Assembly (NCBI RefSeq): GCF_017874375.1
Contig: NZ_JAGGLK010000001.1
Location: forward strand, 124,001 to 188,000
DNA length: 64,000 nt
Source of the DNA: Methanohalophilus levihalophilus
GTDB taxonomy: Archaea; Halobacteriota; Methanosarcinia; Methanosarcinales; Methanosarcinaceae
Direction of reading: 5' to 3'
The notes beneath the pieces are model-generated. The model had not been told where the DNA came from, searched no databases, and saw nothing but the letters and a program-made list of their open reading frames with translations. The translations under genes were made by a program, and so were the position numbers. This document shows positions 1 through 64,000 of the stretch, piece by piece (within the stretch, counting starts at the first letter, position 1; each line of letters starts with the position of its first letter).

Positions 1-2
1 TT

Positions 3-113
3 GAAGGAAAAGCACCACTGGATGCAGACGTGGAAAATATTGGTTCATTTATTGCAATAAAGGATTCAATGTTGGAAATGATCAAGGATTTCAGTGAAAA
101 TGAAACTGAGTGA
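3..113 (+). CDS. C-terminal end of an unidentified protein (cut by window edge)
   Basis: Frame 3 is open from the window edge to a TGA at 111-113 and gives about 36 residues, ending in an acidic tail (FSENETE). The stretch contains no motif I recognise. The other two forward frames stop early. It converges on the PEBP gene on the other strand with only about 10 bases between the two stop codons. Function cannot be assigned from this fragment. Confidence 0.5.
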   Translation, partial: EGKAPLDADVENIGSFIAIKDSMLEMIKDFSENETE

Positions 114-123
114 ATCCAAATTT

Positions 124-693
124 TTAGCTTCTTGAATAAGTCCCCATTAAGTCTCCTTGAGCGATAATATGTCCCTGCATTTCCTGCTCAAGGACGTTTC
201 TTTCCGAGCCAGATGGTATTTCCAGAGTGGTGTCCAGAGCATAAATCCTGAAGAAATACCTGTGCATGCCTGAAGGAGGGCATGGCCCCGAGTAATCGGT
301 TATTTTGAAATCGTTTAGTCCCTGTACTCCAGGAATGCTGTCTTCACTGATCACTGCCCCTGGTTCTATATTCCAGACAATCCAGTGAGTGAATGTCCCC
401 ATTGGTGCATCCGGACCATCAACTATCAGAACGAGACTTTCAGTATTTCCGGGTAGATTTCCGATTATCAGTTCAGGGTTTATATTCTCTCCGTCACATG
501 TGTGGCGTGGAGGTATTGCTTCTCCCTGTTCAAAAGCACTGCTAGAAACACTGATTGTGTTCACCTGTACTTGCGACTCTTCTGATTCGACGTTTGTATC
601 CTGTATTTCTTCAGATTGTTCGCTTTCGGAGCATCCTGAAATTGCTACTAACAGGATAACAAGAGCTGCCATAAAAACTGTAAAATACTTCAT
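124..693 (-). CDS. PEBP-family (YbhB/YbcL, Raf-kinase-inhibitor-like) lipoprotein
   Basis: A 189-residue phosphatidylethanolamine-binding-protein homologue. The first 21 residues form a lipoprotein signal: a hydrophobic stretch, then the lipobox AISGC, so Cys21 is probably the lipidated anchor. A Glu/Ser/Gln-rich linker follows. The PEBP core shows DGPDAPMGTFTHW and GPCPPSGMHRYFF, the two ligand-pocket motifs, and ends with the usual GTYSRS. The family binds anionic ligands or lipids. Its cellular role in archaea is unknown and no partner is evident here. It is transcribed divergently from the iron-sulfur protein gene; A/T-rich TATA-like sequences lie in the shared 70-base spacer. Family assignment is firm; substrate is not known. 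Confidence 0.9.
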   Translation of the reverse strand: MKYFTVFMAALVILLVAISGCSESEQSEEIQDTNVESEESQVQVNTISVSSSAFEQGEAIPPRHTCDGENINPELIIGNLPGNTESLVLIVDGPDAPMGTFTHWIVWNIEPGAVISEDSIPGVQGLNDFKITDYSGPCPPSGMHRYFFRIYALDTTLEIPSGSERNVLEQEMQGHIIAQGDLMGTYSRS

Positions 694-766
694 TTTGCTC
701 TCCCCATGGTATATTATTTGGAACTTGATGGATTATATACCAGATTGTCTTTCCAGTTATTGCGTG

Positions 767-1471
767 ATGATTCCTAAAAAAGGATGGTTATCTTTCTTGG
801 AACAAAGGAACAGTATCACTTCAAAACTGAAAATCTCAAAAAGACGTGAAACCTACAGGCTTATTTTCCAGCTAATCGGGCTTTCAATCTTCGTTTATTT
901 CGGAAGGGAGTCAACGATATATGTCATTCTCCTGACCCTTCCCCTGGCAGTACTTATAGGTCCTGCTTATTGTGGATGGATGTGCCCGAGGGGGATGTTC
1001 CAGAACATTGCAGGCATTGTTGGAAGGAAGTTTCTTGGCAAGCGATATAACCGGTTGGTTTCCCGAAAGGTGCACGATAAGTTGAGATTCTTCAGGTATG
1101 TTCTCCTGCTTTTTGTATTGGCAACCGTGATTCTTTATGAGTTTGAAGTACTTGGTGTATCTGTAGAAGCGGCTATTGCTGACGGGCTTGTTGCAATAAT
1201 GGTACTTTCGATTCTGCTTTCCTTTTTTGTTGACAGGGCAGCGTGCAGATATTTTTGCAAGGATGGGGCATTTGCATCTCTGGTAAATCTGGTTAAAATC
1301 AGGAAAATCAGGCGTGATAAATCCCTTTGCAATTCCTGCGGGATATGTGACAAGGTCTGCCCAATGTGGATTGAAGTTTCAACTAAGGGTGCTGTGGAGG
1401 ATCATTCCTGCATAAGCTGCTTCAAGTGCATTTGTGCTTGTCCTCAGGATGCTCTTAGCATAGAAGAGTAA
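767..1471 (+). CDS. NapH/YccM-like membrane 4Fe-4S protein
   Basis: An integral-membrane iron-sulfur protein of about 234 residues. It has several hydrophobic helices, the cytoplasmic Cys motifs CGWMCPRG and CRYFCKDG typical of NapH/CcoG-like proteins, and then two ferredoxin motifs near the C-terminus (CNSCGICDKVCP and CISCFKCICACP) for two [4Fe-4S] clusters. Such proteins carry electrons between membrane and cytoplasmic partners. The open frame extends upstream to 389, but that part lies antisense over the PEBP gene. I take ATG 767, with ATG 728 as the alternative. A TATA-like ttatatac at 732-740 would put the transcript start just ahead of 767, making it nearly leaderless. The electron partner is unknown. 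Confidence 0.8.
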   Translation: MIPKKGWLSFLEQRNSITSKLKISKRRETYRLIFQLIGLSIFVYFGRESTIYVILLTLPLAVLIGPAYCGWMCPRGMFQNIAGIVGRKFLGKRYNRLVSRKVHDKLRFFRYVLLLFVLATVILYEFEVLGVSVEAAIADGLVAIMVLSILLSFFVDRAACRYFCKDGAFASLVNLVKIRKIRRDKSLCNSCGICDKVCPMWIEVSTKGAVEDHSCISCFKCICACPQDALSIEE

Positions 1472-1472
1472 G

Positions 1473-2798
1473 TTACAGGAAATATAGTATCACCGGCAAC
1501 AGGATTACTCCCATTGCATGTGCTCTTCTGACTTTCATAAATGGTGGTAACATGCCGATGGTAGTGGCAATCACAAAAAGAAGGAGGCCGTAAAAGCCTG
1601 TTAATACTGTTACTGTAACGCAAAGAAACGCAAGAACGCCTTTGCAAACCTTTGAATATTCAATTTTTTCCAGTACTCTGTGGATGTTATTTCCGATAGC
1701 TACCGTTGAGATGTAGGAAAAAAGTGACGCTGTCAGGAGTGCAATAATACACATAAGTATGAATGTGCTGTTAATTCCGGTGCCGGAGAGCAAACTATCT
1801 ATTGCAACCATTGCTCCGCTTCTTGTTTTTTCAATTATTGCAAGTGCGAATAAACCGAAAATGGCATTGCTTGTATTTACACCTGAAACAGAGACAATAA
1901 ACTCCTTCGCTTTTTCAAGCAGATCCTCGTCATTTTGCTCTTTTGAAAAGTTCTCCGGAATCATAAGTCTGGTCATAACAGTTGCAGTGGATGATGATAC
2001 TCCGGGTAACCATGCTACAAGAGAACCTGCAAGGCTTCCTGTGAAAATTCCTCTGGCGATGTTTTTGGATGGAAGCTTCATCTGCGAGATGTTTTTGGTG
2101 GGAACATGTGCATCTGACATCATACTGATGATCAATTGTGAAGCTCCGAATAAGCCGCTCAAGAGCGGAAGCAATACGGTGGGCTCTCCGATATCGAGTA
2201 TGGGTTTTGCAAGATACTCCGTTCTGAATGCAATATAACCAAGGCTCCCGCTTATCAGGAAAATTAAAAGCGCATAAAAAACGAAACGAAGCCGGGCCAG
2301 TGACCCCTGTCCGGGTACCGTTTCTCCCTTTTCCGTAATAATCAGGACAGTCGAGATCAGAATAAGTATTAACGCCATGTTTTCCTGTACCAACGAATAA
2401 TTATTTGCAAAAAAGAAGATGAGGGGAAGTGCAAGAATCACAGAAAATACAACGGAGCCTGCACTCCCAAGGGCTGAAAGCCGTACGGCTTCCGCACCAT
2501 AACCATCCAGAAGCAGGCGATGTCCCGGGAGTACAGCAAGTGCGACATCATCATTTGGTGCTCCAAGAAATATTGCAGGTATTATATCGTGGAACGTGTG
2601 TGAAATTGAGTTGGAAAGAATTGCCACGGCTACATATATCGGAGAGATTCCTAACTCGATGAAAATTGGTGATAGGGAAAGTAGGAGAAGTGCGAAGTTA
2701 TTAGTGTGTATTCCCGGTATGAGGCCGGAGATCACTCCAAGTAGGTATCCGATAACAATGGAGGCAACAAGATATGTGATTGTTATATTTTCGTACAT
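1473..2798 (-). CDS. TctA/DUF112-type tripartite tricarboxylate transporter permease
   Basis: A 441-residue polytopic membrane protein, almost wholly hydrophobic, with 10 or more predicted helices. Near the N-terminus it carries GVISGLIPGIHTNN and later HTFHDIIPAIFLGAPND, the family's signature glycine/proline turns. In bacteria TctA works with TctB and a periplasmic TctC. Neither is beside this gene, so the archaeal protein either acts alone or has distant partners. Substrate is unknown. Its stop lies one base past the end of the convergent iron-sulfur gene. The start at 2798 is the first Met of the hydrophobic domain. Confidence 0.8.
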   Translation of the reverse strand: MYENITITYLVASIVIGYLLGVISGLIPGIHTNNFALLLLSLSPIFIELGISPIYVAVAILSNSISHTFHDIIPAIFLGAPNDDVALAVLPGHRLLLDGYGAEAVRLSALGSAGSVVFSVILALPLIFFFANNYSLVQENMALILILISTVLIITEKGETVPGQGSLARLRFVFYALLIFLISGSLGYIAFRTEYLAKPILDIGEPTVLLPLLSGLFGASQLIISMMSDAHVPTKNISQMKLPSKNIARGIFTGSLAGSLVAWLPGVSSSTATVMTRLMIPENFSKEQNDEDLLEKAKEFIVSVSGVNTSNAIFGLFALAIIEKTRSGAMVAIDSLLSGTGINSTFILMCIIALLTASLFSYISTVAIGNNIHRVLEKIEYSKVCKGVLAFLCVTVTVLTGFYGLLLFVIATTIGMLPPFMKVRRAHAMGVILLPVILYFL

Positions 2799-2913
2799 TA
2801 TTAACAGAGAACTTTATTTTTTAGTTTTCAACAATTCATTTCAATAATAATTTATTTTATTTAAACTGAACCAAGGTTACTGCTTTATACCAGAACCCCA
2901 ATGGAATGATTTA

Positions 2914-3831
2914 ATGTCCCACCCTGCCAAAAAATGCATGAAATGCAATGCTGATGCCATTATTTTCCAGAAATATTCAGGAATGCACCTGTGTAAGAAG
3001 CATTTCATCGAGGATGTGGAGCGCAAGGTCAAGCTCACTATACGCAAGCATTTCAATATTGGGAAAAATGAGACACTGGCTGTTGCGCTAAGTGGCGGGA
3101 AAGACAGTTGTGTGGTTCTTTACATCATGCACAAGATTTTCAGCGAACGCAGGGATCTTAACATCGTGGCGATAAGTGTTGATGAAGGCATCAAAGGATA
3201 CAGGGAACAGTCCCTTGAATATGCAAAGGAACTTGCTTCAAGTCTTGGGATAGAGCACATTATCCGTTCCTTTGATGATGAATATGACACTACCCTCGAC
3301 GATCTCACAGCAAAGAATCGTGTTCTGGGAGCATGCAGCTATTGTGGTGTCCTGAGGAAATCAATTCTAAACAAGGTTGCGCTGGAAATTGGTGCGACAA
3401 GACTTATCACCGGTCACAATCTGGATGATGAAGCCCAAACAATTCTTATGAATCATCTTGCAGGGGATGTGGATCGCCTGGTGAGGCTTGATCCGCCACG
3501 TGAAATTGAAGGCATGGTTCTCAGGGCTAAACCCTTGCGCAAAATCCCTGAAAAAGAAGTTGCACTTTATGCTCTTGTGAATGACATACCGGTTGATTTT
3601 GAAATTTGCCCATATGCTCATGAAGCGCTTCGGGGGGAAGTTCGCGACATGCTCAATGGGTTTGAAACCAAACACCCCGGTACAAAATATTCTCTTCTCA
3701 GGGGTTTTGATAAAATGGTTAAGGTACTGGCTGCGGATTTTCCGCAGGCGAACATCAGCCAGTGCAGGGTCTGCGGACAGGCGTGTAATGCCGAAGTATG
3801 TCAGGCCTGTCGTTTACTTGGAAAAGGATGA
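2914..3831 (+). CDS. tRNA 2-thiolation enzyme, TtuA/Ncs6 (TIGR00269) family
   Basis: A 305-residue adenylating sulfurtransferase that activates a tRNA uridine for 2-thiolation. An N-terminal zinc site is formed by C8, C11, C27 and H30. The PP-loop ATP-binding motif SGGKDS is at residues 60-65, the central GACSYCGVLRK carries catalytic or cluster cysteines, and a C-terminal Cys-rich knuckle contains CRVCGQAC. Length and domain order match TtuA (U54) and Ncs6/NcsA (U34); the sequence alone does not decide which. There is no clear Shine-Dalgarno site. A TATA box (tttatac, about 2884-2890) lies 25-30 bases upstream, so the message may be leaderless. It converges on the membrane protein gene with one base between them. 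Confidence 0.88.
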   Translation: MSHPAKKCMKCNADAIIFQKYSGMHLCKKHFIEDVERKVKLTIRKHFNIGKNETLAVALSGGKDSCVVLYIMHKIFSERRDLNIVAISVDEGIKGYREQSLEYAKELASSLGIEHIIRSFDDEYDTTLDDLTAKNRVLGACSYCGVLRKSILNKVALEIGATRLITGHNLDDEAQTILMNHLAGDVDRLVRLDPPREIEGMVLRAKPLRKIPEKEVALYALVNDIPVDFEICPYAHEALRGEVRDMLNGFETKHPGTKYSLLRGFDKMVKVLAADFPQANISQCRVCGQACNAEVCQACRLLGKG

Positions 3832-3832
3832 T

Positions 3833-4738
3833 TCAGACGTATTCGAGATACTCGTCAATATCGTAGATTTCTTTTCCTGTCCTTCGCATAAACATTCGTG
3901 TCCACCATATGGCTGTAAGCGGTTGAATTACTGCGAAGGAGATAACAAAGTCTGTAAAGGACCAGAGTGTTCCGAGAGCTTCAATTGTTCCCATCATCTG
4001 GCCAATCAGTGCAATCAGGATTGAAATGCTTATTATGAAAAGCCAGAGCAGAAATGTATCTAGTTTATTTTGCATAAATACACTGAAACCTTTTTCAAGG
4101 GCAGTGACCGGATCAAGATTTTCGACAACTACAGCGTATTCGGAGTAAGTGAAAACCAGTTCTACGACCATTATGTACAGAGTCCATAACAGCATTCCAA
4201 AAACAAGTATTAGTGCCCCTGAGGCTGCTTCTTCCGGGTTAAGGAAAAATCCTTCAAGATCTCCTACACTTAGTATCCCGGGAACGATAAAAATAATTCC
4301 TGTAAGCATTATCAGGAGAAGTATGAACTTGATAAGGAAAAGGTTTACAAAATTCTCCCTTCCGTATGTGAACATGTCTCCGATTGTAGAGGTTCCTTTT
4401 TCAGAAGCTTTTTTTGCCATTCCAATAGCTCCCGCTTCAAAGTAGGAGCCAATAATTGTTAGCAGAATTACAGCTATCAAAGCAATAAGTCCCATCAGCA
4501 GGAAATTGTCATAAAAGGAAGAGTTCAGGATTCCAATTACCATTTCGGGTTCTATAGCATCCGGGTTTTCAGGGAGTGAAGGCATTGCGGGGAGAATAAG
4601 TAAAGCAATAGCAATTACAAATGTACCAAAAATCACAAACATCCCGAGGAAAACATTCAGGAAAAAAGGGATGCAGATGTTTAGGTTATGAGTCCATGTC
4701 TGGAAGCCTTTTCTTAATGTCAGGCTTATACTTTCCAT
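3833..4738 (-). CDS. Archaeal integral membrane protein, unknown function (DUF7847-like)
   Basis: A 301-residue protein with about six long hydrophobic segments. It opens with a short amphipathic stretch (SLTLRKGFQTW) typical of archaeal proteins related to the glycerophosphodiester phosphodiesterase membrane domain. A Pro/Glu-rich loop separates the first two helices, and a Gly/Ala motif GSYFEAGAIGMA occurs near residue 100. No catalytic residues are evident. Function is unknown. The family name is my best guess from overall architecture. Confidence 0.7.
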   Translation of the reverse strand: MESISLTLRKGFQTWTHNLNICIPFFLNVFLGMFVIFGTFVIAIALLILPAMPSLPENPDAIEPEMVIGILNSSFYDNFLLMGLIALIAVILLTIIGSYFEAGAIGMAKKASEKGTSTIGDMFTYGRENFVNLFLIKFILLLIMLTGIIFIVPGILSVGDLEGFFLNPEEAASGALILVFGMLLWTLYIMVVELVFTYSEYAVVVENLDPVTALEKGFSVFMQNKLDTFLLWLFIISISILIALIGQMMGTIEALGTLWSFTDFVISFAVIQPLTAIWWTRMFMRRTGKEIYDIDEYLEYV

Positions 4739-4853
4739 TTGAAAAATCTCTCCGATTGCACATCGTGATTGTTATATCCTTCTTTAGCCTAATGGGATAC
4801 TTGCCTCTAATGCGTTCTTATGCTATAAAAATGTTGTAAAAGGTATGGTGAAA

Positions 4854-5306
4854 ATGGATTCCGAGAAACATACTTTGCTGGTTGTATCACATTGTCTTCT
4901 GAATCCCTCCTCAAGACTTTCAGGAATAAAACATCCTTCCAGAATTGATGTTGGGAAGTCAAATATTATGCAACTTCCATGCCCTGAACTGATATTCTTT
5001 GGCTCAAACCGGAGAGAAATAACAAAGGATCAATTGCAGCATGCATCATACAGGCGTTTCTGTCATGACCTTTTTGAACCATTTGCCGATATGATCGAAG
5101 AGCTGTATAATAAGGGGTTGGAGATCAAAATCGTTGGTGTTGGGAAAAGTCCTTCCTGTGCTGTTGAATATACTACAGTTGGAGGTCCGGCAGGCAAGGT
5201 TTTGGAGTTCTCTCATCAGCATGTAAAGGGTAAAGGTGTTTTTTTTGAGGAAATTGAAAGAGAGCTTTTTGAAAGAGGTATTTCCTTTCACACATGTGAA
5301 CATTAA
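4854..5306 (+). CDS. TudS-related putative desulfidase (CD3072-like)
   Basis: A protein of about 150 residues with Cys-centred motifs: SHCLLNPSSR near the N-terminus, QLPCPE in the middle and SPSCAVEYT after it. This set resembles the TudS/DUF523 group, whose members use three cysteines to hold an iron-sulfur cluster and remove sulfur from thiolated substrates. A role in thio-nucleoside turnover would suit the tRNA thiolase gene 1 kb upstream, but that link is inference. I chose ATG 4854 because GGTG at 4847-4850 sits at the right distance. ATG 4845 is too close to its own AAGGT. Confidence 0.72.
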   Translation: MDSEKHTLLVVSHCLLNPSSRLSGIKHPSRIDVGKSNIMQLPCPELIFFGSNRREITKDQLQHASYRRFCHDLFEPFADMIEELYNKGLEIKIVGVGKSPSCAVEYTTVGGPAGKVLEFSHQHVKGKGVFFEEIERELFERGISFHTCEH

Positions 5307-5330
5307 AAAGGTCCGATCAATTTAGAAATA

Positions 5331-5338
5331 CTTATATA
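5331..5338 (+). promoter_or_regulatory. TATA box of the candidate small RNA
   Basis: cttatata at 5331-5338, preceded by an A-rich BRE-like tagaaata. It lies about 25 bases before the G that opens a perfect stem at 5362, the usual archaeal distance from TATA to transcript start. No protein start follows. Confidence 0.55.
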
Positions 5339-5359
5339 GCATTGCAAAGTCCTACAGTT

Positions 5360-5454
5360 GTGCTGGTGGGTTAAACTCTAATTTTCTTCAAACCCCACTC
5401 CCCAAATACACCAAACCCCCCATTAAACCCACCAGCTTTCTTCTATACTTTTTT
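5360..5454 (+). ncRNA. Candidate small RNA with long closing stem and C-rich loop
   Basis: An 11-bp perfect stem pairs 5362-5372 (gctggtgggtt) with 5426-5436 (aacccaccagc). It encloses about 50 bases that hold three C-runs (aaccccactcccc, acacc, aaacccccca) and little else. Six T's at 5449-5454 follow as a likely terminator, and a TATA box lies 25 bases upstream. No open frame is present. A C-rich single-stranded loop would be complementary to GGTG/GGGG ribosome-binding sites, so a translational repressor is an attractive guess. Methanosarcina mazei sRNA41, as I remember it, acts in this way. I have not matched the sequence to it, and function is inference. Confidence 0.5.
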
Positions 5455-5839
5455 GTTAATCTTTAACATCAAGTTGTAGGGATATTCCATGCTTTTTTGG
5501 ATAGTCTTTTTAGCTCTGACTTTTTATATGTAGGATAAGTTGTTCCCCATAGCGAGATGAAGTAGTTAAGTTCAAAAAATGATTCACCTATTTTTACTGA
5601 ATAATCGGTCAAGAAAAGGATTATTCCCAAGCCCCACATTCCGGAAAAAATGCTCAGGCTTATTGGATTTGTAAGTCAATTATGATAGTGAAAACAAAGT
5701 CAGCCAGTTTTTCTTGAAATCACTTTCTTTTTTTAAAAACGTAGTCCAACCAATTTATAGCACTCTAGCTGGAGCTCAAGGCTATTAGCAGTCAAATATC
5801 AAAAAAGAAAAATGGAAAAAAGAAAGGTCATTTGACCTT
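5455..5839. other. Intergenic spacer without recognisable gene
   Basis: About 385 A/T-rich bases between the candidate small RNA and the 3' end of the pyrophosphatase gene. I see no open frame with a ribosome-binding site and no strong repeat. The last 40 bases hold the pyrophosphatase terminator. Confidence 0.6.
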
Positions 5840-5841
5840 TC
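5797..5841 (-). terminator. hppA: Terminator of the pyrophosphatase gene
   Basis: gaaaggtca (5822-5830) and tgacctttc (5833-5841) form a 9-bp inverted repeat overlapping the stop codon. On the minus strand it is followed by a long T-rich tract (complement of the A-rich 5797-5821), as expected for termination. Confidence 0.6.
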
Positions 5842-7858
5842 AGAAAATACCTGCTCCGATGAACAGGGAAGCGAACAGGATGGCCACCATGTTAACTACC
5901 TTGATAAGGGAGTTAAGTGCCGGACCGGCTGTGTCCTTGAATGGGTCACCAACGGTGTCACCAACGACTGCTGCTTTGTGAGCATCAGAGCCTTTTCCAC
6001 CGTGTTGTCCATCTTCAATAAGTTTCTTTGCGTTATCCCATGCTCCGCCACCGTTGTCCATTGTAAGGGCAAGCAGAAGACCGGATGCAATAATTCCGAT
6101 AAGGAGTCCTCCGAGTGCAAGCGGGCCGAGTACAACTCCTACGATCAATGGGGTTGCGACTGCAAGGAATCCTGGAATTGCCATTTCACGAATAGCTGCT
6201 GCGGTGACAATGTCCACACATTTTCCATATTCCGGTTTTGCAGTTCCTTCCATGATTCCGGGAATTTCACGGAACTGGCGACGTACTTCATTTACAATTC
6301 CAAACGCAGCCTTTCCGACTGCTTTCATGGTTACTGCACTGAAGATGAATGGCAAAAGAGCACCGATAAACAGGCCTACGAGAACCACAGGGTTATCGAG
6401 GCTGAGTGCACCCATGTCAAGATCAACCTTGTGACGGTAGTCTGCGAAAAGTGCAAGTGCACCGAGTGCTGCAGAACCGATTGCATATCCTTTTGTAACA
6501 GCTTTTGTGGTGTTACCTACTGCGTCGAGAGCATCGGTTGTGTTACGGACTTCTTCTGGAAGACCTGCCATTTCAGCAATTCCGCCGGCATTGTCAGTGA
6601 TTGGTCCGTAGGAGTCGAGTGTAACAATCATACCTGTTACTGAAAGCATTGCAGCTGCTGCAATTGCAATACCGTAAAGACCCATTGCTGGATCTGCGGC
6701 TCCACCGACAACAAAGAATGCTGCAAGGATACCGATTACAATAATTGCAAGAGGCAGGGCTGTACTTTCAAATCCGATTGCAAGACCTGAAATTACATTT
6801 GTTCCTGCGCCGGTTTCTGATGCTTTTGCAATGGTCTTAACCGGACGGTAGCTGGTTGAAGTGTAGTATTCTGTAAATACCACCATCAAGACCATAATTG
6901 CAATACCTATAAGGGATGCGTAATAAAGTGTGATGCTCATTCCCAGGAAAGTTGTTACAAAATAGAATGCACCGAGACAGAGAACTGCCGATACAACAAC
7001 TCCTTTGTAAAGCGCTTTCATAATCTTGCCATCATCACCGACTTTCACGAAGAATATGGAGATGACTGATGCAAAGATGGCCACTGCACCGAGAATGAGT
7101 GGATAAAGAATAGCGTTTGGATAAGCTGTAAGAAGCTGGCTTCCCAGCAACATTGAAGCAAGGACGGTTACTACATAGGTTTCGAACAGGTCAGCACCCA
7201 TTCCTGCACAGTCCCCGACATTGTCACCGACGTTGTCAGCAATGACGCCGGCATTACGTGGGTCGTCTTCAGGAATTCCTGCTTCTACTTTACCTACAAG
7301 GTCTGCTCCTACATCTGCAGCTTTGGTGAAAATACCGCCGCCAACCCTTGCGAAGAGACTGATAAGACTGGCACCGAAACCGAATCCTACTACCTGGTCA
7401 ACGTCTCCGAAGAGGATGTAGAACACACTGGTTCCGAGGAGAGCTAATCCTACTACTGCAAAACCGGTAACTGCTCCTCCCTGCACAGCAACGCTCATTG
7501 CGTCCTGAAGGCTACGGGAAGCTGCGTTAGCAGTCCTTACATTTGCACGTACGGATACGTTCATACCGATGTAGCCTGCGAGTGCGGAACTTGCAGCACC
7601 TACAAGGAATCCGATAACTACCCTGCCGCTGTTTTCTGCGATCAGGAAGTATATCATGAAAGCCAGAATAACGGCTACGATTGCTACTGTTTTATATTGA
7701 CGATTCAGAAATGCCATTGCCCCTTCTTGGATAGCCTTGGATATATCCTGCATCTTCTCATTTCCGGTTCCTTCCTTAAGAACACGGCTTGCGAAGAATG
7801 CGGAAAATACAAGACTTATGATACCTGCCAGGGGGGCCAGATATATTATATTCTCCAT
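5840..7858 (-). CDS. hppA: Membrane-bound ion-translocating pyrophosphatase (K+-independent type)
   Basis: A 672-residue polytopic enzyme that couples PPi hydrolysis to outward ion pumping. It has about 16 helices. The substrate-site acidic motifs [11 protein letters not shown] and [16 protein letters not shown] are intact, as is the C-terminal KDTAGPALN motif. At the key cation-site segment it reads GNTTKA, with Lys where K+-dependent enzymes have Ala (GNTTAA). By family knowledge this marks the K+-insensitive, proton-pumping class. The start is supported by gaggag just upstream on the minus strand. It is monocistronic and ends at a strong terminator. Biosynthetic PPi, including that from the AMP-forming acetyl-CoA synthetase nearby, would be its substrate. 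Confidence 0.95.
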
Positions 7859-8120
7859 TACAAAACTCCTCTGGTCCTGTTATTTGGTTTAGTATTGTAT
7901 TTGATCAAAGTTAATTGATTACTGGTAACGGGCAGGAATTGGGTGTATAATATAAATTATTTATACTCCTGCCGGAAGGCAGGTTGAAATAGTACACACC
8001 AGATATGAATGTATCGCTTGTAAAATTTTTACGTTGTGAGTGATCAATTCTGTTTTGGGTCCAATTGTCGTGTTCGTTCTGGGATAAAAAAATTGGTATT
8101 TATGGTAAAAAACCATATTG

Positions 8121-8130
8121 CTTATAAACA
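8121..8130 (+). promoter_or_regulatory. TATA box of the small secreted protein gene
   Basis: cttataaaca at 8121-8130 lies about 25 bases before the ATG at 8152. No Shine-Dalgarno site is visible, so the transcript is probably leaderless. A 6-bp inverted repeat (tatggt/accata, about 8101-8117) abuts the box and could be an operator. Confidence 0.45.
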
Positions 8131-8151
8131 AGTACTATTTATAGTGACATA

Positions 8152-8595
8152 ATGCGATTGGTTGCGCTCGTCTTTACATGTTTGCTTGTTGCATCATTTT
8201 TCCTCACTCCTGCGTTAGCTCAGGAAGAGGGTGAATATCTCCATATTAAGGAGATGTCCCTGCGCTTTGACGGTGATGATGCTACCGCAACTATCTATTT
8301 TGATCTGGATCTCTTTGGTGACTTCTACGTTTTTGCTTTTGGAAGCCGGCATCTTGAGCCTGAAATTGTAAAGGTTTTTTCAGATTTTGAAGAACTACAG
8401 GTTCAGGAAATCGGCAGGGAGAATGCTATTATTTCACTGAACAATGTCTCGTATAAATCCGATGAATTCTACCTGTTCAATGAAAAGGAACTGGGTCTTG
8501 TTGTTGAAGATCTTGTTGTTATTTATCCTTCGGGCCCTTCCAAAACCCTGTCAAATGTAAATACCATTCCGAATCTATTTTATGAAGATTCTTGA
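8152..8595 (+). CDS. Small secreted protein of unknown function
   Basis: A 147-residue protein with a clear Sec signal peptide: Arg near the start, a hydrophobic core and a cleavage site after TPALA at about residue 23. The mature part is acidic and rich in alternating hydrophobic residues (for example ATIYFDLDLF), suggesting a beta-sandwich. No Cys, no membrane anchor and no recognised domain. It follows a probable leaderless promoter and stands alone between the pyrophosphatase and acetyl-CoA synthetase genes. Function unknown. Confidence 0.7.
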   Translation: MRLVALVFTCLLVASFFLTPALAQEEGEYLHIKEMSLRFDGDDATATIYFDLDLFGDFYVFAFGSRHLEPEIVKVFSDFEELQVQEIGRENAIISLNNVSYKSDEFYLFNEKELGLVVEDLVVIYPSGPSKTLSNVNTIPNLFYEDS

Positions 8596-8743
8596 TTTTT
8601 CACTTCGTCTTTCTGGCTAAGTAAGGTGTTTTCAATTTGTCATGTTTATTCCTTGACTATATATATCATCAGTTACTGTTTCTTTATGGGTGCTGAACAA
8701 CTTTCGACATTTCCATCGGCCATGGTGCTTATATTCACTTGAT

Positions 8744-8760
8744 ACTGAAACTGTTTCAGT
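8744..8760. promoter_or_regulatory. Palindrome in the acetyl-CoA synthetase leader
   Basis: actgaaac-t-gtttcagt is a perfect 8-bp inverted repeat with one central base, 58 bases before the chosen start of acs. TATA-like sequences lie at about 8657-8667 and 8728-8736. It could be an operator or a leader hairpin. No regulator is identified. Confidence 0.4.
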
Positions 8761-8817
8761 CTGGGATTTTGTGTTAATGGCTTGTGGAAGAAAATGGAGT
8801 ATTTGAGGGTACATCAC

Positions 8818-10755
8818 ATGGATGAAATGATAGAATCTTCCTTAAAAGAACAATTGGTTTTGAATCCTCCGGAAGGATTTTCCAGATCTGCAAATATAAG
8901 CGATCCTGAAATTTACAGGAGGTCGGAAGAAGATCCTGAAAAATTCTGGGGAGAACTATCCAAAAATATAGACTGGTTTGAGGAATGGGATCAGATCCTT
9001 GACTGGAAACCGCCACATAGTAAATGGTTTTTAAACGGCAAGTTGAATGCTTCTTATAATTGTCTTGACCGGCATCTTCAAAACAAGAAGGATAAACTTG
9101 CCATAATCTGGGAAGGGGAAGATGGTGCTGAGAAAACATACACTTATGGTGAATTGTATGATGCAACCTGTCGCTTCTCTAATGTTCTCAAAAAAATGGG
9201 CGTTGAAAAAGGGGATATTGTTACCATTTACCTGCCCATGATTCCTGAAGCTGTTATTGCGATGCTTGCATGTGCCCGGATTGGTGCTCCTCACAGTGTA
9301 GTATTTGCAGGATTTTCCCACGAAGCTCTTGCTCAAAGGGTCACTGATGCCAAAAGTGAATATGTAATTACCTGTGACGGATATCATCACAAGGGTAAGC
9401 TCCAGACTCAAAAAGAGAAAACAGACAAAGGGCTGGAAAAGGTTTCAGGTGTCAAAGAGGTTCTTGTTGTCCAGCATGCGAATAATGAAATTGATATGAA
9501 GCCCGGGAGGGATGTGTGGCTTCATTACCTTCTTCATGGGGTTAGCAACGAGTGTCCTGCTGAACCAATGGATTCGGAAGATACGCTTTTCCTTATGTAT
9601 ACCAGTGGGACAACCGGAAAACCAAAAGGTGTTGTTCATTCAACCGGTGGCTATCTTGTGAGTGCATACACAACCGCCAACTGGGTTTTCGATTTAAAGG
9701 ACGATGATATCTACTGGTGCACTGCCGATGTTGGCTGGATTACCGGTCATTCATATATTACATATGGCCCCCTGCTCAACGGTGCAACAATACTAATCTA
9801 TGAGGGATCACCGGATTATCCAGGGAAGGCGCGTTTCTGGTCTCTTATTGAGAAGTATAAGGTTACAATTTTCTATACGGCACCGACTGCGATACGTATG
9901 TTTATGAAGTGGGGTGATGCTCTGCCTCAAAAGCATGATCTTTCTTCCCTGCGCCTGCTTGGTAGTGTGGGGGAGCCAATAAATCCTCGTGCATGGCTCT
10001 GGTATTATGAACAAATTGGTGGCAAACGTTGTCCTGTTGTAGATACCTGGTGGCAGACGGAGACAGGTATGATTATGATCACATCCCTGCCGGGCATCAC
10101 TCCCATGAAACCGGGAAGTGCTTCAAAGGCGTTTCCGGGAATAAAGGCAGTTGTCCTTGATGAGGCAGGTAATGAAGTTCCTGTTGGAAAGGGAGGTTAT
10201 CTTGCCATCAAAAACCCATGGCCAAGTATGATTCGTACTGTTCATGGAAATGAAGAACGTTTCCATAAGACTTACTGGAGTAAGTGGGGCGGTGATATCT
10301 ACATGTCAGGTGACGGTGCCCGTGTGGACGAAGATGGTTACATCTGGGTGCTGGGAAGGCTTGATGATGTCATTAAGGTTGCAGGGCACAGGCTTGGAAC
10401 CATGGAAATAGAAAGTTCCCTTGTCTCGCACCCGGCAGTTACGGAAGCGGCGGTTGAGGGTAAAGCCGATGAAATCAAAGGAGAAGTAATTGTTGCCTAT
10501 GTTATCCTTGAGGCTTATGTGGAACCCTCTGACAAACTCAGGGATGAATTGAAAGCACATGTTGCGGATGAAATCGGGCATATTGCAAGACCTGCCGATA
10601 TAATTTTTGCCGAAGATCTCCCCAAGACTCGCAGTGGTAAGATTATGAGGCGTATCCTAAAAGCAATTACAAACGGCGAGGATGTAGGGGATGTTACCAC
10701 TCTTCAGAATCCGGATATTGTGGAAGAATTGAAGCGTAAGGTTGGCGGAGAATGA
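8818..10755 (+). CDS. acs: Acetyl-CoA synthetase (AMP-forming)
   Basis: A 645-residue acyl-adenylate-forming enzyme converting acetate, ATP and CoA to acetyl-CoA, AMP and PPi. The AMP-binding P-loop [10 protein letters not shown] starts at residue 262. [11 protein letters not shown] (the A5 motif), the hinge region [18 protein letters not shown] and the C-terminal TRSGKIMRR with catalytic Lys608, the usual acetylation site, are all present. Length is normal. ATG 8818 is chosen because GAGGGT at 8805-8810 lies seven bases upstream. ATGs at 8794 and 8782 add 8 to 12 residues without a better site. In a methylotrophic methanogen it most likely serves acetate assimilation. The adjacent palindrome suggests control at the leader. 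Confidence 0.95.
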
Positions 10756-10775
10756 CGGAAAAAAGAAACAAAAAG

Positions 10776-10798
10776 TGGACTGAAATCAATTCAGTCCA
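10776..10798. terminator. Bidirectional terminator between acs and the hemerythrin gene
   Basis: tggactgaa (10776-10784) and ttcagtcca (10790-10798) form a perfect 9-bp stem with a five-base loop. T-rich sequence follows on both strands (tttt at 10799 on plus; the complement of aaaaaagaaacaaaaa on minus). The stem includes the stop codon of the hemerythrin gene. Confidence 0.7.
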
Positions 10799-11193
10799 TT
10801 TTCATTAAAGCACTGGATGTATCTTTGATCTGAACCTTTTATATGTTCAACAAGCCAATTTTTTAAGAAGTTCATAAGGTCAATTGAAAGGTTTGCCGTT
10901 CCATCATCAAATTCCTGTTTAAATTTGGAAACCTGATTTACGAATTTTTTGTGCTCGTGTTTATGTCTTGCGGATTCTTCAAAACCAAATTTATCAAAGT
11001 ATTTTTCTTCGGTTCCAAAATGTTCGACTGTATATTCTGTAAGATCATTAAGTAGGGGGCCGATTACATCTTTGCCTTTACCTATTTTCATCATATCGTA
11101 CAGCTCATTTAGCATTTCAACTAAAGTCTGGTGCTGTTTATCAATTTCAGCCACTTTTACACTAAAACTTTCATCCCATTTCATTATCGGCAT
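10786..11193 (-). CDS. Hemerythrin-domain protein (bacteriohemerythrin)
   Basis: A di-iron oxygen-binding four-helix protein of about 136 residues. The ligand motifs are in order: an N-terminal MKWDESFSV, DKQHQTL, HFGTEEKYF, HKHEHKKF and a C-terminal HIKGSD. Full single-domain length. In an anaerobe it would bind or sense O2 or store iron. Start choice is uncertain. ATG 11193 (MPIMKWD) has a GAGATG-like site upstream. ATGs at 11202 and 11214 are also in frame, and a TATA-like element (complement of about 11232-11241) would start the transcript near 11210. Confidence 0.88.
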   Translation of the reverse strand: MPIMKWDESFSVKVAEIDKQHQTLVEMLNELYDMMKIGKGKDVIGPLLNDLTEYTVEHFGTEEKYFDKFGFEESARHKHEHKKFVNQVSKFKQEFDDGTANLSIDLMNFLKNWLVEHIKGSDQRYIQCFNENGLN

Positions 11194-11456
11194 GTTAATC
11201 ATCTCATTAAGCATTATATTATCAGCATTAATATTTATATTCTTTGATTTTATTAATATCTTCACAGAAACTAAATATGCAATCTAAACTCACTTTCATC
11301 ACAGATATGACATTTCAAACCTCAATTAGCGTTTTTCATACTGCTTTCAATTGCAGGTGCTATGTCCGGATTCCGGGCTTCAAACCTGCTCCTTACCAAA
11401 ACTTAATGAACGATATACTCATTGGGGTATTTGCTTGAATTTTTGAGGTGTTCAGG

Positions 11457-12110
11457 ATGGAAAGAGAGACAGGGCTCATAGTTGCGCTTGATGTATTAGA
11501 ACAGGATAGTGCCATCCAAATTTCTTCTGAGGTGGCGGAGTATGTAGATGCAATAAAAGTTGGATATCCGCTTGTCCTTTCCGAAGGGATTGAAATAATT
11601 TCAAAACTTGCAGATTATGCTCCGGTAATTGCTGATTTTAAGGTTGCTGATATCCCGAATACTGATATGCTGATCTGTGGGGAAGTTTTCAAGCAAAATG
11701 CAAGTGGTGTGATAGTTCATGGTTTTACCGGGGAAGACAGTCTCAGAACCTGCGTTGAAGTTGCAAATGCAAACCATGGCGATATCTATGTAGTCTCAGA
11801 AATGAGCCATCCCGGAGGAGAGCGTTTCTTCCAGACGGTTGCAGAGGAAATTGCTGAAATGGCTAAACTTCTGGGTGCCACAGGTGTGGTAGCTCCGGCA
11901 ACCCGTCCTGAAAGACTCAATGTAATCAGGAATGCAATAGGCGATTCACTCTCAATAATCTCCCCTGGAGTAGGTGCACAGGGCGGGAGTGCTTCGGATG
12001 CCATTGCTGCAGGGGCTGACTGGGTAATAGTTGGCAGAAGCATTTATAACTCTGATAATCCCAAAGAATCAGCAGAAAAAATCGCTTCGGAAATTAAGCC
12101 CTATTTGTGA
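11457..12110 (+). CDS. pyrF: Orotidine-5'-phosphate decarboxylase
   Basis: A 217-residue TIM-barrel enzyme for the last step of UMP synthesis (OMP to UMP plus CO2). The catalytic Lys/Asp motif [10 protein letters not shown] is intact. SPGVGAQGG (phosphate-binding loop) and [12 protein letters not shown] follow in the correct order. ATG 11457 is preceded by GAGGTG at 11445-11450 with six-base spacing. The upstream GTG at 11448 lies inside that site and is rejected. It appears to head a short transcription unit on its own. Confidence 0.95.
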
Positions 12111-12221
12111 TCTGATAGGTGCCTGTGATGAAAGATTATTCTGAAAATATGATGATCCCTATGAGTCCTGAGGCACCATTTGGATATTTCCGGACTGCTT
12201 GAATTAGTGGTAGGTATTTTG

Positions 12222-13361
12222 ATGAGCCTTTCCCCAGATTATCCGGTTGAAAAAGCTGAAACCAAGGTTCTTTTTGAGACCTCTTCAGGTGAGCGTATAT
12301 TACTCCATGATGATTACAACCTGATAGTAGCACTTCCTCCGGGAAGAGTATGCATGAGCACTTCCTGGCTGAATGGGGGAATTAACGAAAACCTTGAGGC
12401 GATTGTCAACCATTGCATTCCGCGTAAGATATGCCATGAACAGGAGCTGGAGGGTGGTTCTCTTGAGAATTATCTTGGAGTTGTAGCTTCCAGTCTTGGT
12501 TATAACTCTTCTTCAACATCAGTACTACTTACTGCGGCCAGTATGAGGAATGCTTCGGTGGTTTCTCATTCTTACAGGGGCCTTGAGGTTTCTGCAATCG
12601 TGACTGCAGGTATAGAAGTAAATGGCTGTCGTGTGGGAGATCCGGCTTCCTATTATCAGGAAGATGGGCAATGGAAACCTTTTGTAGGTACAATAAATAT
12701 CATGCTTCTCATTGGTGCCGCTTTGCCTCAGTATGCACTTTCCAGAGCAATAATAACTGTAACGGAAGCAAAAGCTGCTGTCTTGCAGGAACTTATGATT
12801 TCAAGTCAGTATTCTTCAGGTATTGCTACAGGCACAGGCACGGATATGCTTGCCATAGTCTCAAATTCCGATAGTAATCTTAACCTGACCGATGCAGGTC
12901 CGCATTCCAAGTTAGGAGAACTGATCGGAAAATGTGTGCATGAAGGAATTCGTGATGCACTTTTAAGGCAATCTGATATTTCGGCTTTGGCCCAAAGGGA
13001 TACGCTTGTGAGGCTGGAGCGCTTTGGAATCACTGAAGCTTCCTTCTGGAAAGCTTCAACAAATCTTGAAGGGGAAAACAGAAAAAAACATTTTATTGCT
13101 ACGCTTAGGGATTTATCTTCTAATCCATCCGTTGTTTCGCTTACTTCTTCGGTACTTCATCTTGTGGATGAAGTTTCCTGGGGTTTGCTGCCGGAAGCAT
13201 CTGCAAGTAAAATTGCTGTCTCATGCATGAGATGCCTGCCAAAAATAATTAGTACGGAAGCAGATTCTATACCCGATGATCTCTTTGAGATTCGCGATCC
13301 TATACTGGATAATTTTGTTCGTGCTATGGCATGGACTGTAAAAAACAAAATTTATGATTGA
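12222..13361 (+). CDS. cbiZ: Adenosylcobinamide amidohydrolase (cobinamide salvage)
   Basis: A protein of about 379 residues of the CbiZ family, which cleaves the aminopropanol arm of adenosylcobinamide to give adenosylcobyric acid, letting archaea salvage corrinoids. The family core is visible: TSVLLTAASMRNASVVS, SAIVTAGIEVNGCRVGDPAS, GTINIMLLIGAAL, VTEAKAAVLQEL and SGIATGTGTDMLAIV. The C-terminal 110 residues are helical and less conserved. ATG 12222 has a weak ggtaggt upstream. A TTG at 12180 would add 14 residues. Corrinoids are the methyl carriers of methylotrophic methanogenesis, so salvage is in character. Confidence 0.88.
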   Translation: MSLSPDYPVEKAETKVLFETSSGERILLHDDYNLIVALPPGRVCMSTSWLNGGINENLEAIVNHCIPRKICHEQELEGGSLENYLGVVASSLGYNSSSTSVLLTAASMRNASVVSHSYRGLEVSAIVTAGIEVNGCRVGDPASYYQEDGQWKPFVGTINIMLLIGAALPQYALSRAIITVTEAKAAVLQELMISSQYSSGIATGTGTDMLAIVSNSDSNLNLTDAGPHSKLGELIGKCVHEGIRDALLRQSDISALAQRDTLVRLERFGITEASFWKASTNLEGENRKKHFIATLRDLSSNPSVVSLTSSVLHLVDEVSWGLLPEASASKIAVSCMRCLPKIISTEADSIPDDLFEIRDPILDNFVRAMAWTVKNKIYD

Positions 13362-13415
13362 TACTTGATATTTCCAACACTATTGATTTTATTCCTAGTA
13401 ACAAGAGGACTTTAA

Positions 13416-14288
13416 ATGAGGTTAAGTGAATTCATCTCCGAAAATAATCTGAAAACAGAAAAAAAACCAATGGGTTTACAGATCCACACCGGTGAAATAG
13501 AAGATCCGGAATTTCCAATTCCTGTCAGGTTCACATATATGCAGGAATGGTCTGATGCACCTTCAAGGAAAATCTGGATGAGTCAGCCTTACCGTTCAAT
13601 AATCCTTTATGAAAATGGTACAGTTTCTGTCTATGAATATGTGCGAAATGCAGATTTCCGTCTCCAGCTTCTTGACATCAAGGAGAAATATGCTTCCTCA
13701 GGTGTCGGTGGTTCTTCAGGAACCCTTCAGGGAGCATTTGAATTTGCTCTCGACTCCCACAAAAGCATGCATAGGAAATGTTCTAAAGCACCATATATCA
13801 CACATCCTATGGATGTTGCATCCATTCTCCTCAAGAACGATGCACCTGATTTGCTTGTGATTGCCGGTTTTTTACACGACGTTCTTGAAGACAGTAAAGT
13901 TAACAGCACTCTTTTGCGGTATTCCTTTGATGACAGAGTAGCTGATTTAGTGATGGCGGTTTCAGAAGTAGATTCTAAAGGCAACCTTGCACCTCATGAG
14001 CAGGCAAACTGGAGAGAACGAAAGGAATTATCAATTAAAAAATTGATAGATGCAGAGCGTGATGTCAAACTTCTGGTATGCGCTGACAAACTTGCCAATA
14101 TAAAAGACATGTTTGATGATCTCGATTATCTGGGTGACCGGATGTGGGATTACTTCAATGCCCGAAAGGATGAACAAAAGTGGTATTATACTTCTGTAGT
14201 TGAAGCCCTTAAATCCGGTTCTCACAGTGTGGAAGATACCAAAATGTTCCTTCAACTCCAGAAATATATAAATATGCTATTTAGCTAA
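13416..14288 (+). CDS. HD-domain phosphohydrolase, RelA/SpoT-hydrolase (Mesh1)-like
   Basis: A 290-residue protein. The first 100 residues are unassigned. The HD domain follows: HRKCSKAPYITHPMDVA (first His), FLHDVLEDS with the His154-Asp155 pair, and VCADKLANIKDMF with the last metal-binding Asp. This is the arrangement of the (p)ppGpp hydrolase domain, but no synthetase domain follows. It may hydrolyse an alarmone or another phosphorylated nucleotide; the substrate is unproven. aagagga upstream serves as a weak ribosome-binding site. Confidence 0.75.
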   Translation: MRLSEFISENNLKTEKKPMGLQIHTGEIEDPEFPIPVRFTYMQEWSDAPSRKIWMSQPYRSIILYENGTVSVYEYVRNADFRLQLLDIKEKYASSGVGGSSGTLQGAFEFALDSHKSMHRKCSKAPYITHPMDVASILLKNDAPDLLVIAGFLHDVLEDSKVNSTLLRYSFDDRVADLVMAVSEVDSKGNLAPHEQANWRERKELSIKKLIDAERDVKLLVCADKLANIKDMFDDLDYLGDRMWDYFNARKDEQKWYYTSVVEALKSGSHSVEDTKMFLQLQKYINMLFS

Positions 14289-14320
14289 TTTATATATAGT
14301 TCCTTTTTCGGGTGAAGCGA

Positions 14321-15103
14321 ATGGATGACTGCTTACTTGATATTGCTTGTAGATCCGATAAACGAAAAGGCTTGCTTCTTTACTTACTTGAAGGTCCCCA
14401 TAACCTTGAAGAAATAAAAAAAGCCCTTCATGTAACATCCACGGGAATGCTTCCCCAGATAAAGATCCTAAAGGATGATGGGTTTGTTGAACAGGATGGT
14501 GATTATTACCAGCTTTCCATTCTGGGAAGAATTGCTGCAAACAAATTACGTTCATTTCTGGATATCACAGAGACCCTTGACAAAAACTATGATTATTGGT
14601 CAACGCGCGATATTTCTTCAGTTCCTCTGGAACTTCAGGAGAAACTTGGGATGCTCAAAGACTGTCAAATTCTGTCTCCAAGTCTTGATAGTTTGTTTGA
14701 AATTCCGAAACAAATAGTTGAATTGCTATCTTCTTCCATGGAGGTCTGTGCTGTCGCATCTCATTATCATCCTTTATATGTCTCTATTTTTGACAGACAT
14801 GTTTCCAAGGGAAAAAAGTTTAGCTGTATTATTTCTGAGATCGATATTTTTCAGGAAAAAAACCAGGAGAATTTCAAGTTTACAGTTGAAAAATCCACTT
14901 TTTACCTGAGTGAGATACCGATGTCTTTCTCCTGGTTTATTGTATCTAACAATTGTCTTGTATTTGCACTGTTGAATTCTAAGCATGAATATGATGGTTT
15001 TGTCTTATTCGGTGAATCTTCTGAGGCTATTGCATGGGGTAATGAGTTCTTTGACTACTATGTGAAGCATTCTCATAGAATCAAGGAATCTGATCTGGAC
15101 TGA
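14321..15103 (+). CDS. Winged-helix regulator with FilR1/DUF1724 domain (Msr-like)
   Basis: A 260-residue regulator of the methanogen group that includes the methanol-specific Msr regulators. An N-terminal winged helix spans about residues 5-80 (LEEIKKALHVTSTGMLPQIKILKDDGFVEQ read as helix-turn-helix plus wing, in two parts). The C-terminal domain (about 125-255) is the FilR1/DUF1724 effector region. ATG 14321 has GGTGA at 14311-14315. A GTG at 14312 overlaps that site and is rejected. A TATA-like sequence, atttatatatag, lies at 14288-14299. Target genes are unknown and no methyltransferase gene is nearby. Confidence 0.8.
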   Translation: MDDCLLDIACRSDKRKGLLLYLLEGPHNLEEIKKALHVTSTGMLPQIKILKDDGFVEQDGDYYQLSILGRIAANKLRSFLDITETLDKNYDYWSTRDISSVPLELQEKLGMLKDCQILSPSLDSLFEIPKQIVELLSSSMEVCAVASHYHPLYVSIFDRHVSKGKKFSCIISEIDIFQEKNQENFKFTVEKSTFYLSEIPMSFSWFIVSNNCLVFALLNSKHEYDGFVLFGESSEAIAWGNEFFDYYVKHSHRIKESDLD

Positions 15104-15183
15104 ATAAATTGATTTTAAGGGATAACATTATTATATTATGCTGGGAATATATCAATTAGGTGGAAATCTAGGTGGAATGAAAT

Positions 15184-15411
15184 TTGCCATTTGATATCGA
15201 AGAGTATAAGGAGATGGTCGAGAAGACCAAGATGCTCCATGACGATCTTGTGAAGCTGTCTGACAAAATGGATAGCATGCTTAACGACATGGAGAACAGA
15301 GGTCCGGACACAAAATCACATGGAGCACCGAAAGGTTTTGTTCCATTGAATAAGAGTGAGACAAAGGGCTTCGTGGAGCTAGGAAAATCTGCACGTGGTC
15401 ATCTTAAGTAA
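15184..15411 (+). CDS. Small conserved-looking acidic helical protein, unknown function
   Basis: A 75-residue protein starting with TTG. The N-terminal 40 residues are charged and heptad-like (EEYKEMVEKTKMLHDDLVKL), consistent with a short coiled coil. The rest repeats a GFVPL/GFVEL element. Two tandem aggtgga sites (about 15158 and 15170) precede the start; the second is correctly spaced for TTG 15184. The nearby ATG at 15178 opens only a five-codon frame. It lies directly before an Hsp20/GvpH-like gene and may form an operon with it. I do not recognise a family. Confidence 0.65.
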   Translation: MPFDIEEYKEMVEKTKMLHDDLVKLSDKMDSMLNDMENRGPDTKSHGAPKGFVPLNKSETKGFVELGKSARGHLK

Positions 15412-15478
15412 CCTACAATTTCGTTTACCTGTCTGGAATAGGGTTTGGAATTAAATTATTGTAGCGGAGGCTTCGCCT

Positions 15479-16000
15479 ATGGTTGATAAAAGGGAAAATG
15501 ACAAATCACGTGACAAGGATGCATTGCAGGATTTTTCAGAAATCATAAAGAAGATGCTGGATAGCCTTGGTATTGATCCAAAGGAGTTGTCTGGTGAGCC
15601 TTTTGTCTGTGGTTTTTCCATAACAAATCTTTCAGGCGAAAGCCCTGAGATTAGTGAATTCGGAAACTTTTCTCCTGATTTTGATATGGGGGATGATTTT
15701 GTTCCCGATATCCAGTCCAACGTGGGTGATTGCAAACCGCTAATTGATATTCTGGAAACAGAAGATCAAATTTACATAACTGCTGAGCTTCATAATGTTG
15801 AGAAAGAGGAGATCCAGCTTTCAGTATCCAGTGAATTTATCGATCTAAACACTTATGAGGAAGGTGTGCTGTCAGAGACGCTAATTCTTCCTGCAAAAGT
15901 AGATCCCAGCTCGGCAAAAGCTTCTTACAGAAACGGTGTTTTGGAAATTATTCTGACAAAGGAAGGGGACATTCATATGTTTGATGTTTCAATTGATTAA
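15479..16000 (+). CDS. Hsp20/alpha-crystallin-type protein, GvpH-like
   Basis: A 173-residue protein. The first 80 residues are acidic and Phe/Gly-rich. The C-terminal 90 form an Hsp20-like beta sandwich (KPLIDILETEDQIYITAEL, then LPAKVDPSSAKASYRNGVLE). This is the layout of archaeal proteins annotated as GvpH or small heat-shock proteins. No gas-vesicle structural gene is in view, so a chaperone role is more likely. The Shine-Dalgarno GGAGG (15466-15470) partly overlaps a tight hairpin (aggc-ttc-gcct) just before the ATG, which could tune translation with temperature. That is inference. Confidence 0.78.
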   Translation: MVDKRENDKSRDKDALQDFSEIIKKMLDSLGIDPKELSGEPFVCGFSITNLSGESPEISEFGNFSPDFDMGDDFVPDIQSNVGDCKPLIDILETEDQIYITAELHNVEKEEIQLSVSSEFIDLNTYEEGVLSETLILPAKVDPSSAKASYRNGVLEIILTKEGDIHMFDVSID

Positions 16001-16084
16001 TCTTTATATACCTTCCAACAAATCCTAATTGTTAACCTTTTATAGGTGTAATTTCCGTGGGGTGTCCTTATAGTATATAGTGTA

Positions 16085-16441
16085 ATGGTAGTTGATGATG
16101 ATCAGGACGTTCTCTTCCTGATAAAAACGGCATTGGAATTAGAGGGTATGGATGTAACTACTGCTACTAGCGGTTATGAATGTCTTTCTCTTCTTGATTC
16201 GATGAAGCCCGATGCTCTGATCCTTGATATCATGATGCCTAAAATGGATGGATGGGAAACCTTTCACCAGATAAAAGAGAAGTATGAAGAGTTGCCAATT
16301 GCTATTTTTACCGCAAAGGATCAGGAATTTGATAAAATGATGGGAATTGAAGTATTGGGTGCAGATGATTTTATTCCCAAGTCTTCCGATATTGATTCAA
16401 TAATCAGCAGGGTAAAATCCCTTCTTGGGATTGATGAATAA
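16085..16441 (+). CDS. Stand-alone response-regulator receiver protein
   Basis: A 118-residue CheY-like receiver with no output domain. Acidic triad D4-D5-D6, phosphoacceptor Asp48 in LILDIMMP, Thr76 in IFTAKD and Lys99 in FIPK are all intact. From ATG 16085 the first beta strand is about three residues short (MVVDDD). The frame stays open upstream to a TAA at 16049, and a good GGGGTG site sits 5-6 bases before an ATA codon at 16070. A non-canonical start is therefore possible. It runs convergent with the methyltransferase gene. The partner kinase is unknown; two hybrid or sensor kinases lie elsewhere in the window. Confidence 0.88.
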   Translation: MVVDDDQDVLFLIKTALELEGMDVTTATSGYECLSLLDSMKPDALILDIMMPKMDGWETFHQIKEKYEELPIAIFTAKDQEFDKMMGIEVLGADDFIPKSSDIDSIISRVKSLLGIDE

Positions 16442-17455
16442 TCAAATTTTCCTGCAAATGATTGCTTTTTCAGGTGTGAGAAACAGGTGGAACTTTGTTT
16501 CCCCTTCTAAGCCATCTTCGACAATATTCCTGAACTCCCAGTAATGTTTTGGATTGACGTTTCCTCGCAAAAGAGCGTTTCCGGCTTTGTGCTGTCGAAG
16601 CTTTTGGTTGATTGTCGTGGGATCAGGATCAACAATATCAGTAACTTCATAGCAATTCTTAAAAAAAGGATGCATGCAATTGTTTTTAGAAGTAAGCAGC
16701 ATTCTCTTGCTATCTACTATATAAGCTTTCAATGAGCATTCAGTTTCAATACTATCGCTGAGTTCTCCAAGCAAACCTGCCTGCAAAATGACAGGATCCG
16801 GCTCAAAAGCAAACATTTCCAGCTTTTCTGCTTCTTCAACATTTGTTTTGCTTCCTGTGGAACACAGTGTCTCTTCGGAAGGAAGTGTAGTAGCCGATAT
16901 GTCACATTTTTTCAAATCACCGAAGTAAAGGTTAAGTCTGTTTAGTTTACCTTTGAAAGAGAGGTATTCCTTTTCACATGAAAACGGTATTCTCTCTGGT
17001 GTAAGTTGTGGAGGAACTTCAAAAGCAAAACTTGTCGTCTTGTGGGCATAGGCTTCCATCACTTTGTCTATGGGGGGCTGAAGATTTCTTATATCTCTTC
17101 TTTCTTCGGAAGGTGGGCGTGCAGGGTCCGAAAATATAATGTCCACTTCGGGGATTTTGCTTATTATTTCTCTGGAAAGTGCATCTCCGCAAAAGAATTC
17201 CACGTTTGTTATTCCATACCTGCGGCAATTTTCTCTTGCATGTTTTACTTTAACAGGATCAAGATCGATTGCAAAGACTTTCTCACATTGCTTTGCAAAA
17301 GCAATTGTCTGTCCTCCGATGCCACAACTTATGTCGGCAAGAATGTTGCACTTTAATCGTTTTGCCCGATATTCTGCCACTTCCTCGGGGGTCGCAAATC
17401 TCAATCCGGGTTTATCTGCACTGATTTCCTTGCTGTATTTTTTCTTTCTTGCCAT
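16442..17455 (-). CDS. SAM-dependent methyltransferase with THUMP-like domain
   Basis: A 337-residue class I methyltransferase. The SAM site reads ADISCGIGGQTIAFAKQC (motif I) and FAIDLDPVKVKHARENC (motif II), with a catalytic-type motif IIFSDPARP. The C-terminal half (about 190-337) matches the THUMP-like region found with these enzymes, ending KHYWEFRNI and LFLTPEKAIIC. Most likely an RNA methyltransferase; the target is unknown. It is divergent from the long uL3 leader. A TATA-like sequence (complement of ttaaatc at about 17482) could serve it. Confidence 0.75.
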   Translation of the reverse strand: MARKKKYSKEISADKPGLRFATPEEVAEYRAKRLKCNILADISCGIGGQTIAFAKQCEKVFAIDLDPVKVKHARENCRRYGITNVEFFCGDALSREIISKIPEVDIIFSDPARPPSEERRDIRNLQPPIDKVMEAYAHKTTSFAFEVPPQLTPERIPFSCEKEYLSFKGKLNRLNLYFGDLKKCDISATTLPSEETLCSTGSKTNVEEAEKLEMFAFEPDPVILQAGLLGELSDSIETECSLKAYIVDSKRMLLTSKNNCMHPFFKNCYEVTDIVDPDPTTINQKLRQHKAGNALLRGNVNPKHYWEFRNIVEDGLEGETKFHLFLTPEKAIICRKI

Positions 17456-17522
17456 GTGCAGGACAAAAAAGGTTCGTTTGCTTAAATCTATTATCCTTCA
17501 TGCGGATGTTTGTTGCAAAGGG

Positions 17523-17530
17523 TTTATATA
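17523..17530 (+). promoter_or_regulatory. TATA box ahead of the uL3 leader
   Basis: tttatata at 17523-17530. The expected transcript start is near 17555, 300 bases before uL3. A second TATA-like element (tatataaaa, about 17828-17836) lies only 20-28 bases before the uL3 ATG and could give a short or leaderless transcript. Confidence 0.5.
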
Positions 17531-17555
17531 TCTGCTAGACGTCATAGCCCTCCTA

Positions 17556-17855
17556 ACCGAGAATACAGTATGTAACATTCATACTTGTCGCAGGTCGGAA
17601 TAAGAAGTGCAGACACGTGGGATTTAACAGCAACCTGTCATGGGCCAATTCGTGGAATGCCCTCATACATGCGTAATGGCGTATGTGTGGATGGTGAATG
17701 TTTAAATCTTTTCGAGAGAGGCGGCATAGCATCTGCCTTTGGAACCAGAGTACACGGTTTAACCGTGATTGATATCCCTTCACGGGGAATTCCAAATACA
17801 CTCTTTTTAACCACCTGCAATACACTCTATATAAAAACAAATAAGGAGAAGACAG
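17556..17855 (+). other. Long structured leader or RNA ahead of the ribosomal superoperon
   Basis: A 300-base segment with a string of inverted repeats. They are acagtatg/catacttgt (about 17565-17586), acatgcg/cgtatgt (about 17667-17686) and cacggtt-t-aaccgtg (17753-17767, perfect), followed by a smaller tccc/ggga pair near 17775. A TATA box lies 25 bases before it. A frame beginning with TTG at 17585 stays open for 104 codons but runs out of frame over the first 44 bases of uL3, has no ribosome-binding site and resembles no protein I know. I therefore favour RNA, either an autoregulatory leader or an independent non-coding RNA. Its identity is unknown. Confidence 0.4.
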
Positions 17856-18869
17856 ATGTCAGATACACACAGGCCAAGACGTGGTTCACTGGCTTTTAGC
17901 CCAAGAAAGAAGGCAAAAAGTCACATTCCAAGATTTAGGTCATGGCCAGAATCAAATGCTGAACCCAAATTGCAAGGGTTTGCAGGCTATAAGGTGGGTA
18001 TGACCCATGTGGTCATGGTAGATGATACCAAGAACAGCCTTACCGAAGGAGCTGAGATTTCTGTTCCAGTCACTATACTTGAAACTCCGGCAATCGGGGT
18101 TGCAGCTATCAGGGCTTACAAGGATTCTTCCTATGGTGAAAAATCCGTGGGTGAAGCATGGGCAACAGACTTAGATGCAGATATTCAGAAAACAATTAAG
18201 ACTCCCGTTAATTATGATTCCGAGAAAGCAATCGAAAAACTTGCTTCACTTGTTGAATCAGGAGATGTCTCAGATGTACGTGTAATTACTTACACACTTC
18301 CATCCTCTCTTACCGGTGTTCCAAAGAAGAACGCAGATATCATGGAAACCGGAATTAGTGGCAAGGATGTTGCAGCCAAATTTGAGTATGCAAAATCAAT
18401 ACTTGGTTCTAAAGTAAACATCAACGACGTCTTTAATGGTGGACACATGGTTGATGTGGCTGCAATCACAATCGGTCACGGAACCCAGGGTCCTGTTAAG
18501 AGATGGGGTATCCAGTTGCAGAAGCACAAACATTCCCGTCAGGGAAGTTTGAGGCAGGTAGGGACCCTTGGTCCATGGCATCCTGCTCACGTAAGCTGGA
18601 GAGTTCCATTGATGGGTCAGATGGGTTATCACCAGAGAACTGAATATAACAAACGCATTTTGAAGATCTCTTCTGATGCTGATGAAATCAATCCTGACGG
18701 CGGGTTTGTAAACTACGGACTTGTTCGTGGAGACTATGTATTGATTAAAGGTAGCGTTCCGGGACCCTCCAAGAGGTTAGTAAGACTCAGGGAGCCTACA
18801 AGGTCAAAAGTATCTGGAATTGGAGAGCCTCAGGTTCTGCATATCAGCACACAGTCCAGGCAGGGGTGA
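17856..18869 (+). CDS. rpl3p: Large-subunit ribosomal protein uL3
   Basis: A 337-residue archaeal L3 beginning [16 protein letters not shown], the archaeal/eukaryal form. Its central extension reaches towards the peptidyl-transferase centre ([19 protein letters not shown]). Start fixed by aaggaga ahead of ATG 17856. First gene of the superoperon, five bases before uL4. Confidence 0.97.
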
Positions 18870-18874
18870 ATTGA

Positions 18875-19636
18875 ATGGTTACAGCAAATATTATCGATCT
18901 TTCCGGTAATTCCAAAGGTGAGGTCACATTGCCTGCAGTTTTCGAAGAAACATACAGGCCTGACATAATTAAGAAAGTTGTTCTTTCATATCAGGCAAAC
19001 AGGTACCAGCCATACGGTCCAAAAATGTATGCAGGTATGGAAACTTCTGCAAGGTCCTGGGGTTCAGGAAGAGGTGTTGCCCAGATTCCACGTCTCGCAA
19101 ACGGAAGTCGCGCAGCAAGGGTTCCACAGGCAATAGGCGGAAGGCGTGCCCATCCTCCAAAACCGGAAACTGACCGCACTGAAAAGATCAACAAAAAAGA
19201 GAAAAAGATGGCTATAAGGTCTGCTATTGCAGCAACCATCAATGAAGAGCTGGTTAAAGCCCGCGGACACAAATTCACAGGGGCGTTACCTCTTGTTGCA
19301 GATGATGCACTTGAGGCTGTTGAGAAAACCCGTGATGTCGTAAGTTTCCTGAAAGCAGCAGGTCTTTATGATGATGTTATCCGTGCAAAAGAAGGTCGTA
19401 CAATCAGGGCCGGTAGGGGTAAACTCAGGGGCAGGAAGTACAAAGGCCGCAAGAGTATTCTTATTGTAGCGGGTTCCAAGAGTTCCATTCAGAAGGCTGC
19501 TAATAACCTTCCGGGTGTTGATGTGACAACTGTTGACTTCCTGAACGCCGAATTGCTGGCACCGGGAACTCATGCAGGCAGGCTCACCATCTGGACTGAA
19601 TCAGCACTATCCAATCTGGAGGGTATGTTCGTATGA
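18875..19636 (+). CDS. rpl4p: Large-subunit ribosomal protein uL4
   Basis: A 253-residue protein. Its extended basic loop ([16 protein letters not shown]) lines the peptide exit tunnel, and the C-terminal globular part ends [17 protein letters not shown] 18875 has GGTGA upstream. Its TGA overlaps the uL23 start (ATGA), indicating translational coupling. Confidence 0.97.
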
Positions 19637-19881
19637 GCGTTATTGAATACCCGTTCATCACAGAAAAAGCTATGATGCACATGGAAGACAACAAATTACA
19701 GTTTGTTGTTGACACCAGATCCAACAAGGATCAAATCAAAGAAGAAGTCACAAAGATGTATGGTTTCAAGGTAACCGATGTTTGTACCATGACAACTATG
19801 AAAGGCAAGAAGAAAGCCCTTGTGACTTTTGAAGAACCAGATGCAGCACATGAAATTGCAACCAGAATTGGTTTAATGTGA
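19633..19881 (+). CDS. rpl23p: Large-subunit ribosomal protein uL23
   Basis: An 82-residue archaeal-length L23, beginning [15 protein letters not shown], with the VNTMK-type motif replaced by [16 protein letters not shown]. It sits at the tunnel exit, where SRP and SecY dock. Coupled to uL4 by a four-base overlap. Confidence 0.97.
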
Positions 19882-19892
19882 GGTGAATACTA

Positions 19893-20606
19893 ATGGCAAA
19901 AAGAATTATTTCACAGAACAGAGGCCGGGGTTCACCAACCTACAGAGCTCCCTCACACAGGTTCAAAGCTGCTCTGCGACATCCTGTTAAAATAAATGAA
20001 GGTACTGTTTCAGCAACAGTCGTAGACGTTGAGCATGATCCTGCAAGGTCTGCACCAATTGTAAAAGTTTCCTTTGAAGATGGCAGTGAGAAATTGATTC
20101 TCGCACCAGAAGGTATTGCAATTGGCGATGTAATCGAATGCGGCGCAGAAGCTGAAATCAAACCAGGGAATGTCCTTCCACTCTTCAGGATTCCTGAAGG
20201 TGTACCAATTTGTAATATCGAGTCAAAGCCTAATGATGGCGGATGCTTTGCCAGAGCTTCCGGCGCTTATGCAACTCTTGTAGGGCACGAGAAGACTCGT
20301 ACATCAATACAGATGCCATCCGGTGAACTGAAATGGTTCAACCCTAAATGCAGAGCTACAATAGGTATTGTGGCAGGTGGCGGTCGTGTAGAGAAGCCTT
20401 TCCTTAAAGCCGGTAAAAAATACCACAAGCTTAAGACAAGGGCAGCAAAGTATCCGAGAGTTTCAGGTATTGCCATGAACGTTATTGACCACCCATTTGG
20501 TGGAGGTAACAGGAAACATCCGGGTAAACCCACGACTGTAAGCAGGAATGCTCCACCTGGACGTAAGGTTGGACAGATTGCAGCAAGGAGAACCGGAAAG
20601 CGTTAA
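19893..20606 (+). CDS. rpl2p: Large-subunit ribosomal protein uL2
   Basis: A 237-residue L2, needed for subunit joining and peptidyl-transferase structure. It shows the N-terminal [15 protein letters not shown] and the conserved C-terminal [15 protein letters not shown] with its essential His region. GGTGA precedes the ATG. Confidence 0.97.
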
Positions 20607-20622
20607 TCAAGAGGTGTATATC

Positions 20623-21036
20623 ATGGCAAAGAAATCATCATCAAGGTTACCAAAGAGGAAAGGCGAGTATCTCTTCAGGGGTAAAACCATCGAACAGCTC
20701 AAGGAGCTTTCCATAGAAGAGTTCGCCGAACTTTTGCCTGCAAGGCAGCGTCGTTCGATCAAACGTGGTCTTACTGACGGTCAGAAGCTGGTCCTGCAAA
20801 AACTCAGGGACGGCAAGGAAAGTGTACGTACCCATAACAGGACAATGATTATTTTCCCTGAAATGGTAGGTAAACAAATCGAAGTATACACTGGAAAAGA
20901 ATTTGTGAAGGTCGAAATTCAGCCTGAAATGGTCGGCCACAGGTTCGGTGAATTCGCTCCAACCCGCAGCCGTGTATCCCACGGAAGTGCCGGTGTAGGT
21001 GCAACTCGTTCCAGTAAATTTGTGCCATTGAAGTAA
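20623..21036 (+). CDS. rps19p: Small-subunit ribosomal protein uS19
   Basis: A 137-residue protein of the 30S head. Archaeal N-terminal extension ([16 protein letters not shown]), then the S19 core with [15 protein letters not shown] and [14 protein letters not shown] 20623 follows GAGGTG; the open frame extends upstream only into the end of uL2. Confidence 0.97.
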
Positions 21037-21046
21037 GGTGATGTAA

Positions 21047-21502
21047 ATGGCAAGAATAAAATACAGTACTGAACTCGAACCTGAAACCAGCTCCAAGTCA
21101 ATGGGCTCCGAGTTGCACATTTCTCCTAAGAAATCAAGGGAACTCTGCAAGGCCCTCAAAGGAATGCGTTCAACAGTTGCAAGAAAGTATCTGGAAGACG
21201 TCATTGAAATGAAGAGAGCTGTTCCATTCAGGAAACACAACGACAGCCTCGGACACAAGAAGGGTCCAATGGCAGCAGGTCGTTATCCGGTGAAAGTGGC
21301 ACAGGAAATGCTCAAACTGCTGACAAACGCAGAGAGCAACGCTGAGTACAAAGGGCTTGAACCTGCACGCATGCACATCGCACACATTTCAGCAAAGAGA
21401 GGTCGTGTGATTCATGGAATGCGTCCAAGAGCTCGTGGTAGAGCTAGCCCAAAGAACACCGAGACTGTGAATATTGAAATGATTCTTAGCGAGGTGCGCT
21501 AA
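21047..21502 (+). CDS. rpl22p: Large-subunit ribosomal protein uL22
   Basis: A 151-residue L22 whose long beta hairpin reaches the exit tunnel. Archaeal features: [16 protein letters not shown] and the C-terminal [24 protein letters not shown] ahead of the start. Confidence 0.97.
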
Positions 21503-21503
21503 A

Positions 21504-22475
21504 ATGGCTGTTGAGAAGAAATTCGTTAAAGAAGGATATGTTAAAGCTTCACTTGACGAATATTTCGCAAAACAACTTAATCGTGCAGGCTATGGTGGAA
21601 TGGAATTAAACCGTACACCAATGGGTACACAGATTGTTGTGTATTCCGAAAAGCCCGGAATGGTTATTGGTAAGGCTGGAAAAGTTATCCGTAAACTTAC
21701 CCGTGATATCGACAGGATATATGAACTGGACAACCCGCAGATTGATGCACAGGAAGTTCGCAGGCCTGAACTTAATGCCCAGATGATGGCTACAAGGCTT
21801 GCTTCCTCCATTGAGCGTGGATGGTATTTCCGAAAAGCAGGTCACAATGCAATGCGCGCAATTATGAATTCCGGTGCATTGGGATGTGAAATTATTATTT
21901 CCGGAAAACTGACCGGTGCAAGGTCAAGGGTAGAAAAGATGGTTGATGGTTACATCAAACATGCCGGTAAACCTGTTGATGATATTGTAGATGAAGGCTT
22001 TGCAGTCGCTGTCAAGAAACTTGGTACTCTTGGCTGCAAAGTAAGGATTATTCCTCCTGGGGCAGTCCTTCCCGATGCTTATGACATGGTGAAGGTAGAA
22101 CCAGAGGCAGAAGCACCTTCAGAGGTTGCAGAAGCTCCTGAAACCCAGGGTGTTGAAGATCTTGTAGAAGCTGAGGCAACAGGAGAAGTTGCAGAAGCCG
22201 AAGATGTTGAATCTACTGAGAAAGCTACAGAAGAGCCCGCAACTCCAGCTGTGGATGCTGAAGCGGCTGAAGCCCCAGAAGCGGAAGTTAAACCTGAGGA
22301 AACTGTTGCAGAAAAAGCTGAAGAAACAGCTACTGAAGCAGGAACACTTGAGGAAGCTGCAACTGAAGAGGCTTTGTCCGATGAACAGCGCAGGGAAGTT
22401 GATGGTGTCTGGCAGCACAAGCATGAAGAGCACAACTACTGGCATCCAATAGCCCGTGTTCACAAGGAGGCATAA
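21504..22475 (+). CDS. rps3p: Small-subunit ribosomal protein uS3 with long acidic C-terminal extension
   Basis: A 323-residue protein. The S3 core (KH domain [18 protein letters not shown] and C-terminal domain to [12 protein letters not shown]) fills about 195 residues and shapes the mRNA entry site. A tail of about 95 residues follows, made almost only of Glu, Ala, Val, Pro and Thr. The protein ends with a Trp/His-rich cap ([17 protein letters not shown]) that looks conserved rather than random. The tail raises length well above the roughly 220-residue norm. An acidic tail on a ribosomal protein would suit raised internal salt, which is inference. Confidence 0.96.
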
Positions 22476-22477
22476 AA

Positions 22478-22681
22478 ATGGCCATTCTTAAAACAAAAGA
22501 AGTCAGGAACATGTCCCCAAATGAACGCATGGATGAAGTAGAAAAGCTCAGGACTGAGCTTATTCGTGAAAATGCACTGGCATCCGCTGGCGGAGCACCG
22601 GATAATCCGGGACGTATCCGGGAGCTTAAGAGAACCATTGCACGGATCAAGACAATCCAGAAAGAAATGAAGGAGATCTGA
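22478..22681 (+). CDS. rpl29p: Large-subunit ribosomal protein uL29
   Basis: A 67-residue two-helix protein at the tunnel exit. [20 protein letters not shown] and [17 protein letters not shown] are typical. Ggaggc precedes the ATG. One base separates it from the next start. Confidence 0.95.
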
Positions 22682-22682
22682 A

Positions 22683-22988
22683 TTGGCGCTCACACCGTGG
22701 AACCTGATCTATAATGAGCTCATCGGGCTTGAAGTAGAAGTGACAGATTCCACGAATAAATGCGTCATCGGAATACGCGGCAAAGTGGTTGATGAAACAA
22801 GAAACATGTTGGTGCTGGAAACCCATACTACGTTTGAAAAAATGGTTCCAAAATCCGGCAGTACGTTTGTGTTTCATTTACTGGATCCTTCAAAGGGCAA
22901 CGTTACATATGTGGAGGTTAATGGCAACCTCCTTATCTCACAACCCGAGAACAGGACGAAGAACATCAGGAAATCACGCATGAGGTAA
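22683..22988 (+). CDS. rnp1: RNase P protein subunit Rpp29 (component 1)
   Basis: A 101-residue archaeal Rpp29/Pop4 homologue, binding RNase P RNA with Rpp21 for 5' tRNA maturation. Sm-like core with [21 protein letters not shown] and GSTFVFHL. It starts at TTG 22683, placed directly after AAGGAGATC in the end of uL29. Location inside the S10 operon is standard in archaea. Confidence 0.94.
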
Positions 22989-22993
22989 TAATC

Positions 22994-23323
22994 ATGGTAA
23001 AAGATATCGGATTGGATGTTCCGACACCGTCTGAGGAATGCGACGACGTAAACTGTCCATTCCATGGCGAACTTCCGGTAAGAGGACAGATCCTCACCGG
23101 CACAGTCGTCAGTAACAAGATGGACAAGACGGTGGTTATCCAACAGAAATATGAGAAATTCATCAATAAATACCAGCGATATGAAAAGCGACAATCCAAG
23201 ATTCATGCCCACAATCCACCTTGCATCAATGCAAAGGTAGGCGATGTGGTCACGATAGCAGAATGTCGTCCGTTGAGTAAGACCAAATCATTTGTGGTCA
23301 TTAACGCGGAGGGTCAGGCATGA
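22994..23323 (+). CDS. rps17p: Small-subunit ribosomal protein uS17
   Basis: A 109-residue OB-fold protein. The archaeal N-terminal segment ([16 protein letters not shown]) precedes the S17 core [16 protein letters not shown] and [15 protein letters not shown]. The TGA overlaps the uL14 start. Confidence 0.96.
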
Positions 23324-23718
23324 AAGGAATCAGGTCGACCATTCCACGTGCACTGAACGCCGGTGCAAAGATAGAATGTGTAGATAATACAGGTGCACGT
23401 ACAGTAGAGATTATCTCTGTCAAAAAGTACAGAGGTGTCAAGAACAGGCAGCCACGGGCTGGCATTGGTGACATGTGTGTTGTATCCGTAAAGAAAGGAA
23501 CTCCTGAAATGAGGAAGCAGATTCTTCATGCCGTAATTGTCAGGCAGAAGAAAGAATTCCGCAGGCCGGATGGTCTCAGGGTTTCATTCGAGGACAACGC
23601 AGTAGTTCTTACCGACACAGACGGGATACCAAAAGGTACTGACATTAAAGGTCCGATTGCCCGTGAAGTGGCAGAGCGCTATCCAAAGATAGGCACCACT
23701 GCATCCATAATCGTGTGA
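23320..23718 (+). CDS. rpl14p: Large-subunit ribosomal protein uL14
   Basis: A 132-residue protein at the subunit interface. [17 protein letters not shown] and the C-terminal [12 protein letters not shown] are diagnostic. Coupled to uS17 by overlap; GAGGGT upstream. Confidence 0.97.
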
Positions 23719-23729
23719 GGTGTGTAAAA

Positions 23730-24083
23730 ATGGTTTCAAAACAGCCACGAAAACAGCGTAAGGCACGCTACAACGCACCTCTGCATGTGAAGCAGAAATA
23801 CGTGTCTGCTCCACTTTCCAAAGATCTGCGTTCAAAATACGGTCGCAGTGCAAGGGTTGCAGTAGGTGACAAGGTAATTGTTACAAGAGGAGATCACGCA
23901 GGTACAAAGGGAGAGGTAGAAGTTGTTTCTCTCAAGAACGGTACCATTGTCGTGGAAGGTATATATGTTACAAAAGCTGATGGAACCGAAGTTCCAAGGC
24001 CGATATATCCATCCAATGTGACTATCACAGACCTTAATCTGGACGATAAGCAGAGAGCAGCAAGATTATCAAAGAGCAGGTGA
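23730..24083 (+). CDS. rpl24p: Large-subunit ribosomal protein uL24
   Basis: A 117-residue assembly-initiator protein. N-terminal [17 protein letters not shown] and the KOW motif [23 protein letters not shown] 23730 follows GAGGTG. A GTG at 23715 would add five residues inside that site and is rejected. Confidence 0.96.
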
Positions 24084-24090
24084 TTTCGGA

Positions 24091-24798
24091 ATGGGTAAAC
24101 ATCAGAAAAGAATATCTGTTCCACGCAGCTGGCAGATTTCCAAGAAATCCAACAAATGGATCACGGCTACAAGACCAGGTCCCCACAACAAGGACCAGAG
24201 TGTTCCTCTGGCAGTCTTGCTTAGGGATATGCTGGGAATAGTTAACAACCGTGCAGAAGCAAAGAGAGTTCTCTCAGAAGGAAAAGTACTGGTCGATGGG
24301 ATTGTCCGCAAGGATCTCAGATTCCCAATTGGCTTAATGGATATTATTACCATTCCTGAAAACAATGTCTCCTACCGTGTCCTTTTCGACAACAAAGGTA
24401 GGCTTATACTGAAACAGCTTGATGGTATTGAAAACACCAAGCTTTGCAGGATTAACAATAAGACGTATGTAAAGGGCGGCAAAATCCAGCTTAACCTCAA
24501 TGATGGAAGTAATATCCTTGGTTCAAATGATTACAAGACCAAGGATTCCATTGTGCTTTCACTTCCTGACAGGGAAGTCGTTAAACACATTGAGTACAAG
24601 GAAGGTAGCCTCGCAATGATTGTTGGCGGAGGTCACACCGGTGAGCTTGGTACTATCAGTGCCATCAACCCGGTACGCAGTTCCAGAAGCAACAAAGTTT
24701 CAATTTCAGGAGACTCTGATTTCGATACAATCGAAGATTACGTGTTTGTTGTCGGAGAGACAGAACCGGAGATTAATCTCGGCGGTGATGTTGTATGA
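24091..24798 (+). CDS. rps4e: Small-subunit ribosomal protein eS4
   Basis: A 235-residue archaeal/eukaryal protein without a bacterial counterpart. S4-like RNA-binding segment ([18 protein letters not shown]) and a C-terminal KOW region ([15 protein letters not shown]). GGTGATT precedes ATG 24091; its end overlaps the uL5 start. Confidence 0.96.
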
Positions 24799-25304
24799 GT
24801 AATCCGATGAGAAACCCTAAAGTCGAGAAAATCGTTGTTCATATGGGTGTTGGTGAAAGCGGTCAGAGGCTTGTTGATGCTGAGACCATTCTCAGTGACA
24901 TAACAAAGCAGACTGTTATCAGATCCTATGCAAAACGTACTCTTCCGGCATTTAACATCAAGAAGAACGAGCCCATAGGCTGTAAGGTAACTCTTCGTGG
25001 AAACTCTGCTGAAGATTTCCTGAAAACTTCCCTTGGAATTGTCGAAAACAGGTTAAGCGAAGGGCAGTTTGACAACAACGGAAATGTTTCTTTTGGTATT
25101 GAGGAACACACAGATTTCCCAGGAATGAGGTATGATCCTAATATTGGGATATTCGGAATGGACATCAGTGTAATTGTCAATCGTCCCGGATACCGTATTA
25201 ATAAGAGAAGGGTTGTAAAACGCAAGATCCCAACTTCTCACAGGATCACAAAAGAGGACACCATATCCTTCTTCCAGGATAAATACGCTGTGGAGGTTGA
25301 ATAA
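24795..25304 (+). CDS. rpl5p: Large-subunit ribosomal protein uL5
   Basis: A 169-residue 5S rRNA-binding protein. [18 protein letters not shown] and the C-terminal [14 protein letters not shown] are present. Translationally coupled at both ends: ATGA overlap with eS4, and TAATG with uS14. Confidence 0.97.
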
Positions 25305-25456
25305 TGGTACAAACCAAGAAAAGTTTCGGACGCGGAGCAAACGAATGTAAACGTTGTGGCCGCAAGCAGGGTTTGATACGCAAATATGGTATCTATCTCT
25401 GCAGGCACTGCTTCAGGGAAATCGCCCACGATATGGGCTTTGAAAAGTATACATGA
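25304..25456 (+). CDS. rps14p: Small-subunit ribosomal protein uS14 (zinc-binding type)
   Basis: A 50-residue protein. Two CxxC knuckles (CKRC and CRHC) form the zinc site of the short archaeal S14; the N-terminal FGRGANE and C-terminal DMGFEKYT are typical. ATG 25304 overlaps the uL5 stop by one base, with ggagg upstream. Confidence 0.97.
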
Positions 25457-25467
25457 GGTGAATGATT

Positions 25468-25860
25468 ATGGTACTGCTCGACCCACTTGCGGATGCGTTA
25501 TCAGTTATCAAGAATGCTGAGGCTGTTGGGAAACCGTCCTGCACATTGAAACCCGCATCCAACCTTATTGGAAATGTACTGAAGGTCATGAAGGATGGAG
25601 GATACATTGGTGAGTTCGAATTCGAGGATGATGGAAAAGCTGGCATATACCGTGTAAATCTGATAGGACAGATTAACAAATGCGGTGCTATCAAACCCCG
25701 TTATTCAGTAGGAGCTAAAGATTTCGAGAGATGGGAAAAACAGTTCCTTCCCGCAAAGAATTTCGGCACACTGATCCTGACAACACCTCAGGGTGTAATG
25801 TCCCAGTACGAAGCACGTGAAAAGAACGTTGGCGGCCAATTGCTTTCATTCGTCTACTGA
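25468..25860 (+). CDS. rps8p: Small-subunit ribosomal protein uS8
   Basis: A 130-residue protein that binds helix 21 of 16S r[20 protein letters not shown] opens it and [10 protein letters not shown] closes it. ATG 25468 lies seven bases after GAGGTG; ATG 25462 is too close to that site. 130 residues is the archaeal norm. Confidence 0.97.
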
Positions 25861-25874
25861 GGAGGAAAGTTACT

Positions 25875-26405
25875 ATGGCTAAAGAGATGAAAAAGGTCAT
25901 CCCAATTCCTGAAGGGGTAAATATTTCCTACGAAAAGAGGTTATTTACCGCAACAGGCGGGAAAGGAACCAATTCAAAGAGTTTGTGGTATCCTGGGATT
26001 ACAATAACCGTAAGCGATTCAGAAGTAGTCGTTGATTCCGCTTCTACTCGCAAGCAGCAGAAAGCAATGGTTGGGACAATTTCATCCCACATCGCTAATC
26101 TGATGAAAGGAGTAGCTGATGGATATGAATATCGCCTTAAAGTGGTCTACGCTCACTTCCCTATGCAACTGAAAGTTGAAGGCGATAAACTGATGATCAG
26201 CAATTTCCTCGGGGAAAAGAACCCGAGATCTGCCAAAATCATCGGGGATACCAAGGTAAAAACATCTTCCGACGAAGTTGTGGTTACCGGTATCAACAAA
26301 GAAGATGTTGGACAGACCGCTTCTAACATTGAACAGGTTACAAGGATTAAAAGATTTGATCCCCGTGTTTTCCAGGATGGAGTCTATATAGTTGAGAAGA
26401 GTTGA
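25875..26405 (+). CDS. rpl6p: Large-subunit ribosomal protein uL6
   Basis: A 176-residue protein of the factor-binding side of the 50S subunit, with the two tandem L6 folds ([37 protein letters not shown]). Gaggagg upstream. Confidence 0.97.
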
Positions 26406-26420
26406 ATGTAGGTGATCTGA

Positions 26421-26852
26421 ATGGGAAATAATAACACAGGTTCTTCCGGAAGCAGGACTTTTACCGATGACAAGCAGAAAAAGCTTTTCAAGGTAAGGAA
26501 AGTCCAGAAAGGCAGTAAGCCTACTTTCAGAAGGGCAAACCATCATAAATTCCAGCGTCTGGATTCAAATTGGAGACGTCCCCGTGGTTTACAGGGTAAA
26601 CAGCGCCGCCACTATAAAGCAAAAGGTGCAATTGCTCAGGTTGGCTATGGAAGCCCTAAAGCTGTAAAGGCACTCCACCCATCCGGGTATGCTGAAGTCC
26701 TTGTAAACAACCTGAACGATGTTGATTCAGTAGATGCTGAAGTTGAAGCTATCCGTATTGCTGCAAAAGTAGGCGGACGCAAGAAAGCTCTCATTGAATC
26801 AAAAGCTGCAGAACTTGGGATTAAGATCCTGAATCCTTCAAGGAGTGAGTAA
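26421..26852 (+). CDS. rpl32e: Large-subunit ribosomal protein eL32
   Basis: A 143-residue archaeal/eukaryal protein. A Ser/Gly-rich start is followed by the basic core [20 protein letters not shown] and [23 protein letters not shown] ahead of the ATG. Confidence 0.96.
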
Positions 26853-26854
26853 TT

Positions 26855-27301
26855 ATGTCAAATCTCGCCAACCAGAAGAAACTTGCATCCAAGATCCTGG
26901 GTTGTGGAATGAACAGGGTCTGGCTTGACCCGGACGCTGCAGAGGATATTGCAGGGGCAATTACCCGTGCTGATATTCGTGATCTCATAGAAGCAGGTCA
27001 GATCAAAGCTGCTCCTGTTCGCGGTGTAAGCAGGGGTCGTGCAAGGGTAAGGGATGCCAAACGCAAGTATGGACATCGTAAAGGACACGGTTCCAGAAAA
27101 GGACGTAAAGGCGCCAGGAATCCACGTAAAGAGCAGTGGATGAAGAAAATCCGTGCTCTTCGCAGGAGACTTAAAGAAATGCGCGATGAAGGTGAACTTG
27201 ACAGGTCTACCTATTGTCTGGTATACCGCAAGGCAAAAGGCGGAGAATACAGAAGTGTTGCCCACCTTGAAGCACACCTTGCAATCGAGAAAGAGGAATG
27301 A
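26855..27301 (+). CDS. rpl19e: Large-subunit ribosomal protein eL19
   Basis: A 148-residue protein. [19 protein letters not shown] at the start and the very basic central linker [19 protein letters not shown] are diagnostic. It contributes to intersubunit bridges. Confidence 0.97.
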
Positions 27302-27347
27302 TGGCGCAGAGCTATCGATTAAATTATAATAATCTGGAGGATTCATA

Positions 27348-27869
27348 ATGGCAACAGGACCCAGATATAAAGTACCTTTCCGCAGGCGAAGGGAGGGAAG
27401 GACTGATTATCATCAGCGCCTCAGGCTGCTCATTTCAAGGGAGAACCGTCTGGTAGTACGCAGGAGTGCGAAACACATTCGCATACAACTTGTGGTACCA
27501 AAACCAGAAGGTGATTCTACCCTTGTTTCAGCAATCTCAACAGAATTAAAGAAATACGGATATGAGGGATCTACAGGAAACACTTCCGCTGCATATCTTA
27601 CCGGTCTTCTTTTCGGAAAGAAGGCTCTCAATGAAGGATATGAAAGCGGTGTTCTTGACATGGGACTCTATTCCCCGTCACCCGGATGTCGTATCTACGC
27701 AGCTCTCATGGGCGCAGTGGATGCAGGTCTGGATATACCCCATAATCCATCCGTATTCCCTGATGAAGAAAGGATACGTGGAGAACACGTAGCAGAGCAC
27801 ATGGACATGGCGGAATTCCCGGAAATGTTCGATGCTTCAAAAGAGAAAATCCTTTCGGATTTCAACTAA
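27348..27869 (+). CDS. rpl18p: Large-subunit ribosomal protein uL18
   Basis: A 173-residue protein that binds 5S rRNA together with uL5. [20 protein letters not shown] opens the archaeal form, and [19 protein letters not shown] marks the C-terminal part. ggaggatt before ATG. Confidence 0.97.
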
Positions 27870-27878
27870 GGTGATTAT

Positions 27879-28511
27879 ATGGCATATCAATATGAAGAAG
27901 AATGGGTTCCCAAGACAAGACTTGGTGTACTTGTTTCAGAGGGCCAGATTACTTCAATGGATGAAGCTATTGATTCCGGTCTTCCAATCAGGGAATCAAA
28001 GATTGTGGACATTCTCTTGCCGGAGCTTGAAGATGAGGTTCTTGACATTAACATGGTACAGAGGATGACTGACTCTGGACGCCGTGTTAAATTCAGGGCT
28101 ACTGTCATTGTCGGTAACGGCGATGGGTATGTAGGTCTTGGACAGGCCAAGGACGTACAGGTCGGTCCGGCTATCAGAAAAGCTATCGATAATGCAAAGA
28201 TTAACATTACCAGAGTACGCCGCGGTTGCGGTTCCTGGGAATGCGGTTGTGGACTGCCTCACACTGTTCCTTCTGAAGTCAGAGGGAAAGCAGGCAGTGT
28301 TACAGTCGAACTGAAACCTGCTCCACGTGGACTTGGCCTTGCTGCCGGTGACACAGCACGTAAAGTGCTTGAAAAAGCAGGAATCAAGGATGTCTGGACC
28401 AGAACCGAAGGGCAGACAAGGACTACCCTTAACTTTGCTAAGGCAACTTACAATGCACTCGTGAATACCGGTACAGTCCGTATTCCACAGACCTGTGTTG
28501 AGGAGGCCTGA
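27879..28511 (+). CDS. rps5p: Small-subunit ribosomal protein uS5
   Basis: A 210-residue protein at the mRNA entry channel. The dsRNA-binding part reads [19 protein letters not shown], followed by the archaeal Cys-containing [13 protein letters not shown] and the S5 C-domain. GGTGAT precedes the ATG. Confidence 0.97.
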
Positions 28512-28513
28512 AA

Positions 28514-28975
28514 ATGTACGCAGTTGTTCGGGTACGTGGTAGCATTAACGTAAGGGGTTCAATTGCTGACACCCTTTCCATGCTTCGCCTTCACAGGATA
28601 AACCACTGTGTGATTCTGGAAGATAACCCCCATAACAAGGGTATGATCCAGAAAGCAAAGGATTTCATTGCATATGGCGAAATTGATGCTGAAAACCTTG
28701 CACAGATGCTCACAAACCGTGGAAGGCTCGAAGGCGGTGACCGTCTTACTGAGGCATATGTAGCTGAGAACACAGACTTTGACTCGATTGCTGCTTTTTC
28801 AGAAGCAGTCATTGAGGGTAAAGCCAGTCTGAAAGACATACCCGGTCTCAAACCGGTTTTCAGGTTACACCCTCCAAGAAAAGGGCACGATGGTATCAAG
28901 AGAACCTTCCAGCAGGGTGGTATTCTTGGAAACCACGGTGAAGAAATCACTGTGCTCCTTAACAAAATGAGGTGA
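28514..28975 (+). CDS. rpl30p: Large-subunit ribosomal protein uL30
   Basis: A 153-residue archaeal-length L30. [17 protein letters not shown] and [15 protein letters not shown] form the core; the C-terminal extension [17 protein letters not shown] is archaeal. Gaggagg upstream. Confidence 0.97.
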
Positions 28976-28980
28976 AGTGT

Positions 28981-29415
28981 ATGAGCAAAACTAGAACCAA
29001 AAAGTTCAGAGGCTCCCGTACTTGCGGTGGCGGCACTACCAAAAACAGGCGTGGTGCAGGAAACCGTGGCGGACGTGGAAAAAGTGGTGGAGTCAAACAC
29101 CATTATGTCCTCGCGCTAAAGGGCGGTTACACTCGCGGTAAATATGGCTTCAAGCGTCCGCTTAAATCCATAAACTCAGTTTCAATTGTGAACGTGGGTG
29201 AGCTTGATGAACTTGCAGATCAGCTTGTGGAAGATGGATTTGCAAAACAAGAAGATGGTGTGTATCACATAAACCTTGAGGATCTTGAAATAGAGAAGGT
29301 TCTCGGGACTGGTCAGGTCTCAAAGAATATGGTAGTAACTGCTGCAAGCTTCTCGGCAACAGCCCAGGATAAAATCGAAGCTGCAGGTGGTAGCTGTCTT
29401 GGGATCGATGAGTAA
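28981..29415 (+). CDS. rpl15p: Large-subunit ribosomal protein uL15
   Basis: A 144-residue protein. The Gly/Arg-rich N-terminal part ([20 protein letters not shown]) penetrates 23S rRNA. ATG 28981 follows AGGTGA; GTG 28972 lies in that site and is rejected. A small atgcc/ggcat hairpin follows the stop. Confidence 0.97.
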
Positions 29416-29491
29416 TGCCTAAATGGCATTACTCCAATATCCATCTCAATTAAAAAATAGTTTACTGGATATCTGACAAAAGGGTGTCGTA

Positions 29492-30970
29492 ATGAGTTTA
29501 AAAGAGACTTTGGGGCCGTTTTTTAACAGGCTTCCAGCTGTAGCTAGTCCGGAAGGGCATGTTCACTTCAAGAACAAAATGATGTGGACACTGGCAATTT
29601 TGATGCTTTATTTTGCACTTGCTAATGTTCCACTGTTTGGACTGTCTGAAAATTCCATTGACCTGTTTGAGCAATACCGTGCATTCTTCGCCGGTGCTTC
29701 AGGTTCACTGATGCTTCTAGGTATTGGTCCAATTGTTACTGCTTCTATTGTGCTGCAGCTGCTTGTGGGGGCAGACGTCATTAAACTCGACATGTCTGAT
29801 CCGGCAGATCAGGCTCTCTTCCAGGGAGCACAGAAATTCCTTGTCTTTATTATGATTATAGTGGAAGCTCTTCCACAGATTCTTGGTGGTTACATACAGC
29901 CAGATGCTAACATAGCTTCTATTATGGGTGTAAGCCCCGGAGTGCTAACATTTATCATATTCCTGCAGATTTGCATTGGTGGCGTTCTTATCCTGTTCAT
30001 GGATGAGATTGTATCCAAATGGGGTATCGGTTCAGGTGTAGGCCTTTTCATCGTTGCAGGTGTTTCACAGCAGATTGTAACTGGTTTGATTAACTGGATC
30101 CCTGATTCATCCGGACTTCCAGTAGGTATCATCCCGAAATGGCTTTACATAGCACAAAATGTAGATGCCGGTTTCCTCTTTTCCGCGGATGGAATAGGCT
30201 TCATGCTTATAAGCGGAGGCATACTGGCTCTGGTAGGCACTGTGGCCATTTTCCTGATTGTTGTATTTGTTGAAAGTACAAGGATCGAAATACCACTTTC
30301 ACACAGCGCTGTAAAAGGTGCAAGGGGAAGATTCCCTGTAAAACTTATCTATGCTTCAGTTCTTCCAATGATTCTGGTTCGTGCATTGCAGGCCAACATA
30401 CAGTTGATTGGTTTGCTTCTTGCAGGTCGTGGAATCACTTTTTTGGGTGAGTATTCAGGCTCAACCCCTGTAAATGGTATTATGTATTACCTTGCTCCAA
30501 TTAACAGTCCTTATGACTGGATTCCTTCTTTAGTAAGGGAAAACTTTGCAAGCTATGGGTATGCAGCACCTGCAACCTGGCAGATTGGATTGCACGTATT
30601 AATGGATGCTTTCATCCTGATTGTCGGAGGTATTATCTTTGCATTGTTCTGGATTGAGACAACTGGTATGGGTGCAAAACCAACCGCAAGAAAAGTGTTC
30701 AATTCGGGGATGCAGATACCCGGTTTCAGAAGGAATGTAGGAAGTATTGAAAAAGTAATGCAGAGGTACATCCCGAAAGTAACAATAATCGGTGGTGCTT
30801 TCATCGGCGCCCTGACTCTCCTTGCCAGTCTTATGGGTACTCTTGGAGGTGCAGGAGGTACAGGTCTGTTGCTTACGGTAAGTATCGTTTACCGTCTCTA
30901 TGAAGACATTGCTTCCGAACAGATGATGGAAATGCATCCAATGGTGCGTTCATTCTTCGGACAGGAGTAA
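29492..30970 (+). CDS. secY: Protein translocase subunit SecY
   Basis: A 492-residue, ten-helix channel protein of the Sec translocon. FARYRAFF-type first loop, the plug-region segment GIGPIVTASIVLQLL and the late cytoplasmic loop ARKVFNSGMQIPGFRRN, where ribosomes and SecE contact, are visible. GGGTG upstream. Position after uL15 is conserved in archaea and bacteria. Confidence 0.97.
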   Translation: MSLKETLGPFFNRLPAVASPEGHVHFKNKMMWTLAILMLYFALANVPLFGLSENSIDLFEQYRAFFAGASGSLMLLGIGPIVTASIVLQLLVGADVIKLDMSDPADQALFQGAQKFLVFIMIIVEALPQILGGYIQPDANIASIMGVSPGVLTFIIFLQICIGGVLILFMDEIVSKWGIGSGVGLFIVAGVSQQIVTGLINWIPDSSGLPVGIIPKWLYIAQNVDAGFLFSADGIGFMLISGGILALVGTVAIFLIVVFVESTRIEIPLSHSAVKGARGRFPVKLIYASVLPMILVRALQANIQLIGLLLAGRGITFLGEYSGSTPVNGIMYYLAPINSPYDWIPSLVRENFASYGYAAPATWQIGLHVLMDAFILIVGGIIFALFWIETTGMGAKPTARKVFNSGMQIPGFRRNVGSIEKVMQRYIPKVTIIGGAFIGALTLLASLMGTLGGAGGTGLLLTVSIVYRLYEDIASEQMMEMHPMVRSFFGQE

Positions 30971-30985
30971 TGTGAGGCTAAAAAA

Positions 30986-31633
30986 ATGAATGTTGTATTA
31001 TTCGGGCCACCGGGTGCTGGTAAAGGCACCCAGGCCAAAGAACTTTCAAAGCACTATGATATTCCCCACATTTCCACAGGGGATATCCTTCGTGCAAACG
31101 TAGCAGAAGGAACCGATCTCGGGAAAAAGGCAGCCGAATATATGAATAAAGGCGAGCTTGTCCCGGATGAAGTTTTGATAGGTATTATCAAAAACAGGAT
31201 TGCTGAACCAGATTGTAAAAGTGGCTATCTTCTTGACGGTTATCCAAGGACTGTTCCTCAGGCAGATGCCCTCTCAGATATCCTGAAAGATATCAACATG
31301 CCACTTGAAGTTGTATTGAACATTGCGGTACCTGACGAAGAGCTTGTTATAAGACTTGCAGGCCGTTACAGTTGTAAATGTGGTGAAAGCTATCACATCA
31401 AGTTCAATCCTCCAAAGGAAGCAGGCATTTGTGATGTTTGCGGAAAGGAGCTTTACCAGCGTGATGATGACAAGGAAGAAGTCATTCGTCAGCGCCTTGT
31501 TTCATATAAGAGGAATACCCAGCCACTCATTGACTATTATGAAAAGGCAGGTCTTCTTGTGAATATCGAAGGTGCCGGTGAAATTGATGAAGTCTTCGGG
31601 CAAATCATTAATGTACTGGACCAATATAAGTAA
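30986..31633 (+). CDS. adk: Adenylate kinase (zinc-lid type)
   Basis: A 215-residue kinase interconverting ATP + AMP and 2 ADP. P-loop GPPGAGKGTQ at residues 7-16, AMP-binding HISTGDILR, and DGYPRTVPQAD. The lid carries four Cys (CKCGES; CDVCGKEL), a structural zinc site. Long bacterial-like form rather than the short archaeal AdkA. Confidence 0.96.
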   Translation: MNVVLFGPPGAGKGTQAKELSKHYDIPHISTGDILRANVAEGTDLGKKAAEYMNKGELVPDEVLIGIIKNRIAEPDCKSGYLLDGYPRTVPQADALSDILKDINMPLEVVLNIAVPDEELVIRLAGRYSCKCGESYHIKFNPPKEAGICDVCGKELYQRDDDKEEVIRQRLVSYKRNTQPLIDYYEKAGLLVNIEGAGEIDEVFGQIINVLDQYK

Positions 31634-31650
31634 TCATAAATGAGCGGCGG

Positions 31651-32280
31651 ATGATCGACTTGGTAACTGCACACTTCAAAAAGATACTTGAAAGATTCAT
31701 TTTGGCTCTTGGAATCTCTCTTATGTTCGGGATTCTCCTGCTCGGTACCGAAGGAAGGGAAGCAATTGGTACTATGGTGGGAACAGTTATGGACCCACTT
31801 ATTTCAGCAGTTGGGGAGTCTAATTTCCATATTGTACTTTTCATAATGGCTGGAATAACTGCTTTATATGCTTCCCTGATCCAGAAATATACTATTGATT
31901 GGGAGCTGATGCGCAGTACTCAGGAAAAGATGAAGGCTTTCCAGAAGGAATTCCGTGAAGCCCAGCTTTCCCAGAATAATTACATGGTCAAAAAGCTGGA
32001 GGAAGAACGCTCCAAAATGATGGGAGACCAGATGGAAATGTCAAAACAGCAGTTCAAGCCAATGGCATACATCAGTATTATTTCCCTTCCATTGTTCATG
32101 TGGGCTTATCATTTTATTAGTCTTCACGAGGCTGCATCCCTGACTTTCCCATTTTGGGGCGAAGTGATCCTCGTTGATACTATTATAGGGCCAATCCAGT
32201 ACTGGATTTTCTGGTATTTCATAACTTCTCTTGCTATCAGTCAGGTTGTAAGGAAAGCCCTGAATATTGGCGGCGTATGA
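31651..32280 (+). CDS. DUF106 membrane insertase-like protein (YidC/Oxa1/EMC3 superfamily)
   Basis: A 209-residue protein with an N-terminal helix, a second helix, a cytosolic coiled coil (STQEKMKAFQKEFREAQL) and two or three C-terminal helices. This is the archaeal YidC-like layout between secY and the kinases. It probably assists insertion of short membrane proteins beside SecY. The function is by family analogy. Confidence 0.9.
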   Translation: MIDLVTAHFKKILERFILALGISLMFGILLLGTEGREAIGTMVGTVMDPLISAVGESNFHIVLFIMAGITALYASLIQKYTIDWELMRSTQEKMKAFQKEFREAQLSQNNYMVKKLEEERSKMMGDQMEMSKQQFKPMAYISIISLPLFMWAYHFISLHEAASLTFPFWGEVILVDTIIGPIQYWIFWYFITSLAISQVVRKALNIGGV

Positions 32281-32281
32281 G

Positions 32282-32812
32282 ATGCTTGTTACCGTAAGCG
32301 GACTTCCCGGAAGCGGGACTACCACCGCAGCAAAATTGCTGGCGGAGAAGTATGGAGTTGAAATGATCTCAGCAGGGGATGTTTTCCGCACCCTTGCAAA
32401 AGAGAACTCCATGTCCCTTGCAGAGTTCGGGAAACTTGCCGAATCCGATCCTTCTATTGACAGGATGATTGACGAGAGACAAAAGAAGATTGCTACTGAG
32501 CGGGATAATATTATTCTTGAAGGCCGGCTTGCCGGTCACATGGCTCAGGATGCACTGCGCATCTGGTTACACGCACCTCAGGAGGAGCGTGTCCGCAGGA
32601 TTGTGGAACGTGAAGGTTCTTCCTTTGAAATCCGACTCTCTGAAACCGTTGAAAGAGAGCTTTCCGAAGCTGTCAGGTATCAGGAAATACATGGAATTGA
32701 TATTGGTGATCTTTCCATCTACTCCCTGGTGATTGATTCCACCACATGGGATCCGAATGGAATATGTATGATAATTTCTGCAGCAATTGATGGTGCAGGC
32801 GGATTTTCCTGA
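32282..32812 (+). CDS. cmk: Cytidylate kinase
   Basis: A 176-residue archaeal CMP kinase. P-loop SGLPGSGTTTAAKLLA, ISAGDVFRTLA and GRLAGHMA in order. ATG 32282 starts two bases after the DUF106 stop, with no separate Shine-Dalgarno site, implying reinitiation. Confidence 0.93.
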   Translation: MLVTVSGLPGSGTTTAAKLLAEKYGVEMISAGDVFRTLAKENSMSLAEFGKLAESDPSIDRMIDERQKKIATERDNIILEGRLAGHMAQDALRIWLHAPQEERVRRIVEREGSSFEIRLSETVERELSEAVRYQEIHGIDIGDLSIYSLVIDSTTWDPNGICMIISAAIDGAGGFS

Positions 32813-32827
32813 ATCGGGTGATCAGGA

Positions 32828-33832
32828 ATGCCGGATTCTTTATTTTGCGAAAAGCAAGGTCATCTTTTGAAGGCAAATGCAACTACTGATTTGCGTTATG
32901 GTTGCGACCCTTACCAGCGTCCCATTGAACAACATCTGATGTATGGAGTTGTAAACCTCAACAAACCAGCAGGACCTACAAGCCATGAAGTGACTGCGTG
33001 GGTTCGTGATATGCTGGAATTGCCCCGAGCAGGGCATTCGGGTTCCCTTGACCCGAAGGTTACAGGTGTATTGCCCATCATGCTCGGGAAAGCGACAAAG
33101 GCGGTCTCTGTTCTCCGGCTTTCAGGGAAGGAATACGTTTGCATGATGCGGTTGCACAAGAAGATGCCTGCATCGAGGGTAAAAGCCGTGTGCGCGGAAT
33201 TCGTGGGGCCGATTTACCAGACCCCACCGATTATTTCTGCGGTAAAACGTGCTTTGAGGGTCAGGAACATTTATTCCCTTGAGGTTCTGGACATTCAGGG
33301 TCCACTTGTCTTGATGAAAGTCAGATGTGAAGCGGGTACTTACATTCGCAAACTCTGTCACGATATTGGATTGGTGCTTGGCTGTGGCGGTCACATGCAG
33401 CAGTTGATAAGAACAGGCACAGGTCCCTTTAATGATAGTACTGCGGTGACTTTACACGATCTCAAGGATGCCTATGTGCTCTGGAAAGAGGATGGTTGTG
33501 AGGATGAGCTGCGCAAAGTCGTAAGACCCATGGAGGAAGGGCTCACACACTTGCCTGCGATTACTATCCGTGATTCGGCAATCAATGCAATCTGTCACGG
33601 GGCTGCCCTGGCAGTAACCGGAGTAGTTGGTGTGGATGAAGGCCTTGGAAAAGATGCACCTGCCTGCATATTTTCCCTGAAGGGCGAGGTTGTTGCACTG
33701 TGCAATTCAAAGATGAACGCGGAGGAAATCCTTGCCAGTGAGCATGGAATCTGTGCAGTCACCGAAAGAGTAATAATGGATGCCGATATTTACCCATCAG
33801 GATGGAAGTCAAAGTCGCAAGGCAGCGACTGA
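32828..33832 (+). CDS. truB: tRNA/rRNA pseudouridine synthase Cbf5
   Basis: A 334-residue catalytic subunit of H/ACA ribonucleoproteins, also able to modify tRNA U55. Catalytic Asp in HSGSLDPKVTG; KEYVCMMRLHK and GTYIRKLCHDIG follow; a C-terminal PUA domain includes AVTERVIMDADIYPSGW. GGTGATC precedes the ATG. Last gene of the superoperon here, followed 28 bases later by tRNA-Ser. Confidence 0.95.
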   Translation: MPDSLFCEKQGHLLKANATTDLRYGCDPYQRPIEQHLMYGVVNLNKPAGPTSHEVTAWVRDMLELPRAGHSGSLDPKVTGVLPIMLGKATKAVSVLRLSGKEYVCMMRLHKKMPASRVKAVCAEFVGPIYQTPPIISAVKRALRVRNIYSLEVLDIQGPLVLMKVRCEAGTYIRKLCHDIGLVLGCGGHMQQLIRTGTGPFNDSTAVTLHDLKDAYVLWKEDGCEDELRKVVRPMEEGLTHLPAITIRDSAINAICHGAALAVTGVVGVDEGLGKDAPACIFSLKGEVVALCNSKMNAEEILASEHGICAVTERVIMDADIYPSGWKSKSQGSD

Positions 33833-33860
33833 ATATCCGACTTTATTCGCTTAGTTTCGT

Positions 33861-33944
33861 GCCGAGGTAGTCTAGTGGTAGGGCGCAAGCCTGGAAAGCT
33901 TGTGGGGCATAGACCCCTCGGGAGTTCGAATCTCCCCCTCGGCG
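33861..33944 (+). tRNA. tRNA-Ser (anticodon GGA)
   Basis: An 84-base class II tRNA. Acceptor gccgagg (33861-33867) pairs with cctcggc (33937-33943), with discriminator G. The D arm contains agtggtagg, the anticodon loop is ctggaaa, a long variable arm carries a gggg/cccc stem, and the T arm is gggag-ttcgaat-ctccc. CCA is not encoded. T-rich sequence follows. A TATA-like ctttattcg lies at 33841. It marks the left border of the accessory island. Confidence 0.95.
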
Positions 33945-34090
33945 CTCTGATTTCTTTTCGTTTTTGTACCTTTTTGCACTTTGAGGCCTTGGTTGAAAGC
34001 AATTCGAGTCTTACTTACAAAAAAGTATTATACTAAATTGAAGTATTAATTGTAACTAATTATTATTTCTGATTTTGTAGGTCGCTTGTC

Positions 34091-36046
34091 ATGATTAAAG
34101 ATGAATCCCAGCCAAATTTGTTTCATCCTCGTTTTAGTAGTCGTTTTTTTGAAAACTATGCTGGAAAAATGATAAGCGATCCTAAAGTAGCAATAATAGA
34201 ATTAGTAGCAAATTCATGGGATTCTGGAGCAACAGAAGTTAGAATTAAGTGGCCGATTTATCCAGACAATTATTTTGAGATATCTGATAACGGCTGTGGG
34301 ATGACCAAGGACGAATTTTTAAAGTATTGGAGTGAGTTTAATTATAATCGTGTAGGTGTCCAAGGATCAACTGTAAAAGTTGTAGGGATTAACAAAGACA
34401 TTGAACGACGAGTTTTTGGAAAAAATGGTAAAGGACGTCATAGTCTTTTCTGTTTTTCAAAGGATTATCAGGTTGAAACTTGGAAAGATGGTTGCCAATC
34501 TCTTTTCAATGTATCAATGTCTTCTGGTGATGCTCCTTATACCATTGAATTAGTAAATCGCAATAAACATGATGGAAATGGGACCAAAATACACAGTACT
34601 TTCAGCAAAAAATTAGAGCTTTCAAAGTGGTTAGAAATTGGTGAAGTTAAGGACTTGCTTGGAACAAAGTTTATTGTAGATCCCGTTCATTTTAAAATAT
34701 ATTTAAATGATGAACTAATTGAATATTCAGACATATTAGAACATGCAAAAGAATACGTGTATGAATTACCTGATTTTGGAGCTATTAACATATATCTAAT
34801 TGATAGCAAAGTTGTTGGTAGAACCACTAAGCAGCATGGAGTTGTATGGTGGGTTAATGGTCGATTGGTGGGTGATCATTCTTGGAAAGATTTTAGTGGT
34901 AGCTTCTTAGATGGAAGGACAAGTGAAGCAAGAAGATATACAATAATTGTAAAAGCTGATATTTTAGTAGATGATGTTAAAGATGATTGGACTGGATTTA
35001 ATGAAACTGAAAGGGTAAAACAAGTTAAAGAAAAAATTAACACTTTTATTCTTGAAACAGTTTCAGATTTAATGAAAGATGTTCGGCGTGAGGAAAAAAT
35101 AAGCATTTTGCAGACTCAAAGGAAAACGCTTAAACAATTGAGTACACCTTCGAGAAATTCGATTGGACATTTTATCACTCAGGTTCAACAAAAGTGTCCT
35201 ACCATAAAAACAAGTCACTTGGAAAATGTTGTTGAAGTTTTGGCAAACATGGAAAGAAGCAAATCTGTGTATAAATTGTTACGACAGTTGTCTCAATTAA
35301 CTCCCAATGATATGGACTCCCTATCTCATATTTTGGATGAATGGGATATCATGGATGCAAAAATGGTTTTAGATGAACTTAAGAAAAGGTTAGATTTAAT
35401 TGAACAGCTTGAAGACATAGTAGAAGATCCAAAAACAGATGAATTGCATGAACTTCAGCCTTTATTTGAATATGGTCTTTGGATATTTGGACCAGAGTAT
35501 GAAAGTATAGAGTTTTCATCAAATAAATCATTGTCAACAGTCTTAAGAACACATTTTGATAAGCAGGGTGTGAAGGATCTTAGAAATCCACGAAAAAGAC
35601 CTGATTTTGTTGTTCTTCCTGATTGTTCTTTTGGAGTATATAGTAGCGATAAATATGGTGAAGACGGAGAAAACGTTGAAGTCTGTGGCACTTCTAAAGT
35701 TTTAATAATAGAGCTTAAACGGGGTGGTTCAACAATTTCATCTGATCATCTTTATCAAGCTAACAATTATGCGTCTGAGATAAAAACATCAGGGAAAGTG
35801 GAACCTGATACTGCAATAGTATGCTACGTATTAGGAACAAAAGTAGATCCAAATTTAGATTGCCTTTCAATGGGTTCGATAACTGTTTGCCCACGGTCCT
35901 TTAATTTAGTTTTACGTCAAGCACATTCGAGAACCTTTAAACTAATGGAAAAAATAAAGAAAACCAAGGATATCGAAGACTATTATGACGAAGAAGTTGA
36001 AGAAGTCCTTAAGCAAAAAGGCTTTGAAGACTTTGAATATACTTGA
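34091..36046 (+). CDS. GHKL (MORC-like) ATPase fused to PD-(D/E)XK nuclease; probable defence protein
   Basis: A 651-residue two-part protein. Residues 20-330 form a GHKL ATPase with its S5-like transducer. The N box is ELVANSWDSGA (E37, N41, D44), then ISDNGCGM (66-71) and FGKNGKGRHS (109-118). HGVVWWVNGRLVGDHSW and the acidic VDDVKDDWTGF lie in the transducer. A coiled-coil region (about 300-450) follows. The C-terminal domain (about 455-610) reads LQPLFEYGLWIFGPEYES, then RPDFV (D505), VLIIELKRGG (E541, K543) and LYQANNY (Q556). This is the PD-(D/E)XK pattern of DUF4263/Shedu-like nucleases. Codons are more A/T-rich than in neighbouring genes. Prokaryotic MORC-like ATPases joined to restriction-type nucleases are known as defence proteins. 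Function here is inferred. Confidence 0.75.
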   Translation: MIKDESQPNLFHPRFSSRFFENYAGKMISDPKVAIIELVANSWDSGATEVRIKWPIYPDNYFEISDNGCGMTKDEFLKYWSEFNYNRVGVQGSTVKVVGINKDIERRVFGKNGKGRHSLFCFSKDYQVETWKDGCQSLFNVSMSSGDAPYTIELVNRNKHDGNGTKIHSTFSKKLELSKWLEIGEVKDLLGTKFIVDPVHFKIYLNDELIEYSDILEHAKEYVYELPDFGAINIYLIDSKVVGRTTKQHGVVWWVNGRLVGDHSWKDFSGSFLDGRTSEARRYTIIVKADILVDDVKDDWTGFNETERVKQVKEKINTFILETVSDLMKDVRREEKISILQTQRKTLKQLSTPSRNSIGHFITQVQQKCPTIKTSHLENVVEVLANMERSKSVYKLLRQLSQLTPNDMDSLSHILDEWDIMDAKMVLDELKKRLDLIEQLEDIVEDPKTDELHELQPLFEYGLWIFGPEYESIEFSSNKSLSTVLRTHFDKQGVKDLRNPRKRPDFVVLPDCSFGVYSSDKYGEDGENVEVCGTSKVLIIELKRGGSTISSDHLYQANNYASEIKTSGKVEPDTAIVCYVLGTKVDPNLDCLSMGSITVCPRSFNLVLRQAHSRTFKLMEKIKKTKDIEDYYDEEVEEVLKQKGFEDFEYT

Positions 36047-36085
36047 TTACAAATAACTTAAATAGCAAATAAAAAACCAGACGCT

Positions 36086-36216
36086 TCATCCTTTCAAAGC
36101 TTCTACGACAGTCTCACCGAATTTCTTTGCGCCCATGGGATCACGCCCGGTTACAATCCTGCCTTCCCGGATTAAATCAACATCCTCATACTTGGCATCG
36201 TTTTTCTCCAGGAAAA
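36086..36216 (-). pseudogene. C-terminal relic of a DJ-1/PfpI-family gene
   Basis: Read on the minus strand this gives about 43 codons ending EALKG and a TGA. They align without gaps to the last part of the intact DJ-1 gene at 42149-42676: KYEDVDLIREGRIVTGRDP here against KYEDTDVLREGKIVTGRDP there. Nothing matching the upstream two thirds (including the catalytic Cys) is present before 36216. It is a truncated second copy lying just past the end of the ATPase-nuclease gene. Confidence 0.8.
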
Positions 36217-36248
36217 CAAAATGGAATGATTATGGTAGAATACTGCCA

Positions 36249-36428
36249 TCACTGCCTGCTTATGTAATAATATCCGAAAGCAGTCAAGGCGATAATTCCA
36301 ATGAGAAACGCTATTCTCATCCCTCGAGACATTTGAAGCCTTTCTTCTTCGATATCCAGTGAGCTGTTTTCACTGGTGTTTTGCACATCCTCAGCAGCCA
36401 TTGCTGCATGCATCAATAAAAAGCTCAT
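36249..36428 (-). CDS. Small membrane protein, second copy with shortened signal sequence
   Basis: About 59 residues. From AAMAAED onward it closely parallels the 70-residue protein at 38244-38456: both have QNTSENSSL, a charged linker and a C-terminal helix ending in AFGYY(Y/F)ISRQ. The signal peptide here is shortened to MSFLLMHAAMA, so export may fail. The gene may be decaying. The upstream frame continues over the end of the TrmB-like gene and is not likely used. Function unknown. Confidence 0.45.
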   Translation of the reverse strand: MSFLLMHAAMAAEDVQNTSENSSLDIEEERLQMSRGMRIAFLIGIIALTAFGYYYISRQ

Positions 36429-36441
36429 AACCTGAACCAGT

Positions 36442-37275
36442 TTATGTGAAATTAACTCGCTTTCCCTTAGTCCAGAGTTCGTCGAATTTATCCTTGAAAC
36501 GATTTGTATATGACTCATCCTGAATTTGCGTCATACCGAGACTGGTGCCCGTATTAACCTGATCTTCAATATCAATAAAGATAGTCTTTGAATCAAAGAT
36601 TACAAAATCATAGTCTGTTTCCAAAAACCTTATTTCCATGAATTTCTGGAACTTACTTTTGATTGATTCATCTTCTATTGAACTAATAAGTTCTTTTATT
36701 GACGGCAACAGTTGAGAATGGGAATCCAGGATTTTAATATGAACGCCACGTTGTGCCAAATCTAAGTAAGCCTTGCTGAACATTAATATTGAATTATCAT
36801 ACTGCTCTGATGCGCCGGGCTTATACTTAACGGGAGTAACAACACATATCTCATGCTTAATATCCTCAAAAAATGAATTCAACATCTCTTTTAGTTCATC
36901 ATCATGGAACTTGTCGGGCCAGATTATTGTTTCAACATTCTTTGGAGAATCCCCATTGGAAAGTTGCCGCTTAATTTCAGCAAATGATTCCCTGAGTAGT
37001 TTGAGCTCATTGATTGCCTCTTCTTCTCTTCTTTTGTACATTAGTTCAAAAGCGATTTTCGGATCAACAATCCTGTATTTTCGTGGTCTTGAAGGTTTTA
37101 TTTCCACAAGGCCATACTTGTTTAAATCCCTCAAAATCTCATAGATCTTTCCAATGGGAACTCGTGACAACTGTGATAATTTACTTGCTTCGAGATCTCT
37201 TTCTTTCAAAAGCGTCAAATAAACAGATCTCTCATATTTACTTAACCCGATATCTGCAAGTAACTTTTCATCCAT
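36442..37275 (-). CDS. TrmB-family transcriptional regulator
   Basis: A 277-residue regulator. The N-terminal winged helix reads LSKYERSVYLTLLKE and VPIGKIYEILRDLNKYGLVE. A short coiled segment (about 85-110) follows, then a C-terminal TrmB effector-like domain (about 115-270) with ICVVTPVKYKPG and IRFLETDYDFVIFDS. TrmB proteins usually respond to small ligands, often sugars. It is divergent from the methyltransferase gene across a 163-base spacer and may control the neighbouring redox genes. That is inference. Confidence 0.82.
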   Translation of the reverse strand: MDEKLLADIGLSKYERSVYLTLLKERDLEASKLSQLSRVPIGKIYEILRDLNKYGLVEIKPSRPRKYRIVDPKIAFELMYKRREEEAINELKLLRESFAEIKRQLSNGDSPKNVETIIWPDKFHDDELKEMLNSFFEDIKHEICVVTPVKYKPGASEQYDNSILMFSKAYLDLAQRGVHIKILDSHSQLLPSIKELISSIEDESIKSKFQKFMEIRFLETDYDFVIFDSKTIFIDIEDQVNTGTSLGMTQIQDESYTNRFKDKFDELWTKGKRVNFT

Positions 37276-37438
37276 CTTTTCACTACTTCTGAGTTTATTG
37301 TAGAGTAAAATTGCTAAATAGTCTGCGTGATATTAAGAATCACTGCTTGAACACATAAAATTGTAATTGTCAAAAATCATATTGACTTTATTGCACATTC
37401 ATATCAAGCACCATAAATGATGATTATAGGTGTAAAAA

Positions 37439-38185
37439 ATGGAATCACCAATTTTTGAAATTTTTGATGGGATGCCCAGACAGGGTCCGGGTAGTAATGA
37501 GTGTACTGAAAAAGCCTTTAATTTACTTTCCTCTCTTCCTGCAGGCAGTAAGATCCTTGACATTGGTTGCGGTGTCGGCATGCAGACAGTTCATCTTGCG
37601 AAAATCTGCAATGACTGTCACATCACTGCAACTGACATTTACCAGCCTTATCTGAACAAACTGATGGAAAATGCAGCTAAAGAGGGAGTTGATGACAGGA
37701 TTACCACAGTTTGTGCTTCCATGGATGACCTGCCTTTTGAAGCAGGAGAATTCGACGTAATCTGGTCAGAAGGCTCAATTTTTATTATTGGTTTTGAAAA
37801 AGGACTTAGCTACTGGAAACAATTCCTGAAAGAAGGAGGTTATGTGGCTGTTTCAGAGAGTACCTGGTTCACGGATGAGCCTTCTCCTGAAGTGGTTCAA
37901 TTCTGGCAGGACTGTTATCCTGATATCAAGAATATAGCTGACACTGAAAAAGTTATCGTGGCGGCAGGATATGATATCATTGACCGCTTCAGTCTGCCGA
38001 ATTCTACCTGGTACGATTTTTACGCCAATCTGGAAAAAAGAGTTGATGAAATCGGTGATAAGTATAAAGGAAATGCCGATGCAGAAGCAATAATTGAGTT
38101 TAACAGACGGGAGATAAAACTCTTCAGGGAACACCCGGATGAATATGGTTATACGTTCTTCATTTTACAGAATAACAGAGATTAA
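37439..38185 (+). CDS. Class I SAM-dependent methyltransferase
   Basis: A 248-residue enzyme. Motif I is KILDIGCGVGMQTVHLA, the acidic end of strand 2 is ATDIYQPYLNKL, and the post-I region reads MDDLPFEAGEFDVIWSEGS, as in small-molecule methyltransferases of the UbiE/Cyclopropane type. A C-terminal helical cap ends YGYTFFILQ. Substrate is unknown. It stands first on the plus strand of the redox gene set and is divergent from the TrmB-like regulator. Confidence 0.8.
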   Translation: MESPIFEIFDGMPRQGPGSNECTEKAFNLLSSLPAGSKILDIGCGVGMQTVHLAKICNDCHITATDIYQPYLNKLMENAAKEGVDDRITTVCASMDDLPFEAGEFDVIWSEGSIFIIGFEKGLSYWKQFLKEGGYVAVSESTWFTDEPSPEVVQFWQDCYPDIKNIADTEKVIVAAGYDIIDRFSLPNSTWYDFYANLEKRVDEIGDKYKGNADAEAIIEFNRREIKLFREHPDEYGYTFFILQNNRD

Positions 38186-38243
38186 TGATATGTTACTAAT
38201 GAGCAATTAAGTGACTCTGAAATTTTAAAAATCAAAGCAGCAA

Positions 38244-38456
38244 TCACTGCCTGCTTATGAAATAATATCCGAAAGCAGTCGAGATGACAATTCCGATGAG
38301 AATCGCTGCTCCTACCTTTGGAGGGATTTGAGGATTTTCTTTTTCCATTTCCAGCGAGCTGTTTTCACTGGTGTTTTGCTCATCTTCAGCAGCCATCGCC
38401 ACAGGTATCATGCAGAGGCACAACACCAGAGCAATTGATATCATCAATTTCTTCAT
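38244..38456 (-). CDS. Small exported membrane-anchored protein, intact copy
   Basis: A 70-residue protein. Signal peptide MKKLMISIALVLCLCMIPV with cleavage after VAMA, then a short acidic, Asn/Ser-rich outer segment, and one C-terminal transmembrane helix ending AFGYYFISRQ. The layout suggests a tiny protein anchored by its C-terminus with the acidic part outside. A near-identical but truncated copy lies at 36249-36428. No known family. Probably specific to methanogens. Confidence 0.6.
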   Translation of the reverse strand: MKKLMISIALVLCLCMIPVAMAAEDEQNTSENSSLEMEKENPQIPPKVGAAILIGIVISTAFGYYFISRQ

Positions 38457-38647
38457 TTTTCCACTAATCCTATTATTCCCGTATTAGATAGAATTTGTTG
38501 CTTAGAGGGGAATGATTTCAATAGGGTTTTTTGTCCTTGGGGATGTTGTGGAAATCCAGACAAAACCATCGGTATCAATGTGGTTCCTTTGGAGAAACAG
38601 CCACAAACTAAATTACATAAGCAGTCCAAAATAAATAAGGGTGTGCT

Positions 38648-39580
38648 ATGAAAGCCTTTGTCTACAACAAATACGGATCAGCCGATGTTCTCCAGCTCAA
38701 AGAAGTGGATAAACCGATTCCCAGAGACAATGAAGTCCTCATCAAAATCCATGCGACAACCGTGACCATCGGGGATACGATAATGCGAAGCTTTAAGCTT
38801 CCCACCCCTCGCTGGCAATGGATTCCGGCACGACTTTACCTGGGTATAAGAGGTCCAAGACGGCATGTTCTCGGAATGGAGCTTGCCGGAGAGATTGAAG
38901 CCTTGGGACAGGATGTGACACGCTTTAGTGTCGGGGATCAGGTTTTTGCATCCACATTCAGGGAGAATTTTGGTGGGCATGCTGAGTACAAATGCATGCC
39001 TGAAGACGGGGTTATGGCACTAAAACCGGAGAATCTCACTTATGAGGAAGCCGCTGCCGTTCCCGGTGGAGGGATGACGGCACTCCAACTTCTCAGGAAA
39101 GGCAATATCGAGAGTGGCCAGAAAGTCTTGATCAATGGTGCTTCAGGGGCGGTGGGTACCAATGCGGTACAGCTTGCAAAGCACTTTGGCGCGGAAGTAA
39201 CCGGTGTGTGCAGCACTGCAAATCTGAAACTGGTAGAATTGATGGGAGCCGATAAAGTCATTGATTACACAAGAGAGGATTTTACTCAAAACGGGGAGAT
39301 GTATGACATTGTTCTTGATGCGGTGGGCAAACTTCCTTCTTCAAAAGCCAAGCAGGTTCTTAAGCAAGGCGGAGCCTACATCAATGTTCTTGCTTCAGCA
39401 GATGATGGTGATACCATTGAAAACTTAACTTTCCTCAAAGAGCTAATTGAGGCAGGGAGGTTGAAACCTGTCATTGATCGAATCTATCAGTTTGAGCAGA
39501 TTCCCGAAGCTCACAGGTATGTAGAGCAGGGGCACAAGAAGGGGAATGTGGCTATAACCGTTGCAAGTGACAATACATAA
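38648..39580 (+). CDS. Zinc-independent medium-chain reductase (quinone-oxidoreductase-like), paralogue 1
   Basis: A 310-residue MDR-superfamily enzyme using NAD(P)H. N-terminal GroES-like domain with EVLIKIHATTVTIGDT and LGMELAGEIEALGQDV. The Rossmann domain carries VLINGASGAVGTNAVQLAK, the AxxGxxG-type cofactor site. No zinc-binding Cys cluster, so it fits the quinone/enone reductase branch rather than zinc alcohol dehydrogenases. First of three tandem paralogues; the flavodoxin gene lies between copies 1 and 2. Substrate unknown. Confidence 0.88.
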   Translation: MKAFVYNKYGSADVLQLKEVDKPIPRDNEVLIKIHATTVTIGDTIMRSFKLPTPRWQWIPARLYLGIRGPRRHVLGMELAGEIEALGQDVTRFSVGDQVFASTFRENFGGHAEYKCMPEDGVMALKPENLTYEEAAAVPGGGMTALQLLRKGNIESGQKVLINGASGAVGTNAVQLAKHFGAEVTGVCSTANLKLVELMGADKVIDYTREDFTQNGEMYDIVLDAVGKLPSSKAKQVLKQGGAYINVLASADDGDTIENLTFLKELIEAGRLKPVIDRIYQFEQIPEAHRYVEQGHKKGNVAITVASDNT

Positions 39581-39631
39581 GCCGGGAAAACAATTACACA
39601 TTGCATCCATATTACCAAAGGAGAATGAGCA

Positions 39632-40090
39632 ATGAACTCTCTCATAATCGTCAAATCCATACATCAGGGAAATACCCTGAAAATTGCGGAGAGGATGGCA
39701 CAGGTATTGGGTGCGGATCTAGTCGGGCCTGAAGATGTAGATTTGCAGAAAATCAATGACTACGACCTAATTGGCTTTGGCTCAGGTATCTATTCCAACA
39801 AGCATCATGATTCTCTTTTCGATTTGGTGGATAAGTTACCGAATCTAAATGGGAAGAAAGTGTTTGTATTCTCCACCTCCGCAATGATAAGGAAATCCGA
39901 TCATAGTAAATTAGAAAGCAGTTTGGAAGAGAAGGGTGCAGTGATCGTAGACGAATTCTTTTGTAAAGGCCTCAACAAGAACAGCTTCATGAAATACATC
40001 GGTGGGATGAATAAAGGCAGACCCAATGAAGATGATTTCAAAAGAGCTGATGAATTTGTAGGTAAAATGAAAGGCAATAATTTCGATTGA
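39632..40090 (+). CDS. Flavodoxin-family protein
   Basis: A 152-residue FMN-binding electron carrier or reductase. The phosphate loop is SIHQGNTLKIAERM, IGFGSGIYSNKHHDSL follows, and FSTSAM marks the third FMN loop. It is a single flavodoxin domain related to the protoporphyrinogen-oxidase-like group. Its stop nearly abuts the next reductase gene, so the two are probably cotranscribed. Confidence 0.85.
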   Translation: MNSLIIVKSIHQGNTLKIAERMAQVLGADLVGPEDVDLQKINDYDLIGFGSGIYSNKHHDSLFDLVDKLPNLNGKKVFVFSTSAMIRKSDHSKLESSLEEKGAVIVDEFFCKGLNKNSFMKYIGGMNKGRPNEDDFKRADEFVGKMKGNNFD

Positions 40091-40104
40091 TAGGATGTCA
40101 TGTC

Positions 40105-41085
40105 ATGAAAGCTGTTGTAAATGAAAGATACGGATCACCTGATGTACTTGAACTAAAAGAGGTTCCTAAACCAATTCCAAAAGACAATGAGATTCTCATC
40201 AAAATACATGCGACCACAGTGAACAGGACCGATTGTGGATTTCGAAATGCAGATCCTTTTTTTGTAAGATTTTTCCTTGGCATTACGAAACCAAAACAGA
40301 AAATACTCGGGAGTGAATTTGCCGGGGCAATTGAATCCATTGGCAGGGATGTAACGTTGTTTCAGGTGGGTGACAAAGTTTTTGGACACACCGGGGACAA
40401 AATGGGTGCACATGCAGAGTATATCTGCCTGGCCGAAGACGATCCTATTGCGATAAAACCGGAAAACCTGGATTATGAAGAAGCCGCTTCGATATGTGAT
40501 GGGGCTTCCCTTGCATTAACCTATATCAGCAGATCAAATCTCCAAAAAGGAAAACGCATTTTGATCTATGGTGCTTCCGGATCCATCGGTACAGCAGCGG
40601 TTCAGCTGGCAAAGTACTATGGGGCAGAAGTTACCGCAGTCTGCAGTACCACAAATCTGGAAATGGTAAAATCCCTCGATGCTGACAGGGTCATTGATTA
40701 CACTCAAGAGGATTTTACAAAAGATGACCAAACACATGACATCGTTTTTGATGCGGTTGGTAAAAGCTCATTTTCACGCTGTAAAAGCCTGCTGAAAAAG
40801 GGTGGAATCTATTTTTCAACAGAACTGGGATTTCTGGCCCAGAACCCCCTCTTACACATATGGACATCGAAAATTGGAAGTAAAAAAGTGATGTTTCCGC
40901 TCCCCAAATATACAAGGGAGGATGTGGCTTTTTTCAGGGAACTTATTGAAGAGGGTAAGCTCAAACCGGTAATTGACAGGAAGTATCCGCTGGAGCAAAT
41001 TGTCGATGCTTACAGATATGTTGAAAAAGGGCATAAGAAGGGAAATGTAGTCATAACTGTAGGAAAGAGTAACAATACCGAATAA
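40105..41085 (+). CDS. Medium-chain reductase, paralogue 2
   Basis: A 326-residue MDR enzyme clearly related to its neighbours: KAVVNERYGSPDVLELKEV, EILIKIHATTVNRTDC, and cofactor loop LIYGASGSIGTAAVQLAK. It has an insert near residue 250 (WTSKIGSKKVMFP) shared with copy 3 but missing in copy 1. ATG 40105 is chosen; TTG 40087 overlaps the flavodoxin stop. Substrate unknown. Confidence 0.88.
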   Translation: MKAVVNERYGSPDVLELKEVPKPIPKDNEILIKIHATTVNRTDCGFRNADPFFVRFFLGITKPKQKILGSEFAGAIESIGRDVTLFQVGDKVFGHTGDKMGAHAEYICLAEDDPIAIKPENLDYEEAASICDGASLALTYISRSNLQKGKRILIYGASGSIGTAAVQLAKYYGAEVTAVCSTTNLEMVKSLDADRVIDYTQEDFTKDDQTHDIVFDAVGKSSFSRCKSLLKKGGIYFSTELGFLAQNPLLHIWTSKIGSKKVMFPLPKYTREDVAFFRELIEEGKLKPVIDRKYPLEQIVDAYRYVEKGHKKGNVVITVGKSNNTE

Positions 41086-41100
41086 TTAGGAAGGCTACTG

Positions 41101-42102
41101 ATGAAAGCAATTGTATGCACAAGATACGGCCCACCTGAAGTTCTTCAGCTTAGAGAGGTTCCAAAACCCATCCCAAAAGATAATGAAGTTCTCATAAAAA
41201 TCCATGCCACATCAGTAACAACCGGTGACTCCAATGCCCGGGATTTTGTTTATATTCCGCCCGGTTTAGGACTTCTGGCGCGCTTGATGCTTGGCATCAC
41301 AAAACCAAAGAAAAGCATGCTAGGATCTGTGTTTGCCGGAGAAATTGAAGCAGTTGGAAAAGACGTTAAATTGTTTAATGTGGGTGACCGGATCTTTGGA
41401 GGTGATGGTGATGGTATGGGTGCTTATGCAGAGTACAAATGTATGTCTGAAGACGGATTGCTTGCAGCAAAACCGGCTAATCTGACGTATGAGGAAGCTG
41501 CAGTAATTCCTTTCGGCGCTCTGACTTCCTTGTATTTCCTCAGAGACAGGGCAAATGTTCGAAATGGACAAAAAGTCCTTGTAAATGGTGCTTCAGGGGG
41601 GGTCGGTACTTCTGCTGTACAAATTGCCAAAGCCTTTGGTGCAGAAGTAACAGGTGTATGCAGCACTCGAAATCTGGAATTGGTGACGTCTCTGGGTGTC
41701 GATAAGGTAATTGATTATACGAAAGAGGATTTCACTAAAAACGGCGAGTCTTATGATATCATTTTGGACACGGCAGTGGGAACAACATCGTTTTCAAAAT
41801 GTAAAAAATCGCTGAGTCAGGATGGTTTCTATCTTGCAGTTGCAGGTGGTTTAAAAGATCTATTTCAAATGCTCTGGACTTCGAGAATTGGCAGCAAGAA
41901 AGTGATCTTTGGCGGAGGAGGGGCATGCGAGAAAAAAGAGAATTTGTTTTTCCTCAAAGAGCTTCTTGAATCTGGAAAATTAAAACCGGTTTTAGACAGA
42001 AGCTATCCGCTGGAACAAATTGCAGAAGCTTTTAACTATCTTGAAAAAGGCCAAAAGAAAGGAAACGTGGCTATAACTGTAAAACACAATGATGAAAAAT
42101 AA
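41101..42102 (+). CDS. Medium-chain reductase, paralogue 3
   Basis: A 333-residue MDR enzyme. KAIVCTRYGPPEVLQLREV opens it and VLVNGASGGVGTSAVQIAK is the cofactor loop. The insert WTSRIGSKKVIFGGGG is shared with copy 2, making these two the closer pair. Sixteen bases separate it from copy 2. The three copies probably arose by tandem duplication and may have split substrate ranges. Confidence 0.88.
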   Translation: MKAIVCTRYGPPEVLQLREVPKPIPKDNEVLIKIHATSVTTGDSNARDFVYIPPGLGLLARLMLGITKPKKSMLGSVFAGEIEAVGKDVKLFNVGDRIFGGDGDGMGAYAEYKCMSEDGLLAAKPANLTYEEAAVIPFGALTSLYFLRDRANVRNGQKVLVNGASGGVGTSAVQIAKAFGAEVTGVCSTRNLELVTSLGVDKVIDYTKEDFTKNGESYDIILDTAVGTTSFSKCKKSLSQDGFYLAVAGGLKDLFQMLWTSRIGSKKVIFGGGGACEKKENLFFLKELLESGKLKPVLDRSYPLEQIAEAFNYLEKGQKKGNVAITVKHNDEK

Positions 42103-42148
42103 GAGAATTTGGAAATATAAATCCTGAAAAGAAAAAGTGGGTGAAAGC

Positions 42149-42676
42149 TTATCCCTTCAAAGCTTCCACGACAGTCTCGCCAAATTTCTTTGCGGCCTTT
42201 GGATCACGTCCGGTCACTATCTTTCCTTCCCGTAGTACATCAGTATCTTCGTATTTGGCACCGTTTTTCTTAAGGGCCTTAATGGCAGTTTTTTCCGCAA
42301 AAACGGTACTCTTTTTGCCTTTCAGAAGTCCTGCTTTTGCAAGTACCACCGGGGACAGGCAAATGGCTGCAACAACCTTTCCGCTTTTCTCTGCATCTTT
42401 TGCAAGACTCCTGAGTTTCACGTTATCCCACAGGAACTTAACGGAACCTCCGCCTCCCACTATCACAACTGAATCATAATCATCTGCATTTGCATCTGCA
42501 ATTGCAATGTCAGGTTTTACTTTCTCACCCTTCGCTCCCCGTGCCGTTTCGGTTGAATTGCTGGCAACTGTTACATCATAACCATTCTTCTCGAAAACTT
42601 TCCGGGGATCCAGATATTCCTCATCCCTGAAGTTTTCCTGTGCTATAACCATCAGAATTTTCTTACTGTCGGCCAT
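42149..42676 (-). CDS. DJ-1/PfpI-family protein
   Basis: A 175-residue protein of the DJ-1 superfamily, whose members act as glyoxalases, deglycases or proteases. The nucleophile-elbow motif is AAICLSPVVLAKAGLLKG, with Cys in the usual place. VVIVGGGGSVKFLWDN supplies the oxyanion loop and GRIVTGRDP-like sequence closes the domain. It converges on the reductase cluster. A truncated copy of its 3' end lies at 36086-36216. Confidence 0.9.
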   Translation of the reverse strand: MADSKKILMVIAQENFRDEEYLDPRKVFEKNGYDVTVASNSTETARGAKGEKVKPDIAIADANADDYDSVVIVGGGGSVKFLWDNVKLRSLAKDAEKSGKVVAAICLSPVVLAKAGLLKGKKSTVFAEKTAIKALKKNGAKYEDTDVLREGKIVTGRDPKAAKKFGETVVEALKG

Positions 42677-42739
42677 TCCTTGATCACTCCTGCACTACCT
42701 TCATGTCTATTGGTATATAGCAATAGCGGGAATTCGCTC

Positions 42740-43432
42740 TCAAAGGCTTGTTTTTTCCAGTTTTTCAAGAATAGTTGTCAGTTCCTTAATGTCCTGAAGG
42801 ACAAAATCAGCTGTACCATTCTTTTCCTCATGATCATTCCGGTCACCATACGCAGCATGGGCTGTAATCATACCTATTTTCTTTGCGGGTTCAATATCCC
42901 TTCGCATGCTGTCCCCCACATAAATACAGTTCTGGGGCAGAAGATCGCATTTTTCCAGTGCGAATCTGAATACTTGCTCAGACGGTTTTTTTGCTTTTGT
43001 CATGTCACAGGTAATAATTTCATCTACCATTCCCAGAATCCCTGTTTTTTCCAGCCGGTACAATGTCCCGTCAGTATGGGCATCTGTCACAACAGCTACC
43101 TTGAGTTCCCTGCGATTGATGCTGCACAGTGTATCTTTCACATTCGGATATAGCTCAATATTCTCAAGTTTTACTTTCTCGTAGATGGATATGCATTCCT
43201 CAAAAACATGCTCAGTAAACAGTTCCTTTTCATGCAGGTAATCACTGATGTTTAGCGGATGCTCAAAATCATAGACTCCTCGTCTGAAATAACTAAACAA
43301 TTCTTCAGAAGAACCTTCCCCTAGATATTCAATTACTACCCTGCAGGCTTCAAGTTTCGCGCTTACAAAATCAAAAAGGGTGTTATCCATATCAAGGAAA
43401 ACTCCCTCTATTTTAGCGACTCGGGTAATCAT
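42740..43432 (-). CDS. HAD-superfamily hydrolase
   Basis: A 230-residue phosphatase-like protein. Motif I is VFLDMDNTLFDF with nucleophile Asp and acid/base Asp, motif II is VAVVTDAHTD, the conserved Lys is in AKKPSEQVF, and motif III is VYVGDSMRRDIEPAKKIG (read here as YVGDSMRRDIEPAKKIG). The cap domain fits the phosphoglycolate or haloacid dehalogenase type. Substrate unknown. It lies 18 bases downstream of the hybrid kinase gene on the same strand and may be cotranscribed. Confidence 0.88.
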   Translation of the reverse strand: MITRVAKIEGVFLDMDNTLFDFVSAKLEACRVVIEYLGEGSSEELFSYFRRGVYDFEHPLNISDYLHEKELFTEHVFEECISIYEKVKLENIELYPNVKDTLCSINRRELKVAVVTDAHTDGTLYRLEKTGILGMVDEIITCDMTKAKKPSEQVFRFALEKCDLLPQNCIYVGDSMRRDIEPAKKIGMITAHAAYGDRNDHEEKNGTADFVLQDIKELTTILEKLEKTSL

Positions 43433-43450
43433 GTTTTCTGTTCCTGAAAA

Positions 43451-45373
43451 TCAGGCAATATGTAAGGAGCTCAATTCCTTTGCAAGATCGATAAGCTCTT
43501 TGTGATTGAATTTACCCTTGTTCAGGACAACGGTAACATTTTCCCTGAGCATTTTATTATTGTCCGATGTCAGCTCCTTTGCAGTACAAACCAGAATGGG
43601 AATATTCGCTGTTTCTTCCTCCGCTTTCAAAGTTTCAATCACGTCAAAACCGGAAACTTCCGGCATCATTAAATCCAGGGTTATCAGGCATGGTTTCTCA
43701 CTTTTTGCGAGTTCAATTCCTTCTTTGCCTCCCCTTGCCTCGATGATCTCATAGCCTTCCGGTTTCAGGATGGAAACAATAAGCTCCCTATCATCCGAGT
43801 TATCATCAATTACAAGTATCACTGGATTTTCTGTGGTGCATGAGTGACGAAATCTTTCAAGGGTATGGAGGAGGTCTTCCCTGTCAACAGGTTTTACAAA
43901 GTAATCTTCCGCATTGACTGTTTTATTATTATAGCACTGATCCAGAACGGAAATCATAATTACGGGAATGTCTTTTGTTTCTTCGTCTTCTTTCAATTCC
44001 CTGAGAACCTGCCAGCCATCCTTTCCAGGCATCATTATATCTGTTGTAATGGCAAATGGTTTCACTTTTTTGACAGCCTCCATAACTCTGTCTCCTCTGT
44101 CCACTTCTACTACATCATATCCCAGTGAAAGCAATGTGGCGGTGAGTAATTCCCTTGCATCATCTTCATCCTCTGCAACCAGTATTGTTGAATTTTTGTT
44201 CTTATTTTCGGATGTAATTGGAATTTCGGGTTCAAATGCCTCTTTCTCCTGCGCAAGATTTGTTTCGGTAGCTGTTTGCTGATCGGGGATTGTAAACGAA
44301 AAAGTGCTTCCTTTTCCTACCTCACTCTGCACAGATACCCTTCCTTCATGCAGGTCCACGAATTTCTTCACAAGAGCAAGACCAAGGCCTGTTCCGCCGT
44401 ATTTGCGATCTGCAGAAGAATCCAGTTGCACAAACGGTTTAAATATTTTCTCCATGTCATCGGGAGCGATTCCAACACCTGAATCCCTTATGGATACCTG
44501 TAATTCCCCATCTTTTTTTTCGGCAGTAAGTTCAATTTTTCCTCCTTCCGGAGTGAACTTGATTGCATTGTTGAGTAGATTGTAAAGTGTCTGCTTGAAT
44601 TTACCTTTGTCAGCAAGCACCTCTCCTGCATCACGTGAATCAATATTCAGTTCGATTCTGCTTTTTGCTGCAAGAGGAGATGCAACAGTTGTTACTTCAC
44701 TAATTGCTTTCTGGACTTCAAATATCTCAGGACTGAGTTTCACCTTCCCAGCTTCAATTTTAGATAAATCAAGAATGTCATTTATTAAATCAAGGAGATG
44801 CTTTCCGCTTTTATGTATGTTGGCCACATACTTTTTTTGCCTGTCATCAGGAGTTAAAGGATCACAATCGATCAATAATTCTGAAAAACCAATGATTGAA
44901 TTTAGTGGCGTGCGCAATTCATGGCTCATGGTTGCGAGGAATTCACTTCTTGCCCGGTTGGCAACTTCGGCAGCAATTCGTGCTTCTTCAATTTCCAGTT
45001 TTGTATCTTCTTTTTCAGAGGTGTCTGTTACGATGCAAAGTATTGCATGGTTTTCATTATATTCAATCAGACTGCAATTTGCTTTTGCTGGAAAAGTATG
45101 TCCGTTTTTCTCCAGGTGGTGATAATCAAAAGCCACTTCTTTTTTTTCCTGGATTTCATTGAAAGAATCAGTAACTATGGCTGCGGATTCTGCGGCACAT
45201 AGTTCTTTAAACCTGATGCCATGAATCTCTTCTTCCTGATAGCCTAGTTTATCACACGCAATTTTGTTTGCATCAAGGATAGTCCCGTTTAGATCACTGA
45301 TGAAAACTGCATCATTGGTATTTGTAAAAAGAGCCCGAAACAAATTCTCCGGTTTGGATGGTTTTTTCACCAT
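43451..45373 (-). CDS. Hybrid sensor histidine kinase (PAS-HisKA-HATPase-REC-REC)
   Basis: A 640-residue cytoplasmic kinase. PAS domain about 10-125, HisKA with FLATMSHELRTPLNSIIGFS (phospho-His), HATPase with NLLNNAIKFTPEGG, DSGVGIAPDD and GGTGLGLALVKKF. Two receiver domains follow: the first with TTDIMMPGKDGW and DYFVKP, the second with TLDLMMPEVSGF but a C-terminal VLNKGK. No membrane segment, so it senses a cytoplasmic cue. ATG 45373 has aagggaga upstream; the GTG at 45397 would add eight residues. It is divergent from the uS13 operon. Output is unknown. Confidence 0.92.
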   Translation of the reverse strand: MVKKPSKPENLFRALFTNTNDAVFISDLNGTILDANKIACDKLGYQEEEIHGIRFKELCAAESAAIVTDSFNEIQEKKEVAFDYHHLEKNGHTFPAKANCSLIEYNENHAILCIVTDTSEKEDTKLEIEEARIAAEVANRARSEFLATMSHELRTPLNSIIGFSELLIDCDPLTPDDRQKKYVANIHKSGKHLLDLINDILDLSKIEAGKVKLSPEIFEVQKAISEVTTVASPLAAKSRIELNIDSRDAGEVLADKGKFKQTLYNLLNNAIKFTPEGGKIELTAEKKDGELQVSIRDSGVGIAPDDMEKIFKPFVQLDSSADRKYGGTGLGLALVKKFVDLHEGRVSVQSEVGKGSTFSFTIPDQQTATETNLAQEKEAFEPEIPITSENKNKNSTILVAEDEDDARELLTATLLSLGYDVVEVDRGDRVMEAVKKVKPFAITTDIMMPGKDGWQVLRELKEDEETKDIPVIMISVLDQCYNNKTVNAEDYFVKPVDREDLLHTLERFRHSCTTENPVILVIDDNSDDRELIVSILKPEGYEIIEARGGKEGIELAKSEKPCLITLDLMMPEVSGFDVIETLKAEEETANIPILVCTAKELTSDNNKMLRENVTVVLNKGKFNHKELIDLAKELSSLHIA

Positions 45374-45549
45374 TATAGGTTCTCCCTTAATAGTCACTTT
45401 TTCTTTGATGTTATTTTATTTATAGGAGCTTGCTCTTCCATGGGAATAAACCTCCTGCCCAATACAATATTTCCCGGAAACATCAGCTTCTTTTTGTGAC
45501 AATTAAGGTTATATACCTAAAAGGGTATATTGAGCCAAGCCTTTCAGGT

Positions 45550-45569
45550 CTTATAAATATTTTATAAAG
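45550..45569 (+). promoter_or_regulatory. Tandem TATA boxes of the uS13 operon
   Basis: cttataaat (45550-45558) and ttttataaag (45560-45569) lie 70-90 bases before uS13. Either would start the transcript at about 45580-45592, just at the first leader hairpin. Confidence 0.55.
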
Positions 45570-45580
45570 CTGAATGGCTG

Positions 45581-45633
45581 TGCCGAAAATAATTTTTCGG
45601 GGCTACGGGATGTGTTTTGCATCCTTAAGGAGG
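45581..45633 (+). promoter_or_regulatory. Two-hairpin leader ending in the uS13 Shine-Dalgarno site
   Basis: Hairpin 1 pairs ccgaaaa (45583-45589) with ttttcgg (45594-45600) around a taat loop. Hairpin 2 pairs ggatg (45608-45612) with catcc (45620-45624), with flanking G-T pairs. AAGGAGG (45627-45633) follows directly, six bases before the ATG. The layout suits translational autoregulation by a ribosomal protein of this operon. That is inference. Confidence 0.5.
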
Positions 45634-45639
45634 AATATA

Positions 45640-46086
45640 ATGGCAGAAGATGAAATAAGACATCTTGTCCGTATCATGAATACGGACCTTCAGGGCAGCC
45701 AACCTGTCCAGTATGCTCTTACCGGTATCAAGGGCATCGGCAGGAGAACTGCACGTATTATCACAGAATCTACAGGTGTAGATCCTACTGCAACTATCGG
45801 TTATCTTCCAGATGAGGACATTGCCAAACTGGATGAAACCATTAGCACTTTTGAACAGCATCTTCCAAACTGGATGCTCAACAGGCGTAAAGATTTCGCA
45901 ACCGGTGAAGACAAGCATCTCCTTGGTCAGGACATCGCAATGACCATAAGGGAGGACCTCAACGATCTCAAGAAAGTTCGTGCATACCGTGGTATCAGGC
46001 ACGAGAGAGGTCTTAAGGTGCGTGGTCAGAGGACAAAGTCCACTGGCAGAAGAGGCTCAACTATTGGTGTCAGCAAGAAGAAGTGA
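45640..46086 (+). CDS. rps13p: Small-subunit ribosomal protein uS13
   Basis: A 148-residue protein of the 30S head contacting P-site tRNA. It shows [20 protein letters not shown], the helix-hairpin-helix [13 protein letters not shown] and the basic tail [15 protein letters not shown] 45640 is set by a full AAGGAGG site; the frame upstream to 45574 crosses the leader hairpins and is rejected. Confidence 0.97.
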
Positions 46087-46098
46087 AGGTGATTAGGA

Positions 46099-46653
46099 AT
46101 GGTTTATCCAGGAAAAAGACGAAAAAGCTATGACACCCCAAACCACCCATGGCAGGCTGCCAGGATGGCTACTGAAGTTGAACTTGTCAAGAAATACGGT
46201 CTCAGGAACAAGAAGGAACTCTGGAAAGCACACAGTATCCTTCGTCGCTACAGGGCTGACGCAAGGCGTCTTTTGGCCGAATCTGCAGAAGCTGAACTTT
46301 CAGGACATGCAAAGACAGAAGCAGATCAGATTCTTTCAAAGCTTATAAGATACTCAATTCTCAAACCAGACTCCAATGTCGATGATATCCTTGGTCTTAC
46401 TACTGAAACTGTACTGGAGCGCAGGTTGCAGACTATTGTCCACAGGCTTGGTCTAGCAAGAACTCCTAAACAGGCTCGCCAGTTCATCACACATGGACAC
46501 ATTGCAATCGAAGGAAAGAGAGTTACAGTTCCAAGCATGCTGATCTCCAAGGAAGATGAAATGAATATCGACTACTACACCAAATCACCAATGGTCAGTG
46601 AATCCCATCCGGAAAGGCCTGCTCAGGTGGCATCATCCCTGGTTGAGGAGTAA
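46099..46653 (+). CDS. rps4p: Small-subunit ribosomal protein uS4
   Basis: A 184-residue archaeal S4, a primary 16S rRNA binder. [16 protein letters not shown] opens it, and the S4 RNA-binding motif is [27 protein letters not shown] upstream. The C-terminal 20 residues are Ser/Glu-rich. Confidence 0.97.
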
Positions 46654-46666
46654 ACAGGAGGTTTAA

Positions 46667-47050
<384 letters not shown>

Positions 47051-47073
47051 TAAAGGAGCTGAGGTTCCTGAAT

Positions 47074-47871
47074 ATGGAAGTCGATTTACTGGAATTATCG
47101 GACCGTTCTGCAAGATTCATTCTCTCCGGAGTAGATGCATCATTTGCAAACGGATTGAGGCGGGCTATGCTCGCCGATGTTCCCACATTGGCAATTGAAG
47201 AAGTTGGAATTTATAACAACACTTCAGTGCTTTATGACGAACAGATAGGTCTGAGAATGGCACTCATCCCAATTGCTACAAACTTTGAGGAGTTTGTACC
47301 TCATACTGAGTGTTCATGTGAAGACGGTTGTCCGGCATGCAGTGTAGCTTTTACCCTAAGTGTGGAAGCGGAGGACGAGGAACGTATGGTTTACTCAGGT
47401 GACCTTGTTTCTTCAGATCCAAAAGTTTCTCCTGCAGATTCCAGTATTCCTATAGTCCTGCTTAAACCCGGTCAAAAGTTGGTTTTGGAAGCAACTGCAA
47501 CCATGGGATTTGGACATGATCATGCCAGATGGCAGGCAGGTGTTGCTTGTGGTTACAAGAACATGCCTGTGATTGACATTCATGATTGTGACCGCTGTGG
47601 TGCATGTGTTACAGTCTGCCCGAGAGACATCCTTGTTCTCGGGGAAGAATCTGCAGAAGTTGTGGAAGATGGCACATTGCGATGTTCTCTTTGCAAGCTT
47701 TGTGTAGGTTCCTGTGACATTGATGCCATTGATGTAACAGAAGATGTAAATTCATTCATTTTCACTATGGAATCCGATGGCTCCTACAGTGCTCAACAGT
47801 TAATTATAAATGCTGTTAGTACTATTAAGGAAAAAGCTTCCAGCCTCGATATGATTCTGGGAGAACTGTAA
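47074..47871 (+). CDS. rpoD: DNA-directed RNA polymerase subunit D with ferredoxin-like domain
   Basis: A 265-residue archaeal alpha/Rpb3 homologue that nucleates polymerase assembly with subunit L. Dimerisation domain 1-50 (FANGLRRAMLADVPTLAIEEV) plus an insert domain. Within that insert are two complete cluster motifs, C172-x2-C175-x2-C178-x3-C182-P and C204-x2-C207-x2-C210-x3-C214. Many archaea have lost one or both; both appear intact here, which suggests two [4Fe-4S] clusters and possible redox effects on polymerase assembly. Last protein gene before tRNA-Leu. Confidence 0.96.
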   Translation: MEVDLLELSDRSARFILSGVDASFANGLRRAMLADVPTLAIEEVGIYNNTSVLYDEQIGLRMALIPIATNFEEFVPHTECSCEDGCPACSVAFTLSVEAEDEERMVYSGDLVSSDPKVSPADSSIPIVLLKPGQKLVLEATATMGFGHDHARWQAGVACGYKNMPVIDIHDCDRCGACVTVCPRDILVLGEESAEVVEDGTLRCSLCKLCVGSCDIDAIDVTEDVNSFIFTMESDGSYSAQQLIINAVSTIKEKASSLDMILGEL

Positions 47872-47910
47872 CGGAAAGACGTCAAAATCTTTCCTTTTTT
47901 ATACCCCTGT

Positions 47911-47998
47911 GCGGGGGTTGCCGAGCCAGGCCAAAGGCGCTAGGTTGAGGGCCTAGTTTCGTAGGAATCCGCGAGTTCGAATCTCGTCCCCCGCACCA
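47911..47998 (+). tRNA. tRNA-Leu (anticodon GAG)
   Basis: A class II tRNA. Acceptor gcggggg (47911-47917) pairs with cccccgc (47988-47994), discriminator A, and CCA is encoded (47996-47998). The anticodon stem is ctagg/cctag with loop ttgaggg. The variable arm is long and the T arm is gcgag-ttcgaat-ctcgt. A T-rich TATA-like sequence (ttttatac) lies at about 47899-47906. Confidence 0.95.
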
Positions 47999-48042
47999 AA
48001 CACTTTTTTACTGATTTTTTTGCACGAAGAAATTTTATTTTT

Positions 48043-48420
48043 TTATTTCATAGCTGGTTCCATTATGCCAATCAGGTTACCTTCAATATCATTAATTCGG
48101 GCATAGCTTCCCACGCCTGGAATATCGACAGGTTCCATCACCATTTCTGCGCCTGCATCCTTTGCCTTATTCAGGGATTCCTGCATATTTTGTACAACAA
48201 TAACAAGTACGGGTGATTCGGCAGGATCTTCAGTTGCCATCCCTCCGTTTATGCTCCCAACCTCTTTTGGCATGAATTGCTCATCGATTTCGGTTGTGTA
48301 AATCATGGTGTAGTTCATTTCCGGAAGGTCCTGGAACTGCCAGTCGAAAACGTTGCCATAGAATTCTTTCATCTTTTCCTTGTTCTTTGCCGGTATTTCA
48401 AAATGTGCTACTGGATCCAT
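48043..48420 (-). CDS. VOC (glyoxalase/bleomycin-resistance) family protein
   Basis: A 125-residue protein with the paired beta-alpha-beta modules of the VOC superfamily. It opens VAHFEIPAKNKEKMKEFYG (first metal-site His) and ends YARINDIEGNLIGIMEP (final Glu). Single-domain length. Role unknown; such proteins act in glyoxal or peroxide detoxification or bind small molecules. Confidence 0.85.
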   Translation of the reverse strand: MDPVAHFEIPAKNKEKMKEFYGNVFDWQFQDLPEMNYTMIYTTEIDEQFMPKEVGSINGGMATEDPAESPVLVIVVQNMQESLNKAKDAGAEMVMEPVDIPGVGSYARINDIEGNLIGIMEPAMK

Positions 48421-48788
48421 TTAATCAAACCCCATTTGTCAATACAGGAAGGTTAAGGCTACGCCTATTTTGTATTCAAATTTAAGGCACCAACTATTCC
48501 CACCTGTGTAAGATAATTCTTGCTGTTTTCTATATAAGCATTTTCTTCAAGAGCACTTCATTAACTTCGTAACAAAGTATTCTTCCTTTTGAAAAGTACA
48601 ACGCCATTTGAAAACTTTTAAACCATTTCGCAATTTGATCTCCGTTAGGTTATGTATCATCAATCATAATGATTTATTGTTCAGATTTTGTAGGTGGGGT
48701 CCAGACTCCCTCTGTCTGCATCTTCACTTATATTGCGTAAACAGGATAGCTGTAGCTTTGCATTTTCCTTGATATTCGGGTGGTAAAA
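48421..48788. other. Intergenic region between VOC and amidohydrolase genes
   Basis: About 370 bases between two divergent genes. A weak TATA-like ttctatataagc at about 48526-48537 could serve a plus-strand start, and cttatattgcg lies near 48727. A small aggctacgcct repeat sits at about 48452. I see no convincing gene. Confidence 0.5.
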
Positions 48789-49655
48789 ATGAAAATCAGG
48801 ATCAATGATGCTCACTGTCACTATGGTACTAATTCAATGTTAATGACAATGGCTCTGCGCCCAACAAAAAAGTTTAGTAATGACTTCGGGGAGCTGGAGG
48901 GCATTATGGAAAGTAACAACGTGGAGAACTGTGTTCTTTTTTCTCAGCCTGAACCTGCAAACACTTTTGGTCACATATGGAGAGGGCTTTACTATCATCT
49001 CTGGAACGTTTCTACGGATTCCCAGGAGCCATATTTCGGATGGAGAATAAATTACACTAAAGCTAATGAGAAAATCTCTAAGATTAAAGATAAGCACGTG
49101 AATTTCATACCATTTCTCTCAGCCAGTGATGGCATCGAAGAGATAGAGAAATATGTAGATGAACGTGGCAATTCTCCACGTGGGATCAAATACTACGGAA
49201 TCTACGGCGATATTCCAAATTTGAATATTCTCCAGTATCTCAATGAACATGAAATGAGTATGGTACTCCACCTTCCCATGAAATGCAGAAAATGTCCTCA
49301 GAAACTCCTTGACACAGTAGGCAGGTATCCTGATCTAAAATTCCAGCTTGCACATATGGGTGATGGGATTCCTGAGATATTGAGCTCATTGTGGGAGTTT
49401 GACAATCTATATCTTGACACTGCGATGATAACCAATGAAGCCTACCAAAATTTGTACAGGAAACAGGGAACCACAATGGAAGAAATGATCCAGAATGCAC
49501 CTGAAAGTAAAATTTTGTTTGGTTCTGATGAGCCCTGGGGTTCTCTTGGGGAGCAGGCTAAAAGCATTGTAGACTTACAATTTAGCGGTATCCTTTCTGC
49601 AAGAGATGTTGACAATATATTGTATCAGAATGCCAGAACTGTCTGGGCACTCTAA
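48789..49655 (+). CDS. Amidohydrolase-2 family metal-dependent hydrolase
   Basis: A 288-residue TIM-barrel hydrolase. The metal-binding HxH motif is NDAHCHYG. LVLHLPMKCRKCPQ (conserved His), FQLAHMGDG (His) and ILFGSDEPWG (metal-site Asp) follow in family order. ATG 48789 is preceded by GGGTGG at correct spacing; GTG 48780 lies in that site. Substrate unknown: family members are decarboxylases or hydrolases of small cyclic or aromatic compounds. An unusual Cys pair (CRKC) follows the central His. Confidence 0.82.
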   Translation: MKIRINDAHCHYGTNSMLMTMALRPTKKFSNDFGELEGIMESNNVENCVLFSQPEPANTFGHIWRGLYYHLWNVSTDSQEPYFGWRINYTKANEKISKIKDKHVNFIPFLSASDGIEEIEKYVDERGNSPRGIKYYGIYGDIPNLNILQYLNEHEMSMVLHLPMKCRKCPQKLLDTVGRYPDLKFQLAHMGDGIPEILSSLWEFDNLYLDTAMITNEAYQNLYRKQGTTMEEMIQNAPESKILFGSDEPWGSLGEQAKSIVDLQFSGILSARDVDNILYQNARTVWAL

Positions 49656-49751
49656 TCACCTCTTTTTCAGGCAATGATACAATAATGCTCTTGCAGTCTT
49701 TTTTTCTATATTTTATTTATTTAATTTTGTATTTATGAAACAATACTTATG

Positions 49752-49759
49752 CTTATATA
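49752..49759 (+). promoter_or_regulatory. TATA box ahead of palindrome and small gene
   Basis: cttatata at 49752-49759, 25 bases before the left arm of the 20-base palindrome. Confidence 0.5.
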
Positions 49760-49783
49760 TTATAACTAAGAAACACATTTCCA

Positions 49784-49803
49784 CCACTTTATCGATAAAG
49801 TGG
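49784..49803. promoter_or_regulatory. 20-base perfect palindrome overlapping a Shine-Dalgarno site
   Basis: ccactttatc and gataaagtgg are exact inverted copies with no spacer. It sits at the predicted transcript start. Its right arm runs into GGAGG (49802-49806) of the next small gene, so as DNA it could be an operator and as RNA it could mask translation. Confidence 0.5.
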
Positions 49804-49812
49804 AGGTTGTCT

Positions 49813-49971
49813 ATGGATCTAAAAAATAAAAACGGAGAACTTTTGAATCGCGATAGTAGTGAAACTCCTTCTCTTTTACCTGTATACCGGGGTTTTCTTC
49901 TAGCTAGCTACAAGGATGCAAAGAAGGTTCATCCAAGATTGAGCAATTTCTCTTTGTTTTTGCTCAGTTAA
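49813..49971 (+). CDS. Small protein of 52 residues, unknown function
   Basis: ATG 49813 follows GGAGG (49802-49806) with six-base spacing, a TATA box lies upstream, and a perfect palindrome separates the two. The product has a hydrophilic N-terminal half (DLKNKNGELLNRDSSE) and a C-terminal half with short hydrophobic patches (RGFLLASY, LSNFSLFLLS). No Cys, no clear signal peptide, no family recognised. The complete set of expression signals makes it more than a chance frame. Confidence 0.5.
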   Translation: MDLKNKNGELLNRDSSETPSLLPVYRGFLLASYKDAKKVHPRLSNFSLFLLS

Positions 49972-50260
49972 CTCAACACAAAAGAAGCAACGTTCGATAG
50001 TGACTCTTTTCGTTACAGCCTTGTGCTGCATGGCGGGAAGAGTCTGTTTTGTATTTAGCAAATGCAGCATTGTTCTTATCTGGAATGCTGATGAAGTCTG
50101 ATGAGGCTATTTTTTGTGGAATACTCCGTCTCTTCGATAAAGGGATGAAATATACAAAACGAAAGTTGGTTTTGATTTTTCTGGCAACTTAAATACTTTC
50201 ACCCTGCTTGGCACGTCTTATAATATTCTAACTGCCTACTAGTATCTGAGGTGAATTAAA
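49972..50260 (+). other. Intergenic region with interleaved inverted repeats
   Basis: gactctt (50002-50008)/aagagtc (50038-50044) and tgctgcat (50024-50031)/atgcagca (50062-50069) interleave, as in an H-type pseudoknot or alternative folds. cagcatt (50065-50071)/aatgctg (50084-50090) competes with the second pair. No protein gene is evident. A TATA box (ttataata, about 50218-50226) for the next small gene lies at the end. Confidence 0.4.
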
Positions 50261-50350
50261 ATGGATGAATTCTTCAAAGGACTTGTTGAGAGGACCGAAC
50301 AATACGAGAAATACGATCATTTCAGGCATTCCAAAGAAAAAACCAGATAA
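50261..50350 (+). CDS. Tiny protein of 29 residues, unknown function
   Basis: ATG 50261 follows GAGGTGA (50249-50255) at five-base spacing and a TATA box at about 50218-50226. A perfect stem-loop terminator follows the stop. The product (MDEFFKGLVERTEQYEKYD and nine more residues) is highly charged and likely helical. With promoter, ribosome-binding site and terminator all present it looks like a real gene. Function unknown. Confidence 0.6.
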   Translation: MDEFFKGLVERTEQYEKYDHFRHSKEKTR

Positions 50351-50359
50351 TCTATAACC

Positions 50360-50406
50360 ATGGCTGTGTTTCCATCCTCAACCCGTCATTCTTTTGACAC
50401 AGCCAT
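50360..50406. terminator. Terminator between the tiny gene and the cis-prenyltransferase gene
   Basis: atggctgtgt (50360-50369) and acacagccat (50397-50406) form a perfect 10-bp stem with a 27-base loop, followed by tttcttct. Position between convergent genes suggests it serves both. Confidence 0.6.
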
Positions 50407-50425
50407 TTTCTTCTAAATCTTATTT

Positions 50426-51256
50426 TTAGTTATGAGATTCACAGGATAGGCGGTGTGTCCTTTTTGAAAGTAATTTTTCTTTCTCAGCAGTTCTTTGCTG
50501 GTAAAGCCTTATTGACCTGAGGAAATCAATTTTCCTGAAATCAGGCCAATATGGTGCACAAAAGTAGGTTGCACATTCATTTCCACTGGCTTGCCATGGC
50601 AGGAAATTTGACAACCTTTCATCTCCACCTGTACGGATAATCAGGTCCACATCGGATACAGGAGCATCTTTTTCTGGGTATAGATGTTGCGATATTGTGG
50701 AGTCTGTCAGTTCAGAAATCTCCATTTCATCTTTTTGCACTTTTTTTGCAATTTCCCTGATTGCCTGCACAAGATCCTGTCTCCCTCCGTATGCGATTGC
50801 AACATTGAGGGTAAATTCATTGTATCCTGAAGTAACCTGTTCAACTTTCCTAACGCTTTTCAGCAAATCTTCCGGAAGAAGTGTCCGATCTCCTATAACA
50901 CGCACTTTTAGTTCACGCTGGTGGGTCCTTTCATCCGTACACAATTCTTCGAGTTTTACTTTGATTAAATCAAAAATGCTGTTCTTTTCCGACTGTGGCC
51001 GATGAAAATTCTCAGTTGAAAATGCATAAACTGTGAGTTCATTTATCCCAATATCATAAGCCCATTCGATAACATTTTCCGTAATGTTTGCACCAACACG
51101 ATGGCCGTAATGCTTCATTTTGCCTAATTTCTGTGCAAAACGCCGGTTGCCATCCATAATAATTGCAACATGTGACGGGAGAGGCGCTTTCCGAATCTCC
51201 CTTATTAGAAAATCTTCGTATCCCTTATACACCAGCTCAAGGAGCTTGTTTGGCAT
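50426..51256 (-). CDS. uppS: cis-Prenyltransferase (UppS family)
   Basis: A 276-residue enzyme adding isopentenyl units to make long cis-polyprenyl diphosphate, the lipid carrier for archaeal glycosylation. Motifs: HVAIIMDGNRRFAQ (catalytic Asp), YAFSTENFHRP, NVAIAYGGRQDLVQA, and DLIIRTGGDERLSNFLPWQ. ATG 51256 is supported by a GTGAT site; the frame upstream to 51313 overlaps the previous gene. It lies 13 bases after the DUF2551 gene, so they probably form an operon. Confidence 0.94.
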   Translation of the reverse strand: MPNKLLELVYKGYEDFLIREIRKAPLPSHVAIIMDGNRRFAQKLGKMKHYGHRVGANITENVIEWAYDIGINELTVYAFSTENFHRPQSEKNSIFDLIKVKLEELCTDERTHQRELKVRVIGDRTLLPEDLLKSVRKVEQVTSGYNEFTLNVAIAYGGRQDLVQAIREIAKKVQKDEMEISELTDSTISQHLYPEKDAPVSDVDLIIRTGGDERLSNFLPWQASGNECATYFCAPYWPDFRKIDFLRSIRLYQQRTAEKEKLLSKRTHRLSCESHN

Positions 51257-51269
51257 TTCTATCACGTTT

Positions 51270-51584
51270 TTAATAGTTTTCCAGAACAGAATCAACGATG
51301 TTCCTGTAATCATCTTTCAACAGGTAAATATTATGATCGCCGGTAACATCAATGCTAAGAATGCCAAGGCGTGTGTTCATAAGCCCGACCATGGCTGAAA
51401 CTCCCCGGTAGCTTACATCGAAGTCTTTCTTGTGAAGAAACTCATAGATATCTCCGGTGGTATATCGACCACCATCTAAAAACAATTTAAGAACAACCTT
51501 ACGGATGCCTGTGTCATCACGACCCAAGTACTTGATAAGCCTTGCCCGCACCCTGTCCTCAATGGTTTCCTCCAGCCCGAACAC
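51270..51584 (-). CDS. DUF2551 protein (winged-helix-like)
   Basis: A 104-residue protein of a family found in methanogens. KYLGRDDTGIRKVVLKLFL, then GGRYTTGDIYEFLHKKDFDVSYRGVSA (given here in part: TTGDIYEFLHKKDFDVSYRG) look like a winged helix-turn-helix. The C-terminal part ends YLLKDDYRNIVDSVLE. A small DNA-binding regulator is likely. It lies upstream of uppS on the same strand. Confidence 0.8.
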   Translation of the reverse strand: MFGLEETIEDRVRARLIKYLGRDDTGIRKVVLKLFLDGGRYTTGDIYEFLHKKDFDVSYRGVSAMVGLMNTRLGILSIDVTGDHNIYLLKDDYRNIVDSVLENY

Positions 51585-51655
51585 CTCAACTAAATTATGT
51601 TATTTTGGTTTATATATTTATTCTAAATGACAATATGCTATGCGCTTCGGGAATC

Positions 51656-52738
51656 TTATCCATCTATAGCGTTTTTATTTATAAGTTTTGGGTTTAAAAG
51701 TGGCATACTTTCTACAATTATCCCATCTTTTATGGGATATTTTTCTACGATTGTCATACTTCCGTATCCCTGGATAAATTCTGCCATTTCTTCAAGGACC
51801 CATGCGGCAATCTCTATGGATTCTCCGATGATTTCATAGAGGTCTTCAGGAACTTCGTTTTCCAGCAGGATTTTCTTTACTTCATCTGTTTTGTCTGTGT
51901 TGATAATCCCAAACACAATGGTGCCATCATCGGTAATCATCTCAAATGGTCGACTACTGACCTCGGCAGTTCTTAGTAACCTTTTTCGTAATTGTATAGC
52001 GTCTTTGTATCTGGATGAGCAAAAATGCCCTTTCATTATCCCGTTAATAGCCTTTATAGCAGCGCTACGTGATCCAAGTACCGCATTTGATATATCGTCC
52101 ACAAGAACAAAACTGCGCTCTTTTAGGGCTTCTGCATTAGTATCAGAAAATTCCAGTTCATTGAGATTCACAAAATAATCATTTTTTGAAGCAAATTTGA
52201 TTAAAGCTTCAACTCCTTCAATCGAAGGCAGCTCAAATCCGGTTTCAATTCCCAACTTGCTGGTTTCGGCCATGCTCCCTGCGTAGGGTGTATCTTTGAT
52301 TTTTTCCCATACACTTTGAGGAGGATGAAACCTTATTTCATCCAGACCGGCTTCGGCAAGTTCAGAAACAGTAGTTTTGTCCGGTGCAGATGCAGTATAA
52401 AGGTGAATATGATGTTTTTTTCCGAAAGTATTTTTTAGCAAATTGATGTAGCGCAGTACTAACTCTTTCTCAATTAGGGGTTCACCACCAGTAATGCCTG
52501 TACCCAATGCATCCATTCGATTTGCTTCTTCAATTATGTCAAGATCCTTTGATATCGGCTGCTCGTTAGCATAGACCTGTTTCCCCTTTCTTTCCTCTGA
52601 TATAGGGCAGTAAAAACAGCTTTTGTCACAAATTCCTGTTACAAACAGGACCATTTTTGCTCCTTCCTGGCAGAGCTTACAGCCTTCGGTAAGATAAGTA
52701 TGGAATGAATCGGCATCTCCCTGTTTGATATCCCTCAT
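51656..52738 (-). CDS. Radical SAM protein, COG2108-like, function unknown
   Basis: A 360-residue protein. The cluster motif is CDKSCFYC (C-x3-C-x2-C) after an extra N-terminal Cys pair (EGCKLCQEG). GTGITGGEPL is the SAM-binding GGE motif, and the barrel continues to about residue 230. The C-terminal 130 residues are unassigned. No substrate is evident. It is divergent from a small ferredoxin gene, which may supply electrons; that is inference. Confidence 0.83.
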   Translation of the reverse strand: MRDIKQGDADSFHTYLTEGCKLCQEGAKMVLFVTGICDKSCFYCPISEERKGKQVYANEQPISKDLDIIEEANRMDALGTGITGGEPLIEKELVLRYINLLKNTFGKKHHIHLYTASAPDKTTVSELAEAGLDEIRFHPPQSVWEKIKDTPYAGSMAETSKLGIETGFELPSIEGVEALIKFASKNDYFVNLNELEFSDTNAEALKERSFVLVDDISNAVLGSRSAAIKAINGIMKGHFCSSRYKDAIQLRKRLLRTAEVSSRPFEMITDDGTIVFGIINTDKTDEVKKILLENEVPEDLYEIIGESIEIAAWVLEEMAEFIQGYGSMTIVEKYPIKDGIIVESMPLLNPKLINKNAIDG

Positions 52739-52823
52739 TATGCTTTTCGGATGCCTCTATCATTATATAAATCCTTCTTCAAGATCGTCAGGATTATTAG
52801 TAATCAACCAGTGCATTAACTCC

Positions 52824-53006
52824 ATGACAGATGAACAGTATCTTGGGATTATCGGCTGCAGGGGTTGTTTCAAATGTCTGGAAACCTGTCCTGAAGGTGC
52901 AATTAAGAATAAGGGTAGTTACGTTACTATAGATCGTGACAAATGCACTATGTGCATGAAATGCGTTGAAAGTTGCCCTTATGGTTCGATTGTCTGCCTT
53001 GATTGA
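52824..53006 (+). CDS. Small 2[4Fe-4S] ferredoxin
   Basis: A 60-residue ferredoxin with two complete motifs, CRGCFKCLETCP and CTMCMKCVESCP. ATG 52824 is the first Met close to the domain; the frame upstream to 52725 crosses the promoter. A TATA box (cattatataa, 52761-52770) lies in the spacer shared with the radical SAM gene. There is no strong Shine-Dalgarno site. Confidence 0.88.
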   Translation: MTDEQYLGIIGCRGCFKCLETCPEGAIKNKGSYVTIDRDKCTMCMKCVESCPYGSIVCLD

Positions 53007-53132
53007 TCAATTACATTTTTTGGCCTTTTATATTATATGATCGTAGTTTTCCGGATATAAATAGCAAGCTCAGAGCTTTTTCAACCAATAAACTTAAAAG
53101 TGAGATTAACCATTCAGAAGTGTTACCTCTAA

Positions 53133-53207
53133 GGGCGTGTGGCCTAGCCAGGATATGGCGGCAGCCTCCTAAGCTGTAAGTCAGGGGTTCAAATCCCTTC
53201 ACGCCCG
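53133..53207 (+). tRNA. tRNA-Arg (anticodon CCT)
   Basis: A 75-base tRNA. Acceptor gggcgtg (53133-53139) pairs with cacgccc (53200-53206), discriminator G. The anticodon stem gcagc/gctgt closes loop ctcctaa. T arm aggggttcaaatccctt. CCA is not encoded. Confidence 0.95.
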
Positions 53208-53225
53208 CTATAACTTTTTTGCAAA

Positions 53226-55477
53226 TCAACTAGTTTTTATCACATTTGCTGGCACAATTGGTATTGTAAAAGTAAAGGTACTCCCTTTTCCGGGCTTACT
53301 GTCAACTTTTATGGTTCCGCCCTGTAATTCGACCATTTCTTTTACAAGCGTTAGACCAAGGCCGATTCCGGAATAGGTACGGTTTCTGTATTCCTGAAGT
53401 TGTCTGAAGGGTAAGAAAATTTCTTCCAGCTTTTCTTCCGGTATTCCAATCCCATTGTCAGATATGGAGATTACTGCATTGTTGTCGCTTTTATGAGCAG
53501 CGATTTTTATTATCCCGTTTTCTCCTGTAAACTTAATCGCATTGCTCAAAAGATTGTACAAAATTTGTTTTGTCTTTGTTTCGTCTGCATATATTTGCGG
53601 AAGATTTTCATCTATCAATATTTCAACTTTCTTTTTTCCCATAACAATATCTGGATCAGTAAGCTCTTTTACATCTTCTATTAAATCACGTATATCTATG
53701 TTTTTCTGAATCAATTCTGTGTTACCCGATTCAATTCGTGATACATCCAGAATATCGTTAATGAGCGTAAGCAGGTGTTTCCCCGATTTCAGGACATTTC
53801 CTATGTATTTTTCCTGCTTACTATTAAGTTCCCCGTATCTTCCATCAATAAGTATTTGGGAGAAACGATTACAGAGTTAAGGGGTGTTCGCAGTTCATGG
53901 CTCATAGTTGCAAGGAATTCTGTCTTTGCTCTGTTTGAAAGCTCAGCAGCAACTTTGGCTTCTGTTAACTTAACTTCGGCTAACTTCCGCTTATTAATGT
54001 TTTTAATAACGCCACTAAGTTTGATTCGATTTCCATTCTTGTCAGCTTCCACCACTTTTCCTCTTACAGTATGCCATATCCATTTTCCATCTCCTATGTC
54101 CACACGATAATCAATCTGGGCAGACTTATATCTATTTTTCACACAGTCTATTATCCCCTCAAATATCTTTTGGTGGTCATCAGGGTGGATAATTTTGAGG
54201 AAATCATTAAATGAGAAGTTTTCAAGCCCTTTCTGCTGATACCCGAATTTTCTAAACATATCTGCATCAAAATTCATTTTTCCTTCGGGAAGTTCGAGTT
54301 CCCACCAGAGAAGTTCTCCGGCCATCAGTGCCTGCTGAAGACGCTCATATGCAGTTTTCATGTCCTGCTCTACTTTTTTCTTCTCGTTGATGTTAATAGA
54401 TAATCCATTAATTGATTTTGGAGCGCCATTGAAATCCTTTTCTACAACGTATCCAATTGACTGAAACCACTCCCACTCTCCACTATTTGACATTCCTTTA
54501 TGAGTAGCCTGACAAATGTCTTTTTTGCCTTCTATACATTTTTTTAATTCTTCAGAAACAAGTTCTCTGTCATTGGGATGAATAATTTCCAGAAAATCGT
54601 TGTATTCCTCTGCGAATCTATTAGTAAAGAAGCCAAAATCGTCTACTCCAAAGTCAAATCCAACTGTTCCTGATTCAATGTCTATTTCCCAAAAACTGAC
54701 AATTCCCGTTTTTACAACGTTGTCCAGCAGACTATAAGCTTTATGTATCTGCCTGTCCTTATTTCTTCTTTCTGTAATGTCTCTTACAATACTGAAAACA
54801 ACAGGCTTTCCCTGAATGGTAGCAATTACGGCATTAATTTCCACATCTATTTTTTTTCCGGACTTTGTAATCTGCGCCGATTCAAAACGGAGTTTTCCTT
54901 CTTTGAAAACCTTTTTCATCCGTTGGGAAAACATTTTTTTTTGATCGTCTACTTCAAAAAGTTCGGGAGTTTTCATTAATAATTCTTCTTTTGAGTAGCC
55001 AAGCCTGTTGCATGCATTCTGATTTATGTTTATTATCTTCCCATCTAAATCATGGACAAAAATCTCGTCAGGCGAATTATCAAAAAACTGGTTAAATGAA
55101 TTCTCCAGATCCCTTCGTTTATATTCAGTTGAAACCTGTTTTCCAATATCCCGGCATGCCATGTAAAAAAGGCTTTTTTCTAAACTAAAATCGTATTTAG
55201 GGTGCTTCTTACTTATTAATACTTCAAACTGGAGTTTTTTGTTTCCATTCACCGAAACTTCATCTTTAAACAAGGAAAAAGATTCCTCGTCTGGATTTGA
55301 TCCATATTTATTATCTTCCAGACTTAATTTTATAGAAACAGCACCTGGAAATGGAAAAAGTAAAGTAAGTTTGGGGGGAATTTTTTCTAATTCGGATTCA
55401 AAATCCTGGCTATTGAAAGAACTGATTACATCGTCAACTATACTGATCTTCGAAATAGCTCCCTTGCCAATTTCCAA
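53226..55477 (-). pseudogene. PAS-domain histidine kinase split by a one-base deletion
   Basis: Two minus-strand frames join into one kinase of about 750 residues. The N-terminal part (from 55477) carries an unassigned 120-residue domain, three PAS domains (about 130-245, 255-375, 390-505) and HisKA with FLATMSHELRTPLNSVI, then goes out of frame. Inserting one base at about 53866 restores GFSQILIDGRYGELNSKQ and leads without interruption into HATPase (NLLSNAIKFTG, DNGIGIPEE, GIGLGLTLVKEM), ending at 53226. The deleted base turns a Gly codon (ggt) into gt. No membrane segments. Either a recent pseudogene or a sequencing error; the rest is undamaged. Confidence 0.85.
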
Positions 55478-55705
55478 TTGCTGTGCCCCCCGGCATCTGG
55501 TGATTTACTTCCACAACATTTTCTATTTAAATAATATGTGGTATAGTGATATAAAAAAGTTTATGCAAGAGGTATATATTGTAATATCCATCTCATATAT
55601 CTGTTAAAATGTTACCGGGGTTTCTGTGATTCCAGTTTTTCTACTTTAATACGATATTTTTATCTATCACCTGTGCATCTTTCCTGAATTATCACTGGAG
55701 GAATA

Positions 55706-56176
55706 ATGGCAGGTTTACAGGCTGGATTAGTACGTAAGGCGACAATCAATGATATTGAATCAATTAAAAATATCATTAATGGCTATGCCAAAAAGGAATT
55801 GATGCTTCCACGCTCCATAGGGGAGCTACACGAATCCATACGCAATTTCCATGTATATGAAATAAATGGCGAAGTTGTGGGCTGTTGCGCCCTGCAGGTT
55901 GTCTGGGAAGATCTCGGTGAAGTTCTCTCCTTTGCTGTTGTGCAGGATCACAGGGGAAAAGGCATTGGTTCTCTTCTGCTTCAGGCGACTATTAAAGACG
56001 GGAAAAAACTTGGAGTGCGTAAAGTCTTCACGCTTACGTATGTTCCTGAGTTCTTTGAAAAAATGGGCTTTAAACGCATTGAGAAAAGTGATTTGCCCCA
56101 TAAAGTCTGGATTGGGTGCATTAAGTGTCCGAAGTTCCCGGATTGCAATGAAGTTGCTCTCTCAAGGACTATCTGA
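55706..56176 (+). CDS. GNAT acetyltransferase, ArgA-like N-acetylglutamate synthase
   Basis: A 156-residue GNAT protein. VRKATINDIESIKNII opens the fold, VQDHRGKGIGSLLLQATI is the acetyl-CoA pyrophosphate loop, and YVPEFFEKMGFKRIEKSDLP matches short ArgA-type enzymes. A Cys-rich end (CIKCPKFPDC) is typical of that group. The argB gene lies 3 kb downstream, which supports arginine synthesis. ggagga precedes ATG. Confidence 0.83.
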   Translation: MAGLQAGLVRKATINDIESIKNIINGYAKKELMLPRSIGELHESIRNFHVYEINGEVVGCCALQVVWEDLGEVLSFAVVQDHRGKGIGSLLLQATIKDGKKLGVRKVFTLTYVPEFFEKMGFKRIEKSDLPHKVWIGCIKCPKFPDCNEVALSRTI

Positions 56177-56208
56177 CTTGTGGACTTTTTGTATTTAGAG
56201 GATTGTTT

Positions 56209-57153
56209 ATGAAAGCCAGACTGCGGGATTTTCTTGTTACCGATGAAAACTATATCTTTGCAGTTGTAGATTATTTTCATCCCCGGGAAGGGATACGTTC
56301 AATTCTGCGCTATGTGCCGGACAAAAATGGCGATCGGATAAGATCTGGTGCCAGGTTCAGAAAATGCGATTTTGATGTTGCTTTTGAATTCATGCGTCAT
56401 GCTCATCCTGAATGGGTTGAAGATGTCCATATTGTTCCCGAAAATCGTGTTAGGGAGATCTTGCATCCTCCAGACAGGATTGCTGAATTAGCTGAATCAG
56501 ACAAACGGGTTTTCCATATTGTGGATGTTCTCAGGAAGGCTGGTGTCCCGCTGTCAATGATGGGAGTAACCGGTTCCATGCTGCCGGGTTTGCAGGATGC
56601 GAGTTCTGATATTGATTTCGTGGTTTATGGGGATGAATGGTTCCGTGCAAGGGAAGCCATTGAAAAGGCAAAGGCAGATCCATCTATTCCGATCGAGCCA
56701 ATTGATGACAACATGTGGCAAAGGATCTACGCAAAAAGGATTCCGGAAATTTCTTACGAGGAATTTGTTGTTCACGAGCTTCGGAAAGGCAATCGTGGAA
56801 TGGTTGCAGGGACGTATTTTGATCTTCTTTTTGTAAGGGACTGGGATCAAATCCAGCACCCTCTTCTTCGGGGAAAGGATGGCGAGGCAATGGAGATTGA
56901 AGCAGTAGTCACAGATGCAACCTTTGCTTTTGATAATCCTGCGTTTTACAAAATAGAACATGATGAAATCGATCACATTCTCTCCTACACCCATACCTAT
57001 TCGGGACAGGCAATTGAAGGTGAAACAATCCAGGCCAGGGGAATAATTGAAGATCTAGGGGATAAAAAAAGATTGGTAATAGGCACGTCAAGGGAACCCA
57101 AAGGGGAATGGATGCGTTCCCTGACATTGCTTGAAGAAAACAACCTCTTGTAA
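56209..57153 (+). CDS. Nucleotidyltransferase-domain protein, archaeal
   Basis: A 314-residue protein. The central region has the polymerase-beta-type motif GVTGSMLPGLQDASSDIDFV, with the GS and DxD pair for metal and nucleotide. The N-terminal 100 residues (ARLRDFLVTDENYIFAVVD) and the C-terminal part (ARGIIEDLGDKKRLVIGTSR) are conserved archaeal additions. Substrate unknown. ATG 56209 follows agagga; a TTG at 56203 is less likely. Confidence 0.78.
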   Translation: MKARLRDFLVTDENYIFAVVDYFHPREGIRSILRYVPDKNGDRIRSGARFRKCDFDVAFEFMRHAHPEWVEDVHIVPENRVREILHPPDRIAELAESDKRVFHIVDVLRKAGVPLSMMGVTGSMLPGLQDASSDIDFVVYGDEWFRAREAIEKAKADPSIPIEPIDDNMWQRIYAKRIPEISYEEFVVHELRKGNRGMVAGTYFDLLFVRDWDQIQHPLLRGKDGEAMEIEAVVTDATFAFDNPAFYKIEHDEIDHILSYTHTYSGQAIEGETIQARGIIEDLGDKKRLVIGTSREPKGEWMRSLTLLEENNLL

Positions 57154-57489
57154 TTAGCCTCCACCTGTGAACTGCCTGACCGCATTCAGATCACGTGCTT
57201 CAGCTTCCTCTTCCATTTGTTCCAGATATTCTTTGACATCCCGGGATGTAGCCTCTTTTTCGTGTTCTTCAGGAGCCTCTTCAGTTGTAAGTACCAGGGT
57301 CTCAGGTTTGTAATAGAGTTTCGTAGTATCAAGTAAAACCCAGATGCCCTCATCGTCTTCAATGATTTCGGATGCTTTTCCCAGGGTCCCGGTTTTGATA
57401 TATTTGAGTTTTGCTCCGAGTTCAATGGGTTCATCGTTTGCATCCCTGACATCAGGTTTCTCTTCCACTGGCAAAACCTCCGTAATCAT
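57154..57489 (-). CDS. DUF2098 protein
   Basis: A 111-residue methanogen-type protein. The core is a small barrel-like segment ([20 protein letters not shown], then [18 protein letters not shown]), followed by a Glu-rich helix. Its start overlaps the mptA stop (ATGA), so the two are cotranslated. A role connected with methanopterin synthesis is possible but unproven. Confidence 0.83.
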
Positions 57490-58439
57490 CCCTGTGAGAT
57501 TTCCTTTTTCAGATCGCCAAATTCTGCAACCCTTTCCGCAAATGCATTGTGGCGGTGTATGCTTTCTTCATTGATCTGCTTGATTGTAATGACTGCATCA
57601 TCAGGCAGGTAATCGAATTTGTCAATAACATTCCTTGCCATGGTGCGCACGCAGTCTTCTACAAATTTTGGATTTCTGTGAGCAGTTTCCACCACAAACG
57701 CTTCATCTTCACGTTTCAGTAGCTCAACGATACTTGAACTCATGGAATTTTCGATAATGTGAATTATTTCATCAAGTGAGACTTTAACGTCTCCACGAGT
57801 CTTTACAGAAATAATTCCCCTACCACGCTGGTTATGTGTTGGCATAGGCATAGTTTGCAGGAATTTTGAGATGGTATGTGGTTCGACTTCAAGTTCCTTG
57901 AGAATATTTGCTGCCTTTTCACGCATAATTTCCTGGGCGCATGGGCATGCAGTCATTCCGAGAACTTCTGAACCGATGAGTTTTTCCACGTCAATTGAGT
58001 CATCTTCTTTGCGAATTGCAATTGCTTCGGCAAAAATATCCACGACTTCCTGACATTCCATTTTTTTGACGGGTGATTCCCTTTTCACGACATATTCGCT
58101 TTTCATTCGAACTTCTGCCTGGGTGGCGTATTCATGTCTTGTAAGAAGGTTTTTAGCGACATCGCTGCAGAGTTCTTCAATTTCGTAAACAGGTAAGTTG
58201 ATAGCTTTTTCAAGGACTTCATCTATTGCCTCAAAATTTCTGGAAAGGTTTGCTCCTTTCCTGTCAGAAGGCAGATCCACAAAAATGTCAAAAACAGAGA
58301 TAAGTACGATGGGACGTTTGTCCTTTCTTTTTATTTCCACAAGTTTTTTGACATCAGTTACACCGACGCGGGTGAGGTTTATGGGGATCTTTGGTTTGGT
58401 TGCCTGTACATCAGGTAATTCTAGCACTGGAAGTTCCAT
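57486..58439 (-). CDS. mptA: GTP cyclohydrolase IV, MptA
   Basis: A 317-residue enzyme of the FolE2/MptA group that converts GTP to a cyclic dihydroneopterin phosphate, the first step to tetrahydromethanopterin. Features: [48 protein letters not shown] (metal-site Cys), [13 protein letters not shown] and [17 protein letters not shown] 58439 follows GAGGT. Operon with DUF2098. Confidence 0.93.
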
Positions 58440-58679
58440 ATTAATTAACCTCACAATAATGGGGGAAGTAAAGAATATAAGTGAAACATGTTCATTGCAT
58501 GTAAACTTTTCCCGCCAAATCCAAATCTGGAGCGGGAAAGTTCTTTCTCAGAAAAGTAAAAAGTTGTTAAATTTCGTTATTTTGGGAAAACATTACCCAT
58601 AGACCACATTAGAAGAAAAATATTTATACTCCATGTGAACAACTACTTAATAACCGGTAACGGTAAACAAGGTGATAGG

Positions 58680-58970
58680 ATGACTAGCACGAGGAATTTC
58701 GTATTAAGGGATGAAAAAGGCAACGAACATGGAGTGTTCACCGGAAAGCAGCCAAGGCAGGCAGCATTGAAGGTCGCAAACCGTGGAAAAGGAACCAAGA
58801 GCAAGCCACAGAAAATTATGCTTCGCGAAAGGGGTACCAAGAAGATCCACGTCTTCCTCGGATGGAGGGACAAAGTTGCAGCTCCAAAGAACAAACCTGA
58901 CTGGATGCCTGACAAAATCAACAAGCCCTTTGTAAAGAAAGAGAAAATCATAAAACTGGATAAAATCTAA
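58680..58970 (+). CDS. Chromosomal architectural protein MC1
   Basis: A 96-residue DNA-bending protein, abundant in Methanosarcinales and haloarchaea. RNFVLRDEKGNEHGVFTGKQ, PRQAALKVANRG and HVFLGWRDKVAAPKNKP match the family, and the charge is strongly positive. ATG 58680 follows GGTGAT; a TATA box (tatttatact, about 58620-58630) lies 50 bases upstream. Its presence narrows the host to these archaeal groups. Confidence 0.93.
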   Translation: MTSTRNFVLRDEKGNEHGVFTGKQPRQAALKVANRGKGTKSKPQKIMLRERGTKKIHVFLGWRDKVAAPKNKPDWMPDKINKPFVKKEKIIKLDKI

Positions 58971-59105
58971 ATTTAAGTAACAATTGGTTGGTTTTTATTA
59001 TTTTTGTTGGAAAGGAAATTTTTCCTTTCCCTTTTTACCCTTTTACATGTTTTGCAGCATTTCATATACAAAACATTTAAACACTTTAATTTTAATCTAA
59101 ACCGT

Positions 59106-59996
59106 ATGTCAGACCTTCCTGATTGCCAGATTGAAAAAGTTTTGATAGAGGCTTTGCCATATATTCGGGATTTTTATGGCTCATATATGGTCATCAAGGT
59201 AGGCGGCCATGCAATTATAGATCCTGACGTGATGAGTGCGATTGTAGAGGATCTTGTGCTTCTTCGCTATGTTGGCATCCATCCGATAATCGTGCACGGG
59301 GGCGGCCCGGAAATAACCGAAAAAATGGAGAAGTTTGGCAAGAAACCCGAGTTCATCGGCGGACTCCGTATCACCGATGATGAAACCGTGGAAATTGCGC
59401 GGATGGTGCTTGTCGGAAACATAAATACACGTCTTGTATCACTTATCGGAAAGCATGGAGGCAAAGGTGTCGGCCTTTCAGGTAAGGACGGGAAAATGAT
59501 AATTGCCCGTAAAAAACCCACCCAGAAAGTACTGATAGAAGACAAGGAGCACAGCGTGGATCTTGGATGGGTGGGAGATACCGAAATTGTAAACCCTGAA
59601 TTGATCTATATCCTTACCGAGAAAGGATATATTCCTGTGATTTCACCAATTGCTATGGACAGCGAAGGCAATGCTCTCAATATCAATGCTGACACCGTAG
59701 CCGGTGATATAGCCAAGGCCCTTCATGCCAAGAAACTGGTTTTAATGACAGACGTGCCGGGTGTTCTAAAAGACCCCTCCGATAAATCCACCCGTATCTC
59801 AAGAGTCCAAGTATCTGAAATTGAGGATATGATTTCAGAAGGAATACTTGGTGGCGGAATGATCCCCAAGATGCGCAGCGCTGCAAACAGTGTTGAAAAC
59901 GGCGTGGAACGTGTGCATATTATAGATGGAAGTGTTGCTCACTCCCTGTTGCTTGAGCTCTTCACAAACCGCGGAATCGGGACTATGGTTTATTGA
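59106..59996 (+). CDS. argB: Acetylglutamate kinase
   Basis: A 296-residue amino-acid kinase, second step of arginine synthesis. VIKVGGHAI (phosphate site), PIIVHGGGPEI, GGLRITDDETVEIARMVLVG and the C-terminal GGMIPKMRSAANSVENGV fit the family. ATG 59106 has no Shine-Dalgarno site; TATA-like catttaaac at about 59077 suggests a leaderless message. The upstream frame to 59004 is promoter sequence. Confidence 0.95.
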   Translation: MSDLPDCQIEKVLIEALPYIRDFYGSYMVIKVGGHAIIDPDVMSAIVEDLVLLRYVGIHPIIVHGGGPEITEKMEKFGKKPEFIGGLRITDDETVEIARMVLVGNINTRLVSLIGKHGGKGVGLSGKDGKMIIARKKPTQKVLIEDKEHSVDLGWVGDTEIVNPELIYILTEKGYIPVISPIAMDSEGNALNINADTVAGDIAKALHAKKLVLMTDVPGVLKDPSDKSTRISRVQVSEIEDMISEGILGGGMIPKMRSAANSVENGVERVHIIDGSVAHSLLLELFTNRGIGTMVY

Positions 59997-59997
59997 T

Positions 59998-60038
59998 GGT
60001 TTAATCGAATTGAATTTTGATTAAAACCTATTTTTTTT
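59998..60038 (+). terminator. Terminator of argB
   Basis: ggtttaatc (59998-60006) pairs with gattaaaacc (60019-60028) with one bulged base, followed by eight T's (60031-60038). Confidence 0.7.
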
Positions 60039-60190
60039 AGTACTTGCAAGTAACGTTTTGGGGATTATTTTGCCAACATTGTTTTACGCCGATTCCCTCC
60101 AAAGGGGGTCAATAGACAGACTTCACCGTCCTCACAATTAGTTACAATAAATTTGACGGCGAAATGTCACTAAAAGTCGTGCTTTCAAAA

Positions 60191-60352
60191 TCAAAAGTGC
60201 AGTCTGCGAAGCAAGTTTGACATCTTATTGGAAAACCGGTACCTTATTTCTATTAATAAAATAAGTAATACCATCGCTATTATAAAATACCACAAAAAAT
60301 CAATTGCTGCATAAGCGATATCATACTGTTCTGTTGTGAGTGATACACTCAT
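60191..60352 (-). CDS. Small single-helix membrane protein (53 residues), candidate
   Basis: A minus-strand frame from ATG 60352 gives a polar N-terminus (MSVSLTTEQYDIAYAA), one transmembrane helix (FLWYFIIAMVLLILLIE) and a basic tail (RYRF...LLRRLHF). There is no Shine-Dalgarno site, but a TATA-like gttatacc on the minus strand (about 60375-60382) sits where a leaderless start would need it. It fills a gap of nearly 400 bases otherwise empty except for the argB terminator. Function unknown; could be chance. Confidence 0.4.
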   Translation of the reverse strand: MSVSLTTEQYDIAYAAIDFLWYFIIAMVLLILLIEIRYRFSNKMSNLLRRLHF

Positions 60353-60394
60353 ATTCTAATGTTATGTTGCTATGGTATAACTATTTGGCCCGCA

Positions 60395-61438
60395 TCAGTC
60401 CATAATAGGCGAACCAAAAGTCCTGTCATCCAGTTCGAGAACTGTTTTCCAGAGCCCTTTGCATTCACAATTAGCTTTGCTCAGGATGGCTGTATCTTGC
60501 GTCAGGGAAAAATCCCTGATGACATCTGCAATTTCACGACTGCATTTACGGCAGTTGCGAGGACCGCGCTTTGAGCCAGCCCCAACAGGGTCGGATGTGA
60601 TAACAAGCTCAGGATGCTTTTCCTTGCCCTTTTTCAGGATTTCCACGATGCTCCAGAGCCAGGGAGGTCGATATTGATCCCTTTCCCACAGTTGCTCCAC
60701 AAGGGTTCCCCGCTGAACGTTGCAGAGATTAATGGAAATCGTCTGTGCTTTGTCAGCAACGTCGTCAATGGTTTGAAGGATATCTTCAATCGCCTCACGT
60801 TCCGAAAGGAATGGTGGCTTGAGGAGGAGATATGCTTTGACCGATGTCCCAGTCTCTTTTGCAGCCAACGCTGCTTTTTCGAAGGACGCAAATGTAAAAC
60901 CTTTGTTAATTGAACGGGCACGGATATTATCGGAGCTGGTTTCCAGTCCCGTTGCAATTTCAAATGGCTTTCCACCGAGAATTTCGGTGCATTGTTTCAG
61001 GACATCTTTCGTTGCAAATACCGGTCTGGTTTCAACAATCACCTTTATGATACGCTTGTCTTCAGCCATTTTTTGCAACAATAGTATTCGGGCTTCTTCA
61101 CTGATTTCCTTTTCATCGAGGAAACTGCCGGATGTAAAGATCTTAAGTATGAAATTATCAAGTTTGTCTGCTCTTGAAAGAGCTCTCTCATACTGCTCTT
61201 CAAGATCAGATGTATTTGGAGGTGTGGTTGCTTTGTCGTAGACATAGCCACACATGCTACACCCGCCAATATTTCCCCACCAGCATCCGGCTGTCCGGAA
61301 AATAATTGTCAGTGTGTCTGAAACCCCGCCTTCGTGATGATCCTTGCCGGTCCATGTGGCTGCGGGTTCATTTGAGGGAGAAGGTTTTATCCTTTGCCTC
61401 TCCCTGATATCCAGAATAAGATCGTTTAATGTGCTCAT
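60395..61438 (-). CDS. raSEA: Archaeosine-biosynthesis radical SAM protein RaSEA
   Basis: A 347-residue radical SAM enzyme that, with ArcS, completes archaeosine at position 15 of archaeal tRNA. The cluster motif is C-x7-C-x2-C ([14 protein letters not shown]), an unusual spacing typical of this family. [24 protein letters not shown] and [19 protein letters not shown] are the barrel motifs. C-terminal Cys (CRKC, CEC) may form a zinc site. Its start overlaps the stop of the GMP synthase gene (ATGA), so both are in one operon. Confidence 0.9.
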
Positions 61439-62349
61439 TCAAACTCAATGGTTGCAGGTGGTTTTGGTGTGATGTCGTAGACAACCCTTGCTACGGATGG
61501 GATTTCGCCTGTAATCCTTGAACTGATTTTTTGGAGGGTTTCCCATGGAAGGTTCATAGCATCAGCAGTCATACCGTCCCTTGAACCAACAGCACGCACA
61601 GCGACTATCCAGCCGTGTATCCTCAGGTCTCCTTTAACGCCTGTTCCTTTTCCAAGCACTGCAGCAAATGTCTGCCATGGACCGAATTTCTCAAGCAATT
61701 CTTCCTCAACAATTGCGTTGGCTTCCCTGACAACATCTACTTTTTCTTCTGTGACTTCACCGATTATCCTTACGGAAAGACCCGGGCCCGGGAATGGCAT
61801 TCTTTCACAGATTTCCTCAGGAAGATCCAGTGCGTGTGCAACTTCCCTGACTTCATCCTTGTAGAGGTCGGCAATTGGTTCTACGATTTCCTTGAACTTA
61901 ATATGCTCAGGCAGCCCTCCAACGTTGTGGTGGGACTTTATACCGCCTTCGGATTCAATCTTATCGGGGTAAATGGTTCCCTGTATGAGGTACTCAGCTT
62001 CTAATTCGATGGCCTCGTCTTCGAAAACCCTGATAAATGTTTCACCGACGGCCTTACGCTTTTCTTCAGGGTCTTTTAAGCCTACAAGGGCTTCGAGGAA
62101 TCGATCTTTTGCGTCTATGACCTGAAGGTTCATATCACCAAAAATCTCGCTAATCCTTTCGGTTTCTCCTTTTCGCATAAGCCCTGTATCTATGTAAATA
62201 GGTGTCAGGTGCTCACCGATTGCACGGTGTGCAAGAATAGCACATACGGAACTGTCCACTCCTCCTGAGAGTGCGATAATAGTTTTGCCTTTTGCGGCTT
62301 CTTTGATATGTTCAATAGCCCGGGGTATGAATTTATCCACTTTTACCAT
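61435..62349 (-). CDS. guaAB: GMP synthase, ATP-pyrophosphatase subunit
   Basis: A 304-residue archaeal subunit B that adenylates XMP and aminates it with ammonia from the separate glutaminase subunit A. PP-loop [45 protein letters not shown] and the C-terminal [17 protein letters not shown] are standard. The glutaminase partner is not in the window. Cotranscribed with raSEA. Confidence 0.95.
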
Positions 62350-62558
62350 TGGGGAGAACTCCAGTTTTGGTTATTGGAAGTATGAATATGTTGTGCCTGT
62401 ATGTGTTCGGGATATATTAATATGACCGTATTCCGGCTCCTTATGAACCTTCGAATATGGATTATGCTTTCTGGTAATAAAGGGATAGTTAAACTCAAAG
62501 AAAGAAAATCCTCTTGAAATTCTGTGGAGGAATTTTAATGTTTGAACAATAACGTCGG

Positions 62559-62575
62559 CTTTATCGACGATAAAG
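62559..62575. repeat. Palindrome ctttatcg-a-cgataaag
   Basis: A perfect 8-bp inverted repeat with one central base, just past the 3' end of the MazF-like gene. Its arms share ctttatcg/cgataaag with the 20-base palindrome at 49784-49803. It may be part of a terminator or a binding site. Confidence 0.4.
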
Positions 62576-62584
62576 AATAATTCT

Positions 62585-62923
62585 TCAGGCGGTAAACACC
62601 TGAATAATTCTCTCTTCGATTTCCCGTATTTTCTTTTCTTTCAAAACCCCTGCTTTTGCTTGGATTTTGTTTACGTCCAGCGTCATTATCATATTTGTTT
62701 TGACCAGACTGGCGACAGGTAACGATCCTTCCTCGAAATCTACCGGATTCAGGGCCACTGCATATTCGTCATCGCGTGCCATCTGACTTGTTACCTGACA
62801 TACTATCACGTTTGTGCCTCTTGGGTATGCAGTTACTAACACTGGACGGGTTTTTGTGGCCGAAAGGTCTGTGTAGGGAAATGGTATTACTACCACATCA
62901 CCTTTTGAAATTGTTCTTGCCAT
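62585..62923 (-). CDS. MazF/PemK-type toxin (probable endoribonuclease)
   Basis: A 112-residue protein with the MazF fold. It begins ISKGDVVVIPFPYTDLSATKTRPVLV (given in part: GDVVVIPFPYTDLSATKTRP) and continues VIVCQVTSQ and GSLPVASLVKTNMIMTLD. The Arg and Ser/Thr active-site positions are present. It lies 13 bases after an AbrB-type antitoxin gene on the same strand. Target RNA sequence unknown. Confidence 0.87.
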   Translation of the reverse strand: MARTISKGDVVVIPFPYTDLSATKTRPVLVTAYPRGTNVIVCQVTSQMARDDEYAVALNPVDFEEGSLPVASLVKTNMIMTLDVNKIQAKAGVLKEKKIREIEERIIQVFTA

Positions 62924-62936
62924 AGATGTTCAAACC

Positions 62937-63236
62937 TCATTTTTTGTTCTGTTCGTATTCCAGAGCATGGTCAAGCAGGTCTTCCCACGCTTTGTCTTCC
63001 TCTGGTGTGTCCCACTCTTCTGCAAATGAAGGCTCGGATATTAATGCACATTCTAATTTTTCTAATACGTAGGTGAGTGGGCGAATTTCTATATGATCTG
63101 CGTATGCAATTACTGCAGCCTGTGAGCCTTCCGGGAACGTGCCTTTTCGGAGTTCTTTTGGGATGACTATTTGGCCTTTAGAAGACACAGTTACATCCTT
63201 AAGCCCCAGTATTCCTGACACTTTCTCACTCTCCAT
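62937..63236 (-). CDS. AbrB/MazE-type antitoxin
   Basis: A protein of about 99 residues. The N-terminal swapped-hairpin domain VTVSSKGQIVIPKELRKG binds DNA; the acidic C-terminal part (EEWDTPEEDKAWEDLLDHAL) would wrap the toxin. The start is uncertain: ATG 63236 is preceded by aaagga at good spacing, while ATGs at 63242 and 63257 are also in frame. Placed first in the operon, as antitoxins normally are. Confidence 0.82.
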   Translation of the reverse strand: MESEKVSGILGLKDVTVSSKGQIVIPKELRKGTFPEGSQAAVIAYADHIEIRPLTYVLEKLECALISEPSFAEEWDTPEEDKAWEDLLDHALEYEQNKK

Positions 63237-63458
63237 TTTCATTCCTTTTTCTTTCATTCTTCTTTTAGTTCGAAGCAATCACATGTAAGACGTGGTCTTA
63301 CTTCAATAGAGTTTATGAGATTTTCTTATAAATAGTTGATGATTTGCTTTATTCATCCTGCCTTTGGGCACTATTTCCATGTTTTCCAGAATATTACTTT
63401 CACTTCGCTTTTATAAGCTTTAAGTAACTGTAATCATTTTTCATAATGAGGAGAATGG

Positions 63459-64000
63459 ATGTATCAGGAGCTAAAACAGCATTTTGGTTTTGATGGTTTC
63501 CGCCTGTATCAGGAAGATGCTATTAATGACTTGATTTCAGGCAGGGATGTTCTGGTTTTGATGCCTACCGGTGGGGGTAAATCACTTTGTTACCAGCTTC
63601 CCGCTGTTCTTCTTGAGGGGGTGGCTGTGGTGGTATCCCCTTTAATTTCCCTAATGAAAGATCAGGTGGACAGCCTGAATTCCAAAGGAATCAAAGCTGC
63701 TTACCTCAACAGCACACTTGATGCTTCTGAATCCAGGCAGGTCATGAATGATTTTCGTGAAGGAAATATCCGGATTCTCTATGTCGCACCTGAACGTCTT
63801 GTTATGCCCTCCACTCTCAAGCTGCTTGATTCCGCCAATATAAGTCTCTTTGCAGTTGATGAAGCACATTGTATTTCTGAGTGGGGAAATGATTTCAGGC
63901 CGGAATACAGACGATTGGGGATGTTGCGTACTCGTTTTCCTGATGTTCCTATGATAGCGCTAACAGCAACTGCCACACCCGCAGTTCGCGAGGACATAAA
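63459..64000 (+). CDS. recQ: RecQ-family DNA helicase (5' part; cut by window edge)
   Basis: The first 180 codons of a superfamily 2 helicase. LKQHFGFDGFRLYQEDAIND is the motif 0 region with the conserved Gln. VLMPTGGGKSLCYQLPA is Walker A, VVVSPLISLMKDQVD is motif Ia, VDEAHCISEWGNDFRP is motif II with aromatic-rich loop, and ALTATATP is motif III. ATG 63459 follows GAGGAG (63449-63454); ATG 63455 is in another frame. The rest lies outside the window. Confidence 0.93.
   Translation, partial: MYQELKQHFGFDGFRLYQEDAINDLISGRDVLVLMPTGGGKSLCYQLPAVLLEGVAVVVSPLISLMKDQVDSLNSKGIKAAYLNSTLDASESRQVMNDFREGNIRILYVAPERLVMPSTLKLLDSANISLFAVDEAHCISEWGNDFRPEYRRLGMLRTRFPDVPMIALTATATPAVREDI

Follow-up and report, generated by a model that had tools for sequence, protein, structure and literature searches.

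Does the inverted repeat that lies between a desulfurase-like gene and a membrane pyrophosphatase gene of Methanohalophilus levihalophilus mark a gene for a small RNA and, if it does, on what would the C-rich loop enclosed by the repeat act? The locus is found near the start of the window, by which we mean the entire 64,000-nucleotide stretch of DNA that was analysed. The original prediction, made from the letters alone, had proposed a small RNA with a loop directed against Shine-Dalgarno sequences. Compensatory changes in the stem, a conserved promoter of its own, a conserved genomic place and a class-wide distribution strongly support the first of these proposals, and comparison of relatives strongly supports reading the locus as a genuine gene for a small RNA, one of a multi-copy family that spans the class Methanosarcinia and is absent from Rfam. 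The target of the loop is a matter of weighing several readings.

The hairpin and promoter in the window

The plus strand carries, within 5332-5454, the TATA box, the perfect 11-bp closing stem and the T6 end that had been predicted there, together with a C-rich loop; the loop has the three expected C-runs (5393-5396, 5400-5403 and 5416-5421), while its length is 53 nt and not the 50 first given. The features of the locus are as follows.

4845-5306, plus strand: upstream gene, weakly 2-thiouracil desulfurase-like (PF04463, below the cut-off); context only
5332-5338, plus strand: TATA box TTATATA of the predicted small RNA promoter (sequence; family-wide TATA rule)
5362-5436, plus strand: small RNA hairpin (fold; covariance model matches of 78.9 bits with R1 and 54.0 bits with R2)
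5362-5372, plus strand: closing stem, 5' arm GCTGGTGGGTT (fold, stems of relatives, covariation)
5373-5425, plus strand: loop, 53 nt (sequence)
5382-5385, plus strand: U-run in the 5' half of the loop (U4 or longer in 95 of 96 distinct hairpin loops, a set biased by the 21-mer search)
5393-5403, plus strand: conserved loop core CCCCACUCCCC (93 of 96 distinct hairpins of the same biased set; mostly invariant columns in the 30-sequence alignment)
5416-5421, plus strand: second C-run of the loop (sequence and alignment)
5426-5436, plus strand: closing stem, 3' arm AACCCACCAGC (covaries with the 5' arm in relatives)
5449-5454, plus strand: T6 run, probable terminator (sequence; T5 enrichment downstream of family members)
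5840-7858, minus strand: convergent downstream gene for a membrane H+ pyrophosphatase (PF03030), the conserved neighbour of the RNA

The 23 nt that separate TTATATA from the stem place this TATA box at the distance found across the family (see below). Judged from the sequence, the 5' end of the RNA probably lies at about 5358-5362 and its 3' end close to the T6 run. The predicted RNA fold has an energy of -18.3 kcal/mol, its structure is exactly the closing stem, and it is more stable than most shuffled versions (z = -3.09; 2 of 200 shuffles equally stable). Since perfect 11-bp repeats with a spacer of 40-65 nt occur at 11 intergenic loci in the 1.99 Mb of host genome examined, the repeat alone would not decide for an RNA gene. 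It is uncommon rather than unique, and it is conservation that sets the hairpin apart from chance.

Many small RNAs of Methanosarcina mazei carry small open reading frames (PMC11456600), which speaks for an alternative in which the RNA is the leader or the message of a small protein. Here the hairpin has no open frame, as had been noted at the outset: the frames opened by TTG and GTG at its 5' end stop within seven codons; with a G count of zero, the loop cannot hold ATG, GTG or TTG. There is also no gene on the same strand close downstream, and we regard this as the least probable of the explanations considered.

Covariation and distribution of the family

DNA searches of 111 genomes of the host's family recovered the loop in other genomes at 78-94% identity. 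At all 30 of the loci taken, 8 from the genus that includes the host (g1) and 22 from Methanolobus (g10), the loop sits inside an inverted repeat. In relatives it is conserved beside the membrane pyrophosphatase gene, and the arms that enclose it differ between groups and still pair, being GCUGGUGGG/CCCACCAGC, GCUAGCGGG/CCCGCUAGC, GCUGACGGG/CCCGUCAGC, UUGCGCGGG/CCCGCGCAA, UUGCACGGG/CCCGUGCAA and UUGCGUGGG/CCCACGCAA. Preservation of the stem by compensating changes, on which the original prediction had staked its validity, was thus looked for and found. In alignment A1, built with MAFFT without reference to structure and scored for a 10-pair stem on its 27 distinct rows, 98.5% of the stem cells are paired, and slid versions of the stem drop to 25-44%. 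Six of the 10 pairs have changed on both sides, and doubly changed cells number 44, against 11.3 +/- 3.5 in shuffles (none of 500 as high); these pair counts refer to sequences, not to independent events. Further pair types showed no excess in the same alignment (397 of 500 shuffles as high).

The covariance model R1 reaches about 67 bits or more in 34 of the 111 family genomes, namely 8 of 8 from g1 and 26 of 27 from g10. Its scores then fall from 66.9 to 51.5 bits, and below this gap hairpins are found in 171 of the 185 genomes of the order (E 0.1; the E-values of both models are rough). These hairpins are of one design, with a TATA box, a stem and a loop in which a U-run is followed by ACCCCCACUCCCCA, the core being doubled at times. 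The stem is of the GUGAGCGGG type, with arms GUGAGCGGGU/ACCCGCUCAC or the variants GUGGGCAGGU/ACCUGCCCAC and UAUGCGAGCGGG/CCCGCUCGCAUA, and the loop combines the U-run with CCCCACUCCCC and has almost no G (203 G and 3080 C in 7090 loop bases of 160 non-redundant hairpins).

An exact 21-mer scan of named genomes yielded 76 stretches, from groups that include Methanosarcina, Methanolobus, Methanococcoides, Methanohalophilus, Methanosalsum, Methanomethylovorans, ANME-2 and Methanoperedens. The 21-mer also occurs in L165, a 3.1-kb contig labelled Acidobacteria that is probably mis-binned archaeal DNA; not all contigs with the 21-mer match R1 at E 0.01, and this one does not. A second model, R2, was built from 100 matches, many of them obtained through the exact 21-mer, so that conservation figures of that set are biased, and covariation was for this reason judged on A1.

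With R2, the covariance search that the original prediction had proposed matched 174 of the 185 genomes of the order and 224 of the 237 genomes of the class, including 149 of 150 of good quality. Copies per genome range from 1 to 18, or to 19 in a more sensitive search, the highest number belonging to a single genome of family f5 (G178). Within the class, R2 found nothing in genus g6 (0 of 6 genomes), g8 (0 of 2) or family f6 (0 of 2), possibly through losses in small genomes, nor in G072 (72% complete), G100 (60%) and G141 (56%). In a phylum sample of 392 genomes, 84 match R2, 83 of them inside the class, and the one outside is a genome 56% complete with an E-value of 1.2e-5. The host genome has two R2 copies, at 55.9 and 54.0 bits, followed by a match at 15.2 bits (1.99 of 2.12 Mb searched, contigs C4 and C5 left out), and R1, run against the whole genome, retrieved the same two copies. 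The scores of the window hairpin (R1, 78.9 bits; R2, 54.0 bits) place it within the family; the window sequence was itself used in building both models, and independent support for membership therefore comes from the covariation in relatives.

Rfam 15 has no family above its gathering threshold at the window hairpin or at 19 related loci, the best sub-threshold match being 17 bits against a threshold of 50. We found no description of the family in the literature searched; it may be listed by number in tables of M. mazei or Methanolobus psychrophilus RNAs. Elsewhere in the window, ARAGORN calls a tRNA-Leu at 47911-47998, which is not listed above Rfam's tRNA threshold.

Promoters, neighbouring genes and sibling copies

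Among the 117 members with enough upstream sequence, a TATA match of at least 7/8 is present in 86, compared to 15 in shuffled sequence and 15 on the opposite strand. The distance from the end of the TATA box to the start of the model is 19-22 nt in 60 of these 86 and 26-28 nt in 15 more. A T5 run follows within 40 nt downstream in 48 of the 117 members versus 25 in shuffled sequence. G-U pairs outnumber A-C pairs in the stem, by 8 to 0 in A1 and 4 to 2 in A2, which weakly favours the C-rich strand as the one transcribed.

Positions were compared for 160 non-redundant hairpins, from which duplicates and opposite-strand self-matches had been dropped, and the loci proved to be fixed by subfamily. 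The type found in the window (29 of 30) and the main Methanosarcina type (16 of 23) have a common downstream gene cluster, the membrane pyrophosphatase as shown for the window, L303 and L022, and are probably orthologs on account of it; in L324, also from Methanosarcina, there is no pyrophosphatase neighbour within reach. Other subfamilies have their own sites, at topoisomerase VI B, between an Mrp antiporter subunit gene and Sua5, and at a MacB/FtsX permease.

A multi-copy inverted repeat with G-runs on the minus strand and a T-run behind it could also be a DNA element, whether a MITE-like mobile hairpin, a G-quadruplex former on the other strand or the terminator of the upstream gene. Such an origin is very improbable given the same flanking genes across genera, a TATA box whose fixed spacing is seen on the C-rich strand alone, the above-noted bias toward G-U pairs on that strand in both alignments, and a 53-nt loop unlike that of a terminator. 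Carriage of the family by viruses or plasmids was likewise rejected: the 21-mer had no match in viral contigs, where a looser pattern hit one contig without a hairpin, and plasmids had no match to the Methanosarcina member.

In Methanosarcina, neighbouring hairpins with the same stem and different G-poor loops are found in L336 (genome G082; 609-700, 1035-1138 and 1501-1585) and in L340, which suggests that these clusters are paralogs with changed targets. In one Methanolobus sister subfamily (e.g., L131, L134, L136 and L152), the TATA box is preceded by a conserved operator that comes near the 7-1-7 palindrome TCATCATTATGATGA and is similar in shape to a Fur-family box. Counted at 0-1 mismatch across eight Methanolobus genomes, operators of this kind number 36 forward and 36 reverse, as each palindrome scores on either strand, and the reversed control gives 4 and 3; the operators also precede genes for small proteins with signal-peptide-like starts.

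Possible partners of the loop

Sequence comparison delimits the parts of the predicted RNA: a conserved promoter, a compensated closing stem and a loop nearly free of G with a near-invariant CCCCACUCCCC beside a U-run. We propose that it is the product of a stand-alone noncoding RNA gene whose copies would be sibling regulators, each with its own promoter and all with one identical effector loop. This loop is expected to stay single-stranded because it is almost free of G; it would pair near some of the ribosome-binding sites, at stretches rich in G, and so block the entry of the ribosome, perhaps with an Lsm protein on its U-run. That the siblings act in this way, by start-site pairing on a subset of G-rich sites, we consider close to evenly balanced.

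Pairing was examined on 1814 host gene starts from rough gene calling. The original prediction that GGTG and GGGG sites dominate this genome was half right, as they are common (428 and 233 starts, respectively) but exceeded by GAGG (550) and GGAG (479). The window loop binds start regions better than coding regions, with means of -10.5 and -8.1 kcal/mol and with 379 versus 178 regions at -14 kcal/mol or better. This part of the anti-Shine-Dalgarno claim stood; the implied specificity did not, for 40 dinucleotide-shuffled loops match the window loop on start regions (mean, -10.8 +/- 0.4; 408 +/- 54 at -14), and in binding to the consensus Shine-Dalgarno sequence 374 of 500 letter shuffles equal or exceed the core. 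A global anti-Shine-Dalgarno loop with complementarity beyond base composition is accordingly rejected as stated. For the core, 85 of 900 start windows bind at -12 or better, compared to 66 +/- 12 for shuffles (3 of 60 reach 85). Start windows contain six-mers complementary to the core more often than coding windows do (of 1809; TGGGGG, 37 versus 0; GGAGTG, 42 versus 6), and most of these six-mers do not outnumber permutations of their own letters, the nearest to an excess being TGGGGG and GGGGGT. Genes preceded by strong candidate sites include those with PF00361, FMN_bind, RNA polymerase Rpb1 domain 5, GatB, SecD and PCMT domains. The stronger pairing of start regions and the slight excess of strong start windows are counted for start-site pairing, and pairing with a subset of G-rich start sites is a possible mode of action.

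Action in cis on the pyrophosphatase gene was rejected, in that the RNA is convergent with this gene, at about 385 nt from the gene's end, and the gene has a start site, AGGAGUUUUG, that is not rich in G. In G082 and G076, about 24 kb separate the main Methanosarcina member from the ACDS gene cdhA; against starts in G082, the loop of this member gives -7.0 kcal/mol with cdhA and -14.8 with the next gene, which has a GGGGG site, a comparison confined to these two genes.

Apart from the two RNA genes, the host genome has no exact complement of the core, and such a complement was rejected as the target. Its absence elsewhere also bears on the alternative that the RNA regulates or stabilizes a handful of particular mRNAs by pairing at 3' ends or in coding regions and not at ribosome-binding sites, as M. 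mazei sRNA154 is reported to stabilize some of its targets (PMC5867862). Sites one mismatch away from this complement, on the three contigs examined, lie in or away from genes without a pattern, and we hold this alternative to be unlikely.

Such constancy of the loop between paralogs and between families is not what mRNA pairing, with its drifting targets, usually shows, and it counts against start-site pairing. It fits the main rival, in which the hairpin presents an unvarying unpaired stretch rich in C and U to an RNA-binding protein, which it captures or guides (a titration like that by CsrB or 6S), and the copies set the level of free protein. The core hardly varies between paralogs or families, in contrast to the freely changing stem, the complement is not tuned to the Shine-Dalgarno sequence, and the two cores per loop in several subfamilies would raise protein binding. 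The analysis brought up no candidate protein, however, and some Methanosarcina paralogs retain the stem and alter the loop, which fits different RNA targets better. Weighing these points, we find binding of a protein a doubtful reading, though the strongest competitor to start-site pairing.

C-rich unpaired stretches, sibling copies and pairing at start sites are also features of the bacterial RNAs RsaE/RoxS, FsrA, IsrR and the LhrC siblings, which are unrelated in sequence to the present family and have other core motifs. Among methanogen RNAs, the stand-alone sRNA41 of M. mazei is said to mask ribosome-binding sites (PMC5867862). Marks of sRNA41 are pairing with several ribosome-binding sites in the ACDS operons and lower levels when nitrogen is limiting. 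The hairpin family is likewise stand-alone; it is class-wide and multi-copy. The duplicated sRNA162 and sRNA171 of M. mazei act on cis- and trans-encoded mRNAs, and sRNA162 is given as 191 nt long, with three stem-loops, a 39-nt linker and relatives only in M. acetivorans and M. barkeri (PMC3510493). With one stem, one large loop and a class-wide range, the hairpin family does not have the anatomy so described. A parallel is the loop of sRNA154, whose anti-RBS sequence masks glnA2; sRNA154 is set apart as an RNA with two loops, specific to nitrogen and described as conserved in Methanosarcina (PMC5867862). Nine conserved cold-induced small RNAs of M. psychrophilus R15 have a common box upstream of the promoter (PMC5378194); one Methanolobus subfamily of the hairpins resembles this set, as described, in also having a conserved upstream operator.

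The archaeal small RNAs of the papers compared are known from single genera; the hairpin family instead spans the class Methanosarcinia, whose members make or oxidize much of the world's methane. Its presence in 149 of 150 good genomes, in up to 18 copies and with hardly a letter of the loop changed, speaks for a basic role in regulation. A broader reading, which we advance tentatively and as short of an even prospect, is that of a near-universal RNA defining the class, with several differently controlled siblings per genome whose constant G-free CCCCACUCCCC loop would address a single conserved partner, either a protein or the translation start machinery. If this is true, different signals would feed one common posttranscriptional brake. 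Methanosarcina, with its genetics and with published transcriptomes where RNAs of the family should already show, offers a test bed, and the fixed loop could serve as bait for the partner.

Follow-up and report, generated by a model that had tools for sequence, protein, structure and literature searches.

A single-gene GHKL ATPase-nuclease of the paraMORC3/GHKL-Shedu kind in Methanohalophilus levihalophilus, a probable anti-virus or anti-plasmid protein

The paraMORC3 proteins were defined in 2008 by Iyer, Abhiman, and Aravind as a GHKL domain combined with an S5 domain and a C-terminal RE-fold domain carrying the signature E-D-ExK (PMC2292703). They were described as wide but sporadic in their occurrence among bacteria and archaea, with some known as standalone genes, and no experimental function was given (PMC2292703). 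In 2025 a GHKL-DUF4263 protein of Vibrio cholerae, VcSduA, which is encoded on VSP-II of the WASA lineage, was reported to restrict phages (PMC12137116). Its anti-phage activity needs both active sites, as the ATPase and nuclease substitutions E27A and K557A abolish it, a dimer has been modelled, and the protein is filed as Shedu type I-D (PMC12137116). The SduA protein of E. coli is a homotetramer (PMC12904381), in contrast to the dimers formed by GHKL proteins. The GHKL-Shedu architecture itself is already known, and the archaeal gene described here adds an instance of it, not a new system.

The gene lies in a stretch of 64,000 nucleotides of the M. levihalophilus genome, referred to here as the window. 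The open reading frame and the domains of its product are arranged as follows.

34091-36046, + strand: open reading frame of 651 amino acids, with an ATG start and no internal stop
34145..34600, + strand: GHKL (Bergerat) ATPase domain, about residues 19-170, with the N box E37/N41/D44, DNGCGM at 66-71, and GKNGKG at 110-115
34637..35005, + strand: S5/transducer-like domain, about residues 183-305, with invariant W253, V255, W265, D299, and W300, assigned from conservation and the model
35009..35440, + strand: helical region, about residues 307-450, with a long helix at 307-342 followed by more helices in both models
35441..35950, + strand: PD-(D/E)XK nuclease of the Shedu (SduA_C/DUF4263) kind, about residues 451-620, with E471, D505, E541-x-K543, Q556, and Y560

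A single chain carries, in this order, a GHKL ATPase, an S5/transducer domain, a helical linker, and a PD-(D/E)XK nuclease. The original prediction, made on the DNA letters and their translations, had named the N box, the DNGCGM and GKNGKG motifs, D505, and E541-x-K543, and every one of them is present at those residues. The transducer-like region and the coiled coil that it proposed can be recognized in the predicted structure as the transducer domain and the helical region.

The architecture agrees with the definition of paraMORC3, including the E-D-ExK signature, when the protein is compared with the text of the definition rather than with a list of sequences. When compared with VcSduA by its published description, the protein is likewise the product of a single gene, with an N-terminal GHKL domain (VcSduA motifs I-IV) and a C-terminal PD-(D/E)XK domain of the Shedu kind, and the spacing of the catalytic glutamate and lysine is similar (E27 to K557 in VcSduA and E37 to K543 here). 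Unlike VcSduA, the protein is archaeal, has no Pfam SduA_C match, and has an activity that is predicted. Set against Shedu type I-D, it has a GHKL ATPase with intact motifs and a nuclease homologous to SduA, but it does not reach the PF14082 cut-off.

Profile searches of the two halves, as the original prediction had proposed, gave an uneven result. A Pfam search of the 651-residue protein identified HATPase_c_3 (E=1.4e-13), whereas SduA_C (PF14082/DUF4263) was not matched at E<=1 and nothing convincing was found in the C-terminal half. A PADLOC search returned weak matches to REase_II models (residues 28-140) and to SduA (4.8e-4, residues 421-470).

The full-length AlphaFold model, which is based on 19 sequences, has a pLDDT of 74; its N-terminal half is confident, and residues 499-534 form a low-confidence segment. 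Using Foldseek, the N-terminal half was matched to TRAP1/Hsp90, MORC3, MORC4, and MutL with E values of 4e-14 to 1e-11, and also to MORC2; the alignments to the MORC ATPase and to Hsp90 cover approximately 370-400 columns. The strict form of the motif that is specific to MORC in S5, GhXhhpXXRhl, is not followed, as residues 250-260 read GVVWWVNGRLV and the polar position is occupied by the invariant Val255. For this reason the description "paraMORC3-like" is to be preferred to the "MORC-like" of the original prediction.

The C-terminal half was modelled separately as residues 340-651 (37 sequences, pLDDT 77). With this model, Foldseek gave no match at E<=0.001, and a search of PDB sequences with the C-terminal profile gave nothing meaningful. 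Structural comparison with VIA-align placed E. coli SduA first (8ps4, Z 9.6, 159 residues, 3.7 Å), together with DNA-bound SduA (8ps5, Z 9.3) and the Shedu protein of B. cereus (8ti9, Z 9.0; 8ti8, Z 8.8); BspD6I, FokI (Z 8.6), and EndoMS also belong to the top group. By the tool's own warning, Z values of 7-8 are common, so that the SduA values of 9-10 are modestly higher and the structural match taken alone is moderate evidence. The SduA proteins of E. coli and B. cereus (8ps4, 8ti8) share the PD-(D/E)XK nuclease domain, in which the conserved elements follow one another in the same order; their N-terminal region is not known to be a GHKL ATPase.

The relation to Shedu also emerges, independently of the structures, from profile comparison. 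When the C-terminal half of the family was aligned by hhalign with SduA_C proteins fetched by PF14082, the match was 96.4% (E 1.4e-9), and all controls, 20 column-shuffled and one reversed, stayed below 1% (at most 0.7%). In the aligned register the LWIFG, PDF, and IELK segments correspond, and D505 and E541-x-K543 coincide with their counterparts. A homologue of the same architecture at locus L116 does reach the PF14082 cut-off in a genome search (24.4 bits in hmmscan), which makes the GHKL-nuclease branch of the 651-residue protein look diverged rather than unrelated. The C-terminal domain is a PD-(D/E)XK nuclease homologous to SduA, with D...ExK. Sequence profile, structure model, and homologue conservation thus all bear out the combination of GHKL and Shedu-like PD-(D/E)XK domains that had been predicted, and the finding that would have spoken against it, a C-terminal domain resembling no PD-(D/E)XK fold, did not arise, with SduA, FokI, and EndoMS among the matches.

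The conservation of the two active sites was assessed in a family alignment of 29 rows, containing homologues from Bacteria and Archaea that are 35-54% identical. All rows agree in the GHKL residues E37, N41, D44, D66, G68, G70, G113, and G115 and in the nuclease residue D505. E541 and K543 are absent from a single row, which is truncated, and in some relatives on viral contigs E541 is replaced by Asp, the D/E-x-K alternative. Because the catalytic letters are all kept while the family diverges to 35% identity, the motifs lie far beyond chance. Two intact active sites are conserved in this diverged family and are fused in one chain.

Full-length relatives, some 30 in number and roughly 32-54% identical, come from Bacteroidota, Planctomycetota, Chloroflexota, Acidobacteriota, Pseudomonadota, and Archaea. 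Within the same class the gene is rare, being carried by three of 238 genomes; the other two carriers belong to another genus of the same family (54% identity) and to another family of the order (52%). This scarcity, and the presence of recombinases as the sole recurrent partner beyond close relatives, are in keeping with the sporadic, mobile, and partly standalone occurrence of paraMORC3. A quick tree pairs the window protein with the copy from the other genus of its family (support 99), sets a Methanobrevibacter copy apart, and intermixes the bacterial copies, with several deep forks unresolved; the mixing of bacterial and archaeal copies and the separate Methanobrevibacter copy fit lateral transfer. 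A search of a phage collection for relatives of the protein found none.

The surroundings of the homologues were surveyed with PADLOC and Pfam on 105 neighbour proteins, a purely descriptive survey that does not speak to enrichment. A Shedu nuclease gene adjoins one homologue (L068) and an AbiEii gene another (L070); MmeI restriction and Cas9 genes lie near a third (L069), and a Gabija-like ATPase/UvrD pair with a restriction endonuclease near a fourth (L067). The archaeal homologue from the other family of the order (L085) has phage portal, DUF2213, and AbiEi-like genes nearby and is located beside or within a provirus. The family protein occurs in identical copies in seven Algoriphagus genomes (L008-L014), in each case on a segment that extends over at least 15 kb and is 96-99.6% identical among them; this segment, which carries integrase and SIR2-like genes (L014), is a recently moved element. 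Some homologues on Rhizobiaceae plasmids stand beside the repair genes RusA and LigD, and one on an Agrobacterium Ti plasmid (L065, 11968-13902) adjoins the nopaline dehydrogenase gene.

The neighbours common to distant loci are mainly site-specific recombinases. A two-gene system was considered and rejected, since apart from recombinases and a few genes in close relatives the neighbour proteins include no shared partner. The expectation that homologues would lie in defence surroundings is borne out in part: defence genes are found near several of them, but some copies, such as that at L084, stand beside housekeeping genes. A consistent association with housekeeping genes, which had been named as evidence against a defence role, was not seen, recombinases and defence and prophage genes often being near.

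At the locus itself, the gene is flanked by two features that lie outside the system.

33861..33945, + strand: tRNA-Ser(GGA), identified by ARAGORN, the conserved left edge of the stretch that varies
36089..36196, - strand: 36-codon 3' gene remnant, 42 bp beyond the stop of the ATPase-nuclease gene

The open reading frame starts 145 nt past the end of the tRNA. Synteny with six relatives continues upstream through the tRNA gene and ends there, and the GC content drops from approximately 50% to 33% at the gene. The A/T-richness that had been noted extends across the whole gene (33-35% GC, against 41-51% upstream). The gene had also been placed within a conserved operon region, which is correct for the upstream side, but the downstream side is rearranged. 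Insertion at the tRNA with duplication of the attachment site was considered and rejected, as the 3' end of the tRNA-Ser occurs only once within the window. The remnant, which we take to be of the DJ-1/PfpI type, shows 83% amino acid identity to an intact copy 6 kb further on (42149-42676, - strand) and 50% to a gene situated about 1.3 kb past the same tRNA-Ser in a relative of another genus. The remnant and the intact copy suggest that this stretch has undergone a duplication or an insertion, and together with the relative's post-tRNA gene they place the ATPase-nuclease gene in a rearranged variable stretch beside a conserved tRNA. The genes that adjoin it encode a TrmB regulator and a Methyltransf_11/25-type enzyme. 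Further downstream, at 38648-42102 on the + strand, there are presumably three tandem paralogous genes of the quinone-oxidoreductase type, the first and second of which are separated by a flavodoxin-like gene.

Taken together, we consider it likely that the protein is a single-gene nuclease directed against viruses or plasmids, of the paraMORC3 or GHKL-Shedu (Shedu type I-D-like) kind, and that its gene was acquired horizontally. By analogy, the defence reading is supported by the published phage experiments on VcSduA, with which it agrees. The protein would act as a dimer, whose GHKL and transducer domains would close upon ATP binding and enclose either DNA or a viral protein that is bound to DNA. 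The closing movement would pass through the helical region and would free or pair the C-terminal PD-(D/E)XK domains, and the paired nuclease domains would then cut the invading DNA. Dimer closure as the gate, and likewise the target and the trigger of the nuclease, are what we infer for such a protein.

An alternative, in which the protein would belong to the type II restriction endonucleases of the BbrUII/HgiDII kind and would cut a fixed sequence while a methyltransferase protects the host, appears improbable. BbrUII/HgiDII (NF050001) is the top NCBIfam match (E=1.8e-25), and MutL is also matched. Enzymes of this family combine, within one chain, a GHKL ATPase and, after it, a Shedu-like nuclease, and a true BbrUII member, that at L116, has the entire domain order in common with the 651-residue protein. 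In addition, the distant relatives L072 and L082 are full-length NF050001 matches that adjoin DNA cytosine methyltransferase genes. However, the score of 89.6 bits is far below the cut-off of 550, and the best-matching stretch (residues 35-225) covers the ATPase part only, as in the other family members scanned. Linked restriction-modification was rejected because no DNA methyltransferase gene stands beside the gene. A PF00145 cytosine methyltransferase is absent from the genome, whose two N6/N4 enzymes are on another contig. BLAST of six DNA methyltransferases against the neighbour proteins of the family gave no relatives, although two of these proteins had hits to the MmeI methyltransferase domain. 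The match mainly to the ATPase half, the lack of a linked methyltransferase, and the lack of a C5 methyltransferase in the genome weaken this alternative.

A host enzyme of DNA repair or recombination that acts outside defence, as a mismatch or branch nuclease resembling MutL or EndoMS/NucS, is very unlikely. The ATPase is near MutL, the nuclease fold is near EndoMS/NucS, and the RusA and LigD genes beside the plasmid-borne homologues would suit such a role, but the rarity of the gene in its class, the identical copies on the integrase-bearing Algoriphagus segments, and the phage protection conferred by VcSduA, which has the same architecture (PMC12137116), speak against it. A decaying or selfish passenger without present function in the host could be read from the A/T-rich gene, the rearranged stretch with its truncated neighbour gene, and the broken homologues, split into frames, at L027, L029, L031, and L063, but it is hardly credible for a full-length open reading frame that keeps every conserved residue.

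The anti-virus or anti-plasmid nuclease reading extends the GHKL-Shedu (paraMORC3) defence proteins to the M. levihalophilus genome. As the SduA_C model of Pfam misses the diverged branch, annotation that relies on this model would overlook it. It is conceivable, though rather unlikely, that this Pfam-invisible branch of Archaea and Bacteria senses a cue other than that of VcSduA, such as the topology of DNA or DNA crossings caught by the ATPase dimer as it closes, and limits its cutting to foreign DNA that has been trapped. As a one-gene case, the protein is suited to the general question of how ATP-driven dimer closure controls a nuclease in GHKL proteins.

Two further observations concern the wider relations of the two halves. 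The L116 protein (1195-3183, - strand) is a full-length BbrUII/HgiDII enzyme with a score of 797 bits, above the cut-off, and also matches Pfam SduA_C. The architecture of GHKL and nuclease appears to be common to this type II restriction family and to Shedu, and a BbrUII/HgiDII-type enzyme with an SduA_C-like nuclease links the two. When the ATPase half was compared with models of viral proteins, the best matches in fold were phage RIIA proteins, in large number, and how these relate to the GHKL proteins of defence may deserve attention.
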